This document shows, piece after piece, positions 1-64,000 of a DNA stretch of 64,000 bases; position 1 is the stretch's first letter, and each line of letters opens with the position of its first letter. This DNA is from Hypomesus transpacificus (lineage: Eukaryota > Chordata > Actinopteri > Osmeriformes > Osmeridae): positions 1 through 64,000 of the forward strand of contig NW_025813700.1 in assembly GCF_021917145.1 (NCBI RefSeq), read 5' to 3'. The notes under the pieces are model-generated. The model saw only the letters and a program-made list of their open reading frames with translations, made no database searches and was not told where the DNA came from. A program made the translations under genes and the position numbers.

Positions 1-391
1 GTAGACCACACACACACACACATCACACACACACACACATCACACACACATCACACATCACATACACACATCACACACACATTACAAGACGCACACACAC
101 AGAAGCTCAAACTTTTATGAGCACATTCTTTCACCAGCACAGAGATACACACACCCACTCACACAAGCTGCATTCATCACTCCAGAGAGAGAGAGAGCGA
201 GCGAGACTTATAGTCTCTCTTGTCGGGGAAAAGCGTATACGACGCAAGGATAAATCTATTCAAATGGCAGACAACTCTACGCTATTAAATCATCATGAGA
301 TGGAGAGTGATTGATTCCCAGATAGGAGCAGACACAAACTGACTGTTTGAGAGAGGCTCAGTACGATGTAAAGAGTGGAAAGTAATATTGC

Positions 392-422
<31 letters not shown>

Positions 423-936
423 ACAGCTGTTTACATTAGTGAGACCTGGCCTTGATTCAGGTGGAACATCTGTCATTAGATGTCAACTTTGAGGGTGTGT
501 GGTTGGTCATGACAGCGTCCGATAGGCCGTACTCACAGTATCTTCAGTTTGGTGTATTTAGAAAACACGTTGTCAGACAGACTGCTAATCTCGTTGCTTT
601 TCAGGGACCTGCAACAGAAGACCATATACACACAGAGACACACACACACACACAGACACATACACACACAACTAGAATGTAGACAATCTTGGGACGACAG
701 TCTATTTAAATGGACCCTAAGAGATTGGATTTGGTGGATTCATGAGGCCATTTTGCAGGCCAAATGAATTGGCAGTCCCGACAGAGACACACACACACAC
801 AATTAGAAACAATCTTTAACTGGCAAGATAAGAAACACAGAGTGTAGAAACAGGGGGAGAGACAAACACAGGGCCCACACACAGAAAGAGACAGACACAC
901 TCTCTCGTGACTAGACGGACGTGCCGGGATACTCAC
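1..936. other. rxfp2 intron sequence at the left edge
   Basis: No further receptor exon was recognised here. It holds CA-rich microsatellites (1-110, 630-672, 785-805), a short GTCT repeat (about 390-422) and otherwise unique sequence. The donor site of the last visible exon is at 931-936 on the minus strand. Confidence 0.5.
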
Positions 937-1517
937 AGCCAGGTAACGGTGACCGAGAGCTGAGGTACCTCATGCAAGTTGACCTCCACACATTGCACCT
1001 CGGTCATAATACAGTTACAGCTCTCTGGATACTGCTGCAACGCTACACACACATTCACGCACACACACGATTAACTACACAACCAAAGTGAAACACTAGC
1101 TAAATCATTACGTGAAGATTTACGCATGCAGGGAAACAGAAACTGTATACACACACATAAACACTTACAGCAATTATCGGGTAGAGGGGGATTTTGAGGA
1201 TTGGCATTCTGAACAAATATGTCAGCCCATCCACTATTATCCCCTTTAGAGATGAAAGAAAACATTGAATTAGACGAAGACAAGGAAAACTGACACACAC
1301 ACAGAAACACAGAACACACACACACGCAGAAACACAGAACACACACACGGACCACAGTTTTCCTCGTCGGCTCCGTTGGGGCAGTCTCGGTGGCCGTTGC
1401 ACTGCAGGGCCTGGGGCAGACACACAGTCACGTTCCCACAGGGGAACTGGCCCAGGGGACAAGTCTCTGCTGCCACCCTGCTGGGCACCAACGCTGGGGC
1501 TGGACACAGAGAGAGGG

Positions 1518-1599
<82 letters not shown>

Positions 1600-2518
1600 C
1601 AATCAGAGTCAACCAAATTATAACAAAATGTAAAGTAACCTACCGGGAACATTGGAAAGAAGAAACTAAAAGCCAAAGTCGATTAGAATGTTATCTAAAT
1701 TTAGGAAGAGATTATAATCTGGCAGAATATCTCTCTACTGTCAGAGATAGAAAGCAGAGACAGATCCTAACCAAGTACAGGCTCAGTGACCACCAATTGG
1801 CAATTGAAACAGGACGTCACAAAAAATCATGGCAACCAAAAGAAAACAGAATATGTGGTCACTGTTTGACAGGTGAGGTTGCGACAGAGATGCACTTCCT
1901 CTTACAATGTGAAACATTCAGTGCTATAAGAAATGGTTACTGGAACAAATTCCACTCCGTAACTTCAGATTTCAAGGTCTCCCCAGAGCCCTTCTCCTAG
2001 CAGAAGGAGACAGGGCAGACCTTGCTGCTAGCAGAAGAAGACAGGGCAGACCTTGCTCTCCTAGGAGAAGGAGACAAGGCAGACCTTGCTGCTAGGAGAA
2101 GGAGACAGGGCAGACCTTGCTGCTAGGAGAAGGAGACAGGGCAGACCTTGCTCTCCTAGCAGAAGGAGACAGGGCAGACCTTGCTCTCCTAGGAGAAGGA
2201 GACAGGACAGACCTTGCTGCTAGCAGAAGAAGACAGGGCAGACCTTGCTGCTAGGAGAAGGAGACAGGGCAGACCTTGCTCTCCTAGGAGAAGGAGACAG
2301 GGCAGACCTTGCTGCTAGGAGAAGGAGACAGGGCAGACCTTGCTGCTAGGAGAAGGAGACAGGGCAGACCTTGCTCTCCTAGGAGAAGGAGACAGGGCAT
2401 ACCTTGCTGCCCAGTATGTATCAATATGCCACAACCTGAGAGACAGTGAGTGACCTAGACACACAATGCACACAAGCAAAGTACACACACAACATATACC
2501 GTGTGTGTGACTGACGTG

Positions 2519-2573
<55 letters not shown>

Positions 2574-2737
2574 ACCAATCTTAAGGTTATGTTAAAATTT
2601 TTTCTTTAATCTGTAATCTTTCAACTGAATTTGCCATGTTTGGTTGATATTGTTTTGTGGTTCCACCGTTGCTTTGGCAATATGAACATTTGTTTCTTAA
2701 TGCCAATAAAACCAATCGAATTGAATTGAATTGAGGA

Positions 2738-2795
<58 letters not shown>

Positions 2796-3822
2796 GAAGG
2801 GAATATGCAACAATGTGTTTTGTTCACACACTAACCAATTATAGCCCTCGTAAAGAAAACAGTTAATCCACAAAAACATTCAATCCACTGCGGATAATTT
2901 GCTATGTTTTCTAGTTCTCCGCAAACAGAACAATCACAAACTCACACACACAAACACGCGCGCACGCACACACTCACACACCTTCATATTCTGGAAATAC
3001 TAATCCTTTCCCTCAGACGTGGACAAATGAAAATGCAAAGACCATTCTCCAATAAACGCTCAAATCAATGACGCCATCCCATGCCTCTCCATCCATCTTA
3101 TGGCCCATCTGTACCACGTTATCTTCTAATTGGATACAGGTCAAAGACAACCCTGGTGACTGCACTGGAAGACATCTGGAAGATGTTCTCACAATATTCG
3201 GGGAGGTTCTGTGGCCAATAATGCTTTGGAGAACATTTGAAATATCCCAAACCGCTCCAAGGTGTAAGCCACAAGGCCCAGAGATGATGATAATAATAAT
3301 AATAAAGTGTTTTACTGGCAAAATAACATTTGGAAGGAACTCCTGAAAAACGTTTTGCTATATGTTTGAAATAAAGTTGGAAAAATGGTAGGAAGGGGGG
3401 GGGGGGGCGATAAAAAAAAGAACATTCCCACTGGAGATGGGAACGTTTTGAGGACTTTTTCTAGGGGCTTGTGGAGTTCTGGCTGGTACACACACACTTC
3501 AATCTCTTCCACCCTGTTGACAGGAACACACTGATCCTCGCCTTGATGACTTGGAAAGCAAAAGACGGGAAAAGGAGGGGGGGTTCAAATAAAACATTTA
3601 GAACACCCCATAATGTGGGCTGGAGGAGAACATCAAAGTCTGTCCCAGGTATGAAAAGGGCATGTGTTTGTTAAGCTGTGAGTGACTCAGACAGCACACA
3701 CACACACACACAGAGACAGACAAACTAGACGAGTGCAGTAAAGACACTTTTAACAACATGATAGTCCGGTCTCCAGTTCTTCAAAGGTTGCTCGTGTACA
3801 CACCTAAGATAGAGAGAGAGAG

Positions 3823-3865
<43 letters not shown>

Positions 3866-4413
3866 CAGGGACAGGGACAGGGAGAGAGAGAAAAATAAAT
3901 AGACAAATACCAATACAAAGAGAGAGAAAACACCGGTTTTCGGACGGAATATTTACTGCCTTGTTGATGTGGCACAAACGTCAAGCAGCCAGCTGGACTG
4001 TGCTTTTGGTGCAGGGATGAGTTTGCTTTTAACGCCATACCACTTCCTTCTCCGATCCAGCTGCCTTCGCCTTGATCAGACGCAGGCAAGGAGCCCGAAG
4101 GGTAATCCCCCCGAAATCCTCTTTCTTTCCACCCTTTCTTTCGAGTGCGTTTATCGCTCTCCTCCTTAGCCCTCCCTTAGACCTTCTCCTCCTGCATTCC
4201 CTGCCATGCTCCAATCTCTGGATCGCTCTCGTCGACAGAGACCTTGAAGTTAAGTGCTCAGAGTTAGAGAGATTTTGCGGTTCAAACTGTTGGGCCAGGT
4301 CAAATTGGACTTTGGTTACAGATGTATGAAGTACCTGGCGAGGGTTATGATTATATGTATAGGATTTTGATTTATTTATCTTCTGAAAGAGAGCGTGTGC
4401 GTCTGTGTGTGTC

Positions 4414-4487
<74 letters not shown>

Positions 4488-6640
4488 AGTTTCACCAAGA
4501 GAAAATGTTCTCCTGTGACGGAAAGCCACACAGAATACCTTGACTCGGAAGGTTTCGCCACCATTATCGATAAATCCTTAGAATGCTAGGCTCATAGATC
4601 CCTTCCTACCCTCTCCTCTCCACACACACACACACACACACACACACGCTCCAAAGTCCTCTCACTGGCCCGTGTTTCTGACTGTGGCTATTAACCTGTG
4701 AGTGGAGCGCAGCAGACGCACTTGAACCTTAATAATTGAATTGAGAGGAAGACAGAGACTATTATCCAAGCATGGAGCTCAAGGACCCCAGCGACACATG
4801 GAAACACTGAGGCCATCCTGCCGAGAAACTGGACCGAATTTCCGTAGGCCTATGTGGGGAGTGTGTTGGTGTGCGTGTGTTTGTGTGTTGGTGTGCGTGT
4901 GTTTGTGTGCCGTGGGTGTGTGAATGCGGATGCCGAAAAATTGACATGTGTTTATTTATTACATGTTTTGATCTAAATTGATGTACAAATAGCAAGTCTG
5001 CAGATAATCAGGGACTGTGTGGTGCTAACAGTATTTCAAGGGTTAGTGCCAAGGAACTGTCTGTTTCTTTATCATATACAGTGCAACATTAATCACCATT
5101 AATCTGATTATAGGACAGTGCAACCATAACAACAATATAATATCTCACGTGCAACATTGTAAAAAAGTACACCAAGACGGTCAAACCCTGTTCCTGGAGA
5201 TCTACCCCCTAGGTTCCCTAACAAAAAACACAATACTATGAGTATACTGAAATATGGATAGTACACTTTAAGTTCACTTTTGATATACTTTTAAGAAGTA
5301 CACTTAGAAAAAAGTTCACTTTTGATGTACTTTTAAGTATGCTTTGAAAATAATTTACTTTTGTAAGAAGTATACTTAGAAAAGTTCACTTTTGATATAC
5401 TTTTAAGAAGTATGCTTAGAAACAGAAAATGGTATACATCTCTTCTGGAGTAGGTTGTACGTTTTCTATTATTATACAGCAAGAACAGTCCAAATAATTT
5501 AAGTACATCATAGGTTACATTTTTTAGATACATCTCATTCTAATTATTAATGTCTATGAAAATATGTTATGTATTGCACATTTAATTTTTAATTTAACTT
5601 TTTTGGTATTGAAGCTGTAACCTTAATTACTGCCAAAACATTCTGAAGCCCAATAATCTTATACTTATAATTATCAATTGGAATATTAATGGAAAAAAAC
5701 CGAAAAGGCTACTCGAGAAAGAAGCAGAAGTACACTTAGAAAAAAGTTCACTGTTGATGTACTTTTAAGTATGCTTTGGAAATAATGCTGCTGGAAGGGG
5801 TTATACTAAGTATACTTACAAAATAAACTCGAAGTATATTTATTTTTTGTAAGGGTTTTCACTCCAAGCTCAGTTGTAACAAACATGGCTCCCATTGTCA
5901 AGTGCTAAAACCAGAATAGGAGTCAAGTGTGCTGGGTAAGGGTTGGAATGACAACGTACATTAGGTTTGCTTCCCTCGAACAGGGTTGGGTCATCCCACT
6001 TTGTACATTGTGTCCACAAGTTTAAAATATTTTTACATAACTCAATGTACTAATGAGCACACCCTCAGGGGTGAACCTTTTGACACATTATGGAAACACC
6101 TAGGGCTATGTGCACTTGTTCATTTCATACCAACAGGTTTCATTCAATTCTTGTGATCGGTTACAAGACAGTTTTCGACAAAATATATGCTTCGTCTGAA
6201 CACGCACACAAACGCACGCACACGCACGCACGCAAGATTGTGCGCAATCAATTTCACCCTTCATTGCAATTTAGCAACTTCTATTCCAAGCTGTCATACA
6301 TGATTGGTTAATTTGCAGACCGAGAAGAAATTAAATTACAATCGGACGGGGTCTACAGTGTCATCTTGTTAAAGTCCGCTGCAATTGTCAGTTATAATTG
6401 ATTGAATAAAAACTCACTTCTGGAGAAACCCGTGTCTCGTTAGCAAACAAAGAGTCAATTATAGGAGTTTATATTGTTATGACCAACGACACAAACAACA
6501 TAAATATACAATATATATCCATGCGAAATAAAGTTTAGTTCAATTCGCCGCCTACCTATGCTGGCTGATTCTGTCAGATGCATAACCAGGACCAAAGCCC
6601 ATACATTCACTCTCAGGGTCTTAACTTTCACCATCTTCAT
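937..6640 (-). CDS. rxfp2: Relaxin family peptide receptor 2-like, 5' coding exons (gene continues beyond the left edge)
   Basis: Four exons splice in phase: 6556-6640 (signal peptide), 1353-1499 (LDL-receptor class A module), 1169-1243 (linker) and 937-1042 (LRR N-terminal cap). The first exon begins MKMVKVKTLRVNVWALVLVM, a basic then hydrophobic leader. The LDLa module has six cysteines (CPLGQFPC...CLPQALQC...DCPNGADEENC) and the acidic calcium-binding cluster. It is followed by CGDNSGWADIF, close to the linker of RXFP1/RXFP2, then by a CNC...QC cap as in leucine-rich repeat receptors. In this family the LDLa module is needed for G-protein signalling after relaxin/INSL3 binding to the LRR ectodomain. 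The remaining LRRs and seven-helix domain must lie left of base 937. Naming it rxfp2 rather than rxfp1 rests partly on its position next to b3glct, as in human. The LDLa exon donor (gtccgt) is weak and runs straight into a TG tract. Confidence 0.85.
1511..1598. repeat. (GA)n microsatellite
   Basis: A nearly perfect dinucleotide run about 88 bp long, starting 11 bp upstream (in transcript sense) of the rxfp2 LDLa exon acceptor. In the minus-strand transcript it reads (CU)n and therefore extends the polypyrimidine tract of that splice site. Confidence 0.95.
1630..2000 (+). pseudogene. Non-LTR retrotransposon (LINE) reverse-transcriptase C-terminal remnant
   Basis: An open stretch reads LTKYRLSDHQLAIETGRHKK and then RICGHCLTGEVATEMHFLLQC. 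The C-x2-C...H-x4-C pattern resembles the zinc-binding tail found after the reverse transcriptase in LINE polyproteins. The frame ends at 2000, where a minisatellite takes over. There is no reverse-transcriptase core, so this is a 5'-truncated dead copy. It lies inside rxfp2 intron 1 on the strand opposite to the gene. Which LINE clade it belongs to cannot be settled by eye. Confidence 0.6.
1985..2410. repeat. Minisatellite, unit about 30-36 bp, about 12 copies
   Basis: Copies of a unit containing GGAGACAGGGCAGACCTTGC, alternating between CTGCTAGGAGAA and TCTCCTAGGAGAA linkers. It begins exactly where the LINE reading frame ends, and two unit variants are interspersed, suggesting higher-order duplication. 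Confidence 0.9.
2521..2570. repeat. (TA)n microsatellite
   Basis: About 24 uninterrupted TA units in rxfp2 intron 1. Confidence 0.95.
2580..2736 (+). mobile_element. LINE 3' tail
   Basis: The sequence ends with CCAATAAAACC followed by short AATTG repeats, a typical 3' end of fish LINEs that finish in a short tandem repeat. Together with the reverse-transcriptase remnant at 1630-2000 it appears to be one element split by a minisatellite and a TA tract. Only orientation and position link the two parts. Confidence 0.5.
2734..2796. repeat. (GA)n then poly-G tract
   Basis: A GA run of about 50 bp followed by about 13 G. Confidence 0.9.
3812..3880. repeat. (GA)n followed by GGGACA repeats
   Basis: Simple repeat in rxfp2 intron 1: a GA run and then three GGGACA units. 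Confidence 0.9.
4419..4484. repeat. (GA)n microsatellite
   Basis: About 33 GA units in rxfp2 intron 1, directly after a short TG-rich stretch. Confidence 0.95.
5216..5855. mobile_element. Candidate MITE rich in AAGTATACTT-type palindromes
   Basis: The ends are inverted copies: CCCTAACAAAAAA at the left and TTTTTTGTAAGGG at the right. Inside are many copies of AAGTATACTT, AAGTACACTT and TTTTAAGTATGCTTTGAAAATAA, themselves near-palindromic. No coding frame. Similar sequence, mostly in the opposite orientation, occurs at about 33885-34600 in medag intron 1. Flanking target-site duplication was not resolved, so the transposon class is open. Confidence 0.5.
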
Positions 6641-8513
6641 GATGATGTGTTCGTATTCCAGATTTAAAAATGCCAGTTAGAAGTCCTTGGCGACGCAGGA
6701 TAACATTGTACCATAGACACACCAGAGTTGCGTCTCTCTGAGCCGCGTCATATTCAGAGCATACATGAAACATCCAGGTTTCACCCCCTGTTAATTCCTC
6801 TCCGCCATACACACAGTGAAAGAAGTGACAGATTTTGTAGGTGCGCAGGAGCAGTGGAATTCTTTCTCTTTCTCTCTCTGTCTCTTTCTCTCGCGGACTC
6901 TCTCTACCAGCCAATGGGACAGTCACTACATGCATCGACCCCACCCACAGATACCTAAGTGGAGACACTGCGTCATTCCGTCAGCGATGGATTCAATGAC
7001 TGTGGATCTGGTCACAATTTTAGAAAAACATGAATTCAGTAAGAGTTGTGCATTTTTGACCTGATATGAGTTGTCTGTTTAAACTAGTAAACCGTACAAA
7101 CAGTCATTTATGTGAAAGCTTGTTGTGTGGAGTTACACATCAGAGGTTAGGGTGCATGCCTTCTAGCAAGTAAGTAATGATGTATCATGCTCAAAGCCCC
7201 CCTGGCCTGTACTGTACGTTTCTTTGGATAAAAGTCTCAACTTCAATCCATTAACCCGAACAAAGGAATTTGTGTTCGGACCTACACCCTGGGGGTGAAC
7301 ACCAACCACCCACCAGCCGGATGGAAGCCTTCTCTGTCCTGTGGCTATACGCCTCAGATTATGAGGGACTGGATGGTGAGGGCTGGCGTGTGCCTGTGTG
7401 TCTGTGTGTGTTTGTGTGTGTGTGTGTGTGTGTGGTGGTGGTAGGGGGGGGGGAGTTTGAGACGGTCCTTACGCGACCTTTTAATCCAACAGCCTGACTG
7501 TGGAGCCTAAAAATGTGTTAGGGTGCGATAAGAAATGGATCTCAGATGTCCATAGTCTTTTGTTTTCACATCTCACGCCCTCGCGCACACCAGCGAGAAT
7601 ACACACGCACGTTCCTGCATGTTCATTGTTCAGGTAAATCTGACGTCCTCCTTTTTATGTGTGTCCATCCCTTCTTTTGTACACTATAAAACGTTGCACA
7701 TCTGATTAGAAGGAAAGAGATTGTCGTGGACCACCTGAGTGCCTGATTGAAATAAGCTGGCAACGGCACTGGCACCTGCCCACTGGAAGTTACGGTTTCC
7801 CTGCCAAACATTCCAGGTTCACTGAGTGGTGGCCATGCCTCTTGCTAGCTATGCCTCTGAATATCACAGAACACTTCAGATACAAGCCATTTGTTATTTT
7901 CAGTGATTTGGGGGGTAAATTCAAGGAGGGGGTGGGGGGAGAGAGGGAGGGAGGGAGGGAGGGAAGGAGGGAAGGAGGGAGGGAGGCGGAAAGAGAACAG
8001 AATCAGATCTGATTAACGTGGAGAGCGAAACCAGCTAAATTTATTTCTACCCAGGGATCAAGCCTTACCATCTGTGAGAGATTATGCTTGGTGTCATGGG
8101 TAACACAGCCACACACAAACTCCTTTTATTTGGAGATCAGTCGTGAGTGGACTTGTGGCAGCTGGATGGACAAATGCACAGGGCCCTGGTGTGTGTGTGC
8201 TGGGAGTTGGAAGACAGTAAAATAGTTTGCGGAGAAAGGAAAGAGAATGGGGGCAGATGCAGAGATACATTTGCAATGCCTATTTTCTCAGCATCGTGCA
8301 TATTGGATACATCTAATATAGATCCCAAAAGTAGGATTCACATTTAATGATTTAATATGATTATCTACCAACTAAAACATTCATCTCTGTTTTTCAACAG
8401 AAATTGTCATTAGCATCGGTTTGACACCAGTGGATTAGTCTAGAATGGCCCACAGACTGAAATACACAGAGGCTGAAATACACAGCAACACACTTTCAAG
8501 TTCGACAAAATAC

Positions 8514-8552
8514 TTCCCCCCCCCCCACCCTCCCCCCCCCCCCCCCCCCACC
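8514..8552. repeat. Poly-C tract
   Basis: About 35 C interrupted by two ACC/TCC triplets. G-quadruplex potential on the minus strand. Confidence 0.9.
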
Positions 8553-9407
8553 CCTCAGTGGAGACAGAGAAGCATGACCAACACAACCCAAATGTTTCCT
8601 CGATGAAATTCGGTTCTTGTTTCAACACGGAGGCCCCTGAGAACATGTCCGTGTACAGATAGAACGTCCTAAAGAGGAACCATCAGAACAGGCTTCTAGT
8701 TGCTCCAAACAGAACGCTTTGGACACAGGAAGTGGGTGGAGGACTGAAGATATTGCCCAACTGTCTGATGTTCCAAAACAACTTCTCTCGTGATGAGCTT
8801 TGAGCCGTAAGGACACATCTCAACATCTCTGGAGAAAACACCACGACCGTGAACCACGCTAGGGGGTTGAAACACACACACACACACACTGGCGAATGAA
8901 GTCTAATGAAAATAATGATGTCTCAGCCGTATCAAGGGTCAAACATTTTCACAAATAAGCCCAAAACACACACAGATTACAACCCCTGTCTATGCACGCA
9001 CACACACACACAAAGTGCTAGGCCGTTTTCCATCTGTCTATGTTATCATATTAGCCCTTGCCTAAACTCTTTAGTGCCCAGTTTGGCTTGGCAGTGAACC
9101 CCTCGGTGTCATTGGGAATTCAGTTGGCTGACGAGACTGCTGTTAATGTCTACAGCATGTGTTGTATATGTGTGTGTGTGTGCCTGTGTTTGTCATAAGA
9201 AGAAGGAGAAACTTGTATTTACATCGCAGTTGTCATAACTGTCTCCAGGGGTCATGACAAATGGTAGTCCACACGCGGGGGGTGAGGACAATAAAAAAAA
9301 AAAAAGATTTTACTAACAGATGGTGGCCACTCTCTCCAAAGATGTTGTGTGTCCATGAATCATAGGGAGTGTGTGTTGTCTTGTCCTTTCTGGGATTGTG
9401 TGAACAT

Positions 9408-9598
9408 TACATTTACATTTAGTCATTTAGCAGACGCTGAGCGGTTAGGGAATCAGGCTACCAATCAGAAGGTTGTCGGTTTGAATCCCGGAGGTGCCAA
9501 ATGACGTAGTGTACTTTACCCTACTCGCCTCGGGGGAATGTCCCCGTACTTACTGTAAGTCGCTCTGGATAAGAGCGTCTGCAAAATGTAAATGTAAA
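9408..9598 (+). mobile_element. tRNA-derived SINE
   Basis: Contains an A-box-like GAGCGGTTAGGG, a B-box-like GGTTTGAATCCC, and the 3' body CTGTAAGTCGCTCTGGATAA / GAGCGTCTGC shared with other copies here. The left end is fused to an extra piece of SINE tail (ACATTTAGTCATTTAGCAGA), so it is probably a composite of two insertions. Confidence 0.8.
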
Positions 9599-9961
9599 AC
9601 AGTACCAGGCTGTGGTGAATATTTTGAACGAAGGTTGTCTGTTCTACAGTGTTGGGCATCATAACCCCACCATGACTGCCGTTCCTCGGTCCCTCATCTG
9701 AGAGGATAGAATAGGATTAGGAATTATTCGTCCATCGTTTGTCCCAATGCCTGTGACCTTCTGGTGCCCATTCTGAACAATAGGAATGATTGCGTAAGGA
9801 TCCCTTTGAAAGTTACGCTGGGATTAGCCACTGGGAAACAGCTATTGTGAAGGAAAAGCTGGAAGGCTGGGATGGTTGTAACTGGGATGTAGCCAGTGTT
9901 GCAGTGGTGTGGTGTTGTCTTCATGTACCACCCCCTCTCTGTGCCAGAATGGAGCTGTTAG

Positions 9962-10205
9962 CTCGTTAAGGACTACACCTCGTTAAGGAATACACCTAGT
10001 TAAGGAATACCCCTCGTTTAGGAATACACCTTGTTAAGGATTACACCTCATTAAGGAATACACCTCATTTAGGAATACACCTTGTTAAGGAATACACCTC
10101 ATTAAGGAATACACCTGTTTAGGAATGTACCTCGTTAAGGAATACACCTCGTTTAGGAATGCACCTCGTTAAGGAATACACCTCGTTTAGGAATACACCT
10201 GGAAC
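9962..10205. repeat. Minisatellite, unit 17-18 bp, about 14 copies
   Basis: Repeats of CGTTAAGGAATACACCT with CGTTTAGGAATACACCT variants. The two variants alternate in the right half, indicating a two-unit higher-order repeat. Confidence 0.9.
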
Positions 10206-11754
10206 ACAACTTGTTATGGAGCTCAACTGGTCATGGAGCTCAACTGGTTAAGGAAACACACTGTTTGGTGGCCGGTTTGCCACTCCCTGTCTGCCTGTGT
10301 GTCTTCCTGTCTGTCTGTCCACTTCTCTCCTAAGCAGGGTGGGCAAGCTGAATCTGGCCAGGGCCAGTTTTCGAACCTGGGACACACAAATGTGGGGAGG
10401 CTAAAGGAAACCATTGTTGTTGTCAGATTACTGGGTGGTTGTAATTGGTTTCCTTTCAGATCTTTGTATATCCAGAGAATAAATAAAACCTGTCTTTCTC
10501 ACCCTTTTAAAAAAGTGAAATGAATGCTATACGGAGTGTGTGTGTGTGAGAGAGAGAGAGAGTTTGTATGTGTTCCTCTTTGCGATGAACACTGTGTGCT
10601 GTTTTCACATGTAGCTGAAGGGTTCAACAACACAGGCTGAAGCATCGAGCGGACAAACTCTGGCAGTGTTGGGGAAATCATCACATAATCTCCCTGGAAC
10701 AATACCATAACAGTCTGGGTCGGCTAACTGACACTTACATTTAGATGTCATTTAGAGATACAAATTAAGGTCTGTTTGCTTTTATTACCATCATGCTATC
10801 AACAAGGCATTTTGGCCGGGAGAATTACCGCTCATTGGATATTTTTGGCTTTTCCAACAACCGTGCCACATTCAACATCACCATGTATTCACACCTAAAT
10901 GCCACGAGTTGCTGCCACGTGATTGGCTGATTAGACATGATAATAAAGGGGTTGTGAGTGGATAAAACAATCATCAACATTGAGGAGAACATTGGGTAGA
11001 CTGGGGGGGAAAGAGCAAGAAGGGAAATGAAGAGATTGGCAGGTGAGTGCAGCGGAGAGACAAGGAGAAAGAGGTGGAGACAGAGAGAGAAAACCACAGT
11101 GAGAAAGTCAAGGAAACCACGATAGAGAGCACAGATTTTGAGAGGTGGGAACGATTGCTATATGACGAGATGGAAAGTGGAAAAAGAGACAGAGAGAGAG
11201 AGGCAGAACCTCAGCGGGGTGAGATTGAAATGAACAGAGATGAGGGGGGGATGGTGGGGGGGGTACTTAATTTCCGTCACACTAAGAAAAGAGAGAGGCA
11301 AAGAACACCGGAGGGCAAGGAAGAGGTAGACATGGAGAGAGAGGGGGGGGGGGGGGGGCAGAGGGAGTCAAAAAAGAAAGAGGGGGCTGGAAGGAAACGG
11401 AGACTGGACACAATGAGACAGGACAAGGAGGCTGATTTATGGACAACAACAAAACGCAGAGCCTAGAATGAGCTGATTGAAGTGACAGAGAGTAGCGAGA
11501 GGAGAACGTTCAGGAAGATCACATGTTCGGAGGAAAACTAAATATGTGAAAAAGGCAGGGACTGTGAAAGAAAAAAAACTGAACAACAAGAAGCGGGAGT
11601 TGTGTTTGCGCACGCAATTTAGAATATAGTGGGATGGAAACTGTTTCCCGCCTTATCTTATGCGTTCAGTGGTGGATCTAAGGGGTGGCAAGGGGTGGCA
11701 GCTGCCACCCCAATAATATATATTTTTTTGTATGCATTTAGCAGACGCTTTTAT

Positions 11755-11792
11755 CCTAACCCTAACCCTAACCCTAACCCTAACCCTAACCC
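11755..11792. repeat. Interstitial telomere-type repeat (CCTAAC)6
   Basis: Six perfect CCTAAC units plus two bases follow directly after GCATTTAGCAGACGCTTTTAT, a fragment of the SINE-type tail that normally continues CCAAAGCGACTTACA. The telomeric hexamer therefore starts inside a mobile-element fragment. Confidence 0.95.
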
Positions 11793-12244
11793 TTTTCGCC
11801 CCACATAATATCCGTTATGGGAATATCGCTTGTTTTGATGCGGACTATTTTCCGCAATTATCATTCTCTACGCTATAATAGCGTAGCGAATGATAATTGA
11901 GGAAAATGTAGGCCTATTGTGGGGTTTCTAGTGCCTATAGGAGGAGTAACCCTGCTCTTGCGTCACAGTGACATGGGGGAAGTATGAGGTCTCGTTCTGT
12001 TCCCGAAATGTCCACAAAGATTTTAGCGGTGGGAGCAAGTGTATGATTCTGTGTTTAATATATGTGTGTGCGCTGGTATGGGGGACTTATTTGTTTCTGC
12101 GGTCATCATTATAGGTAAATACTTATTATGTGTCCGTCTCCAGGACAAGGGGGAACTATTTTCAAAATGTGAAAGGATGACTTTGGGAACAATACACATC
12201 TGGCACCAGCTTGAGCATATGCACTTGTTTTGTTCTATGTTTTC

Positions 12245-12325
12245 CTGTCTCTCTGTCTCTCTGTCTCTCTGTCTCTCTGTCTCTCTGTCTCTCTGTCTCT
12301 CTGTCTCGCTCTCTCGCTCTCTCTC
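12245..12325. repeat. (CTGTCT)n and CT-rich simple repeat
   Basis: About ten CTGTCTCT units followed by CGCTCTCT. Simple repeat only. Confidence 0.9.
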
Positions 12326-12699
12326 ACACATTATATTCATTTTGGGATGACACTTTTATCCAAGGCGACGTTTGAGATGCATACACACGCGCACGCACAT
12401 TCATGACCAATCCCTCCTGTTGTTTTTCCTATTTGATTTGCATTAAAACCAAAAGTAATCCAGAGGCAGATAGGCCCAGTCCTATCAGCGTGCTTACTGT
12501 GGACTCGCTGGGGCTGTTATCATTGGGCAGGACTGAACACAAGGTGCCACGTGGGACCCTTCCACTCATTCCCCCTCGTCTGAAACGTTACACACCATCA
12601 CCGAAGGAGAGCCATCGCTGTTTCCATGGGAATAGATGTCACAGTGACACAAGCCTCGAGCCCGTTTCTCACAGAGACAGACCAGAGAAAAGACCATGA

Positions 12700-12709
12700 A
12701 GAAGAAGAA

Positions 12710-12756
<47 letters not shown>

Positions 12757-12880
12757 ACAGAGAGAGATAGAGAGAAGACAGACAGAGAGAGAGAGAGAGA
12801 AGACAGAGAGAGGACAGAGAGAGGACAGAGAGAGAGAGAGAGAGACAGAAGACAGAGAGAGAGAGAGGACAGACAGAGAG

Positions 12881-12925
<45 letters not shown>

Positions 12926-12950
12926 AAGAGAAAGGAGACACAGAGAGAGA
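12700..12950. repeat. GA-rich tract with AGACA interruptions
   Basis: About 250 bp almost free of pyrimidines on the plus strand. Long apparent reading frames across it are low-complexity artefacts. Confidence 0.9.
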
Positions 12951-13176
12951 GGTTGGAGAAAGGAAGCAAAAGATACAGCGACAGCCCCCCTCCCCCTCTC
13001 CACCCCAAAAATCTCTTTCACTTTCACTATAATAAAAAAAAAAAGATTTACTATAACTCATCTTGAATCAATCAACTCAATCAATGAAGAGAAGCTGGCA
13101 GGGAGCCAGTCTAGTGATGAGGGGCCCAGCTGGGCATGGAGACAAGGAGAAACCACTGATGAGCAGGTGTGTGCGT

Positions 13177-13213
<37 letters not shown>

Positions 13214-13455
13214 GGGGGGGTCAAACTGCTTAGAACCCCAACCTGGCAACCGCAAACCACTAAACACACGTTATTACTGCACAATCTTCCCATCAGACTG
13301 CTAGCTGTGCGTGGGGCTGTGAAGGAGAGTTGATCCCTTGTGACATAATGTGTGTGTGTGTGTGCTGGTTTTTACACCACACATCGGTACTGTAAGACCT
13401 ACACTGTCTCATCAGTGAAGACAGGCAGAGCCCAGACCTGAATCCTTGACATCCG

Positions 13456-13461
13456 TTTATT
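13456..13461 (-). terminator. Candidate b3glct polyadenylation signal
   Basis: AATAAA on the minus strand about 170 bp beyond the b3glct stop codon. Position is plausible; use is not shown. Confidence 0.5.
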
Positions 13462-13627
13462 ACATCTTGACATCCTTTTGTTCCATCCCCCTTTTATAAA
13501 CTGCACTCATGCACTCACACACACACGCACAGACGCACACAGACGCACAGACAAACACACACACACACAGACGCACACACACACACTCACACAGCACCCC
13601 TGGGTTGACATCCCTCCAGGCAGCCCC

Positions 13628-14975
13628 TCACAGCTCATCCCGGGGTGGAGGGTCCTGGAGCCAGCGTGCGTACACACCCAGAGGGTCGCTGTTCCAGTGC
13701 TTGTGGAAGGAGATGGACTGCTGGTGGGACAGGAGCTCTCTGGCGTAGTCGTCCGGTCGTGCCTGGAACAAACCGGTTCAGACTGGTGAGTTGAAAAGAG
13801 GCTTTGATCCGACCTAAAGGGCCACAGCACCAGGAGGGGCCACCTGAGATGATTTTGACGGGAAAAGTATTCCAAAAGTAAATCCATAAAACATGTAGCT
13901 TTATATTGTATGTAGGGAGTCAGATGGCTGAGCGGTGAGGGAGTCGGGCTAGTAATCAGAAGGTTGCCGGATCGATTCCCCGTCGTGCCAAAGGACGTTG
14001 TGTCCTTGGGCAAGGCACTTCACCCTACTTGCCTCGGGGGGAATGTCCCTGTACTTACTGTAAGTCGCTCTGGATAAGAGCGTCTGCTAAATGACTAAAT
14101 CTAAATCTATATTATACTGACTGCAGTGCGGGTGACCTACCTGATTGCAGGGGAATTAAAACGATTAAAATCTCATTCTCTGTGTCTCTATGTCTCCCTC
14201 CCGTATCTCTCTCTTTCTCTGTGTCTCTATGTCTCCCTCCCGTATCTCTCTTTCTCTCTCTTACACACACACACACACACATTCCTCTGATCTAGACCAT
14301 AAAAGAATAATGACCCTGAGCCTCAAACTAAGATAAATGCTTAATGAAGGGTTGGGTTCGTATAGTGGTTGACCAGAGGGCTGTGTGTGTGTGTGTGAGT
14401 GTGTTAGTGTGTGTGTGTGTGTAGTCCTCACAGGTGTAACAGATGGCTTTGTGTGTTCTAACAGTATTGTAGTGTTCAAGGCTAAGGAACAGCAACATAT
14501 CTCAAATATATTGCCAAGAAACTGACAATGCAGCTGATTTCACTCATTTAAAAACTGCTGATCCAATTAGGATAAAGAATACAGAATACAGCAAAGGCAG
14601 TCTTTCAAAAACGTCCTTTGGGATGTTGACTATTAATTACTTTAATGTTTGCTACCTTTCACCATTTAATGGATGATTGAATAGAGTGAGACTGGACCTC
14701 CATCATGAAAGTGAAGCGTGTGCAATTCTGACACTTAGTTAGCTGATCACAGAGGCATCGTGTGTTAGTATGTGTGTTGGTGTGTGTGTGTGGGGGGGGG
14801 GGGGGCCCTGCCTGGTGGAACAGAGGGCTGTGTGTGTGTGTGGGGGGGGTCCCTACCTGGTGGAACAGAGGGCTGTGTGTGTGTGTGTGGGGGGGGGGGT
14901 CCCTACCTGGTGGAACAGAGGGCTGTGTGTGTGTGTGTGTGTGTGGGGGGGGTCCCTACCTGGTGGAACAGAGGG

Positions 14976-15008
<33 letters not shown>

Positions 15009-15295
15009 GGGTCCCTACCTGGTGGAACAGAGGGCTGTGTGTGTGTGTGTGTGTGTGGGGGGGGTCCCTACCTGGTGGAACAGAGGGCTGTGTGTGTGTG
15101 TGTGTGGGGGGGGGGTCCCTACCTGGTGGAACAGAGGGCTGTGTGTGTGTGTGTGTGTGTGGGGGGGGTCCCTACCTGGTGGAACAGAGGGCTGTGTGTG
15201 TGTGTGTGTGTGTGGGGGGGGTCCCTACCTGGTGGAACAGAGGGCTGTGTGTGTGTGTGTGTGTGGGGGGGGTCCCTACCTGGTGGAACAGAGGG

Positions 15296-15328
<33 letters not shown>

Positions 15329-18300
15329 GGGTCCCTACCTGGTGGAACAGAGGGCTGTGTGTGTGTGTGTGTGTGTGTGTGGGGGGGGTCCCTACCTGGT
15401 GGAACAGAGGGCTGTGTGTGTGTGTGTGTGTGTGTGTGTGGGGGGGGTCCCTACCTGGTGGAACAGAGGGCTGTGTGTGTGTGTGTGTGTGTGTGGGGGG
15501 TCCCTACCTGGTGGAACAGAGGGCTGTGTGTGGTGGTGATGCCCAGGGAGCTGAGACACATGCCCAGCACCATGTCGTCAGGGGCCTCATCACCGTGGCA
15601 ACCACAGCCCCCTGAAAGCAGCCTGGACACGGCCACTCTGCTCAGCACCATCCTAGACACACACACACACACACACACACACTATTATTATTTACGTTAT
15701 TCCACAGCCTCAGCCCCCTGGGAGACTCACTGTGCTCCACCCCCACACCCCTTGCTCCCCTCCTCCACAGAGACTCACCCCCCACCCCCAGTGGGGTAGC
15801 TGTAGCCGTGGTGACCCAGGCTGTAGCCGTGGTGACCCAGGCTGTAGCCGTACCTCTCACCCAGGCTCACAGCCTCTCCAGCGTCATAGCAACGCAGGAG
15901 CCTGCGGAGCCGGGGTAGACTACACACACATACATACACACACAGATACACAAGCGCACACAGATACACACACACACACACACAATCCAAGGAGAGAAAG
16001 GGGGAAGAATTCATTAAGTTATATGGAAAGTTTGATTAAAAACTCTAATCTTTCATAATCAAGTTCTTATCATCACCATGGTGAGAAAGAGAGAGAAAGG
16101 GAGATAAAGAGAGATAGACAGAGAGAGAAAGGGAGATAAAAAGAGAGAGAGAGATAATAGAATGGTGAGAGTCTTTACTCAGAAGAACTTAGCCCAAGGG
16201 CGTTCAAGACATGGTTCCAGTACCTGATTAGTGTGTCGTCGTCTACGATCAGCAGCCAATCCGCTTTCGGCACAGCACCGCTGAGGAAGCGCTTCAGGAT
16301 AGCGAACGTTTTCCCACAATGCCCTGCAACATTACAGAGATTAAATAAGAGGAAGACGCTGTGGAAAAGAGAGAAAGGAAGAAAGAGAGATACTGCAGAG
16401 AGACAAAGAATCACTACGGAAATGGCCATTCGTGCACATTTTAAAAATAAAACGGTACTAAGATTATGGGTTATGCTAATTATGAATTCCTTACTCTGTC
16501 AAGCCTACAGAGAAATACTTCTTATATATAAAGCAACCTCACCACAGCTACACCAAGTGTGAGGTATTTTCAGACTCTTATCAAAAGCGAAAAACAGCGC
16601 AGGGAGGAATTTGAACCTGCAACCACTGAGCTAAGCCCTCCCACTTTCAGTGAAGTAAGAGTGTGGTTATAAAAGGACAGCATTAACTTCCTGATCTAGT
16701 AAGACATGCTGTAAAAAGGCAGAAAATGTAGAAATAGTGGTTTGTTTTCTACTGAGCTTCAAAAAAAATGGAAAAACCTGAGAATGCCATCTGCAAGGAA
16801 CATTCCAGATTTGTAATTCTGGTAAACAGAAGTTCTGGTCATTTGTTATTCTCCTGGAGGATCCATCCTAGTCGACCATGCAGCTGAATATTCATAAGCC
16901 TTTCAAAACAATGGCCAGTCAATAAACAGGAGTAAACAATTGTTTGGCTTGATGTTTTATGTATCAACATTCACTTGATTTAGCATACATTGTTAACAGA
17001 TGCTGTTCCAAAAAATAACTTTCACCTGTGCTTTTGTTTTCAAACCTACGAAGCTATTTGAATTTAAAAGGAACAGCAAAAGAGAAAGCTCTAGAAACAA
17101 AGAAAGAGAGAGAAATGAGATACCGAGAGAGAGAGACAGAGAGAGATAGAGAGATAGAGAGAGAGAGAGAGAAACAGCCAGAGGGAGAGAAAGAGAGGCA
17201 AGGGAGAAGGAGAGAGGGTTAGGGGGGAGAGAGAGAGACAGAGAGACATAGAGAGAGAGACATAGAGAGAGAGAGAGAGAGACATAGAGAGAGAGAGAGA
17301 GAGACATAGAGAGAGTGAGAGAAATCAGTAGAGAGAATGAAAGAAACAGGTGGGGCGGACGAGAAGCAGAGCGGAAGAGTGACGGAAAAGAATGGGACAG
17401 AAAAATCTCATTTGAGATGAATGAGTAGCTGTAAGTGGATTTGGGCTCGGGAGGGGAAGGTAAGGGAAGGAATGGGAGCCAGCGTCTTCCAAAGGACAGA
17501 GGGGAGAGCAGGTTTCAGGGTTGGGATAAGAACCCCTAAGCCTTACTGCTCCAGTTCCTCTCTGACAGATTTACTGATCAGGCCGGGAACGAGCGCGAGT
17601 TGCCCAGAACTCTACAATAAACGGGTCCGTATGGAGATCAAGCCTCACACACACACACACATCCACACACGCAACCACACACATCCACACACGCAGATGG
17701 GACCGGTCCTGTCTACAGGTACTTCTGAGTCAGGAAGTCTTGTCGAGAGGAGAGCAGGGGGAGGGGGAAGAGAGAAGGGGAGAGAAGAGGGGGGGGGGGG
17801 GTGGAGGAGAGCAGGGGGAGAGAGGAAGGGGGGAGGATAGAAGGGGAGAGAGGAGGGGGGGTGGAGGAGGAGAGCATGGGGAGAGAAGAGGGGGGGGGGG
17901 GTGTAGGAGAGCAGGGGAGAGAGGAGGGGGGGAAGGGTAAAAGGGGAAAGAGGAGAGGGGGGTGGAGGAGAGCAGGGGGAGAGAGAGGAGAGGGGAGGAG
18001 AGAGGAGAGCAGGGGGAGAGAGGAGGGGGGTGGCGAGGATAGAAGGGGAGAGAGGAGGAGGGGGGAGAGAGGAGAGCAGGGGGAGAGAGGAGAGCAGGGG
18101 GAGAGAGGAGAGCAGGGGGGAGAGGCAAAAGAGAGGAGGGGGGGAGAGGAGGAGGAGGAGAAGAGGCGGAAGAGAGAAATGGGAAGGAAGGAGGAGGAGG
18201 AAGAGAGGAGAGCAAGGAGGACGACCAGGGGCCGAGAGCAAAGTCAAGGAGTCTCAGCCGTGAAGGAGTCTCAGCCGTGAAGGAGTCTCAGCCGTGAAGG

Positions 18301-18928
18301 AGTCTCAGCCGTGAAGGAGTCTCAGCCGTGAAGGAGTCTCAGCCGTGAAGGAGTCTCAGCCGTGAAGGAGTGTTGAACGCGGCGCGGGGAGGGAGACGGC
18401 CGGAGTCGCGGCTCACCAAACCCAACGTCTGACAAACGAGGCATGAGGACCCAGTGAGAAGCGAGAGAGACAGAGAGACCCGGGAAAGGAAGAAAGAGGA
18501 GAGGAGAGAGAGCTCTTTGGAGAGATCTTTCAGACTATCACAACGCTGACCACCGGGTAATAGAGAAGGCGCGAGAGCGAGACAGAGAGAGAGAGAGATA
18601 TGCGGGATGGAAAGAGAGAGAAGGAGACAGACAGGGTACAAAACAGCAACATATCAAGGGAAAAGGAGGGGCATGCCGGGGAGGGGGGGGGGGCCGAGGT
18701 CACGGAACACTGAGAGGGACTGACAATGAAAGACACGGGAGGGAGGACGAGACACGCCGAACAAAACGTCCGGTAACCCGCAGGCATGAGGGGGGAGATG
18801 ACGTGAGGGAGGCACACAGAGAGAGACCTTTTGATGCTCTGATGACGGAGAGTGTGAGATGGATAACGAGAAAGAAAGACAGGAAAAAAGAGAGGGAGAG
18901 AGAGAGTGTGTGTGTGAGAGAGAGACGG

Positions 18929-18999
<71 letters not shown>

Positions 19000-19741
19000 A
19001 TGTGAGACTGACAGAAAAAGAGAGCGTGTGCGAGTGTGTGTGTGCGAGAGAAAGTAAGATGGACCTAGAGTGTGCATCCGATACCTAACCAGCCCTCAGT
19101 GGAGGAGACTGACCACAGAGAAAACACACAGTGCCACAGAGTGCCACAGGGATAGACAGCACTAAATCAAGTATTGAAAACAACAGCACTCCAATGACAA
19201 TTACATTTCATTCACGTCGGAGCCCTCCTTGAAAGGATCACATCTGAAATGAGTCTGTGTGCACGCATGAGTTCACTCTGCACTCCGTCCCCTCAACCTA
19301 AACCAAACAGCACAAACGCCCCTACACACAAACACACCCACAGCGATTGTGGTGAGTGAACTGCATGTAATTACCTAGAGTAAGCGAAATTATTTTTTCC
19401 CAGAGAACACTTCTGCTCCTGCCTCTCTCTGAGTGTGACATTTTCACAAACACATAAACAGCCAACAGCAGCATTTACAATTCAACAAACATCCACTCCC
19501 AGAAAGGACACTGGATGTCTAGTTTCACAGAGCAACATTACTGTAGTAATCGCTACAGCAATGTTCTTTAAAGAGAATTCAACCTCAGATTTAGATGAAA
19601 GCGCAACCTTCAGAACTTATTTTTAAAGTTGCACGGGGGGAGAAAAACTGGTTAACTCGTGTGAGAATGAGAGAGATAAAGAGAGAGAGGGAGACATCCT
19701 CATGTTAGAGGGGAGGGGAGAGAAAGAAAAGGAGAGACACG

Positions 19742-19817
<76 letters not shown>

Positions 19818-19868
19818 CAGAGCACGTGTGAGAGAGAGAGAGCACGTGTGAGAGAGAAGGAACGAGAG

Positions 19869-19913
<45 letters not shown>

Positions 19914-19986
19914 AAGAGAGAGAGAGAACAAGAGAGAGAGAGAACAAGAGAGAGAGAGAACAAGAGAGAGAGAGAGAACAATAGAA

Positions 19987-20018
<32 letters not shown>

Positions 20019-20496
20019 GTAAAGAAGTGATTGACAGACAGGGGAGGTAATGACCCTGGCAGAGAACAACAGACAGCAGCTCAAGGTTTGAGGCAGGAGC
20101 CTGACAGACGCCTCGGAGGTTGGACTGCAGTCATAATGCAGCTGAGCACAGCTCATAAACACCCATATTAAATCCTGGAGACACCGAATCAACAACTACC
20201 ACCCCTGTTTTACGGTCATGAAATCTGAATGGATCTTTTTTCTCTTCTCTATCTGGAGCATGCAGATCAACAACACGAGGCCTTGGTGAGCTCACGCGGG
20301 CCTCCCTGTACTGTTCCCGTGTCCTCCCATCGTAAACCATGAGGCCGGGAACATTCGCCGATCTACATTCGGATACATATGGTACACCTGGGAGAGAGGG
20401 GGGGCGAGAGAGGGAGAGATGAGGGGGAGGTGGACAAAGAGAGCGAGCCAGAAGGGGGAAAGGGAGCAGGAGAGAAATGGAGAGGGAAAGAGAGAG

Positions 20497-20554
<58 letters not shown>

Positions 20555-21532
20555 GGTTCAGTTCAGAGACGAGGGAGAGAAGATAGCAGTTGTGTCTGAC
20601 ACACCACACCCACCTCTCTCTGTGTTGGGCACGCCCAGGTGGATTGTGGGTATGGAGGGGTCAGTGACATCACTGTAGAACTCCAGAAGTGCTGCGTCTT
20701 TTGCCCAGGTTGCCTTGACAATAGGTACTGTGGAAACAGACAGACAGACAGACCTCAGACAAAGAGGTAGACGGATAGATAGACAAATATAGCGTATAGT
20801 AACTATGTTTTGTGTGTCCAATCATTTCCAATTAACTTCAACCATCATTAGATATTGAGGGGCCTGTTCAAACAATCCTAATCTAATCCAATTAGATGTA
20901 CTTGCTTGGTTTATTTTATCTCAGGGTAAAATATATCGCTAACACTGCAAGCTTTTACTCTGCAGTAATGGATTCAGCCTGCCAAAACAGGGCCTAAATC
21001 ACTACGCCGTCATATTGCAAAGTGTTTTTTTATAGGTCACGCTCAACAGATTTTAAATCTTGTTTCAATGTCTCCTTTGAAATAAAAACAGGTAAACCGC
21101 CCTTGCTCCCTGCCCTTGGGGAGCTGTTAAAAGGAGGGATGCTAGAGATTATGGAAATGAAGCTGATTACACAGGGCCGGTTTGACGACGGGAAGGTTTG
21201 TAAATCAGACAGGGAAAGTGTAACGGGTCACTTCCACTCAGCGAGCTAAGGGGTTCTGAAAACCTGCGGGTTGTCTGCTCAGTCGAGGAAGGCAGGGGGA
21301 GGGAGGGAGAAGGAGACAGGGAGAAGGAGGGAGGGAGAAGGAGACAGGGAGAAGGAGGGAGGGAGAAGGAGACAGGGAGAAGGAGGGAGGGAGAAGGAGG
21401 GAGGGAGAAGGAGACAGGGAGAAGGAGACAGGGAGAAGGAGAGAGGGAGAAGGAGGGAGAAGGAGACAGGGAGAAGGAGACAGGGAGAAGGAGACAGGGA
21501 GAAGGAGGGAGAAGGAGGGAGGGAGAAGGAGG

Positions 21533-21583
<51 letters not shown>

Positions 21584-22766
21584 ACTTTAAATCCAAAATC
21601 AGTATTTATTCAGCTATTCCATATTTTCTGTAGGGGGTTTGATATTGGCCAAACAACCAAACCTAATTACCCTATGTTTGAAGGAAGATGGGAAACTGAA
21701 CAGTTTATTAACATTACCCAGAATATGTCAATACCAATGGAATTCAAGTTATTTGACTCTATGGGTTAAATCAGAGCAAGAATGGTCAAGGTAAGGTAAA
21801 TTAAATATACGCGTATAATATATATATTTTAACATTGCAAATAAATGAAATCAATGACAAGGCAAATATGTTACAAAATTAAGGCTTTAAGTCTTGCCTA
21901 CTCTACCTTGATTATAGTAAACCAGAAATGAGGAGAAGGTCACAGGAGATGAAGAATCCACAGATCAATGCTTCACAATTCCCAAGAATAACCAATCACA
22001 CCACATCTTGACCCTTAATTATCAACATACGAGCAATGCTACAGCAAGTCACTCAATGAGATGTGAGCGCTATCAAGTAGAGTCTCCGTCCAGCAACTCC
22101 AGAATTGAGCATATGAGAGGCAGGGTGACATCCAGCCGTACGTTGCCATACACATGCATGCATGAACACACACACACACACACACTATGATGTGCGCAGA
22201 GAGGCACGCACAGACACACCATCACACAGACATACGCAAGAGCAAATACACACTTCACTCCTCAGGATCCGGTTATCGGAGAGGATGGAGTTAGCTACCA
22301 GTCCTGTTACGGGACTAGATCCCTAGGGCAATTGCTCACATATATATTTATGTGAGCAATTATTTCTAGAGAATAATCATGATGACTTATGCAAAATGAC
22401 AAGAGCTGCAATGGCTGAGTAATTATTTATTTTAACCTCTAACCTCCACAAATTGACAAAGAATTGTTTTCGATGAACATACACACACACACAGAAACAC
22501 ACACACACAGAAACACACACACACAGAAACACACACACACAGAAACACACACACACAGAAACACACCCACACAAAACCCACCTCTGACTGAGTGGAACTT
22601 CTGGCAAGTTTTCACGGCTACAAAGAGGTCTCCCTGGCCGATTGGCTGTCCCTGCGGGAGACACAATCAACACAGTGACACGTTCAGTCACCGTGTGATG
22701 ACTGATGTCACTGAAGAGATTTGTTGACACACACACACTCACACACACCCAGTTACTCTCAATCTT

Positions 22767-22798
<32 letters not shown>

Positions 22799-25700
22799 TG
22801 CTCTCTGTTTCGTCTCTCTGTCTCTCTCTCTCACACACACATTCTTGCACTTGCATAGACTTACTTTCACTCTCTCTCACACACACACACACTTGCTCTC
22901 TGCCTCTCACACACACACACTTGCACATACACACACGTACCTTCCCTCTCTCTCTCCCACACACATATATATACACAACAGTGTGTGGATGAAGGTGGAG
23001 GTGTAGACTTGGTGTGGTTGAAGGTGGAGATGTAGACATAGCGTGGCTGAAGGTGGAGGTGTAGACGTGGTGTGGGTGAAGGCGGAGGTCTAGACGTGGT
23101 GTGGGTGAAGGTGGAGCTCTAGACGTGTTGTGGGTGAAGGTGGAGGTCTAGACGTGGTGTGGGTGAAGGCGGAGGTCTAGACGTGGTGTGGGTGAAGGCG
23201 GAGCTCTAGACGTGGTGTGGGTGAAGGCGGAGGTCTAGACGTGGTGTGGGTGAAGGTCTAGACGTGGTGTGGGTGAAGGTGGAGCTCTAGACGTGTTGTG
23301 GGTGAAGGTGGAGCTCTAGACATGTTGTGGGTGAAGGTGGAGGTGTAGACATAGCGTGGCTGAAGGTGGAGGTCTAGACGTGGTGTGGGTGAAGGTGGAG
23401 GTCTAGACGTGGTGTGGGTGAAGGTGGAGGTCTAGACGTGGTGTGGGTGAAGGTGGAGGTCTAGACGTGGTGTGGGTGAAGGCGGAGGTCTAGACGTGGT
23501 GTGGGTGAAGGTGGAGGCAAAGGACAGTGCTCTCCTCACACAGACGGGCAGGTAGGAGGTGAAGGCGGTGGCACAGCCGCTTGTGTGGTCTGTGCACAGC
23601 TCTGGAACAGCAGTCAAGCTGGTGCCCTGGCCCTCATCCCAGATGAAGAGAGCGAGCTGAGGACAGAGGGGAGGAAGGAGGGAGGGAGGGAGGGAGGGAG
23701 GGAGGGAGGGAGGGAGGGAGGGAGGGAGGGAGGGAGGGAGGGAGGGAGGGAGGGAGGGAGGGAGGGAGGGAGGGAGGGAGGGAGGGAGGGAGGGAGGGAG
23801 GGAGGGAGAGAAATATTCATTATTTCAGGGAAGAAAAAGAAAGAAAGTGGAGGACGAAAGAGAAGGAATTTAGGGCAAAATGATTGCAGGATTAAGGCGG
23901 TGATGAATAGAAAGGGAGAACCCTTGTCTGTAGATAGCAGCCTTCTGAGGCAGAGTGGCCTTTCAGTCCCACACATTGGATTGGGTTAAGACACCTTAAC
24001 CCTCATCTACTAATATGCACAAAAATTGCAAACAAACAAAATAAACCACAGGAATTAAACATAAGTGTCTGCTTGACTGTCTGTCTGTCATGTTCCTGTC
24101 TATCCATGTCTGTCTGTCTGTCTGTCAGACAGTTAGCCTGCCTGCTTGTCTGGTTTTCAAAGGCCCAGAGAAAGGGAGGAACAGACAGTAATGAGAGAGA
24201 ACAAAGGTTGGGCCCACCTCGTGTTTCAGGTCAATGGTGAAATCCGATTTAAGGGGCTCGTCTTCAATCCTTTCAGCAAGTCTAAAAAGCAGTTCAAAAT
24301 AGTGTTGTAAACAACAACAATAACAACACCCCCCCCCCCACACCCCCCCACACACACACCTGCGGATCAGGGGTGTGCTGATGGCCCAGCCTGCGGCAGG
24401 ATCGGGGTAACCAAACGAGGCGGGGTCCTCGGAGAACGCGTAGTGGTGGATGATGGACGCCTCGTCGTCATGGAGACGCTTGCCCAAGAACCACTCCTAG
24501 GAGGGGGTGGGGTGGGGGAGTACAGAGTACAGTACAGACAGGGTTTGATTGTCTTAGAAGTGCGTGTGTGTGTAGGTGAGTGGCGAGCTCACCTCCTGAA
24601 CAGGGTATCTACTGAGCACGTGCAGCAGAGTGGAGAGTCGGACTTCGGTCGCCTCCTCCAGGAAAAGAAACCAGGAAGCGGATTGGCTGTAAGACGCTGA
24701 CAGTCTGGAGGAATGATGAGGAAGTGTAAACATTCAGGCGTGTGTGTGTGTGTTCAGGTGTGTGTGTGTTCAGGTGTGTGTGTGTTCAGGTGTGTGTGTG
24801 TAGACGCACCCTGGCAGGGCTGGCAGAATACTCCAGTCTCCATCATAGTCTGACAGCTGGTGAAGTAGCAGAACAATAGCAGGTGTCTGTAGGAAGGACA
24901 AACTCACAGATTTATTATTCATGCATCACTATGGAGAAAGTGAGGTTGGGGAGAGTGAGGTTGAGGAGAGTGAGGCTGGGGAAAGTGAGGCTGGGGAGAG
25001 TGAGGCTGGGGAGAGTGAGGCTGGGGAGAGAGAGGCTGGGGAAAGTGAGGCTAGGGAGGGGCTGGAACTGTTTACACGAACGTCTCTGGAACAAAAGGGG
25101 TCACGATGCACGTCGCTAGGAACCCAGGTGCTTTAATCCAGCCTCGCACTTGATGTCTCTACTGCCGTCTCAGCGGTTTCTCCAACTGAATTGAAACGCT
25201 CCTTTTATTTAGGTCGGCAAAAAATAACTGTGTCGTTTGTTGAGATTTGCACAAACGGGATATCAGAATAGAGAGCCGAACCACACTCCTCCTACACTCC
25301 TATTCTCCTTCTTTCTCTCTTTCTATTTCCATCTGACCACCCACCCTCCTGCCTCTCCTCATCACTTCCCTCCCTCTTCCCTCTCCCTCATCTCACATCT
25401 CTGAGATCAAATCTCACCATCCAGCGTGCGACGCTTCAAAGAATCAGTTAGGTTGGTATTATACGACCACACCTTTCCTGATTCTATAATCGAAACCGGG
25501 AAATCCAGTCGTCAGTTAAATTAACACGTTTCCAACTGCAAAAAAAAATGTTCTTGGAGAATCCAGCCAACTCCAAGTGAGAAAGATGATGAGGCCCCCT
25601 CCTGGTGACAAGCTGGAACTACAGCTAAACCGACGCACACGTACCGACTGAGTGTACCTATAAAGAACTCCAGAGTACAGAAACAGCACAGCTGTCTTTG

Positions 25701-26674
25701 GTAGAAAAGTGGCTATTACGCACAACCAATCAAGTCAGCCAGGTGCAGGGTCCAAGGTCGCTGCATTAAAAGGAAATAAACTACGCCAACGAACCAGAAT
25801 ATGCTTCGTTTAGAGTTTTACAAACTTTTCCTACCGAGAGGCCAGTCTGCCTGAATGAACGCTTTAGCGAGACCATCCACTAGATCTTTAAACACCCTTC
25901 CGTTTTCCATGCTAATGATTCGGCAGACTCTTCTATCCAAAGCAACGTACGAGTCGTGCATTTTGAAAGGACAGCGAGGGGTCACGGGTCACGGGCAGGG
26001 CCGCATGCTGTTTTCATGCTGAGTTGAGTTGAGGGGGGGGGGGGGGCGGGTCCTCCGTCACCTGGGTCAGGTGGGCCGCCTGCCGCTGGAGCTCCGCCCT
26101 CGCCTGCTCCGCCCGACGGGCGTGGAAGGTGTTCCTCTGGCTCTGGATCACAAACACCACCCTGTCCAGCCCTGGGGGAGGGGGGGGGGGGGTAAAGGGG
26201 AAGGAGGGGGGTAAGGATAAAGAGAGGGAGACAGGGGGTAAGGGAGAGTGAGAGAGAGGACGGGAGGGGAGAGAGAAGGGGAGAGAAAGGGAAGAAAGGG
26301 AGTGAAAAAGAGAGAGAGAGAGAGAAGGAGAGATGGAGGGAAGGATGAGAGAGACAGAGAGAGAGGGAGAGAGAGAAGGGGAGAAAGAGAGACCACGTAT
26401 TGTTCATTTTCCAGTCACCTGTCCACGAGTTGTAATGGAAACTCAATTTTGGGCAGTGTGTCAAATGCTGCCTTGACCTATCAGTGTTTTAGTGGCCACC
26501 GCCCATGAGTGTCAATCAAAGTGTCATTTAAGTCACGGCTCAGCGATCCACTGCTACCCACCAGTAGGAATGTGCTGACACGAATGTCCTGGCACCTGGA
26601 GAGAGAGAGGGAGAGACAGGAACAGAGAGAGAGAATCAGGGACAGAGAGAGAAAGAGAGAGAAACCCACACAGG

Positions 26675-26762
<88 letters not shown>

Positions 26763-27771
26763 AAGAAAGAAAGAGAGACACAGGGACAGAGAGAGAGATA
26801 TGAGATGGAAAGAAAAATAAGGAAACAGACAGGGTACAAAAAGAGAGAGAGAGAGATTGCAGGAGAAGACAAAGAAAGATGGAAAGGCAAACAAACAAAT
26901 AAACAAAGAGAAAGACAAATTGTAAGTTACTTCCTGTATTTCAAAGAAACTGACCTGGATAAGCCCTTACCTGAGAGCAGCCTGTGTTTGAGATGTGCCC
27001 CTCACTGAAGTAAAACACTGAAACGGAGGGAATAGAATAGATTAACACCCAGACAGCTTGTATGGAAGATCAAGTGAAGGCAACGGGACGAACTTCCCTG
27101 GCTAATAGACACTGCAGTAATTCAGAACTAACGAAATGGACAGCGTTACAGTCACTTTTCAGAACCACGGACAGCGAACGCTGTCAGTCATTGTGCAGTT
27201 TCGGCTTCCAAAGTTCGTCGTGCCAACTAAGTTAGCACATTTATACCCTTTGCCTGAGAGGACGAGACTGCGTGCGACGTTGATTTGACATTGGACTGAC
27301 ATACTAGCTTGGTTAGCTCATTAACAGGACATGGGCAAGATAATTAGTTTCATTGATTGCACTCTGACAGTCAAATCGCACGTCTGTGTCTAACTTCATC
27401 CCAAGACCCATGTCCATCAACGCGTAATTTTGGTCGAAGTTGCACCTGTGACGTTCCCGATACCTTTAGGCAAGCATTCAATTTTTAGCTAGTTCGCTAA
27501 CTAGCTTAGCAAATTAGCTTAAACATGACAATAATAGGCTTCGACATGACGACAGTTAAATAGTTATTCACTAAACATAGTCACATCGTACTGGCTGCAA
27601 CGCATTATCATGTAGTCCCAACCTTCGCCTCACCTCGCTGAACAATGTTCAGGTAGATAACTAGTTAGCTAGATATGCCTCATCCAGCCGTCTCTTACCA
27701 AATGAAATGAAGAGATACCAAAGGACTATTTTGTATCGGTTAGCAATGTTTCCCATATACACTGCCCCCAT
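13628..27771 (-). CDS. b3glct: Beta-1,3-glucosyltransferase (O-fucose-specific, ER)
   Basis: Adds glucose to O-fucose on thrombospondin type 1 repeats in the ER lumen. Fifteen exons join in phase to 488 codons plus stop (the human protein is near 498): 27699-27771, 26971-27004, 26558-26595, 26062-26171, 24810-24886, 24593-24704, 24360-24496, 24218-24281, 23540-23656, 22582-22651, 20614-20727, 16224-16323, 15779-15919, 15508-15652, 13628-13762. Exon 1 gives a hydrophobic leader ([14 protein letters not shown]). Later landmarks are [46 protein letters not shown], the metal-binding DDD of [31 protein letters not shown] and SFHKHWN. The chain ends in RDEL, an ER-retrieval signal like the human REEL. 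Exons 2 and 3 are short and poorly conserved, so their limits are less sure. Exon 13 has a 7-residue duplication (GYSLGHH twice). Exon 14's donor is tandemly amplified. Confidence 0.95.
13914..14108 (+). mobile_element. tRNA-derived SINE in b3glct intron 14
   Basis: Full-length type copy: CAGATGGCTGAGCGGTGAGG head, GATCGATTCCCCG B-box region, CTTGGGCAAGGCACTTCACC body, and a tail ending GACTAAATCTAAATCT. Inserted antisense to the gene. Confidence 0.85.
14787..15507 (-). repeat. Tandem array of the b3glct exon 14 end and its 5' splice site
   Basis: Units of 45-59 bp, each with (minus strand) CCCTCTGTTCCACCAG, then the donor GTAGGGACC, a C run and a CA run. Copies of the exon-intron junction start at about 14812, 14857, 14907, 14960, 15019, 15072, 15123, 15176, 15229, 15280, 15339, 15396 and 15455; the real exon 14 end is at 15508. 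The most distal copy has GCAGGG instead of GTAGGG. The core is almost invariant while CA and C run lengths vary. Confidence 0.95.
17100..17330. repeat. GA-rich simple repeat in b3glct intron 11
   Basis: Imperfect GA/GACA/GATA repeats, purine on the plus strand. Confidence 0.85.
17750..18230. repeat. G/A-only low-complexity tract (GGGAGAGAGGAG family)
   Basis: Nearly 480 bp of pure G and A built from units such as GGAGAGCAGGGGGAGAGAGG. The minus strand is C/T only. Long apparent ORFs here are artefacts. Confidence 0.9.
18245..18372. repeat. Minisatellite, 17-bp unit, about 7.5 copies
   Basis: Perfect repeats of GTGAAGGAGTCTCAGCC in b3glct intron 11. The near-absence of differences between copies suggests recent expansion. 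Confidence 0.95.
18890..18994. repeat. (GA)n microsatellite
   Basis: GA repeat with short TG and ACAC interruptions. Confidence 0.95.
19745..20010. repeat. Compound (GA)n tract with GAACAA and GCACGTGT units
   Basis: GA runs interrupted by regularly spaced AACAAGAGAGAGAG units (five) and two GCACGTGTGAGAGAG units. Confidence 0.9.
20490..20556. repeat. (GA)n plus poly-G
   Basis: About 50 bp of GA followed by about 13 G, about 55 bp downstream in transcript sense of the exon 11 donor. Confidence 0.9.
21295..21580. repeat. GGAGACAGGGAGAA / GGAGGGAGAA repeat and (GA)n
   Basis: About 16 units of 10-14 bp followed by about 20 GA units, in b3glct intron 10. Confidence 0.9.
22480..22570. repeat. 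(ACACACACAGAA) repeat at the exon 10 donor
   Basis: Six units of a 16-bp repeat (ACACACACACACAGAA) whose last copy lies about 10 bp from the b3glct exon 10 donor on the minus strand. Confidence 0.9.
22981..23515. repeat. Minisatellite, unit about 29 bp, about 18 copies
   Basis: Units contain GTCTAGACGTGGTGTGGGTG followed by AAGGTGGAG. It begins about 20 bp past the donor of b3glct exon 9 in transcript sense and fills most of the short intron 9. G/C variants (GGTGGAG, GGCGGAG, GGTGGAGCTC) mark sub-lineages of units. Confidence 0.9.
23670..23810. repeat. (GGGA)n microsatellite
   Basis: About 34 perfect tetranucleotides beginning 14 bp from the exon 9 acceptor, giving (CCCT)n as the polypyrimidine tract in the transcript. 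Confidence 0.95.
24940..25060. repeat. 15-bp minisatellite
   Basis: About eight copies of GGGGAGAGTGAGGCT in b3glct intron 4. Confidence 0.9.
26615..26785. repeat. Long GA-rich microsatellite in b3glct intron 2
   Basis: About 40 uninterrupted GA units (26675-26757) flanked by GACA and GAAA derivatives. It lies about 20 bp before the exon 3 acceptor in transcript sense. Confidence 0.95.
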
Positions 27772-28697
27772 TCTACGTGGCCTGTTCGAAAGGATGCATA
27801 TTGCTAACAACTAGGCTATATAAAATACATTTTAACCATGGAGCGGGTAGGCTCTAATGTTTGGCATGCCTCTTCGGACGTTACACGTTTAAATTATGTT
27901 ATAGTGGCCTCCTGTGGCCAAATAAGGTGTTGCACTTATGCCTGACAAACAAAATAGTATAGCAGAAAATAGGATAAGATGTTCAATGCTGAGGATAAAA
28001 CCAGTGGTGTAGTCTACGTGATACGCAGGTATACGCCGTATACCCACTGGGAAAAGCCAAGGATGTCCGTATACCCACTTACAAAGGCGCGATGATACGT
28101 AACGACATCGTTTTGTGACAGAACGTTCTCGCTTTTATTCATACAGTCTCCCCGTCTGTATTGTGAATCTGTGAAAATTGGATATTTGGGGCTTTCGTTG
28201 CCGTGCCCTGGACCTGACGTGACGTCACTTAAAGTTAAGCAAAGTTGTTTGGCTCCGGCTCCCTTAAAAAAAGACGTTGTTTGGCTGTCATTCTTTGCGC
28301 GGTCTTTCATTTCTCGCAACTACGTACAGTTTGAACCACGTTTTAAAATAACGAGATATGAAACGTAAACAGACCCAAATAACTCAACTTCAGTGTTTTC
28401 AAAAGTATGTCGGGTCGCGTGATACTGCAGCTCCCACAGTCTGAGATCATGATGACCCGATCGTAAACGTTACAGAAAACCAGCCAGAAAATTCTACCGC
28501 AACTTTACTGTTACCTTGTAGGCTAAATGTCAGTAACTTACATATGATATCGTATGTCTGTGTGCGTGTGCCTGAGTACAGCAGTAAACAGAATACAACG
28601 TTTATATTTCCTTGTTTCAGATGATGAGAGAGATGGTGAGAACTCCTGGCCAGCATCGTGGACTAAAAGTCAGGCTAGAGTTTAAAAACAGGCATCC

Positions 28698-28768
28698 TTG
28701 GTTACATTTAGTCATTTAGCAGACGCTCCTATCCAGAGCGACTTACAGCAAGTACAGGGACATGGTTA
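28698..28768 (-). mobile_element. SINE 3' tail fragment
   Basis: Reverse complement of the tail of the local SINE family (TTACATTTAGTCATTTAGCA, then GACTTACAGCAAGTACAGGG). The tRNA-like head is missing. Confidence 0.75.
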
Positions 28769-28863
28769 GAGTGGAGGGACGGAAAGTTGGGAACAGTGGA
28801 TATCAGCACACATGCTGACATACAAACGCAGTTTGTCGGTGGAAACGTCACAGTTCTTAGTGT

Positions 28864-29128
28864 CAGGGGCGATTCTAGGATCAGACTTTTAGGGGTGCTC
28901 AGCACACGAATACAGTGCCTTGCAAAAGTGCTAAACGCCCTTGCTAATATAAATCCCTAATTTCACTGGATAACAATTAATACATTTATGTATTATTGTG
29001 CAAAATATTGAATTAATTAAAAAACTAAGGATGTCCCTTTCTTCATGACCTACCAGCATCAAATGATAGAAAACATTTATCATTATTTTTAGGGGTGCTG
29101 AGCTGAAAATGGTCTAAAATCGCCACTG
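28864..29128. mobile_element. Short hAT-like MITE
   Basis: Ends CAGGGGCGATTCTAGG and (reverse complement) CAGTGGCGATTTTAGA are 13/16 identical inverted repeats. About 265 bp, noncoding. No clean 8-bp duplication is visible, so it is older than its neighbour, or the limits are slightly off. Confidence 0.55.
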
Positions 29129-29156
29129 TATGAGGTGTCGCTCTGAGACAAGCGAG

Positions 29157-30484
29157 CAGTGGCGTAACTATAGGGAGTGCAAGGAGTGCAGCTGCACTAG
29201 GGCCCGTGGCGAAAGGGGGCCCGTCCTCGATCTCACCGTTAAAGTGAGACTTGACCGGGCCCCTTGAGGCAATCTGACCGGGCCCCTTGCACCGCTGTAA
29301 AACCGTAAGTTGAAGATCCCATATGATCCAGTGTTATCAATTCGCAAACATTTCTCAATTATGGTGTCAGTTATTCAGAATTATGAGCTATCACCTGCCC
29401 AATAAACATTTTAAAAACAGTCAGTGTTAACAACAGCAAATAATTAATTTTTCCTCATTTGCCTTTTGCTGAATGAAACAAATGTCGTTTTTATTAAGTA
29501 ATATTGCCCTCGAAAAATAGCAAGGATGTCTGGGTAATATTGTTGTCAAAGATTCCCGCCCACCCACACACGATTGTTCCCATCCAGTTGTTGGAATACC
29601 ACAGACAGTTGTTGTTGGGATACTACAGTTGTGTTGCATTAGCGTTTTGAAGCGAATTAGGCTACCCCATGCCATGCCCTTTAACATAAAAGTGGCTCCA
29701 GAAAGCGGCAGGAACGAAAAGAGCAATTTGTAAGTGGGGCAAAGCTGTCAAAACTATCCTCATTTGGATTGTGGCGAAGCGTGTTGAAGAGGACGCTACG
29801 TCTGACCCCCAGCTCGGCAACAGCAATGAGTGTGAAACTCAGCCACCAGGGTAGGCTAATAATTACATAACGTTTACTGTCTGGTGTATGCAGTTGACAT
29901 GGCTATTAAACGTCATAAAAATGCACATATAGGCCTAGGCTACCAGGCAGCGGCCAGGTTAGATATAGTAAACTATGTGCAGGATGTAGTTGGAAAATAG
30001 CTGAAGCTAGATAGACTAAATGTAAACTAGCATATTTAACGAACATAAAATCAAATATTCACCATCGAAGTGACAGTTTTTTTTTACTAGTACCCAGATA
30101 GCACACATGACAGATCGAAACGTCATTCATAACGTCGGATAAGCCTTGGTAAATGATCAGATTTTCTTCTCATCTCTGTGCTCTATTTCAAATGTCGCAG
30201 ATACGTCGGCTCATGACTGACTGTTCCATTATACTCATTCCGTGTTGTAGCAATCATAATCTAGAGCCAGAGACTCGCGAGTCAGAGCCGTTCACTTTTG
30301 AAAACCGTAATCTATCTTCACATAGAAGGAGCAGTCGTTACCCTTAATTGTACATCATGAGTAGCCTAAATTTCCTTGCGCATCGCTAAACTGAAAACTC
30401 AATAATTTCGCCTGACGATAGGTCGGTAAGGGGCCCGTTGGTGAGATCTGCACTCGGGCCCGCCAAGTCCTTGTTACGCCGCTG
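29157..30484. mobile_element. Nonautonomous hAT transposon with perfect 8-bp duplication
   Basis: Inverted ends CAGTGGCGTAAC... and ...GTTACGCCGCTG. The eight bases CAAGCGAG sit directly on both sides (29149-29156 and 30485-30492), the length expected for hAT insertion. About 1.33 kb. No intact transposase frame is seen inside. Confidence 0.85.
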
Positions 30485-30517
30485 CAAGCGAGTATGAGGC
30501 AGGGAGGGGAAAATCAC

Positions 30518-31602
30518 CAGTGACGTGCAGTCAGGGTAGGCAAGGTAGGCAGGGCCTACCCTGCCAAAGTTCAAACGTAAAAATGTTTATTAAATAATTG
30601 TATTTAATAAACTTGTATTTGTATTTTCTTGTGATTTATATATGCAATATGTGTGTTATTCCAATTGTTTAGACGTTACGATGACAAATGTAGCAGTTAC
30701 GCATAATCAAATACAATAAAATGGTAGAATAAGCAGTGCTTTTACTGTCCATTCATTGCGGACGACAACGAAAAACTCAATTTTTTCGATCATGTATTCT
30801 TTAACATGTACGTCGAAAAGCACAACTCTTCTGTGCCTTTGCACGTAAATATGTTATGCCAGTAATCATCAACGTTACGTATCAAACATGGACCAATTAA
30901 AATCGAGATATTACTGGACATTTGCGCAGCTGACGTCATTACACCAGCTAAACGTAATCCCCGCGAAATTCAAAGTAAAAATTACGGCAGCATTATCTCC
31001 CCATATTGTAGAACTAAGACATTTTTCAAAGCTCGATTTAATGGCAAAAATGAGTTGCTAGCAAGAGGGAGGCCCTATGCCAACCTTGCCTGAACTACAC
31101 CAGCAAAAGGGACCAAAAATTGTGCGCTCGTTTCAAACGGACTGGTATGACAGAAAAGATTGGCTATGTGGCTGTGCTAGCAGTCAGCGGCTGTACTGCC
31201 ATCCATTATCTACCGATTGGTGAGTCAGAAACTATTTTGGGTTGAATTTTGAATTGGTTGAATTAATGCCGACTGCAAGCCATTTGCCTTCATATTCAAT
31301 TGAGCAGTGTGTGTTCTCATGTTGCTGAATGACAAACATAATTGGCCGCTGTGCAATAGTTAAGGATAAAGATGGTTGCATTCTGATGCTGGACATTGGT
31401 GTGTGTGCGTGCGTACGTGTGCGAGAGAGAGACTACGATATGTCATGTCATTAAAGTAAGTCATCCTGATTGGACATTTCTTGATATCAACCGTGCATGT
31501 GTGCCGCGCTTGTGCGTACTGTTTTGACATAGCCTATTAGCCTAAACAATAAATTTGGTAATCTGGCTTTCATAACTCAGTGCCTACATCAGCACGTCAC
31601 TG
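30518..31602 (+). mobile_element. hAT transposon, internally deleted, with perfect 8-bp duplication
   Basis: Ends CAGTGACGTGC and GCACGTCACTG are inverted repeats. The target duplication AAAATCAC is exact (30510-30517 and 31603-31610). About 1.09 kb. It keeps a piece of transposase exon (separate entry) and starts only 26 bp after the duplication of the preceding hAT element. Confidence 0.85.
31050..31219 (+). pseudogene. hAT transposase zinc-finger exon fragment
   Basis: One frame reads GPMPTLPELHQQKGPKIVR then FQTDWYDRKDWLCGC...RLYC, the TTF-type N-terminal zinc-finger pattern of hAT transposases. The preceding ELLARGRP lies in another frame, so a frameshift has occurred at the junction. 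A donor-like GGTGAGTC follows. The catalytic domain is absent. Confidence 0.6.
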
Positions 31603-31904
31603 AAAATCACAGTCAACTCACTACAAAAACATAGACTACACCCTGCACCGTACACAAACGCACACAGACAGTGAGTGACGTTTATAAATCAAATACAATC
31701 ATATTTGTATAGGCCTTTTTACAAGCATTGTCACAGAGGGCTTCAAAAACGTCCATAGAACCGGCCCTCAACCAACCTAAACACTCACGAAAGATAAGGA
31801 AAAACTCCCAGGAAAACGAATTGAGAAAAAATGGAAGAAACTCACTGCAATCTCACAACAAAACTAATCTCACTACAAGCTTTTGGTGAAACTTGACGAC
31901 CCGG

Positions 31905-32042
31905 TTTTGTCATTTACCAGAAGCTAAAATCCAGAGCGACTTGCTGTAAGTACAGGGTAAGTACAGGGTAAGTACATTCCCCCCAGGCAAGTAGGGTGGA
32001 GTGCCAATTGCCCAAGGACACAACGACATTTCTGGAATCGAA
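31905..32042 (-). mobile_element. Partial SINE
   Basis: Reverse complement of the SINE body (GTAAGTACA repeated three times, then CATTCCCCCCAGGCAAGTAG and AATTGCCCAAGGACACAACG). The GTACAGGGTAA segment is internally triplicated. Confidence 0.7.
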
Positions 32043-32121
32043 TGTTAACATTCTCTGGTATGACCTTTAGTATTCCCGTTTGTGAAGAACAAGTCCACGG
32101 TTCACGTGACTTGTTGACTTA

Positions 32122-33344
32122 AGGTGCTTTCACACCTATTAGCCCGTTTACTTAGTCCGAATCAGTGGATGAGTTGCTACTTTGTTGCATTTGTTGCAGG
32201 TCCGGTTAGTGTTCACACGGTCCTATAAGGAACCAACGTTCATAAAAATACAATGACGTTTGTAAAAAACATGCAGGCACACAGAGATGAGGTTGTTAAT
32301 CTATTGGACAGAAAATGATTGAGGGAAAATTCCTTCCTTGTCACAAAACAACAATTGAGCAACAGCAGCGTATTGAGATTGCAATACTATCTTTAATTGT
32401 TATGACCACGTTTTTTGGGTTGCTCGTTGGTCTTTTACTCAGGATTATACCCAGGTCATCAAACCATGGGAATAAAAAAATTTCGTCCGACAAGCTATCA
32501 CTTTTCCATAGAATATCACACACTTTTATGTATTGCTGCCAACGTTTTTTAACTTTCAAATGACATTGGTCCACTTTGCAATAATAACGCTTTATTTCAG
32601 TAGGCCTGTATCACAAAATAACATTATTGACCTATTCCAGGAAGCAAACCAAAATGTAGTGCATTGTGGGTTGAAAAAGGATGTTGACATTTGACAGCGA
32701 CAGCCGTGCCACTCATTAGCAGCAGAATTAGTTGAGGGAAAACGTGGAGAACTGATTAAGTGAAAGCTCTTCTGCAAATATGGGCTGATGATCATATTGC
32801 AGAGATACTTGTGGAGACACATAAGAATAGCGAGGTATTTAAATTATTTAGTGATATAAGCCTACTGAAATAAAGGGTTAATTTTGCACAGTGGAGTAAT
32901 GTCGTTTGAAAGTTAAAAAACGTAGGCAGCAATACATAAAAGTGTGTGATATTCTATGGAAAAGTGGTAGCTCGTCGGACGAAAACAAATTATTCCCATG
33001 GTTTGATGACCTGGATATAATCTTGAGTAAAAAACCAACGAGCCAAAAACGTGGTCACAACAATTAAAGATAGTATTGCAATCTCAATACGCTGCTGTTG
33101 CTCCATTGTTGTTTCGTGACAAGAAAGTGATTTTCCCTAAATCATTTTCTGTCCAAAAGATTAACAACCTGTGTGACCGCGTGTCATTGTTTTTTTTACA
33201 AACGTCATTGTAGTTTTACAAACGTTGGTTCGCTTAAAACAGGACCGTGTGAACACTAACCGGACCTAACGATAAATGCAACAAAGTAGCAACTCATCCA
33301 CTGATTCGGACCAAGCAAACGGACTAATAGGTGTGAAAGCACCC
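32122..33344. mobile_element. Palindromic PIF/Harbinger-like element with about 490-bp inverted arms
   Basis: The termini GGTGCTTTCACACCTATTAG and its reverse complement (33325-33343) lie at the ends of long arms (about 32122-32610 and 32860-33344) that are imperfect inverted copies of each other. The flanking bases are TTA on both sides (32119-32121 and 33345-33347), matching the 3-bp TWA duplication of PIF/Harbinger elements. The central loop holds a Myb/trihelix-like coding scrap. Class assignment is inference from the duplication and that scrap. Confidence 0.65.
32745..32872 (+). pseudogene. Myb/trihelix-like DNA-binding domain fragment
   Basis: The frame reads WRTD, a stop, then VKALLQIWADDHIAEIL and ETHKNSEVFKLFSDIS. 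This is the pattern of the SANT/trihelix accessory protein encoded by Harbinger transposons, where a start such as W-T-x-x-E-V-x-A-L-L-x-I-W-A-D is usual. The in-frame TAA and the lack of the rest of the gene make it a dead remnant. Confidence 0.55.
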
Positions 33345-33632
33345 TTATTCTCACTACGGCAAAGGGAATAGGTACGTTCGACTTTATGCAGCGCCGGCGT
33401 CTCCTGCAGCCGCCTGCAGCCCGGCTGACTTGAAGCAGCCAATGGCATTCTCAGCGTCAAGGCAGCGACGCCGAACACACCCCAAGTGTCACGTGTTACA
33501 GTCCAACATCTGGTAGTGTTTAATAAAGACAGCCTCTGCACTGACAACATCACAACTTTGCCTCTAGCTGAGCAAAGGTTAGCAGAAACACTGTGAGCAG
33601 TATAACTGACCCATTTACTCCTGAATACAGAC

Positions 33633-35611
33633 ATGACAGTCGACGAATTATCAAGATGCAAGTTTAGTATGATCGAGGTGGAAGATTTTTTGAGAAATCC
33701 GCCGCGGGGTTTTAAGGTAGAGACGCGGCGTACTGGTTACCGTTTTGTCAAAAGCGACCCGAAAAGCTGCTGTGTGTTAATTGACGACTTCGAGTCGTGT
33801 AAAGGAAAGGTTATGTTCCAGCATTCAACTGGAAAGTAAGTAAATACTTTGCTTATAGTCTAATATGGACGCATTTATGATTTCTCTTACGAAAAATAAG
33901 TATACTTCAAGTTTAATTGGTAAGTATAGGCTACTCATAATATTATACTTTGTTTAATATAAAAGTATATTATTATCATGGTTCTTAAAGTATACTAGCA
34001 GTGTACCCATTATACTACTTTTGTAAGTAAACTAAATTGGTCCACTTTTTAGGTCATTTAGTACACTTTAAAGTACACTTATAGTATATTTGAGGTTTAC
34101 TTTTGATACTGTAAAGTAGCCTGTGTAGTGCACTTTCAGTTCATGAAGAAGCTCTTCATAAACTGAAAGTGCACTACACAGGTTAGTAACAGTATTCCAA
34201 GGAATACTCTTATGTAACCTGTGTAGTACACCTTGGAACACTCTTATGTAACCTGTGTAGTGCACTTTCAGTTCATGAAGTATCTTTGCTAATGTACCTT
34301 AAAGTATAGTTTGAAGTACTTTCAAGTGCACTTTTAATTAATGTAAGTACTTCAAGAAGTAAACTTAGTAACTAATACATTTACAATGATTTACTAATGT
34401 ATTTAAATGTTATGGGCCCCTCATACGCCGCTGGTGAACTATTTTCAAAGCATACTTCTTAAAAGTATATAAAAACTGAATTATTTTCCATGCAAACTTC
34501 GTAAAAGCTTATCAAAAGTGAACTATTTTCAAAGCATACTTAAAAGTATATCAAAAGTGAACTATGCATACTTATTTTTTGACATACTTAAAAGTATGTC
34601 AATCCTCTTTCTCACTTTTTCTGAAGGACAATCAAGGTGCATAATCTACGAGATTACACAACTGTCAGAAATAACCTCACATCGAAGAAGTTTTATCTGC
34701 TAGTGTCAGCATGTGAAAACAAGTCATCGAAGGACACAAAAAATGACATCAAAGGTAAGTCGTGCGTCAAGATGACACATTAAGCACTTTGTCAATAAAA
34801 CATCACATTCAAATATCATCAAATGCAATATTTCAGTGTTTTCAATGTCTTCTGGTCATAAAACAAGACCAGTTGCAGGCGGAAAAGAATGACTTTAAGG
34901 TCTGACTCACTCTTTCGTCTGACTTAACCATGGGTGGAAAAGAGCTTTGCCTATTCTTGGCAGATGCCCAGGCGCCATAAAATGAATCATTCCTGATTTG
35001 TTTTGTTCCGCTTGAGGGCTGAAGTTGGTACGTGAGGCTCTCTGTGACGTGGCTTGGACAAAAAAAAAAAAAAATAAGGGTTATTCCCCATTTTCTTCCA
35101 TGTTTTCATCAGTGTTGCGGCGCTTTGTTGTGGTCATCGATGGAAGCGATCCCTTCGTCAAGTGGGAGTTGGAGCGAGGCTTGGACAGGACCATCTCCTC
35201 AGTAGCCGGAGAGAGCTACAAGGTGGATGTAAGTTTGTAAGGATACACTCTGTACCGCAGAATGGCTACCAGTTGAACACATGCACCTATTGGAGCTCAT
35301 GAACAGGCTTTTGTTTGTCATGACTCATCCATAGGACGGAAACAGCTTTTCAGTTCCCGTACGACTGACACCATGACACGCATATTATGAATGAATGAAG
35401 CCATTGTTTGAATATATTTTCTCTCGCCCTATCTTTTCAGGTTGACTTTAGTGAATCCTTGCAGGCCTGGCTGGGCAAGGGTTTCCATATCCCAACCAAC
35501 GGTCAGATGGTCAAGCCGACATGGAGAGACACCAGTTTCACCTTAAAATATTACTCTGATGCTCTCTTTGACTTTCCTCACTGGCTTGGATTCAGCAAAC
35601 GGCAGTTCAAG
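33633..35611 (+). CDS. medag: Mesenteric estrogen-dependent adipogenesis protein (exons 1-4; C-terminus unresolved)
   Basis: Four exons join in phase to 206 codons: 33633-33835, 34627-34754, 35113-35228 and 35441-35611. The order and content match MEDAG (about 303 aa in human), a cytoplasmic protein that promotes adipocyte differentiation. The segment RRFVVVIDGSDPFVKWELER...SSVAGESYKVD aligns with human residues ending SSVIGESYRL, and YYSDALFDFPHWLGFS aligns with ADALFDFFYWFGLS. After exon 4 (...FSKRQFK, donor gtaaag) the next acceptor, at 35760, gives an early stop in phase. The longer frame there (to about 35997) is one base out. The native C-terminus is therefore either short, encoded by an exon not recognised, or disrupted. 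Intron 1 carries palindromic repeats. A Harbinger-like element ends 289 bp upstream of the ATG. Confidence 0.8.
33885..34600. repeat. Palindrome-rich repeat block in medag intron 1
   Basis: Repeated AAGTATACTT, AAGTACACTT and AAGTGCACTT motifs and ATTTTCAAAGCATACTT, related in inverse orientation to the block at 5216-5855. Clear terminal repeats were not found. Confidence 0.6.
34120..34182. repeat. Near-perfect hairpin, 29-bp arms
   Basis: Left arm 34120-34148 starts CCTGTGTAGTGCACTTTCAG. The right arm 34154-34182 is its reverse complement with one mismatch, and the loop is 5 bases. A third partial copy of the arm occurs at about 34251-34280. Confidence 0.9.
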
Positions 35612-35754
35612 GTAAAGATCTGGCAACCACACTCCAAACCCCTTTCCTCTTCTTTGATAGGCTGGCGTGGTTTTATGTCATCATATATGGCGGAATCACG
35701 TGTAACAGTGATTTCGGAATCATGTGTGACGTGACAAGTTCTGTTTTTGGATAT

Positions 35755-36000
35755 TCAGATCACCTGTTGTGGAAGATGAGAATCTGCTCGCCAACAGCAG
35801 AGATGTTCTGGACTGCCTTGCTACATACCTGCCACCTTGGTGTTTTGCCCCCATTGAAGAAGGGTCACCTCTTCCTTTCAGCTGTAAGCACCAGCTGTCG
35901 TGTTTTTTTCCACAAGAAACCAGAAGGAGGCGCTGTTATCAGAGTTCTTCTGAAGCAGGAAGCAGCTGCATACGGGCCAAAGGCTTGTGGGCTTGAAAAT
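35755..36000 (+). other. Possible medag terminal exon, frame uncertain
   Basis: An open stretch preceded by a good acceptor (TTTGGATATTCAG) reads SPVVEDENLL...SRDVLDCLATYLPPWCF...EEGSPLPF and stops near 35997. The phase from exon 4 does not match: in-phase reading stops after six codons. Resemblance to the human MEDAG C-terminus is too weak to decide. Confidence 0.3.
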
Positions 36001-36262
36001 GAATACTGCTCAGAATAAGTTAGGAAGTGGCTGCACCTTACAGTTCAATTCTGAGATTTACTGAAACACATCTTGCAACCAGGCCCAGGTTATAGCCAAC
36101 ATTTGGCCTCGTATCACAAGAAGTATAATATTTGGCTTACGCGTAATTGTATTTCATTTTAATGTCCTTTATACAAAATGTCCTGTTCATATTTTAAATG
36201 TATTTACACTATAGACTTGCTGTCAACATCACACATTTAAAGATTTGTTCATAGACTTGTCT

Positions 36263-36268
36263 TTTATT
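36263..36268 (-). terminator. Candidate alox5ap polyadenylation signal
   Basis: AATAAA on the minus strand about 135 bp past the alox5ap stop codon. Confidence 0.45.
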
Positions 36269-36403
36269 ATTATTATTTTTATTTTCGCAGAATTCATTAC
36301 ATTGTGTGTGCATGGCTTAAAAACTTTTGCTAAAATAATTTCATGACAGATGTCATGACTGGGACAAAATGGCACATGATTCATTTAAAAGGTAAATAAG
36401 AAA

Positions 36404-38893
36404 TCAGGGGATGAGGAGCAGAGCAGAGGCGGCGCTGGTGATGGTCTCCACGTATTCTTTGTAGTCGCTGCTAGCGTAGCGAACCAGCAGGAAGCTTACA
36501 ATACCCACAATGCACATCAGGAACAGGAACAAAAGGATGCGCTTTCCAAACTGAAATCCAGGAGTGCTGGTAGAGAGAGAACAGAATGCCTCTGGTAAAA
36601 CAAATCGCCAATACAAAAGCATGAAAACATCCCTTGTTTATAGATTTATTTGAAATTAAATTGTAATTTTCGGTATACCCCCCTCCCCCATTGTTCCTGT
36701 TCCTGGTGTTTGTACTCTAATATTTGTACTTTTTCTATTGTAATATAATTCTGTTAATAAAAACCCTTTGAACCATAACAAAACAATAACACCTTTATTC
36801 ATAGCAGTTACAAAAAATATCCCAGCACTATCTCACACACTCTCACCTCTGACACGTCTGGCCCATGTAACCGATGAAATACTTCTGCCTGGCAAAAAGG
36901 TAGATGATCCCAGCGAAAGCTGCAGGAGCTGGGGGGAGATAAGAGAGAGGCCGAGAGTTTAGAGCCAGAACAGTAGGGACCAAATCCTCCACAGATGTCA
37001 AGCGACCAATCAAACGTCCCCAACAATACTGCGCTACAGAGCAGGGGTAGACTTAACCTATAGGGTGATCACAAATGTTGGTCCCCACCAATGTTCAAAC
37101 CAAACCTACACTCTCGTGCATTGTCAGGACCCCCTTGTGATTACCTGAGGATGTCGACTGGACTATGAATAGATTACACATATACAGTATATGTATAACA
37201 AACAGGAAAGGATGCATATATAATCCCATTTATCATTCATGTATCAGTTTACTGAGCACAGTGTGTTTGTGTGTGTTTGTGTGTGTGTGTGTGTGTGTTG
37301 GGGGGGGGGGGGGGGGGGGGGGCAGTGATTTACCTTGATTTAGGCACAGGCCAGCACACCACATCACAGCCAGGAATGTAGGATAGGAGTCCATGCAGTT
37401 ACGACTGTGGGTAGAACATGAACAAGCTCACTGATGATGAGTACCTACAAATAATTATACGTCAACGTTGCTAAATATATTTCACGAATACGCAAGCTAG
37501 ATACTTTGCTGCACGTCTGCCGTGCAACCATGGTTGTTAGCAGATTTCAACACAAAACAGACTGCGGGGCTAACACAGGGACATATTGAAAGAAAAGCCA
37601 CATCAACTTCCTCTTTCCTGGCCAGTTACGGTATGTCTTCAAAACCACTTCCTGTAGAAACATCAACAGAACGGTGGGGAAACCTTCAGCGCAATATTTG
37701 TACACACAGACTTGGTATTTGAGTAGTTGGCTCCGGCTGGTTTCAAATCCCTATTTTCTAGACCCATTGAAAGGCCTGGGTTCAATCTGTTAATGAAGAT
37801 AGAGACACAGGAGTGGGAAATGAAACCCTCCCTCTCTCACCACCTCTCTCCCTCTCCCCCTCTCCCTCTCTCCCCCTCTACCTCCCTCTATCCCCCTCTC
37901 GCTGTCTCCCCCTCTCTCCCCTCCTCCCCCTCTCTCCCTTTCTCGCTCTCTCTCTCTCCCCCCCTCTCCCTCCCCCCCCTGCCCCTCTCTCCCACTCTCT
38001 CCCCTCCTCCCCCTCTCCCCCTCTCCCTCTCCCCTCTTATGAACTTGTTTTGGCCTGCCGTTTTCTAGGGCCTGACAGAAAAGCCACTGACAAAGAGGTA
38101 GTGACAGAAACAATGAAGTTCAACACTTCCTCTTCTCCTTTTCATCATTGATATACATGTGGTTAGGGCTACAGACCTAGGGAAATGACAGGTTGGAGTC
38201 AATTTAGAAGCAACAGACCAGTAAAATGTAAATGCAGTCCCCCCCAGCCACCCCCCATATCAGCGACATGCAAACAGAGAGGTGGTATACGATTGGAAGA
38301 GATACGGCATGTACAAATGCAAAACAAATCCCTCTCGGACTACACAGGCCAGTGTTTGTGAGTGTAGACAGGCACAGAGGGGGTTCCAAGAGAGGGGAGG
38401 GAGGGAGGGGAGTTAAAAGGAGATAGAAGAAAAGAGGAGAGGAAGAGCGGGGAGGAGGAGCAGGGAGGAGGAGCGGGGAGGAGGAGCGGGGAGGAGGGAA
38501 GCGAGTGCAGAGGAGAGGGGAGAGAAGAGAGGGTGAAAGGTAGAGAGGGAGGAGGGAAGGAAGGCGACTTACTTGGCACAGGACACTCGCTCCAACGTAG
38601 ACGCCTTGACATTTTGACTTCTACCTTCCTTCTCTACCTTCTGAGCAAAGAACGCTGGACAAGAGACAAGGGCAATAATCCATACCGTCGCTCGAGTTTA
38701 ACACGGATATGCTAAGAATCACAAAAACGATGGGCGGGTCTAAACCGGACCGCATCAAATGTGTCTTTAGCTGAACGTCAAATGTACTTGAAAGGTGTAT
38801 GGTGTTGATTTTCTATCTCTCACCGTTCTGCATAACACTGAAGAGAGTGACGAGGACGAGGAGGAAGATGTGTTCCACCACAATGTAATCCAT
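36404..38893 (-). CDS. alox5ap: Arachidonate 5-lipoxygenase-activating protein (FLAP)
   Basis: A MAPEG-family, four-helix nuclear-envelope protein that presents arachidonate to 5-lipoxygenase for leukotriene synthesis. Five exons join in phase to 155 codons plus stop (human 161): 38824-38893, 38573-38654, 37334-37404, 36847-36928 and 36404-36566. It starts MDYIVVEH then a hydrophobic helix ending SVMQN, followed by FFAQKVEKEGRSQN in the first loop (human FFAHKVEHESRTQN). Then come NCMDSYPTFLAVMWCAGL, PAAFAGIIYLFARQKYFIGY and STPGFQFGKRILLFLFLMC. The shorter length comes from the first loop (VKASTLERVSCAN against a longer human stretch). The exon pattern matches the five-exon human gene. It is convergent with medag, whose 3' untranslated region may overlap it. 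Confidence 0.95.
37261..37322. repeat. (TG)n and about 25-base poly-G beside alox5ap exon 3
   Basis: The G run ends about 5 bp from the exon 3 donor in transcript sense (which reads gtaaat then C-rich). Strong G-quadruplex potential on the plus strand. Confidence 0.9.
37828..38036. repeat. CT-rich low-complexity tract in alox5ap intron 2
   Basis: Mixed CTCTCC/CCCTCT repeats of about 210 bp; purine in the transcript. Apparent ORFs across it are artefacts. Confidence 0.9.
38385..38565. repeat. GA-rich tract with GGAGGAGCGGG units
   Basis: Includes four units of about 13 bp (GGGAGGAGGAGCG) in alox5ap intron 2, ending next to the exon 2 donor. In the transcript the intron thus begins with a pyrimidine tract. 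Confidence 0.85.
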
Positions 38894-38995
38894 GGCACCT
38901 AGAGGTAGACTAACAGACAGAGACAGGGAGACAGACTACTGTGGCTCACAGGTTCCGCCTGCTCTTAAATACTCTGAGAAACTCCCCCCACTCTC

Positions 38996-39005
38996 TCTCT
39001 CTCTC

Positions 39006-39044
<39 letters not shown>

Positions 39045-39045
39045 A
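38996..39045. repeat. (CT)n microsatellite
   Basis: About 45 bp of CT about 100 bp upstream of the alox5ap start codon. Confidence 0.9.
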
Positions 39046-39350
39046 AGTCTCTCTCACACACACACATCTACACACATCTACCATACAGTCTTTATTGGTT
39101 GCACACAACAGTGTTTCACCCACATCAGTTTCAGATTGAGCGTGCTATCTCCCAAAACAAGACTAAATTTGATAAATATAACACCTCTGTTTTTAAAACT
39201 GTTTAAGAGTTGCAATTTCTCATTTGCTGAGATAGCTTACTTTAAATAAGACTGGGTTCCACATCCACATGTCTTTTATTGTAAGTCAGAAATTACTGTC
39301 TGTACTAAATGTGTAAAGTACAACTAATATAGTGAATGTTACAGTTAGGG

Positions 39351-40090
39351 TAGGGTTGTCACCTTCAATACTGAGAAATAAGGGACGCCTGCCATAGCGG
39401 CAGGGGGCCACACCCCTCGGGGCCACGAAGACCACAGGCCCGATGACGTGCCAGTGGTGGTAAATCACAACTTTCATAAAAATATTAAGATTGATACGTG
39501 GACATTATACAAATATATCTGCTATTGGAATCAGTGTGAACAGATGCACTCAGTGTATCTCTATATCACAACTCAAGTGGTCTTATCGTCTTGGCTGAAC
39601 ACACCTATGACGATAATAAACAGGCCAACAAAGTTTGACAGTGAGACCACAAAAAATAGGTTTTTGGAGGAACTTGTGAGATGTGAACCAAAATCAAATT
39701 CAACAAATGCTTTGATACCTTGATGCTTTGATACTCAAAAAGGTATAGGCCTATTGGAAAAAATATATATTGCAGGAGACATGCAAAGGATCTTCCATGA
39801 ACATCATGAACATGATAACAGCAGTGGACCAGAAGTAGTAGTGTGCAGTATTGGAGCAGGTCAAGCCTACTTCCTTTTATAAGTGTAGCTGCTTCTTATT
39901 ACGCGGGGGGTATCTGGAGCCGCATCCGCCATTCTTTCAAATCGACTCTCGGCCAACAGACACGTCCTCCTCCTCCACAACTCTGAACATACGGGGCAAA
40001 CACCGTCCCCTATTGATACAAAATGGGACGCAGTCTTTTATTCTCAAATACGGGACGATTTTGTATTTTAAGGGACGGGTGGCAACCCTA
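39351..40090. mobile_element. Nonautonomous hAT-like element with perfect 8-bp duplication
   Basis: Ends TAGGGTTGTCACC and GGTGGCAACCCTA are inverted repeats with one mismatch. AGTTAGGG is duplicated exactly on both sides (39343-39350 and 40091-40098). Subterminal AAGGGACG motifs recur near both ends. About 740 bp. No transposase frame was recognised. Confidence 0.8.
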
Positions 40091-40307
40091 AGTTAGGGTT
40101 AAGTAACTGTACTGCGTGGCCCGGTGGAATCCAGTTTAGCACAGCAGAGGGAGCAGCTGTGCGACCTTTGCGCGCTATCATTACACACATTTATAATTTT
40201 CTAAGTAATTCAAATGTTCTGTTGTTCATAATTGTACATTATCAACTAATACATTTTCTTTAATATCATTTGTATAATTTGACCTTGTTTTCTTGGTTAG
40301 CACTCAG

Positions 40308-40379
40308 TCCCATATGGTCTAGCGGTTAGGATTCCTGGTTTTCACCCAGGCGGCCCGGGTTCGACTCCCGGTATGGGAA
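40308..40379 (+). tRNA. tRNA-Glu (anticodon TTC)
   Basis: The 72-nt sequence folds as a cloverleaf. The acceptor stem is TCCCATA with TATGGGA, the D-arm has the A box TGGTCTAGCGGTTAGG, the anticodon stem is CCTGG/CCAGG with loop TTTTCAC (anticodon TTC at 40341-40343), and the T-arm is CCGGGTTCGACTCCCGG (B box GGTTCGACTCC). A T4 stretch for RNA polymerase III termination follows at 40385-40388. No intron. CCA is not encoded, as usual in eukaryotes. All conserved positions look intact, so it is likely functional rather than a SINE derivative. Confidence 0.97.
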
Positions 40380-41177
40380 CTTCCTTTTCACGTTTCAGAC
40401 AACTGTGGCATTTATACTAATTTGAGAGGGACTAAAAAATTGACAATGACGCTGTTTTATCACCAACGTAATACTTCAACACATGTACTACAAATGAATT
40501 AATTATGTAAAATCCACCACTACTCATTTGGATACGTAACATGGTTTGCATTATTCGAGTCTAGAAATGTAGACACATCTTCCAAAAACTATTAAACTGC
40601 ACACACAGAAGTGTTCTGTGCACTGGTAAAAAAAAAACTGGTTTAGGGAAGTTTTACAGTACCAACATTTCCTTACCAATATTTGTTGTTAACCCGGACT
40701 GTATCTTACCACATTAGAGTATTTGTTAACTTCTTTCTCATTTAAGAAATGCAACAAAAAAAGTAATTATAGATGTGCTGCAGAAATGTAGTTAAAGAAA
40801 TGATCCATTCCCATGCAAATAAGGTAATTCCATTCTCAGTTTCCCTACAAATCTTTGAACTCTTTAATTTTGTATTACAAAAAAACATTGAAAACTTAAT
40901 TTCATAGGGACAGTAAAAAAAAAAACGACTTTATTTCAAGTAATGCAGACAAACAAATAAAAAGAGCAAAACCATGAAAGTTATTATAATGCTTTTAAAT
41001 TACAACAAAACAAACAAACAGACAATTTACTTCAGCGCTAGTCCTGCACACAGCAGACTCTTCCAACACAGCAAGTTAACATCGAACAAAAAACAACTTT
41101 GCATAAGTCACCTCAGTGAGTCCCTGTGTCACGACAACAGCACTTCCTAGTCTCTGACCACTTTATTTACCTGAGGC

Positions 41178-44100
41178 CTAAAAGAACAAATCAAGAGCAC
41201 TGAGGGCTTCTGTGTCCATCTCAGTCTGCACCAACGATGCCCCAGATATAAACTCTTCCAGGAAGTTGTTATTGGTGGTTGTCATGGGGACTTCTCCAAC
41301 CTGCTGTGCGAAGGAACCGCCCAGTTGAGGCGTCACAGCCATCTCCTGATATTCTCCACGAATTGCGCCCCCGCCATTCGTCATGTCTCCACCTCCCTCT
41401 TGCCCATTGGTCACCATCTCCACGAGGCCAGTGCTGTCAGGTGACAGGTTGCTAGCGGTCGTCGCAGGCGACAGAAGGTCTGCGAAGAACTCGTCGTAAG
41501 TCGGGCTGTTGTAAACAGAGGTGCTGGAGCTGACTGCATAGGACTCCAGGACTGTGCTGTCTGGTTTAGAAGTGCTTTTCCCGCCCAAACTCCCTTGGTG
41601 TCCCAAAACTTGGTTCAGCTTCTCCAGTTTCTTCTTCTTGGCTTTGAGCTTCTTTAGCAGCTTTAGCCTGAGAGAGTCTGTGTCGGCGAGGTCGGACAGA
41701 ACCTTGGTCTGACTGCCGTGTTTCTTTGAGATTTTAGGGTTCTCCGCGACACCTCGAAGAGGAAGTGACGTCATAGACACGGCCGTAGGTTTGACAGCGG
41801 GTTTAGGTGGGGCGGGACTAGCACGTTGAAATGGCACCTTGGAGGCAGCACTCTGAGTGGCCCCTTGGTCGAGAATAGAGTTTGATACGGATTATTTGTG
41901 CTTCTGGCACAGAACCCTCCATACATCTCTGCCGCCTTCAACGGCAGTGCTTCATTTTCAGTCACCTTCAAGGACGGCCTGGGGGGTTGTGGTGTCTGTG
42001 TGTAGCCAGAGAAGGAGTTGGACAGTTTGGGTTTCGTCTGGGCTACGGGCGTGGATGAGTTGTTAGCCAGGGCAGAGGGCTTGGCAAGACCGGGGGACAA
42101 CAGGTGGGGTTTGACGGAGGGGGGACTGATGTCCACTTGCCTCTGCCAGGGGAGCCGTGCCGAGGAGGGCTTGAGCGAGGGAGTGGAGGAGACGGGAGAA
42201 ACTCGTTGTTTGGTTTCCACAGACGGGTGGAAGGCAGAACTCACGACTGTGGGCAGGATTAACTCGCCGGGCTGGGAGGGCGTCACACGCGGAGCAGGTT
42301 TGGGGGAGGTCCTGGAGGAGGCACAGCGATTCTCCGGAGCAGAAGAAGAGGCCGGGACTTGCCCCTTCAAGTCATCGTTGACCTCCACCAGAGTGAGCGT
42401 GACAATGTCATCGTGAGAGAGGCCCTCGAAGGTGTCGAGCAGCGTGGCGGAACCGATGGACGCGTCCCCGCAGGCCGCTCGATCTCCCGCGGCTTCTCCT
42501 CGGTCCGATGACGTCGTCAGCGCCGCCACGATGTCCGAGTCGTCCTGCGAGAGGTCGTCCGACTCGTGCGCCAAGAAGTCTTTGGCTTCGAGGCAACGGT
42601 TTAGGCCGGGCGCCACGGAATGGGTCTCCCCCGGGTCGGCGCGCCAGCGTTCGTGGAGCTTCTCCCTCTTTTCCCCCCTCTCCCAGAAGACGATGTGGAC
42701 GTCCTGGGCGGGGATGGAAAGGTCCCGGTGACTGACGCAGTCCGGGTGCTTTAGGCCATCGAATTCAAGCCACGAACCTGTAGGAAGGGGCGGAAACAGT
42801 CGGTACACAACCATGGTTAAAAGAGATGGAAGACAGACCGTTGAATGAGTTAGCGGTGACGTGGCAAAGCTGACGAAAAGCATCGTTCACACGACACTAA
42901 CCGCTTGGTTTCCTTATCCAGGTGACAAAGTGCTTGTGTTTCTTGCTGTACTGTATGACGGTGGTGACATGGTAGTGGTACTGGTCGAAGTCGAAGGAGT
43001 ACTTGCCGACTTCGGTATCAGGCAGGCCCTTCTCAAAGTGCAGAGCGACCACAGGGGGCAAGCTAAGGGTGACGGAGGACAGCACATATTAGCAGGTAAG
43101 GAGGCCAGTTCACATTATTGAGACTTACCCCGTCTCAAACACGCCACTGTTCAGAGAGGCTGCAACCCGTTGTTTTTTTCATTCTCTTGAAAGGTGACAA
43201 ACAGACAGCCTTACCTCTCTATTATCAACTCCTTTTCGTGTGATCGGTTCCTTTTGCACGTCGAACACCTTCCTTTAACGGTAGACTTGAGCAGGTTCCA
43301 ATCCGAAACGACCGTCCTTAAAGTGGTGAGGGGCTTCTTAACCCTGAAGCACCGGAGAACACGGCAAGATTGAATAACTCCTGTACACAGACAACTACAA
43401 AGACTTAAGCCTTGTGTCTGGGTCAATCACCCACAAGGGGCGTGTTTTCTGTACCAAAGGGTTGCACAGTTCAAAAGCATTTGGAATGAAGGTTACAAAG
43501 AATGCTGCGTCACAGGACCAAACCTAGTACCCCGTGAGACTGATTTCCGTTTACACCCGATGTAGAGCATGAGAACTAAGGTTCTCTTCTGACTAAGAAA
43601 AAGTACATCATCCAACCTGGCTTTTGACAGCAGAAACCTAATTGAGCAAATGGAACTGAAAATAATGAATTGAAATTTCCGATAAATATTTCCAGCACTT
43701 ACCGAAATATCTTACCACAGCGCACACACTTCCAATCAAAGACCGGCAGGAAGTTAAGCTCCGCCCACGAGTCCATCTTGAGGAGGAGGGGCAAGGCAAA
43801 CACCAGGCTATCCTCCTTACCTGCAGGAGAGAACCCAGCCACGGTCAAGGAAAAGTTCAAAGGTCAAATCCAATCACCTCAAGTCACCTTAGTTCAAAGA
43901 AAGTCAAATTGGGGTCAATTCAAGTCATTAAGCTTGGTAATTATATTGTTAAACGCATCTCATCAGCTCTATGCTTGAACAAAGCTTCGGTAGCTTTGAG
44001 GCTGGTGTATAGAGGGGTCAGATGGCTGAGCGGTTAAGGAATTGGGCCAACAATCAGAAGGTTGCCCGTTCGATTCCTGGCTGTGAAAAATTACGTTGTG

Positions 44101-46659
44101 TCCTTGGGCAAGGCATTTCACCCTCATTGCCTCGGGGGGAATATCCCTGTACTTACTGTAACTCGCTCTGGATAAGAGCGTCTGCTCAATGACAATGTAA
44201 ATGTTATGAGTGATGGGTTCATACCCTGTTGGAGTTTGGGCTTCAGCGTGTTGAAGACGAACATTCTTAACGCTTCCAGTTCTTCTGTTACCCTCTGTAG
44301 TAAACTGGCAGGGACTTTGATAATGCCGTCTGTTGATAGAAAGGACCAGATTAACGACAGACAATCACGTGACAAAAGGCAAACAAACGTGCATAAGCAG
44401 GCTGTGAATTGAGATCGAAGGATACCACCCCCAAGCTTTGGCGATAAACGTTTTGCACAAACCTTGGCAACACTGGGTTATCAGCGCACAACATCTGTCA
44501 TATTTAGTACACAGATCCAAGACCACTGAGTTTCTAGATTTGGTCTTGAGTTGCTCCTCGGGTCGCTTCTCTTTTAGAGCCCGACAGTTCACTATGGCAA
44601 CCAACAGGCTGTCCAGCCAGGCGAGGTTAGGCGTATTCCTCCAGAAGAGACAAGGCGAAACTACAACGAGCTCTTTGGAACTGACAAGAGTGTCCACACT
44701 TGGTGTTATTTTTGTTCTTTCGCTCTCTTCGAGTCCACCTCCATATCTCGGCTCATCATCCTTGAGGATCACGTCTTCAGCCTCGTCCTCCATGTTTTCG
44801 CTTGACCGCCGTGGCGTTTTGGCTGCTTGCGTGGCATCCCGTGCTGGTTCTATGAGGGTCTCCAACTGATCCAATCGACTCTGGCTGAGGTCAACGCTGC
44901 AGGGCCTACACACCAGCGTAGCCTGGCCCTCCGCACAATCCTCAGACAAACTATCCGAGAGACGCCGCCTCTCTGATTGGACGACGGCCTCTGAGGTGAT
45001 ATTAGCCTTCACTGGAAGAAAGTCACAGTTTTCTGAGGTCGAGACGACCGCGGGTGTAGCGATGGAAGACATGACGGCCTTGGGCGTTCCTGACGTGCTC
45101 TCCTGTGAGCAGATTGATTCCACCTCCGAGGCCGACTCTTCCTCCAAGGTCAAGATGGCCGCGGGTGTAGTGATGGAAGACGTGAGGGCCTTGGGCGGTC
45201 CAGATGAGTTTTTCTGCGAGCAGATGAATTCCACCTCCGAGTCCGACTCTTCCTTCAAGGTAAAGATGGCCGCGGGTGTAGTGATGGAAGACGTGAGGGC
45301 CTTGGGCGGTCCAGATGAGTTCTTCTGCGAGCAGATGAATTCCACCTCAGAGTCCGACTCGTACTCTGATGAGATAGTAATAGTCTGCACTCGTGCAAGC
45401 GCATCCTGAGCAGTCTTCGGAGGCGAGAGCAGTCTGGTGTCTAAACCAACATGCTCTGGAGAGGGAGCAATCTTCTCAGGGATAGTCACGGTCTCTTTAT
45501 CCCCCTGCATTACTTCCTGGTCCATTTCCTCTGCAGCTAGCCAATCAGAATCCTTGTGGGGGTCCGCGACCTCCATGTCGGTGGGTCCCGGTTGGCTGAT
45601 GGGATTGCCGTTCTGTAGACTAGCCTCTTCTTCACTCTCCTCCTCGGACCGCAAGCGCTTGGTACGAGGCACGGGGTCCTCACACTCCAGAGCCCAGGGG
45701 GTCCTTCGCTTGGCCCCCGTCTGGGGTTCGGGGGGGACGAGGCAGGCCAGGACATCTTCCAAGGGTCGGCTGACCAGAGGGAAAAGACACTGTCGGGGAG
45801 AGAGGAAGGAATAGTCAGGATCAAGTGACTCCCCCCCTCCCTTCAAACACACAGATAAGATTTGAAACCGAAAGGGTATGATTGGGACAGTTTGGGAGAT
45901 TGCGTGAAAGTGTGAGGGAGGAGGAGAGAGTGTGTGGGTATGTTAAGGCTGCAGTAGTCTTGGCTGACCTGAGGACTTGTGCAAAGAGTAATGGACTCCT
46001 GGAAGTTAATTCGATAGGACCGGAGAACACATGTCATCCCCTTGGCTGCACACCAGGGGCAGTTCTCTAGTGCCGCTGATCTTTCTTGAACCTAGAAGTG
46101 GAAAGGATCAAAACCAACCATGTTATGCAAGGGATGCATTATTTAGATCACGGGACATGGCCTGGTCACCCAAGAGACCACACAAAAGATATGCACGACA
46201 CAGCCACATGTTAATTGTATTGTAACAGTTTCAGTCAGGTCATATGAACATCTGACATATCCAGTGAGTATCACTTGAGTATCGGTGAGTCAAAACAGAT
46301 TCAGTCATGAACTATGAGGGACAGTTGATCAGAGCAACAACAGTACAAAGTTGTACCCCATAAAATTGAATATTTGGTACACAGATGGAATTATGTGTAG
46401 TGTATCAACTACATCAGGATAACGACTAAACCTTTTGCCTTTTACAACCTTAAAGATTTCCATGTTTTTTTGTTGGCTTTTTAATGTTGTTTCATTTTAA
46501 GTCAATGAAATACTGTGGGTAACAGTATTTTTTTTCAAACCCCAAAAAGCTTTGCACAGGTGACAGGAATGAGAGGAAAGCTCGAGTTCAACTAACTTTG
46601 CCCAAATACCCCGCCAGCGCTGGGGCCGAAGACCCCAAACCAGTATCTTCCCCACTCAT
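41178..46659 (-). CDS. uspl1: USPL1-like SUMO isopeptidase family protein; catalytic Cys replaced by Ala, frameshift in last exon
   Basis: Eight coding exons: 46597-46659, 45969-46091, 44463-45789, 44225-44329, 43716-43820, 43215-43380, 42902-43062 and 41178-42777. The start is MSGEDTGLGSSAPALAGYLGK. The second exon has CPWCAAKG...LRSYRINFQESITLC, matching the USPL1 N-terminal zinc motif. The C98 peptidase core begins at FWRNTPNLAWLDSLLVAIVN, where human has LCWLD with nucleophile Cys236; here it is LAWLD (codon GCC near 44625). The His (KHFVTWI) and Asp (WLEFDGL) positions are kept. Exon phases agree throughout, but the last exon needs a one-base shift between about 41870 and 41895 to continue into the C-terminal frame (SAASKVPFQRASPAPPKP...). 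Exon 3 contains a threefold repeat. USPL1 acts in Cajal bodies, and its essential role is reported to be independent of catalysis. About 1,200 aa if the shift is an assembly error. Confidence 0.88.
44012..44218 (+). mobile_element. tRNA-derived SINE abutting a uspl1 splice donor
   Basis: Head CAGATGGCTGAGCGGTTAAG, B-box CGTTCGATTCC, body CTTGGGCAAGGCATTTCACC, and tail GCTCAATGACAATGTAAATG followed by TTATGAGTGATGGG. The same tail ending occurs in the SINE at 53966-54195, showing it belongs to the element. The element therefore reaches to within a few bases of the exon 44225-44329 donor (44219-44224). Confidence 0.85.
45035..45390 (-). repeat. Threefold in-frame repeat in uspl1 exon 3
   Basis: About 114-bp (38-codon) units encoding (E)ESDSEVEFICSQKNSSGPPK and then ALTSSITTPA. 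Two units are almost identical, the third (ASEVESICSQESTSGTPK) is more diverged. Confidence 0.9.
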
Positions 46660-49600
46660 TGGTAAGTCACTGTAGTTCCTGTGGTTCCGTGCTGTCCGTT
46701 GACATTTGCTAAATATTACCATGTCACTGCAACCTGGCTCACCTCCGGCCGTGCTGAGAAGAGGACAAAAACATGAGAGGTTAACAATTTAAAATAACAG
46801 GTAAGGCATTTGTGAACATCATATTTTAGTTCACAGTATATCGATGTATGAAAATCATGTTGCTTTGTCGAAAGAAATGATGAACCAACTACTCCGCTGA
46901 ATCTGAAAATGCATAGGCTACTATAATTTCATTTTGACCCTACATTGTCTATAATAAATCAGTCGCATAATAGGTGCTGTAGCGAGTTATCTTGTGGTTT
47001 AATGACTAGTGATATGCTTGATTCTCAAATTTGGCTTGCACCTCAAATTGTTATGGAAGATCACAACAGAGGATGTACTCTCAGAATCTCCACCTAAGCA
47101 TGGCGCTGTGTGGACAGAAGCTCTCCGCCCTATGCATGCAACTCACATTGGCAATGTACTGCCGATGCTTTCTTTTGGGCGTTAATCTCATCAACAAACA
47201 AGTAGCTATCTTGTTAGAGAATCTGAAATACAGTTAACTGCAATGGATTTTGTCGTTAAAGCCAGCCACAATGTCAGATAAGCTAGTTGCCCGGTTAGCT
47301 GGCTAGAGCTACATTCATTCATTCAATTTGCGCGAATAACATGGAACAATCTTGGTTGTCATGTTAAGATTAGTTTGGAGTTCATGCGTCAATGATGTTT
47401 GCAACTTACCACAATTCATAGCTTAATGTATTTCCATTTTAGGCCATTATTTGATCTACGAAAACTATTAAGTCCGACCGGTAGGTTCAGTTGACATGTG
47501 CACCGGTTGTTCGTGGGTACAACGTTCTATTTCCGCTTGCCGCCGGTTGTAGAGTTGTTGTTTTTTTAATACCATTTCAGATGTCTTCACTGCCCCCACC
47601 TGGTCAAAAGGATTTATTAGTTTGAATTTGGAAGAATGACGTAAGATTTGTATTTAAATTGGAACAGAATTCGACAGGTAATGTTGAATTGCTGATTGGT
47701 TGGTAGTGATTTTAAGTGTTAATTGACATCTTATTCTTGAATCAATTGACAGACTGAATTAATTTAATCGTACTTTTGAATCTGTCATTTAGGCTATTTT
47801 TGAAACGCTATAGTAGTTATATCATTTAGACAATGCAACCCAGAGAAGAGGATAGCCGCCTATGCCCCCCGCTCTCCCACCACCACACACACACAGCATC
47901 GCCAATCTCTTCCCCCGCACACAGAGTGTTCATAACCCTGGCATCTTCCCCTCTCCAGTCTCCCCCACTACCCCTCCCACCTCCTTGAAGCCCCTCCTGT
48001 AGCTGTCCTCTATTTTTCTCCTGATGACAAATGAATTTGCATATTTTTTCCCATGCAGGGAGGGCTCATTAGAATAAGCAAACTGCTCAACTCAACCGGG
48101 ATGCTTACACTATCTGTATACTCCTGACTCAAACATGGGATAGACCATGTACCGGCAGTAGCAACGTAGCCTAATAGTATAGAAGGTGATTCGCATACCT
48201 CCGTAATCCATAACTTCATAAAAGGTGAGGATATATGTAGAAACATACTCTCACACACACGCTTTGTCTTTGGCCTACATTCCAACTCAACCAAGCCTAG
48301 TCAATATGCCAATATGGTTCATTTATACACAGCCTTCAAAGCTGTTCAGTTTGAGTGCGCGCGTTTGAGCGCTCCATGCCAAGGTGCGCCTCAATAGAAC
48401 AAATCAACTATTAAAATCATCTCTGCCCGCAGTTTCTTTGTAGTATTCCTGATTGCCAGTAGTTGGCAATGCAAAATAACTCACCATATTTTATACTATG
48501 TGAAAAATAACTTGCAATACTTCGCTGCAAGCTATAACTTGATGGCCATATATGGGCTCACTTCACATTCACACACTTATATATTGAACTGGCATAAACT
48601 ACTACTACTACTTTTTTCATTAAAAGGAAAAATAAGAATCAGAAGATTAATAATAAATAAAAGAACAGGCTACAAAGTATTCTGGCAATGTCACAAGCAT
48701 GACTTGGCAATGTCACAAATAGCTGTGTCAACCAAAGTAGTACAGATTGACAAACACAGATAGTAAATACTTATATTTTTTATGTACTCAATTTGATTTA
48801 AATAATTCATGAGATTATGCACCATAAAATAACAACGGAGTAAATAATACAATGTGCCCAATGCACAATGAATTGTTGGATGTTGGTAACTATCAACATC
48901 CACGTTATTGTTTTAGGGCAGAAAAAAAACGATGCCCTAAAAACACCATCTACATTATAAGACTATTGAGAGCCTGTCAGTAAACTGCTAAACATCACTA
49001 CTCATACACCTGCTGCATTGAAAAGGTATATGCAGCCATGGTTCACGGCTCCATGCTTAGATATATCATCGTCAGAGATTGATTGGTTCATTATTATAGA
49101 CAAATTATTGAAATGTTGCATTGTGTGTGTCACTATACTTGGTGATGCCAATGAAACCATTTTATAAATCCTCCTTGAAAAAGTAAAATTCCTGTCATTA
49201 TTTTTTACAAAGTCCTAATTTGCCAGGAAATGTAACGCTGATTGGGGTGAACAGACTTTGCTGTCGATTGATAATGTGGTGAACTCCCTATCTATGCCGT
49301 AACCCATTCACTTCACCACTTACTTTGTCCACTACACCACTCCGCGTTGTCTGGTTCATTTACTACTGTGTTCAACACGGAGAACTCAATACTATGGCAA
49401 TCCCATACACTATCTAGCTCCAGCGTTCCCGAAGCTTGTCGCAGAAGTGTTTTTATATTTCCGCGCCACTCAAAATTCCAGTTACGTTTCTCAAAGGATA
49501 GCCAATGGTACTTCGTCTAATATAACTACAATGGAAAGGTTCTATCCACTCACAAGACAGTTTGACTTGGCGGTAGCCAATGGAGTGCGAGCCCCATCGA

Positions 49601-51641
49601 GAGTAATGTTACAGAACCCGAAGACTGAAGACACTGCGTATCGCTCGCTCACACACAGCCATTGCACTGCATTGAGATACATACAGCGACAGCCTTTGGT
49701 AAGTATCACACACGCAAAAAAAAAAATAAAGTGTCGGTAAGAATGAAAATGACAACAGGAAAAAATTTAAAATAAGATTTGTCTGAATTACATTTAGGTT
49801 GTGCTCTTCCTGCAATTTCAGAATATTTCATGTTGTGGTAACGTCAAAAAACAAGAAATAAGGCAGACTCGGTAGGTAACGTTACCAGCACTCAGAAAAG
49901 ACGGAAAAGCACAATTAAATGCTCGGAGAATATCGATCGACACAAATTTCTGTAAATGTAAATTATTTAATATATTGATATCTTATCATGGTTAAATGGC
50001 AGTGTTGAAATGTACAGTATTAATCGAGTTAAAAATACGGAATGTCTAGCGGACAGCTGGCAAGGGAGCGCACGAATAGGCAATGGTGGGAGATTGCTAG
50101 CATCTCGCTAACATGATGTCTGCCTGGCTAGCTAGCTAAAGCCATTGCAGTTCAACGCGAGTCTAGGATGCAAAGCCAATGTGAAGACTTGAAAACATGA
50201 GAATTTTGAAAAAGAAATGTAAAATAACAACTGTTGTTGAAAAATAACAGATATATAAAAATATGAGTGGGTTAGTTGTCATTTGTCAAAAATGACCTCA
50301 TATAACGGTAACAAAAATTACCTCAGAATCTGCGCTGAAGCTAGTATTTGGCTAGCTAACGTTACTGTAATGGCTGACTGTACTTGCATAGAAAACAAGG
50401 CAGAGGCATTTGAAGAGCCAGCCATAGAAGCGCAGTTAGGTTCAACTTTTTCAAACCGTGTTTTTTAATAAACTAAGGCCTAACTGTTAGATCTAAGAAT
50501 GTAAAATGAAAGTCCTGACTGTCGTCTTTGCAACAACAGATTTTTTATATTTTTCCGTAAATGTTCAATGGTTGAAATCACAGGTTGAAAAGAGGTGGGT
50601 ACCACGGTCGCTCTGCCCTCTATTGCATGCAGCGCAATGGCTGTGCATTGACAAAGAGAAGAAGCCATATTCTCCATGTTAGTGGATGAAGACAAGCGGC
50701 CATTCCGAGCTCATAGGAACCTAACTCACTACAGCCCGCACATAGACATAGTACAGACCCAGTGTATTACTATACACAGCGGCTAGTGCAATAGGAATCT
50801 GCCGGAGAAAATTATTGTCAAGTTTGAGGGGTTTCCGAATATATTTGTCGGGCAAAAGAGCAAACTGGATGGCGGGCGGAGACATTTGAGGGGGACTTTC
50901 TTTCATGAAAGTCTTTCTCACAAAATGGAAGAAGAAATATTGCCGTCGTTGTTGACCTCCTTTTCCTATCCTTCTCCTATGCGCCATTACTAGTTCGGTC
51001 GACACATACACATTGCTATGAGTTGCGCTATCGTTGTAATAGGAAAATAAAAGATTTTTACAGATTTTGATGAAAATCTTGAATCATATCAAGTGGAATG
51101 TAGACAACAGGGACAACCTATTTTGTACCGAATTTTAAGTTTTATTGTCTTAAATGTCGAAATATGTTAAATTTTTTACAGAACTTGAATTTATTATTTG
51201 TAGCTTGTAAATATAGTTTAGGTAACATAAATTACACTAAAAGTTAAATATTTGTCTTACGTTTTAGGAATAAGTAGCTGTCTAGCTACACTGAACTTGA
51301 ACTTCACAAACTTAAAACGATATATATAAAAAAAAAAGAAAACTTCTGGAAACGTTATTGATGAGATGACCGCTCGGAATAAAGGTCAATGTCCACACGT
51401 GTTAGAACACATTTACTAAGATTGCGCGAATAAACACTTTTCTTAAACTAACATGAACAGTTTAATTTAATGTAATTTTTTATTTAAATATGTCACGTTT
51501 GACACAAGCAGTGTTATTTTCGCCAAAGTTTAAGTGCCAAGAATGAGGAAAGGAAACCGCTCTGAGTTCTGGCTGGTCCTGTAGATACTGTTTGATTTGA
51601 GTTTTGGTTGTTCTGTCATGTTGTCTAGACGCGATATCAAG
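46660..51641. other. uspl1-hmgb1 divergent intergenic region
   Basis: The two genes are transcribed away from each other. A strong donor GTAAGT at 49699 after CAGCGACAGCCTTTG could end a noncoding first exon of hmgb1. No other gene, SINE or long repeat was recognised; the DNA is AT-rich and simple-repeat-poor compared with the rest of the window. Confidence 0.5.
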
Positions 51642-53024
51642 ATGGGGAAAGATCCAACCAAGCCTAGAGGAAAGATGTCCTCCTATGCCTATTTTGTTCA
51701 GACCTGTCGGGAAGAACACAAGAAGAAGCATCCGGAAGCTTCTGTCAACTTCTCAGAGTTCTCCAAGAAATGCTCTGAGCGTTGGAAGGTAGGTCAAAGA
51801 AAGGATATAAAATGACAGTTGACCACAGTTTTCCAAACCATCCCCTCAAGACAACTCAACATCAAGAGTATGTTTATTCTTATTTTTGGGGAATCAAAAG
51901 TAAATCTATTCTGCAGTGAAGTTCTGTGTTAAACCTCTCAACCACAATTGAGAACCACTCGAGGACTGAAGCACTCATTGGTGTATTTTTTTTCCTACTT
52001 CCAGACCATGTCTGCCAAAGAGAAGGGCAAGTTTGAGGATCTGGCCAAACTGGACAAGGTCCGTTATGAGAGAGAGATGAAGAACTACATCCCACCCAAG
52101 GGAGAGAAGAAGAAGAGGTTCAAGGACCCCAACGCACCCAAGAGACCCCCGTGAGTAATGTTACGGACATGTATACATGTATGTACACTATCTGTACAAA
52201 ACAAGTCTTCAACTCATCAAATAAAGCACACAAATCGAATCATCAGTACATTTCACCAAAAAAGTAACAATCATTGACACTTCTTAGACAGGAAAAGCAA
52301 CGATTGTATTCTCATGTTCTCCATCTCCAACCCGATTTTTCTCCAGGTCGGCCTTCTTCATCTTCTGTGCCGACTTCCGTGCCAAAGTGAAAGGCGAAAC
52401 CCCCGGCCTGACCATCGGCGACGTGGCCAAGAAGCTGGGGGAGATGTGGAACGGCACCTGTGCCGAAGACAAGCAGCCCTACGAGAAGAAGGCCGCCAAG
52501 CTGAAGGAGAAATACGAGAAGGTAACCTAGAAAAAGTCCTCTTAGAATTCATTTGACTTGGCCGGGAAATATTTCAGTCGGGAGTCGGATGGCTGAGCGG
52601 TGAGGGAGTCGGGCTAGTAATCAGAAGGTTGCTGGATTGATTCCCCGCCGTGCCAAATGACGTTGTGTCCTTGGGCAAGGCACTTCACCCTACTTGCCTC
52701 GGGGGGAATGTCCCTGTACTTACTGTAAGTCGCTCTGGATAAGAGCGTCTGCTAAATGACTAAATGTAAATGTAATTTTCAGCACAACGCGGCGGCCATT
52801 GTTCTGGAAGGGAAACTGTGACCCTCTCGTCTGATTGTGGTTCTTTTCTCCCGCCCCTTCTCTGTACCTACCAGGACATCGCTGCGTACCGCGCCAAGGG
52901 CAAGGTGGGCGTGTCCGTGCCGGCGAAAGCCCCCGCCAAGATGGAGAAGAAGGTGGAGGATGACGACGACGATGATGATGACGACGACGATGATGATGAT
53001 GATGACGATGATGATGACGAGTAG
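51642..53024 (+). CDS. hmgb1: High mobility group box 1
   Basis: Nonhistone DNA-bending chromatin protein and, when released, a danger signal. Four coding exons in phase to 205 codons plus stop: 51642-51788, 52005-52150, 52347-52521 and 52875-53024. Box A spans about residues 8-78 ([20 protein letters not shown]...[10 protein letters not shown]), box B about 94-162 ([16 protein letters not shown]...[12 protein letters not shown]). The three redox cysteines of the family (human C23, C45, C106) are all present, shifted by one because the start is MGKDPTKPR. The start at 51642 is chosen because it matches the family; an upstream in-frame ATG would add an unrelated stretch. The C-terminal tail is a run of about 20 Asp ending in Glu, shorter and less mixed than the roughly 30-residue Asp/Glu tail of mammals. 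A SINE lies in intron 3. Which teleost paralogue (a or b) is not decided. Confidence 0.97.
52577..52775 (+). mobile_element. tRNA-derived SINE in hmgb1 intron 3
   Basis: Near full-length copy: GGATGGCTGAGCGGTGAGGG head, GATTGATTCCCCGCCG, body and tail ending GACTAAATGTAAATGTAA. Very similar to the copy at 13914, sense orientation relative to hmgb1. Confidence 0.9.
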
Positions 53025-53591
53025 ATTCCCTAACATGTAGAGCTTCATTTCTTGTTTATAAAAAGCATTTAATCCCCCCACCCCCCTGTACACAATTCAC
53101 TTACCGAAAAGAAAAAAAATGGTAGTAATAGTAAAAAAAAAAAAAAAAAGAAGACAAAGATTAAAACAGAAAAAAATAACGCTGTGTATATGAATGGTTT
53201 TTAAGCTGTACAGTTTTTTTTTTTTTTGTATAGTTAACACTACAAAAGTGTCTTGTGTTTTGTGTGTCTGCAAGTCTTATTTCTTGGTGGTAGTTCCTAG
53301 ACCACTATCCCTGTCCGGTACAGTTCAAAGGGGTTCTAGAATTGTCTAAACCGGTGGGCTTACTTTAACCCAGGCTAAAGGTGCACAGTACACAACCCAG
53401 TTTTTTTCGTGGGGTCGTAGTTCCTTTTTCCTTTGTTTATTTCTCTTTAATTTTTTATCTTTAATGACGTATTATCAAATCGCCGTATCATAAAGTTATC
53501 TTACTGTACTTTGAATACCACTGTAATTGCAAAGTAAGAAAATGATTGCATCTGTATTTTTTGGGTTAAAATTCTGAATTGCTTCTGCGTC

Positions 53592-53597
53592 AATAAA
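53592..53597 (+). terminator. hmgb1 polyadenylation signal
   Basis: AATAAA in TCAATAAACTTC about 570 bp after the hmgb1 stop codon, followed by a T run. The intervening 3' untranslated region is AT-rich with A and T homopolymers. Confidence 0.7.
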
Positions 53598-53619
53598 CTT
53601 CTTTTTTTTTAATACATCT

Positions 53620-55440
53620 GTGTTTTCGTTTGTTTAAGACCACACTCGGCGCAAATATGCTCAATATGTTTCTCATCGATTACAGATGTAGAAGGTTATG
53701 GAGACAGGTGGGCCTTGGTAGGAAGAGGAGAAGGGGTGGGTGTAGCCAACCATTATGAAGGGAAACTCGGGGTTAGAAGCACATGTAACAGTTGGGGGCT
53801 TGAATCTTATTCAAATGACTTGTTATGAGCTGTTCTGGTCTTAGTAGTATAAAGCCTAGAGCCCATTCTAGCCCATTTTCATCCCTGCGACCAGGAATTA
53901 GAAGAGTCGAAAGTGCCGAGTTGTGAGTCAGAGCTGTGCTGTGAGAGAGTAACAGGGACCACGAGGGGGGATCAGATGGCTGAGTGGTTAGGGAGTCAGA
54001 CTATTAATCAGAAGGTTGTTGGTTCGATTCCTGGCCGTGCCGAATGACGTTGTGTCCTTGGGCAAGGCACTTCACCCTACTTGCCTCGGGGGGAATGTCC
54101 CTGTACTTACTGTAAGTCGCTCTGGATAAGAGCGTCTGCTCAATGACAATGTAAATGTTATGAGTGATGGGTAAATGACTAAATATAAATGTACCATGGA
54201 AATGAATGGTTACAGAGGCCTTCCATAGCACTGCACCCCAGTCTCAGTATTCATGCCTGATGTCATTCCGTGAAACCAAAGACACATTTCCAGAAATGTA
54301 GGATAAGTTGTATCGTATCGTTGCCTCTGGAAAAACGACAGCTTTAACATCGGTGTCTTAGAGCCACGCACCTAAACCATGCTTCACCGATTCCTCTTCC
54401 TGATTTATTTAGATATACAAGTAGATGTCTCTGCCTAGATTTCACTTTGCTCCCAATTCTCCATTTCTCTGTCTCTCTTCTCTATCTCTCTCCAACACAG
54501 AGTTCCATCCAGGATGAAAAAGAGACCATTTATGTAAGAAGGATTATGTCCTCTGTGAAACCCAGTGACACAAGAATATGGCGTTTAACTGCTGTCAGGC
54601 AGAAAGGAAGTGGATTGAGGGTTTATGTTGTCAGGCTGCCATGTGATCACAGTATTTGTACCTTTACAGTCTAGTGTGTTGAATAGAAATATAGCCAACT
54701 AGATGACAATAGAGGATGAACAGTGATAATGCTTAGAGCTTGGAGACTGTTGAACATGTTGTAATCAATTCACATTGAGATCATAATTATGATATTGTGT
54801 TAGGATGGGTAAACGTGTGTTTTTTCTTTTTTTTTGTTTCTTTTTTTTAAAATGCCTGTTCCGGACTGGTCAGCTGTTGATGTCTGACTGTACAGTCAGT
54901 GTTGTATCGGCCTAGCGGGACGGTAGCTAAATCAAGGCCTACAGATCACAGTTACAACCATGCCACAGCGACGCTGTGGCCTGAAAATCCTCCCTAATCC
55001 AAGCCACCTGCTGTTCGCTCAAACACACTGCAAGCTATACATGGTTTTAGAGTGACCTCCCGTGGTCAAATGCTGTAACTTGTGTAAATAAAAACTATTA
55101 CAGATTCTTTCATTTGACTTGATGAAAAACCTGATAAATGCAGACAATTATATATAAAAATAAAATAAAAAAAACTGGCGACTAGAAGAACGAGTTTAGT
55201 TCATATTGTTCATGTTGCAAAGTGACTTCAGAAACGCATTAATTTATAACCTGTTCAATCTAAAATAATGTATAATGTTTTACTCCATTTAAAACAGAAT
55301 ATGGTCACGTAATGGTGGGTAAATAAGCGCCCAAACATTTAGACAAGTTGACAGACGTCATGATCCTAGTCTAGCTGCCTGCCTGGCCCCCTCGTCCTCT
55401 TCCGCTGATCGTCATTCGCCACACGGCGTCTCTCTGTGGC
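53620..55440. other. hmgb1-katnal1 intergenic region
   Basis: Apart from the SINE at 53966-54195, nothing recognisable was seen: no exon, RNA gene or tandem repeat of note. Confidence 0.5.
53966..54195 (+). mobile_element. tRNA-derived SINE, long-tail subtype
   Basis: Head CAGATGGCTGAGTGGTTAGG, B-box GGTTCGATTCC, body and tail GCTCAATGACAATGTAAATG then TTATGAGTGATGGG, shared with the uspl1 intron copy, plus an extra AATGACTAAATATAAATG end. Confidence 0.85.
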
Positions 55441-55508
55441 CATGGTAACAGCACCGTAAAACGGATAACTGCAGACAACAACAACCGAAACAAGTGCTTT
55501 TCATTGAG
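55440..55508 (+). other. Candidate katnal1 5' untranslated exon
   Basis: A GT donor (GAG|GTAAGT) at 55509 closes a stretch preceded by CG-containing sequence. The next exon has an acceptor TCCTTCCTAG ending at 56140, nine bases before the ATG. The 5' limit is unknown. Confidence 0.45.
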
Positions 55509-56149
55509 GTAAGTGTATCAAATGGGTTTTAAAATTATGCAAAGTGCCAGTATGTATACAGTATGTTTGCTTATAGTGTTGTGCACCGGTAACGCGCCAT
55601 AACAAAGGCTAGCTATGTGTTGCCATGCGATTCGTTTTGTTGTCTGAGTGGCCTCGCTGTAGCTAGGCTAGCTATAATCGTAGCACTATTAGACTAGCTA
55701 GCTAGCTACTGTAGATGCTAATATTCTATCTGGGGCGTAAGGGGACTAAATACTAGCGCTGAGAAATGCTGTTTTATACAATCCTTACCTCATCTAAAGT
55801 AATCTTGACACTCTTCCTGGTAAATTGCAAGCGTCCCTATTTTGCGGTAATAAATACAACTTTATTGATACAGTACAGTACCAAGCTAGATTGATACCAA
55901 GCTAGCTTGACAGGCTAACTAACTAGATTACCAATTAATTTGATTAATGGGGTTTGCTGTACCGTCTTGTATTGAATAACTTGTTGCATATATTGTTACA
56001 CAAGGACAGACCCTTCCCAATAAAACACATTATGTTGACCTTTTGTTAGTTTATTTATATTCTATTCTACTCTACAATATTCCATTCTATTCTATTCCAT
56101 TTTCATAAACTCCTATCACCGCACCATCCCTCCTTCCTAGATACATTCC

Positions 56150-60787
<4,638 letters not shown>

Positions 60788-61443
60788 CGGCGCCGCCCCC
60801 CGTGGGGCTTAAGGAAACAGGCGTTGAGGAGGGAGGGAGGGAGGGAGGGAGGGAGGGAGGAAGGAGGCGAGGAGGAAAGGAGGAGTTTCTTGTCGACGGG
60901 CGACGGGGGATGACTTCCGATTGACAGTTTTATTCGTTGTTCCCTGGATTACCTGAGATGTTGAGACTATTGTTCAAAGTTTGTCCTAGCATTTTGTCGT
61001 TGTCCCTCTATCTTTAGTTGTGTGTGTGTGTGTGTTTTTGTGAGAGAGAGACAGAGAACGTGCATGTGTGCATGTATGTGTGCTTCGGGCCTTGTTCCTC
61101 CTGTTACATTTACATGACTGCACAATTGGGAAGATGGGAGGGAGGTGGGGGAGGGATAGAGGGAGAGATGGGGGGGAGGGGATGTAAAGACAGACGGAAA
61201 TGGAAGGGTGGGTATTTAAAGCCACCATTCACTTTTCTTCAGTCCTTGCTGAGAAACCCATCAAAGCAGAGAAGCCCAGTTTCACCATGTGGTAAAGAAA
61301 AAAAGATTTCCCTTGACCTTTCAATGACCTTTGCAACTAGCTGCCTCTGACTGGACGTGAGAGCACAGCCAGAACAGCGCAGGACATTTCCATGGTAACA
61401 GCAGACAACAGAGCCGCACCGATATTGCACTGAATTAAACCGA

Positions 61444-61449
61444 AATAAA
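61444..61449 (+). terminator. Candidate katnal1 polyadenylation signal
   Basis: AATAAA in CGAAATAAAAATATG about 660 bp past the stop codon. Confidence 0.45.
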
Positions 61450-63299
61450 AATATGTTAATTTCAATGACAGCAAAGACGGTAATTTTAGACAAGGATTAA
61501 GTGAAGTACTGTAAGATATAGTTTGACAGAAACACGATGTAGACGATAAATGATGGGTTGTATGTACAAGGAGTGTGTCGACTTTACGGACAGATGTATA
61601 TGGCGGACATGTGACCACAGTGCCCCCCCCCCCACACACACAAACACACAAACATTGCTCTGGGCTTGACTGAATTTAGATCAATCAGCTGGCGTGCGTG
61701 CGTGTGTGTGTGCCCGCATGAGCTCCGCTGAGCGATGCGTTCCTGCCTCCTAACTGAGTTTGGGGGTAAGAGGAGAAGGCTCCGGGGCCGAGCGGCGAGG
61801 GGAGAGATGTGATTCCGTCTCCTAACGACCGGCATTAGGACCTCTGGAGTCCACTCTGGTATCTCCCCCCTGGTATCCCCTCATGTCGTGGAAGAGGAGA
61901 ACATTTCATTCATGCGAGCTTCATTCACTGACATCCATTCACCGGAGTAGCAGCAAATCGGTACACTGCTCAGGAATCCCAAGAGTGTGTGTGAGTGTGT
62001 GTGAGTGTGTGTGTGTGTGAGTGTTCTGGAAGCCTGCCACAGATGTTTGGCTAATGGAAACCCAAGCAGGAAGTGAGGCGCCGAGGCCTGAGCAGGACAA
62101 CAGAGGACAAACACACAGACACATGACTGCACGCAACCTTGTCTTTCAACGAGCACAATTTAAACTGACTGGATTTCCTGTTATAGCCAGTAGGTGTTGC
62201 AGTTTATCATTTTTTTTTATGGACTTTTAATTATTTATTGACAGCACGAAACGGACGAACAGCAGATCACAGGAGACACTCAAACTTGTGTGTTTGCACA
62301 TAAGCAGGTTATCCAACTTGTTATGGACACCTGACTCTGTAGTTCATCTCTAAGCAAGGGGGGCTATAAATACATTCAACCCTTTTGAAGCGAGGGAAAA
62401 AACAGGCCTTTCCAATAAGGAGTTCTCACAGGAACACTTGGGGAACCTTTCCCAGGATTCTTCTATTGTCAGTTCTACTGTTTTCCAGTGTAAAAAGTGT
62501 AGTTCACTTTACACAACTCCTAATCCGTCCGCACCACCACGTTTCAGGGCCAGCATGTGTTTCTCAGAGCCGGGTGTGTGTTTGTGTGTGTTCATTCACA
62601 CACCTGCGAGTGGCTTTAGAGGATTTGTCCCTTAATGCAGTTGGAGTGAGGTGGCAGGCGATCACAACAGCAACGCACACCTCGCACGACTCATCACACC
62701 GCCTTGTAATCAGCACGAAGCTCGAAAAACAAAAACGCCTTGTGATCAGTTATGCCTCCCAATAAAACGACGTTATCTGTGTTTATGTGGTCATCGACTG
62801 CATGTCACAACAGGCAGGAAAAAACGTGGGACGCGGTGACGTGTCTTTCCTCTGGGGTGGGAAGTTGGACGAGGTCCACCGATTGGTGCGCGGACTGGTT
62901 ATCGCTTCCCATCAGCCATTGCAAGGATCCCTCAGGGCATGGTCAGTAGTTCAACCGCACCAACTATGGAACCAGAAATAGGATTGACCTAAACACTGTA
63001 GACATTAACGAGTCCCTTGGGCCTCGTGGAAGAAACAACGACTGTCCTACCAGTCCTCCAGTCTTACTCCAGTAACTGCAGCCTCTGAGATTCCCCCAGA
63101 ATGATCCACGGCAAACGTTGATGGAACACTGACTTTAGACAGGCATGGGAACCGAAACTTCTCCCACTAGACCAAAGAGGAATTTCCGGAGATCTTTGAG
63201 GGATATTTACCCCTTCTCAAGTGCAGGCACCGTTATTTCAAACAATCTCTGATACATTTGGTGTTGTGATTATCAACTCCCCTCTCTGCCCCACAGCCT

Positions 63300-63321
63300 C
63301 CCCCCCCCCCCCCCCCCCCCC
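63300..63321. repeat. Poly-C tract
   Basis: About 21 uninterrupted C. Confidence 0.95.
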
Positions 63322-63825
63322 ACCTCCCTGTCCAAAAACCGCCATAGTCCTCTCTTATGACACCACCAGACTTTGACATTGTTTTTCCCTCAATTATCTC
63401 GCCTCTTATGAGACTGGTCAGTCGGGTTCATCCCACGGGGTGAGTCAAATCCGACCCCCTGAGTATGTGATGGTGTTAAAAAACAACGGTTGCCCCACAA
63501 CTAGACGACACATCACCCAGGCCCTAGACACGCAGTACGACATCATTATAGGGTTTGGGTGATGAATGCAGTCACACACACATAATAGATGATCCACTGC
63601 AGGTCAGCAACTAACAAAAACCCTCAATGGTGTCATCTTCGGCAAGAAAACATCTTCCACTTTGGACAGAGGGGAAAGAGGGAGCTGGACACTGGATAGA
63701 TGGGAGGATGGATGGATGGATGGATGGAAAAAGAGAGAGCTAAGCAGGTGGATACATGGATGGCGAATGAGAAACAGTCAGAGATTGAGAGAGGGCGAGT
63801 GGGTGAACGGAGGGAGAGAGGGGGG

Positions 63826-63826
63826 G

Positions 63827-63879
<53 letters not shown>
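63826..63879. repeat. (GA)n microsatellite
   Basis: About 25 GA units after a short G run. Confidence 0.95.
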
Positions 63880-63881
<2 letters not shown>

Positions 63882-64000
63882 GAATGCTGACTCAGGTACA
63901 GAGGCTGGCTCTGTCTGTGGTCTGTTCTAATAACACAGCTGTGTGCTCACACCCTGACTGACACACCACGTCTGTGTGTTAGACTGAGGGTCTGTGTTTG

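Follow-up and report, generated by a model that had tools for sequence, protein, structure and literature searches.

The penultimate coding exon of b3glctb in Hypomesus transpacificus runs directly into a minisatellite of 14 head-to-tail units, each combining the 16 terminal bases of the exon (CCCTCTGTTCCACCAG) with the splice donor and with runs of C and of CA. The array lies in the window (the whole stretch of DNA analysed, 64,000 nt, contig NW_025813700.1, positions 1 to 64,000); it is genuine, and no other structure like it was found in the gene. We consider it probable that this is a young minisatellite, which arose by tandem duplication across the exon-intron junction and has been passively tolerated. 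A passive origin, with tolerance by position, would be the most economical account of the array. The features concerned are as follows (in motifs, a slash marks the splice junction):

15779..15919, minus strand, exon before the penultimate one, carrying an in-frame 21-bp tandem duplication
15508..15652, minus strand, penultimate coding exon, 145 nt, ending ...THSPLFHQ (exact P0001 mapping)
15524..15540, minus strand, exonic CA-rich stretch ATCACCACCACACACAG, encoding ITTTH plus two bases of the S codon, upstream of the repeated core
15508..15523, minus strand, exonic part of unit 1, the last 16 exon bases (CCCTCTGTTCCACCAG)
14780..15523, minus strand, 14-unit minisatellite (exon-end core, donor, C run and CA run), its distal end counted from unit 14
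15502..15510, minus strand, donor 1, annotated, CAG/GTAGGG, first intron base 15507
14851..15457, minus strand, 12 further GT donors
14806..14814, minus strand, most distal donor, CAG/GCAGGG (GC donor)
13763..15507, minus strand, intron holding the array, 1745 nt (P0001 mapping)
13631..13762, minus strand, last coding exon, ARPDDY...RDEL (P0001 mapping)

The gene was identified as b3glctb by protein identity. The top protein match, P0001 ('beta-1,3-glucosyltransferase-like' of H. transpacificus, 470 aa), is 100% identical over the aligned part and maps from residue 4 onto 14 exons with zero mismatches, its first 3 residues being unplaced. All 13 introns of the mapped gene are GT...AG. When joined, the last exons match Fringe-like PF02434 (E 3.6e-30) and a solved beta-1,3-glucosyltransferase (PDB 12em, E 2.4e-52); together with the P0001 mapping, these matches bear out the gene and the exon junction named in the original prediction. 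In the P0001 gene model the two exons are joined through the exon-proximal donor 1 (intron 15507-13763), which, as had been proposed, makes the annotated protein. That intron begins in the first copy and ends at an ordinary acceptor beyond the array. Gene decay was ruled out, since the 14-exon model is open throughout and P0001 is no outlier at columns at least 95% conserved (3/179, rank 27 of 120), a cut-off that position 417, with P in 94%, narrowly misses. A search for alternative isoforms with the read-through protein form brought up P0129. It is 100% identical over its match, but it runs from the intron upstream of exon 15779..15919 into that exon and stops at the exon end, so it is silent on the donors.

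A scan of the whole window detected 14 head-to-tail copies of CCCTCTGTTCCACCAG on the minus strand, spanning 15523-14780, and none outside the array on either strand. The first bases of the copies run from 15523 to 14827, and successive units measure 53, 59, 57, 59, 51, 53, 53, 51, 53, 59, 53, 50 and 45 nt. At the exon end the order is ...ACCACCACACACAG CCCTCTGTTCCACCAG / GTAGGGACC, followed by the C run and a CA run ending in CAG; the general unit is CCCTCTGTTCCACCAG G(T/C)AGGG(A) C(6-14) (AC)(6-14), with C runs of 6-14 bases and AC runs of 6-14 repeats across units. The donor CAG/GTAGGG is kept in 13 of the 14 units, with first intron bases for donors 2-13 at 15454, 15395, 15338, 15279, 15228, 15175, 15122, 15071, 15018, 14959, 14906 and 14856; the most distal unit has CAG/GCAGGG, without the following A. 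TRF reported an array at 14829-15532 (score 1154, period 53, 13.0 copies, 93% matches), overlapping the exon end at 15508. The 14 exact 16-mers and this TRF score rule out chance or low complexity as the source. Altogether, the array takes up 728 bases, about two fifths, of the 1745-nt intron, plus 16 exonic bases. These counts agree with what had been predicted from the sequence, namely 14 copies, each homologous to the exon end, and a GT donor in all but the most distal one. The claim of an unchanged core with variable run lengths holds for units 1-13, which differ in their C-run and CA-run lengths only. The interval originally marked, 14787..15652, extends beyond the array over the remainder of the exon, up to 15652.

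Two readings of this regularity were tried and rejected. The invariance of the donors is not evidence for selection, because all other non-run bases of units 1-13 are equally invariant. Expansion by local blocks was unsupported as well, given that 2188 of 10000 shuffled orders placed like units at least as close together.

Tandem repeats are common around the array. TRF arrays cover 12.6% of the window and 29.7% of the mapped gene span; they start at most 23 nt downstream of 4 of the 13 donors, in one case at the first intron base, and another array (22481-22581) abuts an exon end exactly. On a genomic scale, tandem repeats are reported to make up 14.61% in H. nipponensis, compared with 3.26% in stickleback and 5.83% in fugu (PMC12083275). 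The array is probably a harmless by-product of such a repeat-rich genome. On the other hand, an array overlapping both sides of a junction was found at only 1 of the 26 junctions in the gene, against about 8 expected from 29.7% coverage by arithmetic, not simulation. Being the sole case of its kind, the array may be special rather than typical, an observation that runs against the passive reading.

Splice sites were scored with approximate frequency tables, not with MaxEntScan, and ranks within the gene outweigh the values themselves. On this scale the 13 GT donors of the array are identical over the nine scored positions, and the choice among them must depend more on position than on donor strength. 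Twenty donors score at least 8.9 in the gene span, and 13 of them, including the authentic donor 1, lie in the array; in this respect, again contrary to the passive reading, the array is more than an ordinary intronic repeat. None of the other arrays of the gene has three or more donors scoring at least 7 on the transcript strand. RNA structure was rejected as the selector of donor 1, because the copies show no difference: predicted accessibility is 0.29 unpaired at donor 1 and 0.28-0.33 over all copies. Predicted accessibility gives donor 1 no advantage, a point against the passive reading. With 13 such donors spaced 50-59 nt apart behind one exon, the locus amounts to a natural competition experiment.

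The outcome of splicing was predicted for each donor. Donor 1 leads to the annotated protein end. Reading past it had been expected to reach a stop after ALCSTR in the next unit, and distal choices had all been expected to give nonsense transcripts. The stop exists, as the TAG within GTAGGG of unit 2, and is met on read-through and by donors 3-14, whereas splicing at donor 2 removes it. Donor 2 would add 53 nt and shift the frame, with no stop before the normal one (just after 13631); the stop in this frame ends at 13507, provided that the last exon reaches there. As the unit-2 TAG is spliced out and the frame is open past the normal stop, the donor-2 product, with its frameshifted tail, should escape nonsense-mediated decay, contrary to the expectation for distal donors. 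Nonsense-mediated decay follows a 50-55 nt rule, by which donor 3 is borderline, its ALCSTR stop lying 55 nt before the junction. Donors 4-14 have the stop 112-639 nt upstream of the junction, and transcripts destined for degradation are expected from these 11 of the 13 further donors, where the earlier expectation would hold. The donor-2 product also varies with the number of AC repeats in unit 1, which is 11 in the assembly. According to our computation, an in-frame insertion would result from 7, 10 or 13 repeats, the long frameshift from 8, 11 or 14, and a different frameshift, with a stop inside the last exon, from 9, 12 or 15.

We then consider the exon end among homologues. The CA-rich stretch upstream of the core encodes ITTTHS. 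The first intronic CA run ends in the same 9 bases with which this stretch closes (CACACACAG), and beyond them the two diverge. In an alignment of the best-scoring 120 of 601 matches, which include isoforms and close species, 113 have P at position 417 and 117 have I or V at position 418; at each of the two, T occurs in smelt alone. No protein named as from Osmerus or another Hypomesus was among these best 120 of 601 matches. With TT found in smelt alone among these 120, the CA-rich exon end and the array co-occur in one fish. Either the change in the exon seeded the duplication, or the CA run of the array was copied into the exon. The locus illustrates multiplication of an exon end into its intron with the annotated junction left in place; the two neighbouring codons are T T in smelt.

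The age of the intron was assessed with the read-through protein form as a query against a collection clustered at 90%, which gave 61 matches, 60 of them aligned. Among the 60 aligned fragments, 37 read past the donor, 7 were spliced, 2 were of another kind and 14 were without the motif. The 37 enter a GTN codon at the same FHQ position, which indicates that the intron is old; a new intron absent from relatives was not seen among the 60 aligned fragments. Most of the read-through fragments (34 of 37) extend at least 18 residues beyond the donor, and a second FHQ occurs in none of the 37, although a copy in another frame would escape detection. Nine of the 37 start with VG like smelt, and four have THT or HTH within 15 residues. 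These fragments fit an ancestral single donor, followed in some cases by CA.

The proposed mechanism would start from a duplicated segment whose matching ends were the exonic CA-rich CACACACAG and the first CA run of the intron. Later expansion, with slippage in the C and CA runs, would have led to 14 copies. By exon definition, donor 1 would win by position, for it defines the normal exon of 145 nt, while the 13 further donors would give exons of 198 to 841 nt. Such an advantage of the proximal donor, which for living cells we infer from one gene model, probably explains why the array is tolerated. Smelt has a second copy, the a-paralogue P0217, and teleost protein entries named a and b represent two b3glct genes. 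With the gene being one of two paralogues, small losses of b3glctb output would be cheap, and we infer that the array has no function. In zebrafish, where two genes are likewise described, double b3glct knockouts are reported to develop normally (PMC5604996).

A different view of the exon end is possible if it also serves as an acceptor. The original prediction had assigned this role to the CACAG tract of each unit, which we rejected as the main acceptor on its weak score by an approximate matrix: 0.14 in 13 of the 14 units, and 1.64 in the exonic copy, against 1.75-12.45 for the authentic acceptors of the gene (n=13). By the same matrix CACCAG/G, the exon end itself, scores 9.02, exceeding 10 of the 13 authentic acceptors, and it is top among the gene's nine AG/GT exon ends (-6.91 to 7.47 for the remaining eight). 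Splicing from donor 1 to a later CACCAG would regenerate CACCAG/GTAGGG, so copy-to-copy splicing would be silent, and removal of the intron could proceed unit by unit through AG/GT dual-specific sites with the same mRNA as the result. The later units lie 53 to 696 nt from donor 1. AG/GT sites are reported to be widely used both as donor and as acceptor, and introns between such sites to be 8.4-fold enriched in human tandem repeats; the same report has these sites underrepresented among annotated splice sites (PMC10809524). Against this reading, another AG (CACAG) sits 16 nt upstream of CACCAG, the high score comes from an approximate matrix, and a branch-point-like yTnAy motif 14-52 nt upstream is absent in 14 of 14 units, though this crude rule is also unmet by 6 of the 13 authentic acceptors. 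Overall we regard stepwise removal as unlikely. If it did take place, the array would be self-buffered against its decoys and against changes in copy number.

This idea can be extended to a self-buffering splice cassette, in which the intron could be removed at any copy number. Purifying selection would then hardly restrain the growth of copy number, and the class of the leaky donor-2 product would depend solely on how many CA repeats unit 1 has. We give little credence to this extension. Under it, junction-spanning repeats with an acceptor-like exon end would form a tolerated class, others being purged.

Intronic CA repeats are said to be bound by hnRNP L, as Hui et al. reportedly found in 2005. 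As in those repeats, the CA runs in smelt lie directly downstream of the donor; they differ in that the smelt run belongs to a unit which multiplies the donor too. The original prediction saw the array as a possible length-polymorphic regulator. In such a scheme, the productive share of b3glctb mRNA would be set by the number of copies, or by how long the CA run of unit 1 is, through competition among donors and binding of hnRNP L to the CA runs. The equality of the 13 GT donors at the nine scored positions would suit such competition, as would the distance of the stops of donors 4-14 from the junction. A change of one CA repeat in unit 1 would switch the donor-2 product among two frameshifts and an in-frame insertion. 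The runs of 6-14 CA repeats per unit also suit the reported preference of hnRNP L and LL (PMC3823766). Nevertheless, the paralogue and the normal zebrafish double knockouts weaken the need for dosage control, and the invariance spans the entire unit, with no sign of selection specific to the donor. A regulatory role is therefore doubtful in our judgement, and we retain the passive origin as the preferred explanation.

Inflation of the copy number by the assembler, or a chimeric array, is very improbable, for although the array is known from one assembly, its run lengths vary between units, unlike one repeated block, it is shorter than 1 kb with flanking exons that map perfectly on both sides, and a quality value of 36.6 is reported for a H. 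transpacificus genome, perhaps not this assembly (PMC12083275). Errors in run length within the array are possible.

The unusualness attributed to the array in the original prediction was overstated, as the IFI6 minisatellite and the UBC array are known instances of the same kind. The repeat unit of human IFI6 (6-16, G1P3) is a 12-nt donor-like element that begins near an exon end. This minisatellite reportedly provides multiple splice donor sites, as Turri, Cuin and Porter are said to have described in 1995 (NAR 23:1854). The smelt array is similar in that it overlaps the exon end and carries a donor consensus in each unit (13 GT and 1 GC). It differs in its unit of about 53 nt, composed of 16 coding bases, donor, C run and CA run, and in that its downstream donors are predicted ones, whereas the downstream repeat units of IFI6 are reported to be in use as donors (PMC4526556). 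UBC is described as a tandem array of AG/GT dual-specific splice sites with coding units of 228 nt, a multiple of 3 (PMC10809524). Smelt likewise has AG/GT inside the repeat unit (13 of 14 units), each copy being a potential donor or acceptor, but the frame is not kept, with just 4 of the 13 unit lengths divisible by 3, and the annotated intron ends outside the array instead of spanning from unit to unit. In potato RdRp, an intron is reported to have been gained when a tandem duplication spanned an intron-exon boundary (PMC4974935). The tandemly duplicated segment in smelt also crosses an exon-intron boundary; in contrast, it brought no new annotated intron, and the old one was lengthened. A unit joining a coding exon end, a donor and an acceptor-like AG/GT found no match in the accessible parts of the openly licensed literature searched. 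From these comparisons we take the general kind to be already known, from IFI6 and UBC, and the smelt combination to be a variant of it.

Pieces of Peptidase_C98 were also observed in a neighbouring pair of frames, which we take to be USPL1.

Further tandem arrays accompany the b3glctb exons, and they differ in how closely they approach the exon ends:

22481-22581, CA-rich array with a 16-bp unit, 6.4 copies, beside the b3glctb exon end at 22582
22983-23517, 29-bp minisatellite, 18.7 copies, in a b3glctb intron

The CA-rich array extends right up to the first base of the intron, leaving no gap between it and the exon, which it abuts exactly. The 29-bp minisatellite starts 23 nt into its intron and does not reach the exon end; the donor that precedes it is weak (TGTGTGAGG, score 3.8).

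A tandem duplication of 21 bp that keeps the reading frame was observed at 15799-15851, within the exon preceding the penultimate b3glctb exon. In the alignment, the duplicated stretch spans 28 residues in the delta smelt versus 21 in the other 119 of the 120 best-scoring homologues, and the duplication gives the Fringe-like catalytic domain of smelt b3glctb a 7-residue insertion. When the sequence of the smelt a-paralogue was compared, this insertion was not found there.

At the other end of the protein, the N-terminus of the NCBI b3glct model is unlike those of the five other sequences shown alongside it. No coding sequence for its first three residues, MGR, lies directly upstream of residue 4 (27018), where an acceptor-like TTTCAG is found instead. 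MGR must therefore either be encoded by an exon farther upstream that has not been placed or reflect an error in the model.

Other features of the window include a tRNA gene, LINE elements and a repeat within a reading frame:

14047-14100, UnaL2 LINE 3' element, in the intron that carries the main b3glctb array
28706-28759, further UnaL2 LINE 3' element
52712-52765, further UnaL2 LINE 3' element
40308-40380, tRNA-Glu (TTC) gene
45036-45360, 111-bp tandem repeat, 2.9 copies, in a long minus-strand frame

This frame also contains the start of a Peptidase_C98 (SUMO isopeptidase) domain, and the 111-bp repeat translates to ...EESDSEVEFICSQ..., which we take to resemble a SUMO-interacting motif.
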